From positions 1-12,101 of the forward strand of contig DATKZS010000165.1 of the NCBI GenBank assembly GCA_035527835.1: DNA of 12,101 nt, given 5' to 3'. Below the pieces are notes generated by a model that ran no database searches, had not been told where the DNA came from, and saw only the letters and a list, made by a program, of their open reading frames with translations. Source of the stretch: DATKZS01 sp035527835 [NCBI: bacterium]. GTDB lineage: Bacteria > RBG-13-61-14. Of this stretch, positions 1 through 12,101 are shown one piece after another; position 1 is the first letter of the stretch; each line of letters starts with the position of its first letter. The position numbers and the translations under genes were made by a program.

Positions 1-54
1 GGCCGCAAGAAAACCGCCAAGACGCCAAGAGCGCCAAGGATCGCCAAGTAAATC
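1..54 (+). repeat. Dispersed CGCCAAG-unit repeat, left-edge copy
   Basis: Four CGCCAAG units spaced 8, 9 and 10 bases apart (at 16-22, 24-30, 33-39 and 43-49, reading the G-tract variants loosely). The whole 54 bases match 12048-12101 in the same orientation with two differences (c6/t12053 and t41/c12088). Bases 12-41 are repeated perfectly in inverted orientation at 188-217. No reading frame or transposase is associated. The sequence type is known to me as a common intergenic repeat in environmental bacterial genomes, with no assigned function. Confidence 0.85.
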
Positions 55-187
55 ATGATGTTTCTTCGCGGCCCGGCAAAGAACAGCTCCGGAACGTCGG
101 CCCCAACCGGCTTGGCGAACCGGCCGACGGGAGCGCCAAGCCAGAAACATTCGCACCCAAGCTCTCTTAAAATCGTGTTTAAAAATA

Positions 188-217
188 ATCCTTGGCGCTC
201 TTGGCGTCTTGGCGGTT
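188..217 (-). repeat. Inverted copy of the CGCCAAG-unit repeat
   Basis: Perfect 30-base reverse complement of 12-41. Read on the minus strand it consists of three CGCCAAG units. Further out, this copy and the right-edge copy share TGTCCAAAATA before the units (minus strand about 239-229; plus strand 12037-12047), so homology extends beyond the unit array. With 12-41 it forms a large inverted repeat around a 146-base centre. Confidence 0.85.
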
Positions 218-275
218 CTCCGGTCCGTTTATTTTGGACAGCACTGAGACAAAATGAATTAAATGGCGCTCTTTT

Positions 276-300
276 CTTTGCGATCTTTGCGTCTTTGCGC
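276..300 (-). repeat. CGCAAAG-unit cousin of the repeat
   Basis: Three units with CTTTGCG on the plus strand (276, 285 and 293). The arrangement is that of the CTTGGCG array at 191-214, with the same one- and two-base linkers (T, then CT/AT). Every unit carries the same G-to-T change relative to the CTTGGCG family. It looks like a diverged member in which all units have changed together. Confidence 0.7.
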
Positions 301-332
301 TTAAAAAATATTGCGGCCGTCTTGTCCAGGCC

Positions 333-368
333 AAAAAAATCCCTGCCCGTGAAGCAACAGGATCACGG
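333..368 (-). terminator. Possible terminator after yceD
   Basis: Read on the minus strand, CCGTGA (368-363) pairs with TCACGG (352-347), six base pairs. A run of seven T (339-333) follows 7 bases later. The gap between stem and T-run is longer than in a standard intrinsic terminator, and an alternative TCCTG/CAGGGA stem abuts the T-run more closely. The position, 9 bases after the yceD stop, fits. Confidence 0.4.
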
Positions 369-376
369 ACCGGGGC

Positions 377-937
377 TTAGCTATTCAATTTCAGATTGCG
401 CAGGCCGGCGAGCCGGGGGTCGGCCTCCTTTTGCCCGCAGCCGCACTTTCCGTTGTTCAGGTTGGTTCCGCAGACGGAGCACAGCCCCGCGCAATCGGGC
501 CGGCACAGGGGCTGCAAGGGGACCTGGATGGCTATTTCCTCCCGGAAAAAGGGCGCCAGGTCGGCCTCCACCCCGTCGTAATACGTGGCGGCGGCCTCGT
601 CCGGCGTGAGCTCGTGCTCGTCCCCCCGCGCCGGCTCCTGCCCCTTGATCAGGATGACATCCACCTTGCCGGAGAGCACGTAATTGATGGTCTCGCCGCA
701 GCGGGTGCAAAACGTCACCAGGTCCGCCGCGACCTCGCCCTTGAGCCGCAGGTTCTCGCCTTCCCTCATCACCCGGCCGCGGACGCGGATCGGCCCCTCC
801 ATATGCGTGTCCTCGTCATTCGAGAACTCCGGGATATTGGTGAGCCACTCCCGCGGCAGGTCCTCGCTAAGCTCCTTGCCTTCCTCCGGAATCTGCGCCG
901 CCAGCACGCGGAGCCGGTCTTTCAGGCCCTTTTCCAT
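377..937 (-). CDS. yceD: YceD/DUF177 family protein
   Basis: A 186-residue protein of the YceD (DUF177) family. Family members are linked to 23S rRNA/ribosome biogenesis and are usually encoded directly before rpmF. The N-terminal half is beta-rich (GPIRVRGRV and GEVAADLVTFC around residues 48-77). It has a CxxC pair at C77/C80 and a C-terminal cluster C145, C149, C153, C156, C165, C167, including GLCSVCGTNLN. The Cys spacing suggests a metal (zinc) site, as in the Cys-bearing branch of the family. The terminal DPRLAGLRNL is typical. The ATG has no Shine-Dalgarno, and a promoter ends only 10 bases upstream, so the message may be nearly leaderless. Unlike the usual arrangement, rpmF is not within the 376 bases downstream. 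Family assignment is firm; exact role is not. Confidence 0.88.
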   Translation of the reverse strand: MEKGLKDRLRVLAAQIPEEGKELSEDLPREWLTNIPEFSNDEDTHMEGPIRVRGRVMREGENLRLKGEVAADLVTFCTRCGETINYVLSGKVDVILIKGQEPARGDEHELTPDEAAATYYDGVEADLAPFFREEIAIQVPLQPLCRPDCAGLCSVCGTNLNNGKCGCGQKEADPRLAGLRNLKLNS

Positions 938-947
938 CGAGCTTTAT

Positions 948-975
948 AGTTTAACCCGGAGGGCTGGATTGTCAA
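948..975 (-). promoter_or_regulatory. Sigma-70-type promoter of yceD
   Basis: On the minus strand, TTGACA (975-970), a 16-base spacer, then TAAACT (953-948). The expected start point is about 940, only a few bases before the ATG at 937. It lies between the 7-bp-unit inverted repeat and yceD, so yceD can be transcribed independently of the pyr operon. Confidence 0.55.
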
Positions 976-982
976 GCAAAGA

Positions 983-1060
983 GAGGCTTGAGGCGTGGGG
1001 CTTGAGGCTTGAGTTCGGAAGGCATTCGCCTCAAGCCTCAAGCCCCAAGCCCCAAGCCTC
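983..1060. repeat. 7-bp-period inverted repeat after pyrC
   Basis: The left arm 983-1013 is four 7-base units (GAGGCTT, GAGGCGT, GGGGCTT, GAGGCTT) plus GAG. The right arm 1030-1060 is its reverse complement with 29 of 31 positions pairing, around a 16-base centre. The outer end of the right arm overlaps the pyrC stop codon (1059-1061). As RNA it would be a very stable hairpin after pyrC and could help end the pyr transcript, but no T-run follows. Confidence 0.85.
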
Positions 1061-2330
1061 AAACCTTTACGACCTTGCCCTCCACGATCACCGCCCGGGC
1101 CTTGCCTTTGACCTTCCAGCCGTTAAATGGCGTGTTGCGGCCCTTGCTAAGGAACCTGGTCTTGTCCACCGTCCATTCCTCGTCGGGCGCGATCACGCTG
1201 ATGTCCGCGGCGGCGCCGACTTTAAGGCTCCCGCCGGGCACGGCCAGGATGCGGGCGGGGTTCATGGAGACCATCTCGACCCAGCGCGATGGAGTGATGA
1301 TACCGTCATGGACGAGGCGGAGCGAGAGGGGGAGCAGGGTTTCGAGGCCCACGATTCCATTTTGGGCCTCGCTGAACTCGAGGTCTTTTTCCACCAGGCT
1401 GTGGGGGGCGTGGTCGGAGGCGATGGCGTCAATGGCGCCGTCCTTGATGCCCTCGATCACGGCGAGGAGGTCGGCGCGGGAGCGGAGCGGCGGGTTCATC
1501 TTGAAGCTGGTGTCGTAGCCGCGCACGGCCTCGTGGGTGAGCGTGAAGTAATGGGGGCAGGTCTCGGCGGTGACCTTGACCCCCCGGGCCTTGGCCTCGC
1601 GGATGATGCGGACGGATCCGGCGGCGGAAACGTGCTGGACGTGGAGCCTGGCGCCGGTGAGCTCGGCCAGGATGACGTCGCGCGCGACCATGGTCTCCTC
1701 GGCGGCGGCGGGGATGCCGGTGAGTCCGAGCTCGGTGCTGATGATGCCCTCGTTCATGCATCCGCCGGAGGAGAGGTCGAGGTTTTCGGCGTGGTCGAGG
1801 ACGGGGATGTCGAGGGCGAGGCAATATTCGAGGGCGCGGCGGAAGAGCTCGGCGTTCATCACGGGCCGGCCGTCGTCGGAGGCGGCCACGCATCCGTGGT
1901 CCTTGAGCTCGCCGAGCTCGGCCAGTCCCTCGCCTTTCAGGTGCGCGGTGACGGCGCCGACCGGGTACACCCGGGCCTTGCCGGCCTCCCCGGCCTTTTC
2001 CAGGATGTAGTCGGTGACGGAGGCGTTGTCGTTCACGGGATTGGTGTTGGCCATGCAGGCCACGGCGGTGATTCCGCCGGCGATGGCCGCGGCGGCGCCG
2101 GTGGCGATGGTTTCCTTGTACTCCTGTCCCGGCTCGCGGAGGTGCACGTGCATGTCAATGAGTCCGGGCACGACCCAGCATCCCCTGGCGTCCACGACCT
2201 TGGCGTCGCCGGCTTTTTTCCCGGGGGGGAGCAGGTCCGCGACCCGGCCCTTTTCCACGAGCACGTCGCGGGGCTCGGCGAGGCCCTGGGATGGATCAAT
2301 CACGCGGCCGCCTTTAATTAGCAGTTTCAT
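1059..2330 (-). CDS. pyrC: Dihydroorotase, class I
   Basis: Converts N-carbamoyl-aspartate to dihydroorotate, the third step of de novo UMP synthesis, in the cytoplasm. At 423 residues it has the length of class I enzymes. Metal and substrate residues are all in place: [10 protein letters not shown] with H61 and H63; SDDGRP with D152/D153; H180 in LDHAEN; H233 in HVQHVSA; and the catalytic D306 in ASDHAPH. MANTNPV (93-99) and GIVGLET (325-331) are also typical. An active zinc enzyme is expected. The start ATG is preceded by GGAGGG (2340-2335) and lies inside the end of pyrB (17-base overlap), which points to translational coupling. It is the last gene of the pyr operon. Its stop codon is formed at the edge of a 7-bp-period inverted repeat. 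Confidence 0.97.
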
Positions 2331-3249
2331 CTGTCCCTCCGCACAAGAGATAAAGCAGGGCCATGCGCACGGCCACTCCGTTCTCGACCTGGTCGAGGAT
2401 GATGGAGCGCGGCCCGTCGGCGACCTCGGGGCTGATCTCGACGCCGCGGTTGATGGGTCCCGGGTGCATGATAAGGGCGTCGGGCCGGGCGCGTTCGAGG
2501 CGGCGCAGGTTGAGGCCGTAGCGGATGGAGTACTCGCGCAGGGTGGGGAAGCGGGTGCCGGAGCCGCGCTCGAGCTGGATGCGGAGCATCATGATCACGT
2601 CGGCGTCGGCGATGACGCGATCGAGGTCATAGGAGACCTTGGCGCCCATCTCCTCGATTCCGGGCGGGATGAGGGTCGGCGGTCCGCACACCCAGACGGT
2701 GGAGCCCATTATGGTGAAGCCCTGGATGTTGGAGCGGGCCACGCGGGAGTTTTGGATGTCGCCCACGATCACGATCTTGAGCTTATCGAGGCGGCCGAGC
2801 TTCTCGCGGACGGTGAACATGTCGAGCAGCGCCTGGGAGGGGTGGGCGTGCGCGCCGTCGCCGGCGTTGATCACGGGGGTGGGCACCATTTTGGCGATCA
2901 TGTGGGGGGCGCCGGAGGCCTGGTGGCGGATCACCAGGATGTCCGGCTTCATGGCCTGGATGTTTTTCACGGTGTCCATCAGCGTCTCGCCCTTGGTGGT
3001 GGACGAGGAGCTGCTGGTGAAGTTGACGGTGTCGGCGGAGAGCCGCTTGCCGGCGATCTCGAAGCTCATGCGGGTGCGGGTGGACGGCTCGAAGAAGAGG
3101 TTGACCTGGGTGCGGCCGCGGAGCGTGGGCACCTTCTTGATCGGCCTTAAATTGATCTGCTTCAAGGACTGGGCCGTGTCCAGGATCAGGTTGATGTCGT
3201 CGCGGCCCACCCCGGACAGGTCGAGCAGGCTCGTGATCTTGAGTCCCAT
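2314..3249 (-). CDS. pyrB: Aspartate carbamoyltransferase catalytic subunit
   Basis: Joins carbamoyl phosphate and aspartate to make N-carbamoyl-aspartate, the committed step of pyrimidine synthesis. At 311 residues it is the normal length. The carbamoyl-phosphate motif FFEPSTRTR spans 52-60. The flexible serine-rich loop with K86 and GE follows (79-88). HPSQALLD starts at H136, R169 is in GDIQNSRV, and HPGPINRG starts at 262. A strong AGGAGG lies just before the ATG. No pyrI regulatory subunit is adjacent, so feedback control may rest on the leader rather than on allostery; PyrB can also form a complex with class I PyrC, as in Aquifex (established for that species, inferred here). It is the middle gene of pyrR-pyrB-pyrC. 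Confidence 0.97.
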
Positions 3250-3312
3250 GGTTCCTCCTTATTTCTGATGGACCTTCTCTGATATCCGCTTGGGGGAAGA
3301 AAGAAAATTTTT

Positions 3313-3387
3313 CAACAGGGATGCACGGGATGTTAAGGATAATTAATTCATTTTTTCTTATCCTGATTATCCTGAATATCCTTGTTG
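3313..3387. repeat. Imperfect 9-bp-period inverted repeat between pyrR and pyrB
   Basis: The left arm 3313-3342 carries GGGAT/GGGAT/AGGAT at 9-base spacing. The right arm 3358-3387 carries the reverse, TATCCTGAT-type units. The arms pair at 22 of 30 positions, with four further G-T wobbles, around a 15-base centre. It belongs to the same broad type as the perfect repeat at 9118-9203. It lies inside the operon, so it is transcribed as a hairpin between pyrR and pyrB and could influence message stability. Confidence 0.75.
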
Positions 3388-3395
3388 CTTTTTTC

Positions 3396-3953
3396 TTATT
3401 CTTCCTCCTTGTCCTCTCCCTCGACCAGCACCACCTTGTCGCCGCCCTTTTTCTGGCCCACGGTGACGTTCACGAGGTCGCCCCTGGCGGTGGGGATGTT
3501 GCGTCCGACGAAGTCGGGCCGGATGGGCAGCTCGCGGTGGCCGCGGTCTATGAGCACGGCGAGCTGGATGCGGCGGGGCCGGCCCATGTCCATGAGGGCG
3601 TCCATGGAGGCCCTGACGGAGCGGCCGGTGAAGAGCACGTCGTCCACCAGCACCACCACCTTGCCCTCGATCGGGAAGTCCACCATGGTGGCGTGGACCT
3701 CCGGGTGCGTCCGGGTGTGGAAGATGTCGTCGCGGTACATGGTGATGTCCATGTAACCGCAGGGCACGGTCCCGCCCTCGATCTCCTCCAGGAGCGCCTT
3801 CAGGCGCTGCGCGATCCCCTCCCCGCCGGTGCGGATGCCGATCAGGGCCAGGTCCTTGACGCCCCGGTTCTTCTCCACGATCTCGTGCGCGATCCGCTTC
3901 AGCGCGCGGTCCACGCCGGCGTGGTCCAGTATCTCCCTTTGCCGCTTCACCAT
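3396..3953 (-). CDS. pyrR: PyrR, pyr attenuation regulator / uracil phosphoribosyltransferase
   Basis: RNA-binding regulator of pyrimidine genes that, in Bacillus, binds leader RNA when UMP is abundant and favours termination; family members also have uracil phosphoribosyltransferase activity. The 185 residues align end to end with Bacillus PyrR as I recall it. The PRPP-binding loop is VLVDDVLFTGR (101-111), and YRDD is at 73-76. RGHRELPIRPD (137-147) holds the residues H139, R140 and R145 that correspond to RNA-contacting positions in Bacillus PyrR; RALKRIAHE (16-24) matches the other RNA-facing helix. The C-terminus has an acidic tail. It is the first gene of pyrR-pyrB-pyrC, directly behind a leader with a matching binding hairpin, which supports autoregulation. 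A GGGGAG lies 6 bases before the ATG. Confidence 0.96.
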   Translation of the reverse strand: MVKRQREILDHAGVDRALKRIAHEIVEKNRGVKDLALIGIRTGGEGIAQRLKALLEEIEGGTVPCGYMDITMYRDDIFHTRTHPEVHATMVDFPIEGKVVVLVDDVLFTGRSVRASMDALMDMGRPRRIQLAVLIDRGHRELPIRPDFVGRNIPTARGDLVNVTVGQKKGGDKVVLVEGEDKEEE

Positions 3954-4029
3954 CTTTGTCTCCCCGCCCCGTTAAAAGTCAGCGCCACGGGATGAAAACC
4001 TCTTCGATTGATGCGTCCGTCCGCCGGAC

Positions 4030-4059
4030 AAAAAAAAGCCTTCTCCTTGCGAAGAAGGC
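4030..4059 (-). terminator. Intrinsic terminator (attenuator) in the pyr leader
   Basis: On the minus strand, GCCTTCT (4059-4053) pairs with AGAAGGC (4044-4038) around an 8-base loop, followed at once by eight T (4037-4030). It sits between the promoter and pyrR, 76 bases before the start codon, so termination here would silence the whole operon. Part of its 5' arm can instead pair upstream (see the antiterminator). Confidence 0.85.
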
Positions 4060-4101
4060 ATGTGTTCCCGATGTCGGTCCTGGTCACTTATTTTCCTTCC
4101 T
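4052..4101 (-). promoter_or_regulatory. Candidate antiterminator in the pyr leader
   Basis: AGGAAGG (4101-4095) can pair with CCTTCTT (4058-4052), seven pairs including one G-U. The upstream strand overlaps the 3' arm of the PyrR-binding hairpin, and the downstream strand overlaps the 5' arm of the terminator. The three structures are therefore mutually exclusive in the order required for PyrR attenuation. The pairing is seen in the sequence; the regulatory role is inferred. Confidence 0.6.
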
Positions 4102-4132
4102 TTCTTATCTCGCCGGATAAAGTTAAAGGAAG
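4096..4132 (-). promoter_or_regulatory. PyrR-binding loop (anti-antiterminator)
   Basis: On the minus strand, a lower stem CTTCCTTT (4132-4125) pairs perfectly with AAAGGAAG (4103-4096). An asymmetric internal loop follows (AACT on the 5' side, one G on the 3' side). The upper stem TTATC (4120-4116)/GATAA (4109-4105) closes a hexaloop CGGCGA (4115-4110). The known Bacillus PyrR site has a CNGNGA hexaloop closed by a C-G pair, a short upper stem and a 5'-biased internal bulge; all are matched, while the upper stem bases differ but still pair. The neighbouring gene is pyrR. Confidence 0.85.
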
Positions 4133-4164
4133 CGCATCAAAATTTCTCGAATTACGCTTTCAGA

Positions 4165-4193
4165 ACCTTAGCACTATTGAATGAAGGTGTCAA
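4165..4193 (-). promoter_or_regulatory. Promoter of the pyrR-pyrB-pyrC operon
   Basis: On the minus strand, a perfect -35 TTGACA (4193-4188), a 17-base spacer ending in TGC (extended -10), then TAAGGT (4170-4165). Transcription should begin near 4158, giving a leader of about 205 bases that contains the PyrR hairpin and terminator. The promoter begins only about 28 bases after the stop of the preceding methyltransferase gene. Confidence 0.75.
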
Positions 4194-4221
4194 ATTGAAG
4201 CGGGTCGGTGTGGTCAGGCCT

Positions 4222-4947
4222 TTATCTATAGCCGTCGAGGCTGAACCTCCCCTGTTCGGTCTCGATGGGGACGTCGGGCAGGTCCTCGGTGGGGCCGGGG
4301 TCCATGCCCAGGTCCACGAGGATGAGCTTCTTCGAACCGCCGGGCCGGTCGAGGGCGTACTGGCGGCGGGCGAGGCCAAGGCCCACGGCGGCGGCGGCGG
4401 CGGCGAGGCGGTCTTGCTGGTCGGCGGGGAAGACGATCATGAGATGGCCGGCGGGGGCCAGGAGTTTTTTGGCCTCGTGGAGCCAGCGCTTGAGGCTCAT
4501 GGCGAGCTCGTGGCGGGCAAAGGCCTTTTCCATGTTGGGGCTGATCATTCCCGAGTCGCTCCGGTGGAAGGGCGGGTTGGACACGATAACGCCGAACGAG
4601 CCGGGCCCGCATTCCAGGCGGAGCAGACAGGCGTCGCCGCGGATGACCTCGACCCGCGGCGTGGTGGGGTTGAGGGCGGCGTTTCTCTTGGCGAGCGCGG
4701 CCAGGGGCTTCTGGAGCTCCACTCCGACCACGCTCCGCGGCCGGCCGCGCTGGGCCAGGATCAGCGCCACCACGCCGGCGCCCGTGCCCATGTCGAGCAC
4801 GTCGGCGCCGCCCACGAAGGGGAGCGCGAAGGATGAGAGCAGGAGCGCGTCCACGGAGTAGCGGTAGCCGTCCTTGTTCTGGATCAGCTTGAGCTCGCCG
4901 TGCAGGAGGTCGTCCAGGGTTTCGTCAGGTTGCAAATCACGGTTCAT
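4222..4947 (-). CDS. TrmN6-like N6-adenine methyltransferase
   Basis: SAM-dependent methyltransferase resembling tRNA1(Val) (adenine-37-N6)-methyltransferase (YfiC/TrmN6). It has 241 residues from the chosen ATG at 4947. GYRYSVDALLLSSF (27-40) is the family's N-terminal signature. The SAM-binding motif I is VLDMGTGAGVV (50-60), an acidic end of strand 2 is at VVGVE (73-77), and the catalytic NPPF is at 124-127 (VSNPPFHRSDSG). The NPPF motif marks methylation of an exocyclic amino group; a tRNA adenine substrate is the likely one but not proven. The longer frame starting at 5124 overlaps the HEAT gene and lacks family similarity, so the shorter start is preferred. Only 7 bases separate it from the HEAT gene stop and there is no Shine-Dalgarno, suggesting coupling. 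Confidence 0.87.
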   Translation of the reverse strand: MNRDLQPDETLDDLLHGELKLIQNKDGYRYSVDALLLSSFALPFVGGADVLDMGTGAGVVALILAQRGRPRSVVGVELQKPLAALAKRNAALNPTTPRVEVIRGDACLLRLECGPGSFGVIVSNPPFHRSDSGMISPNMEKAFARHELAMSLKRWLHEAKKLLAPAGHLMIVFPADQQDRLAAAAAAVGLGLARRQYALDRPGGSKKLILVDLGMDPGPTEDLPDVPIETEQGRFSLDGYR

Positions 4948-4954
4948 GGGCGTT

Positions 4955-7900
4955 TCAGGTCTGGTTCCGGAGTTGGAGGCGGTTGGCGGCTTCCTTGGCT
5001 TTGGCGCCCAGCGGGGAGTCGTCTTTGGCCACGGCTTCGAGCAATTTGGCCGAGCCGGGCCCGCCGAGCCTGCCGAGCGCCTCGACCACGGCCAGGAGCA
5101 CGACGGGGGCGTCCTCCTCCTCAAGGGTCCGGCGCAGCTTCTTCAGAATCCCGCCTTTCTTTTTCCAGCGCTTCTCGCCCACCTCGATCAAGGTGGACTC
5201 GATCTCGGCCAGCAGGGGGGGATCGGGCATGGTGCCGATGCTGCGGATCAGGAGAGCGATCTTGTCTTCATGGTCCTTGGGGGTCTCGCGGGTCTTGCCC
5301 GGCTCGCTTGTAATGCGCGTCAGCATTCCCTTGATGGCGGCTTCCGACAGCGGCTGGATCAGGCTCAAGCCGGCGAGGGCCCGGCGCACGGTGCGGCGGT
5401 CGGAGTCATCCAGGGCCGCAATCAGGGCCGACTCCGCGGCCTTACCCTCGAAGCGGACCAGCGAGTTCAAGGCCTCCTCCCGCAGCTGCGGCTTCGAATG
5501 GCGCAGGAACCGCCGCGCCCGCTTGATGTCGTCCTCCCCGCCGCCGATCATGCTGATGATGAGCAGGGCGTTGCGCTGCAGGAACCAGGCCTGGACCGGG
5601 TCGTCGAGGATTTTACGCACGCGCTCGAGCGCCGGCGCCCCGATCTTGACCAGGGTGTCCACCGCGTTCTTTCGCGCCGAGCGCACTTCGCTGACGGACA
5701 GCACCTTGGCCAGCAACTCGACCCCGAGGTCTCCCAGCAACACCGCGATTTCATCCGCGGCCGCCAGGTCTCCGGCCTCGATTTTGTCAAAGGCCTTGAC
5801 CAGGTCCTCGATCAGGCCGCTGAAGACCTGGCCGATCGGGTTGCGCAGGTCGCCGGGCCCGTCCCGGAACACCGCATTGTCGGTCCCGGCCCGATGCAGG
5901 GACCGGGTGATGGCCAAGAGCGGCGCCCAGTCGTGTTTCTCGATCATGATCGGGGCCACGCGCTGGAAGCATTGGATGAGCGTGCGCGCGTCCTCGACAC
6001 GGGCGGCCTGCTCCACCTCCCGGACATAGCCCTCGAGGTTGTCCTTGACGTCATTGGTCAATTTCACGGTGTTGACCCGGTACTGGACTTGGGGCGGCAG
6101 CTCGTGGAAGGCCAGGATCTCCTTGAAATATAGCCCCTCCAGAAATTCGCGGGCCCCCGGAGCGTTCTCTTCAATCACGCGCAGGGCGATCAGGCGCACG
6201 ATCCGGATGGCGCCGCGCAGCCGGCGGGCGATGACGGCGCTGTCCGGGTCCTCCTTCTGTCTCTCGCGGAGATGATCGAGGTCCGCGAAGATCAATTTGG
6301 AGGTGGCCATGAGCATGGAGAAGGGAAAGGAAGCAATGACGCTGCTCTCCAGGTCTTCCTCGTCCAGGTCCTTGGAGTGCTTGGCAATGACGTAACAATT
6401 GAGAATAATCTCCTTGAGCAGCGCCGGAACGCGCAGGGGCCGGATGATGTCCTGCACGATGCGGACCTTCATCCGCCGCATCTCGCGTTCGTTCATGTTC
6501 TTGAACATCGGCATCACGCGCAGGTCCTTGGCCAGCCGGTTGATGGCCATCTGCACCCGCCAGGACACCTTGTCCTCCAGCTCGATCACGTCGTCAATAA
6601 ACACCGCGGACACCTCGGACACGCCGCATTCCGCCAGCATCTTGGTTAGAATCGCGCCCGCCTGTTCCCCGGCCTGGCCCCGGTCGGCCCGGGGATCGCT
6701 CATGATGGTGATGAAGGCGCCGAACGCTTCTTCGGCCAGGTCCTTTTTCAGCGCGATGCTGAGCAGGCCCTTGCGCTCGAAATATTCCTTGAGCTTGGGG
6801 ATGAAGGTCTCGGCCATACCGGCGCCGACCACGGTGCGCACGCTGATCTGGCCCTCGAGCACGCCGGAAATCAACAGGTCAGTCCTCTCCTTGGTGATCA
6901 TGTGCGTGATCATGATTTCCGGGGAATCTTTCAGGGCCTCCTTGAATTGGGCGTACAAGCCTTCGCGGGCCGCCATGGCGGAGGGGTGGTTCGGTTCGTA
7001 GTACGCGGACTTGGCCATGGCTTTGACCAGGTCCATAATGAAGAGACCGACCGGTTCGAGGCGCTCGCGCTCCTTGGGAGTCAGGTCCGACCGCTCCTGG
7101 ATGCCCGGCTTTTCCGGCGGCAGCTCCACCTCTTCCTGCGGCACTTCCCCCTGATCAAGCACCTCTCGGACCCAACCGACTTCCACCGCGTCGGGATCGG
7201 TCTTCGTCGGCGAGCCCTGCTCGACTTTGGCCGCCGGCCTCGCCGCCGCCGAACTCCCGGAGGCGTCGGCCTCCGGCTCCTCCGGCGTGGGCGGCCCTGA
7301 TTTCTCCGGCGCGCCAGCGGCCGTCTCCTCCAAGGGAGCGGCCTTTGCCTCCTCAGGCTTCTGGTCCGCGGCCGCGTCGTCGAACGCGACTGACGGCCCT
7401 TCTTTCGGCCCTGGTTGCACGAGCTCGTCTTCGAGCTCGGGGCCCTCATCGGCCGGACTCGGCGCGATGGCATTCTCCGGATGGTTGGGCGAGGGCGCTG
7501 CTCCGTGCGCTTCGGCTTGAGGCGCTTTGGCCGGTGCTTCCTCATTCAAAATGAATTCTTCCCCCGCTGCTTCATTCCCGGCCAGCGGCGGCGAGGGCGT
7601 CTTGCCGGTCTCGGTGGCCGAGGGTTGGGATGGGTGCGACGCGGCCGGCCGGATCCGTTCCGAAGGGATGGGCTTGGCCCGGGTCTTGGTCTCCGGCGCG
7701 AGTTTTTCCCTGGTCCCGCGCCGCGACGGGGGCGGGGCCGGCGGCCGGAAGCTCTCCGAGAAGATCGGCTGGCTGGACGGTGCGGAGCCGGCCGCGGGTT
7801 TTTCGTCGGCCGCGGATTTGCGGTCCGGCGCGGGAGCGGGCGCTTCGGGCTTGATGCGCTCGAGTTTGACTTCCGGGGCCTGGCCCGGCCGCTCGGACAG

Positions 7901-8233
7901 ATTCAGCTTCCGGCGGTACTCGTCATTGGACCGGAGCGCGGCTTCCAGGTCGTTGAGCGCCTTGGCGGAGTTCTCCATGAAATCAATCCACATCCCCGCC
8001 GGCCGGTTTCCCTGCTTGGCCGTCTCCGGGCTGATGGACATGGCCACCCTGCCGGAGATGCTGAAAACCTCCTCCAGTCCCGGCACCTGCAGGTCCAGGA
8101 TGATCGCCGCGCCCACGTGCTCGACCTTGGCCACCGGAAGGAACAGCCTCCCCTCCCGCAGCAGCGGATAGTCCTTTGCGAACTGATCCGCGTTCGGATA
8201 CTTAAGACGTAGATGTTTCACCGGCGTCGTCAT
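4955..8233 (-). CDS. Large PilZ-like / HEAT-repeat protein
   Basis: A 1092-residue protein of unknown function. Residues about 20-100 resemble a PilZ-like domain (LFLPVAKV, ISGRVAMSI, RPAGMWIDF), but the RxxxR and [D/N]xSxxG motifs for cyclic-di-GMP are not clear. Residues about 115-385 are a disordered Ala/Pro/Glu-rich linker. Residues about 386-515 form a folded module with AYYEPNHPSA (410-419) and TDLLISGVLEG (451-461) that I recall from other large HEAT-containing bacterial proteins. A helical region follows. About 820-1090 are HEAT-type repeats (GAPALERVRKIL, PQLREEALNSLVRF, GPGSAKLLEAVA). There is no signal peptide or membrane segment, so it is probably a cytoplasmic scaffold. No enzyme motif is seen. 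It starts the unit with the methyltransferase. Confidence 0.85.
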   Translation of the reverse strand: MTTPVKHLRLKYPNADQFAKDYPLLREGRLFLPVAKVEHVGAAIILDLQVPGLEEVFSISGRVAMSISPETAKQGNRPAGMWIDFMENSAKALNDLEAALRSNDEYRRKLNLSERPGQAPEVKLERIKPEAPAPAPDRKSAADEKPAAGSAPSSQPIFSESFRPPAPPPSRRGTREKLAPETKTRAKPIPSERIRPAASHPSQPSATETGKTPSPPLAGNEAAGEEFILNEEAPAKAPQAEAHGAAPSPNHPENAIAPSPADEGPELEDELVQPGPKEGPSVAFDDAAADQKPEEAKAAPLEETAAGAPEKSGPPTPEEPEADASGSSAAARPAAKVEQGSPTKTDPDAVEVGWVREVLDQGEVPQEEVELPPEKPGIQERSDLTPKERERLEPVGLFIMDLVKAMAKSAYYEPNHPSAMAAREGLYAQFKEALKDSPEIMITHMITKERTDLLISGVLEGQISVRTVVGAGMAETFIPKLKEYFERKGLLSIALKKDLAEEAFGAFITIMSDPRADRGQAGEQAGAILTKMLAECGVSEVSAVFIDDVIELEDKVSWRVQMAINRLAKDLRVMPMFKNMNEREMRRMKVRIVQDIIRPLRVPALLKEIILNCYVIAKHSKDLDEEDLESSVIASFPFSMLMATSKLIFADLDHLRERQKEDPDSAVIARRLRGAIRIVRLIALRVIEENAPGAREFLEGLYFKEILAFHELPPQVQYRVNTVKLTNDVKDNLEGYVREVEQAARVEDARTLIQCFQRVAPIMIEKHDWAPLLAITRSLHRAGTDNAVFRDGPGDLRNPIGQVFSGLIEDLVKAFDKIEAGDLAAADEIAVLLGDLGVELLAKVLSVSEVRSARKNAVDTLVKIGAPALERVRKILDDPVQAWFLQRNALLIISMIGGGEDDIKRARRFLRHSKPQLREEALNSLVRFEGKAAESALIAALDDSDRRTVRRALAGLSLIQPLSEAAIKGMLTRITSEPGKTRETPKDHEDKIALLIRSIGTMPDPPLLAEIESTLIEVGEKRWKKKGGILKKLRRTLEEEDAPVVLLAVVEALGRLGGPGSAKLLEAVAKDDSPLGAKAKEAANRLQLRNQT

Positions 8234-8280
8234 GGATCAAGTTCCAGGGTAGAAACAGTTTACCATCCCCTGATCCATGA
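8230..8280. repeat. 10-bp inverted repeat spanning the HEAT gene start
   Basis: TCATGGATCA (8230-8239) and TGATCCATGA (8271-8280) are perfect reverse complements separated by 31 bases, about 41 bases centre to centre. One arm contains the start codon of the HEAT gene; the other abuts its predicted -10. It could be a paired operator. Confidence 0.6.
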
Positions 8281-8308
8281 TGATACAGAATTTGTCATGC
8301 GCGGGCAA
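8280..8308 (-). promoter_or_regulatory. Promoter of the HEAT/methyltransferase unit
   Basis: On the minus strand, TTGCCC (8308-8303), a 17-base spacer, then TATCAT (8285-8280), giving 4/6 and 5/6 matches to the sigma-70 consensus. The start point would be near 8273, about 40 bases before the ATG at 8233. Confidence 0.5.
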
Positions 8309-8510
8309 TGGCCCCGCTCGCGGCCGGGCCTCGGAGCTAAAGCAACGGCGACAACAACCGGGCCACGCCGTTAATATGCCATTAAAGGCCAGAACCCGGG
8401 TCGTCAGGTTATTTGGGCACGACCAGGAAGAGGTTGCCTCCACCCCGGCGGACGTGGAGCAGGACGGGTCCGCCTCCGGCCGCGCGGGCTCGTTCCGGCG
8501 GCGTCCGGGT

Positions 8511-8539
8511 TTGACAATCGCCCTGGTTTCAGGTAGGTT
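8511..8539 (+). promoter_or_regulatory. Promoter of the DUF507 gene
   Basis: TTGACA (8511-8516), a 17-base spacer, then TAGGTT (8534-8539). The start point would be near 8546, giving a 5' untranslated region of about 34 bases. The -10 resembles that of the pyr promoter (TAAGGT). Confidence 0.6.
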
Positions 8540-8579
8540 GAGAACGGAAAATTTCAAGAAGTTCCATCCGTCATTAGCC

Positions 8580-9098
8580 ATGAGAATCTACCGGGGAAAA
8601 ATCAAGCCCATCGCGGAAGACATTGTCAACAGCCTCGTCCGGGAAGAGGACATCGAGGTCCCGCCCGAGGAGGTCCCCGAGGTGATCCTGGACGTGGAGG
8701 CCATCATCAAGGAGCACCTGCGCATGGAGGAGGAGATCGCGAGCCAGGCCCGGGAGATGATCCAGAAGCGCGGGATCAGCTACACCGAGTTCGGCAAGCT
8801 GAAAAGGATGATCGCGGAGGAGAAGGGGTTCGAGTCTGGAGACAAGGCCATCATCTGGATCACCAATCAGATCATCGAGAGCTTCATGTACAACAACCGG
8901 GTGGAGGAGGTCTACACCGAGGACCACGGGCTGCGCCAGAAGATCGCCAAGGTCTTTGACACCCACCTGGGCATCGCCCTGGAAGTGGACCGCGAGGTCC
9001 GCGACAAGATCAAGCACCTGGAGGAAGGCACGCCCGAGTGGGACATCGAATACCAGAAACTCTACCGCACTATCGCCCGCCGCAAGGGGCTGCTCTAG
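8580..9098 (+). CDS. DUF507 family protein
   Basis: A 172-residue protein of the DUF507 family, function unknown; to my knowledge the family is found mainly in Desulfobacterota/Myxococcota, Aquificota and Acidobacteriota. The opening MRIYRGKIKPIAEDIVNSLV is typical and fixes the start at 8580 rather than the in-frame ATG at 8277. It is highly charged and helical, with no signal peptide or membrane segment. Two halves appear related: HLRMEEEIASQAREMI (46-61) and HLGIALEVDREVRDKI (129-144). The only plus-strand gene in the window, it faces the URO-D-like gene across a perfect palindrome. There is no clear Shine-Dalgarno. Confidence 0.85.
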   Translation: MRIYRGKIKPIAEDIVNSLVREEDIEVPPEEVPEVILDVEAIIKEHLRMEEEIASQAREMIQKRGISYTEFGKLKRMIAEEKGFESGDKAIIWITNQIIESFMYNNRVEEVYTEDHGLRQKIAKVFDTHLGIALEVDREVRDKIKHLEEGTPEWDIEYQKLYRTIARRKGLL

Positions 9099-9117
9099 TT
9101 GGATGTTTAGAAAATAC

Positions 9118-9203
9118 TTTTGACAGGATTAACAGGATTTACCGGATGTTCAGAATCCGCCTCCTGTTTTTTCATCCGGTAAATCCTGTTAATCCTGTCA
9201 AAA
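9118..9203. repeat. Perfect 31-bp-arm palindrome of 9-bp units
   Basis: The left arm 9118-9148 is TTTT followed by GACAGGATT, AACAGGATT and TACCGGATG; the right arm 9173-9203 is its perfect reverse complement, around a 24-base centre that holds one more degenerate unit (TTCAGAATC). It lies 19 bases after the DUF507 stop and 45 bases from the stop of the convergent URO-D-like gene, so it can act as a two-way transcript end or message protector. It is a well-known type of intergenic repeat in environmental bacteria, with unknown origin. Confidence 0.9.
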
Positions 9204-9248
9204 ATCTTTTCATTCTTTCAGGGCGCGGCCTCGCGGCATGAGGAGCTG

Positions 9249-10415
9249 TTAATAATATCCGTATTTTTTCACCGCCCCGACCATTGCCCTTACGTTCTCG
9301 ACCTTGGCGTTAAATGGGACCTCGCACCCGGCGCCCAGGGTGAACGCGCCGTCCCTTCCCACTTCCTCGATCAGCCGCTTGCAATAGGCCTCGACCGTTG
9401 CCGGCTCGGCCTGATAGAGCATGAGGGGCGGCACGTCGCCCAGGATGCTGACGTGATTGCCGAGCACCTTGCGGGCGCGGAAGATGTCGGAGGCGCCGTC
9501 GAGCTGGACCGTGCAGGAGGCGGGCGGCAGCTCTTTTAAAAGCTCCAGGTTGCGGTCCCAGTTGCCGTCCATGTGCAGCGCGGTCAGGATGCCGTGGCGG
9601 GCCAGGCGCCCGCAGATTTTGGTGAGGCTTGGCAGCGCCAGGTCCCGGAACATGCGGGGCGAGATGAAGTCGTTGCTGGAGCGGTGGCACAGCACCATGA
9701 AGCGCTTGACCCCGGTCACGCGGCGGGAGGCCCGGGCCGCGAGCACAAAGCTCGGGACCGCGGCCATGGCGGCCTCCGCCACCAGCTCCGGGACCTCCAT
9801 CAAGTCGTCAATGAACGGCTCGAAGCTCCGGGTGCAGGAGAAGGTGTCAAACGGCGCTTCCAGGCCGCCTCCATAGTACATGGCCACGCCCAGCCTCCTC
9901 CAGATGCGCGTGTTCTGGCGGTAGTAATGGGCCTGGAGCGCGCCGTCGCGGATGAGCCGGAGGATGCCGCGGGCGCCCTGGAGGCGCGGATGGTTGGCGC
10001 GCCGCACCAGCTTGGTGAGCAGGGACAGGAAGGCGAGCCGGTCTCCGCCCTTATAGCGCTTGACCAACCACTCGTAGTCGCTCCGCTTCATGATCTCCAT
10101 TTCCAGGAACTGGGCGGGGCTGTCGGCGGGCAGCTCGCGGCCGGGGACTTTCATCTTCATGGGCACGAGCCAGGTATAGGCCTCGGGGCTCGCGGCGTCG
10201 AGCAGGTAAGCGGCGTCCCAGGGGCCGGCCAGGTCATAACACGCGCGCATGGCCTGGTGATATTTCTTCCGGCTCCACCACAGGTCGGCGCAGGTCATGC
10301 CGGCGCAGGCCGCGGCAAAGTAATGGATGAGCGGGGCCACCGGCACCCGGTCAGGCACGCCGCAGCGCATGGCCGTGTCGAGCCGCTCTTCGCTGGTCAT
10401 CCGGTCGCTGGTCAT
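9249..10415 (-). CDS. Uroporphyrinogen decarboxylase-like protein
   Basis: A 388-residue protein of the URO-D superfamily. It is not HemE: the usual GAPWT segment is absent. It resembles the UroD/MtaA-type proteins often found with corrinoid methyltransferases (TSEERL...PDRVPVAP at the start; ISPRMFRDLALPSL; GAGCEVPFNAKVENVRAMV at the end). In MtaA-type enzymes zinc is held by a HxC and a later Cys. Here H281 is kept in LHMDGN but the expected Cys is Asp, while C364 in GAGCEVP is present, so metal binding is uncertain. The ATG at 10415 has GGAG 8 bases upstream; an ATG at 10499 or 10400 is also possible. It follows the cytochrome assembly gene on the same strand with a 192-base gap and may or may not be cotranscribed. 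Substrate unknown. Confidence 0.8.
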   Translation of the reverse strand: MTSDRMTSEERLDTAMRCGVPDRVPVAPLIHYFAAACAGMTCADLWWSRKKYHQAMRACYDLAGPWDAAYLLDAASPEAYTWLVPMKMKVPGRELPADSPAQFLEMEIMKRSDYEWLVKRYKGGDRLAFLSLLTKLVRRANHPRLQGARGILRLIRDGALQAHYYRQNTRIWRRLGVAMYYGGGLEAPFDTFSCTRSFEPFIDDLMEVPELVAEAAMAAVPSFVLAARASRRVTGVKRFMVLCHRSSNDFISPRMFRDLALPSLTKICGRLARHGILTALHMDGNWDRNLELLKELPPASCTVQLDGASDIFRARKVLGNHVSILGDVPPLMLYQAEPATVEAYCKRLIEEVGRDGAFTLGAGCEVPFNAKVENVRAMVGAVKKYGYY

Positions 10416-10607
10416 GGCGCTGGCTCCGTCCGGGGGACTGGCCAGGCCGGGTGAATGACGCCGGACAATGGCAGCGCAATCTTCATGGTCCTGGATCATA
10501 ACATTGCCCTATGCTCAGGCCAAGCCCGCGATGCGGGGTCGTTCGGGTCATGGTGAATGCGGGCGAGGATTGCGTGTTAAGTCGCTCCCGCATGGTGGCG
10601 GATGATG

Positions 10608-11879
10608 TTAGAACGAGGCGTAGGCGTGGTATCCGGGTCCGATGACGTTGACGCCGAGGTAGGTGAAGACGACGGAGGCGAAGCCGAGGATGGAGATGGC
10701 GGCGACGCGGCGGGGCGGCCAGTTGAGGGAGGTCCGGGAGTGGAGGTAGATGGTGTAGATGAGCCAGGTGATGAGCGACGCGGTCTCCTTGGGGTCCCAC
10801 TGCCAGTATTGGCCGAAGGCGTGCTTGGCCCAGACCGCGCCGGTGACGATGACCATGGTCATCAAGGGGAAGGCGATGGTGATGATGACGTAGTTCATGT
10901 TGTCGAGCTTGTTGGCGTCGGGCAGGAACTCGCGGATGCGGGGGAGCGTGAGGTCCAGGGCCACGGTGGCCCCGCCCACGAAGATGACGAGGCAGAGGAT
11001 GATGATCTTGAAGGGATTGCCGAAGAGCGCCAGCGCGGGGTCGGTGAGCGTGGCGCGGCTGAGGACGATGAGGCCCACGGCGGCCGAGAGCGTGCCCAAC
11101 AGCGTCACGAAGGGCGCGTAGGGAATGCCCAGGATGGCCGCGCTTTTTAACTCGTCGTCCTTGCGGAATAAATACAGGCCGGCGGCGATGACGAAGTAGA
11201 TGGCGGCGATGAGCAGGAGCTTTCCGGGGCCGCGGAGGGTGGCGAGGTCCGCGGTGACCTGGCCGTCGGGGGTCACGGTATTGAGGGTGAAGTATCCGTG
11301 GAGCAGGATGTTGAAGCGGTCGGATACCAGGGTCATGAAGGCCATGAAGAGGTTCGCCGCGAGGCCGAGCCATTTCCTGGGGACCCCGTCCTTGACCATG
11401 AACATGAGGGACGCGCCGAAGGACGCCACGAAGGCGCCGTAGGCCAGCGCGGCGATGGCGACGTGGGCGTGGAGCCAGTGCGACTGGAGCGCGGGCATCA
11501 GGTCCTGGATTTCCTTCCCGCTCGACGGGTTGAGCACCGCCGCGCCCATGGCCCCGAGCGCCACCGGCAGGATGAACGCGCCGCCCGCCTTGAACTTGTA
11601 CTTGGACTCGATGACCAGGTAAAACACGGCAATGCCCCACGAGAAGAAGAGCAGCGACTCATAGAGGTTGGTGAAGGGCGGGTGGGCGATCCCGGCCTGG
11701 ATCCAGCGGAAGGCGAGGCCCAGGGTATGGAGCGTCACGGCGGCCACGGCCGCGGCGGTGGCGGCCCGGCCCGGACCCGCGCTCTTCCTCGCCAGGTACA
11801 ACAGGTACAGCCCGATGGCCAGGACATAAAAAATTACCGCGGCCTTGAACGCGGTCTCACTCAGATAAAACCAGCTCAT
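10608..11879 (-). CDS. Cytochrome c assembly protein, CcsA/CcsB type
   Basis: Heme-handling membrane protein of system II cytochrome c biogenesis, which delivers heme for attachment to c-type cytochromes at the outer face of the cytoplasmic membrane. It has 423 residues. The WWD-type heme motif runs W350-AKHAFGQYWQWDPKET-366. Conserved histidines are seen at H51, H139 (SHWLHAHV), H380 (YLHSR) and H418 (GYHAYASF end). About 12 hydrophobic segments are visible. Residues about 165-325, between the first periplasmic-His helix and the WWD region, hold roughly four extra ones (176-195, 219-238, 253-275, 289-309); short homologues of about 280 residues have only a brief loop there. The usual ResB/CcsB partner is not in the window. 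There is no Shine-Dalgarno before the ATG. Confidence 0.9.
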   Translation of the reverse strand: MSWFYLSETAFKAAVIFYVLAIGLYLLYLARKSAGPGRAATAAAVAAVTLHTLGLAFRWIQAGIAHPPFTNLYESLLFFSWGIAVFYLVIESKYKFKAGGAFILPVALGAMGAAVLNPSSGKEIQDLMPALQSHWLHAHVAIAALAYGAFVASFGASLMFMVKDGVPRKWLGLAANLFMAFMTLVSDRFNILLHGYFTLNTVTPDGQVTADLATLRGPGKLLLIAAIYFVIAAGLYLFRKDDELKSAAILGIPYAPFVTLLGTLSAAVGLIVLSRATLTDPALALFGNPFKIIILCLVIFVGGATVALDLTLPRIREFLPDANKLDNMNYVIITIAFPLMTMVIVTGAVWAKHAFGQYWQWDPKETASLITWLIYTIYLHSRTSLNWPPRRVAAISILGFASVVFTYLGVNVIGPGYHAYASF

Positions 11880-11888
11880 TGGCCGAAT

Positions 11889-11917
11889 AAGATATAGGAG
11901 AACGGGGGCGGTTACAA
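11889..11917 (-). promoter_or_regulatory. Possible promoter of the cytochrome assembly gene
   Basis: On the minus strand, TTGTAA (11917-11912), a 17-base spacer, then TATCTT (11894-11889), each 4/6 matches. The predicted start point falls within a few bases of the ATG at 11879, which would make the message leaderless, consistent with the absent ribosome-binding site. Confidence 0.35.
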
Positions 11918-12047
11918 ATCGGTCGGCGGCCCCGCCTAGCGGCCAGGCGCCTTGGAGTGCGCCGGCACGACGGCGCTTTCATTGGCCTCTCCATCATTAA
12001 AACCGCATGAGCTCATTCAATAGAAAATGACACTCTTGTCCAAAATA

Positions 12048-12101
12048 GGCCGTAAGAAAACCGCCAAGACGCCAAGAGCGCCAAGGACCGCCAAGTAAAT
12101 C
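12048..12101 (+). repeat. Dispersed CGCCAAG-unit repeat, right-edge copy
   Basis: Aligns with 1-54 over the full 54 bases with two differences, in the same orientation. It is preceded by TGTCCAAAATA (12037-12047), which is also next to the inverted copy at 188-217. The window ends inside the repeat. The rest of the 11880-12101 spacer has no gene. Confidence 0.85.

Follow-up and report, generated by a model that had tools for sequence, protein, structure and literature searches.

The pyr locus and its leader

The window (the whole stretch of DNA analyzed, 12,101 nucleotides) carries a set of pyrimidine genes on its minus strand. The first of them, pyrR (3396..3953), encodes a 185-amino-acid uracil phosphoribosyltransferase/pyr regulator that matches the NCBIfam model NF003549 at 230.3 bits, against a cut-off of 138. 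The solved structures nearest to its product are 1ufr and 1non, the closest by sequence being 1ufr, which we take to be PyrR of Thermus thermophilus. Downstream on the same strand lie pyrB, which encodes aspartate carbamoyltransferase (2314..3249; NF002032, 405.9 bits, cut-off 263), and pyrC, which encodes dihydroorotase and overlaps the end of pyrB (1059..2330; TIGR00857, 429.2 bits, cut-off 279). A gene for a YceD protein (PF02620) also follows the three.

Just upstream of pyrR, direct reading and folding place a minus-strand hairpin at 4132..4096, its last base separated from the pyrR ATG (3953) by 142 nt. Between the two is an intrinsic terminator (4030..4059, minus strand), formed by a 9-bp stem with a 4-nt loop (4059..4038) and a run of eight T (4037..4030). 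The terminator stretch folds at -14.9 kcal/mol, and 1 of 200 shuffles folds as well. By eye, several leaders, among them L043, L014, L051, and that of the window (4037..4026), show TTTTTTTG after the T tract and then CC no more than one or two bases on. A weak sigma-70-like promoter was picked out by eye on the minus strand at 4165..4193 (TTGACA at 4193..4188, a gap of 17 nt, and TAAGGT at 4170..4165); a consensus scan reported no promoter there.

What kind of organism carries this locus? The DNA is likely to come from outside the Firmicutes, and the host is probably an uncultivated Gram-negative bacterium. The best PyrB identity, 67%, was found in the phylum group of a metagenome-assembled genome (MAG) titled “Deltaproteobacteria” (G011), to which the in-depth PyrB search was confined; the loci of the best 80 of 394 PyrR relatives gave a best PyrB identity of 61%. 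For PyrR itself, the best identities were 62% in the “Deltaproteobacteria” group and 61% in a Nitrospirota MAG among the best 80 of 394 relatives.

A predicted PyrR-binding hairpin

The hairpin at 4096..4132 has a lower stem of 8 bp without mismatch (4132..4125 paired to 4103..4096), a bulge of 3 nt on the 5′ side only, and an upper stem of 6 bp (4121..4116 paired to 4109..4104). Its hexaloop, CGGCGA at 4115..4110, fits CNGNGA and is closed by the pair C4116-G4109. The preliminary description had read a PyrR hairpin with an intact CNGNGA loop at the same coordinates, naming no strand, and had remarked on the retained loop bases, the retained closing C-G pair, and the perfect 8-mer of the lower stem. 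All of this holds, on the minus strand. Its further remark that the upper stem uses different bases that still pair is borne out as well: relative to the Rfam consensus, the changes are paired ones, from G-C to A-U and from A-U to U-A. The fold energy over 38 nt is -10.5 kcal/mol, a value reached by 6 of 200 shuffles. The short loop motif CCNGNGAG occurs 11 times in the window versus 15.9 expected and is thus not rare on its own; no exact match to it lies between pyrR and pyrB, a stretch checked for a second PyrR site.

The Rfam family for the PyrR binding site, RF00515, describes the hairpin together with the terminator, and its covariance model matches the whole leader end to end (model positions 1 to 115 of 115, on 4133..4028) at 44.3 bits. 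The E-value is 0.0016 over all 4227 Rfam families, yet the score does not reach the family's gathering score of 54. Window and family share the CNGNGA hexaloop, the C-G closing pair, the stem with its 5′ bulge, the downstream terminator, and the position before pyrR; they differ in the lower score and in the re-paired upper stem of the window. The match also sits, as family members do, in the leader of pyr genes in pyrR-bearing DNA, with pyrR, pyrB, and pyrC downstream on the same strand.

Distribution and covariation in relatives

How common are such elements outside the Firmicutes? They had been taken to be thinly described there, but they are not rare: RF00515 matches at an E-value of at most 0.001 were found in 384 of 1004 genomes searched across seven phylum groups, each labeled by the record title of its seed genome. 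Only 64 of these genomes score above the gathering cut-off, so that the other 320 fall under it. Matches were most frequent in the groups of Omnitrophota (140 of 193 genomes, 12 over the cut-off) and Nitrospirota (135 of 198, 32 over), followed by Methylomirabilota/NC10 (36 of 95, 6 over), Zixibacteria (26 of 118, 1 over), the “Deltaproteobacteria” group (34 of 247, 12 over), and a group whose seed MAG is titled Bacteroidetes (G022; 13 of 148, 1 over). The remaining group, G010, had none in 5 genomes. The same searches of 14 control genomes gave matches in Bacillus subtilis, Lactococcus lactis, and Thermus composti. A 2013 survey that covered 255 genomes from 24 lineages (PMC3766115) classed this motif family as moderately distributed.

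The matches keep company with pyrR. The gene was present in the fetched stretch for 252 of 256 matches (the exceptions being L135, L171, L225, and L239), and in the 226 of these 252 loci where a hairpin could be placed by the finder, the median distance from the hairpin foot to the pyrR match was 114 nt. The best 80 of 394 PyrR relatives carry the titles Nitrospirota, Omnitrophota, NC10/Rokubacteria, Zixibacteria, “Deltaproteobacteria,” a few others, and Firmicutes, and of 30 genomes behind such loci, 22 match RF00515 at an E-value of at most 0.001, 2 of them over the cut-off. One of the 30, a MAG titled Bacillota (G002), has two PyrR-type matches about 2 kb apart on one contig (L091 and L103); it is the sole such genome among them.

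The relatives also allow the hairpin itself to be compared base by base. The finder used for this purpose requires at least 4 upper pairs, at most 1 loop mismatch, C[CT]TT before, and AAGG after, and since it demands them, pairs 1 to 4 and most of the loop conservation provide no independent test. Across 170 non-Firmicute hairpins, loop positions C1, G3, and G5 are constant (170/170) and A6 nearly so (167/170). Pair 4 varies in type (GC 65, AT 58, CG 28, GT 18, TA 1), and the pairs beyond it re-pair more often than with shuffled partners: pair 5 in 99% versus 59%, pair 6 in 92% versus 71%, and pair 7 in 64% versus 39%. The pattern of conserved loop and covarying stem that the preliminary description expected of a real protein-binding RNA is therefore seen in the relatives, where the hexaloop is kept while the stem re-pairs. 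Neither of the signs that it would have counted against a PyrR site appeared, since the covariance model gives a hit and the relatives retain the hexaloop. Three leaders (L330, L336, and L344) have CCC/GGGG in the lower stem in place of CCTT/AAGG, which makes them invisible to the finder; their 3′ arms retain a purine-rich, Shine-Dalgarno-like GGGGAG or GGGGAA.

Because it lies before pyrR, fits the Rfam model, and belongs with relatives that have a constant loop and a re-pairing stem, the hairpin of the window is best read as a predicted PyrR-binding hairpin outside the Firmicutes, a reading that these three lines support. A chance hairpin was considered and is ruled out by the model fit, the gene context, and the covariation. 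The identity that the preliminary description gave to the hairpin is thus supported; what it missed was a putative leader open reading frame (ORF) with a Shine-Dalgarno-like sequence in the 3′ arm.

The putative leader ORF of the window

The Shine-Dalgarno-like sequence AAGGAAGG can be read directly at 4095..4102 of the minus strand, with all of its bases but the last inside the hairpin 3′ arm; the core chosen by rule starts at its second AAGG (4098..4095). When the first 58 nt are folded, positions 4102 to 4096 have unpaired probabilities of 0.00 to 0.09, and 4095 has 0.92. Seven nucleotides past AAGGAAGG stands a GTG (4087), and from translation and the layout of relatives we propose that it opens a leader ORF of 46 codons ending in TGA (3947..4087, minus strand). 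The ORF would cross the terminator and stop at 3947, overlapping the pyrR ATG (3953) by 7 nt. Taken by itself, this open frame is not significant: in 91% of 5000 shuffles of the window's stretch the frame stays open into the terminator, and in 56% it ends at the pyrR start, because the stretch is poor in stop codons by composition. That it begins with GTG also counts against it. The relatives therefore have to carry the argument for a leader ORF in the window.

The leader-ORF rule in relatives

The first set comprised 102 non-Firmicute leaders, 31 Firmicute leaders, and the window. L081 to L103 (repeat genomes) and L133 (an identical leader) were excluded from its leader counts, and L002, titled Bacillota, was counted as “other” and not with the Firmicutes; among 188 pyrR-bearing loci, with duplicates and Firmicutes included, the finder placed no hairpin in 35. 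The hairpins end in a way that suggests a ribosome-binding site. In 149 of 170 hairpins, the base next to the AAGG of the 3′ arm (an AAGG that the finder requires) is A or G; a start codon comes after it. Outside the Firmicutes, start codons peak 7 to 9 nt past AAGG, with 0 to 2 ATG per position at 15 to 34 nt. Under a start rule with fixed Shine-Dalgarno spacing, 97 of the 101 non-Firmicute leaders with a terminator have such a start; 200 dinucleotide shuffles of the linker average 44.4 and never exceed 55. In the Firmicutes the figure is at chance level (11 of 29 leaders versus a shuffle mean of 11.6). Because the search model contains a terminator, finding one is in part built in; no start codon enters that model. 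The Shine-Dalgarno core overlaps the AAGG of the arm in 88 of the 97 leaders, and it lies wholly past the arm's first AAGG in the other 9, which counts against the leader-ORF model.

Where do these reading frames go? They begin with ATG (63), GTG (25), or TTG (9) and have a median length of 27 codons. Two of them, in Omnitrophota (L007 and L014), are much longer than this, at 93 and 77 codons, and run without a stop all the way from the hairpin to the pyrR start. Of the 97 ORFs, 94 extend as far as the terminator, versus a mean of 56.8 and a maximum of 70 in 300 shuffles, and the few such ORFs of the Firmicutes reach it in 8 of 11 cases, versus a null of 8.1. A stop falls within -4 to +11 nt of the pyrR start in 43 of 97 (null 22.1, maximum 31), most commonly in the form ATGA (17 leaders). 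With a wider bracket (-12 to +14), 46 stops lie near the pyrR start, 27 inside the terminator, 13 between the terminator and pyrR, 8 inside pyrR, 1 just before the terminator, and 2 well before it. In a frame control on the 97 leaders, the ORF frame extended to the terminator in 94, frame +1 in 20, and frame +2 in 61. The frequent openness of frame +2 speaks against the leader-ORF model; the control is less suitable than the shuffles because frame +1 is handicapped wherever the start reads ATGA or GTGA.

A held-out set was then drawn from matches outside the top 30 of each list: 80 of them, selected by eye with approximate spacing (40 Nitrospirota, 36 Omnitrophota, and 4 Methylomirabilota). 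The finder and the start rule were applied unchanged, with a pyrR search cut-off of 1e-5 instead of 1e-6. pyrR was found in 78 of 80, a hairpin was placed in 68 of these 78, and a terminator in 66 of the 68. All 66 leaders with both structures have the start codon (200 shuffles: mean 29.7, maximum 40), 63 of them have an ORF that reaches the terminator (mean 44.1, maximum 56), and 32 have a stop at the pyrR start (mean 16.4, maximum 24); the Shine-Dalgarno core overlaps the AAGG of the arm in 64 of the 66.

Of course, leaders share ancestry, and these counts are not of independent events. After similar leaders were merged (clusters share less than 65% identity over 45 nt), the start rule held in 159 of 181 clusters (shuffle mean 67.6, maximum 81). 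The Zixibacteria follow it in 17 of 21 clusters (null 7.0). The rule is weaker in the “Deltaproteobacteria” group (15 of 21, null 6.9) and fails in G022 (2 of 10, null 2.6). A feature noticed post hoc in G022, and in some of the “Deltaproteobacteria” leaders, is an ATG or GTG immediately at the foot of the hairpin. L300, L304, and L307 to L310 of G022 have an ATG 0 to 2 nt past the hairpin AAGG, closer than Shine-Dalgarno distance; in L333 and L345, which also have a start at the hairpin foot, the ORFs by eye cross the terminator to an ATGA at pyrR. Perhaps initiation at the foot starts of G022 proceeds without a Shine-Dalgarno sequence, the hairpin covering the start itself.

Is the encoded peptide of any importance? 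No selection at the peptide level was seen in 15 disjoint pairs of leader ORFs, in which differences at codon positions 1, 2, and 3 numbered 27, 27, and 34. Such a flat signal fits the idea that the act of translation matters and not the peptide, and it is equally expected of an untranslated ORF. Translation of the leader is thus argued from layout and not from a conserved peptide, there being no codon-position signal.

Ribosome or antiterminator?

Ribosome-mediated PyrR attenuation through the leader ORF is, in our judgment, quite probably the best explanation of the window and its relatives. The hairpin would act as the operator in feedback control of pyrimidine synthesis, and PyrR-UMP would bind it at the CNGNGA loop as the RNA emerges from RNA polymerase. 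With the Shine-Dalgarno sequence of the leader ORF held in the 3′ arm, bound PyrR would exclude ribosomes and leave the leader untranslated, the terminator (4059..4038) would fold, and transcription would halt before pyrR-pyrB-pyrC. When UMP is scarce, PyrR would be off the RNA, and a ribosome could start at the GTG (4087) and trail the polymerase. While on the leader ORF, it would cover the 5′ arm of the terminator and transcription would continue; it would finish where the ORF overlaps the pyrR start, a place at which re-initiation is possible. One step is left unexplained by this scheme, namely, basal access of the ribosome to the Shine-Dalgarno sequence, because the hairpin is predicted to be stable without PyrR (-10.5 kcal/mol).

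Could the RNA instead switch as it does in Bacillus? There, PyrR would stabilize the hairpin as an anti-antiterminator, the 3′ arm, when free, would pair with the 5′ arm of the terminator, and the leader ORF would be incidental. The bases for this are available in the window, where 4101..4095 can form 7 bp with a segment of the terminator 5′ arm, a possible antiterminator element at 4052..4058 of the minus strand, in a duplex of -8.8 kcal/mol. However, the free fold retains the hairpin for all transcript lengths tried, and 4133..4028 with the antiterminator imposed folds at -17.4 kcal/mol versus -30.1 kcal/mol when unconstrained, a cost of 12.7 kcal/mol. If such an antiterminator were under selection, the hairpin 3′ arm should pair better with the terminator 5′ arm of its own leader than with those of other genomes in the group, a comparison made with 30 permutation means. 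This is what the 29 Firmicute leaders show (cognate pairing of -11.26 versus -9.04 kcal/mol permuted, outside the range of -9.95 to -8.10). The Omnitrophota (60 leaders, -6.81 versus -6.79) and the Methylomirabilota (32 leaders, -8.68 versus -9.08) show no cognate excess, and the Nitrospirota (68 leaders) are borderline, with -10.09 versus -9.63 and a range of -10.02 to -9.19 that is just exceeded. Complementarity common to all members of a group escapes this test, and the terminators of Nitrospirota and Methylomirabilota often start with CCTTC or CCTCC, able to pair with AAGG(AG) in general. Nor does the Bacillus type of switch account for the start codons found at Shine-Dalgarno distance in 159 of 181 clusters, or for the lack of this pattern in the Firmicutes, and it is, on the whole, unlikely here.

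The two remaining explanations are less likely still. Control might be exerted on translation, as in Mycobacterium, with PyrR blocking ribosome entry, the leader ORF coupled to pyrR, and the terminator idle. The overlap of the Shine-Dalgarno core with the arm (88/97 and 64/66) would be expected if so, as would the ending of nearly half of the leader ORFs at the pyrR start (43/97 and 32/66). An idle terminator is nonetheless hard to reconcile with the fact that 101 of 102 non-Firmicute leaders and 66 of 68 held-out ones have a terminator separating the hairpin from pyrR, even if the search model includes one, or with the very good fold of the window's own (-14.9 kcal/mol), and the 27 of 97 leader ORFs that stop inside the terminator do so before any pyrR start to couple to. 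We consider purely translational control quite improbable. That the element is an ordinary leader hairpin that resembles a PyrR site and binds no PyrR can hardly be credited: the score of 44.3 bits is indeed below the gathering cut-off of 54, but the hairpin sits before pyrR with all loop bases kept and a terminator properly placed, and for 252 of 256 RF00515 matches in other genomes, the majority of which also score under that cut-off, pyrR was present in the fetched stretch.

Relation to known systems

PyrR attenuation, a textbook example of an RNA switch controlled by a protein, is known mostly from Bacillus. The pyr operon of B. subtilis uses an antiterminator and has several PyrR sites. 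Its attenuators and the leader of the window have in common PyrR, the binding loop, a terminator, and pyr biosynthesis genes; unlike in Bacillus, nearly every matching genome searched here has a single match, and the hairpin arm resembles the ribosome site of a leader ORF. In the pyrR leader of Mycobacterium smegmatis, the PyrR hairpin overlaps the ribosome-binding site of pyrR itself. The window shares the overlap of hairpin and ribosome site, but the site is that of a separate leader ORF, a terminator lies between, and the pyrR start is 142 nt away. The pyrBI leader of Escherichia coli (pyrL) also has, in a pyr operon, an ORF whose translation runs across a terminator. It works without PyrR, the sensing being done by UTP-dependent pausing of the polymerase; in the window, translation of the leader is predicted from the layout.

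The closest system mechanistically appears to be that of Thermus strain ZO5, for whose pyrR leader Van de Casteele et al. (J. Bacteriol., 1997) are said to have proposed that a translating ribosome, with no antiterminator, prevents formation of the terminator. By sequence, a layout of this kind is present in the window: the Shine-Dalgarno sequence of a short putative ORF lies within the hairpin, and the ORF reaches the terminator. ZO5 represents one genus, whereas the layout is found here in several other phylum groups. Among the literature matches listed, no report of PyrR attenuation through a leader ORF was found.

The hairpin itself belongs to a described family; behind it is a broad, testable layout pattern, in which the hairpin foot doubles as the Shine-Dalgarno sequence for a leader ORF extending to the terminator. 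We lean toward the view that PyrR attenuation outside the Firmicutes is mainly ribosome mediated, the ribosome acting as the antiterminator and often being handed on to pyrR, and that the antiterminator RNA of Bacillus is a special case. The form with a leader ORF would then be widespread, at least in Nitrospirota, Omnitrophota, Methylomirabilota, Zixibacteria, and Desulfobacterota-like groups, and perhaps older. If the layout works as proposed, the ribosome would serve as the effector arm of the sensor, and one protein would act on both transcription and translation. There are practical points as well. The Rfam gathering score hides most of the non-Firmicute matches (320 of 384 genomes), and short ORFs before pyrR may be regulatory.

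Other features of the window

Directly downstream of pyrC, at 983-1066, are two short heptamer arrays in opposite orientation, GAGGCTT repeated 4.4 times and GCCTCAA repeated 5.6 times. Weak Rfam microRNA matches coincide with these arrays; the matches to mir-1304, mir-939, and similar families at 960-1082 are far under their own cut-offs and lie on the short repeats, and they were rejected. Farther along, a URO-D family protein is encoded at 9249-10499 (minus strand), with top NCBIfam matches to methyltransferases of the MtaA/CmuA type, all below cut-off, and a DUF507 protein at 8526-9098 (plus strand), on the strand opposite to its neighbors. The protein of 1092 amino acids encoded at 4955-8233 (minus strand) has a weak N-terminal match to TIGR02266, below cut-off, and C-terminal HEAT repeats; its relatives are weak matches only, in 5 of 18 genomes, and give no lineage placement.
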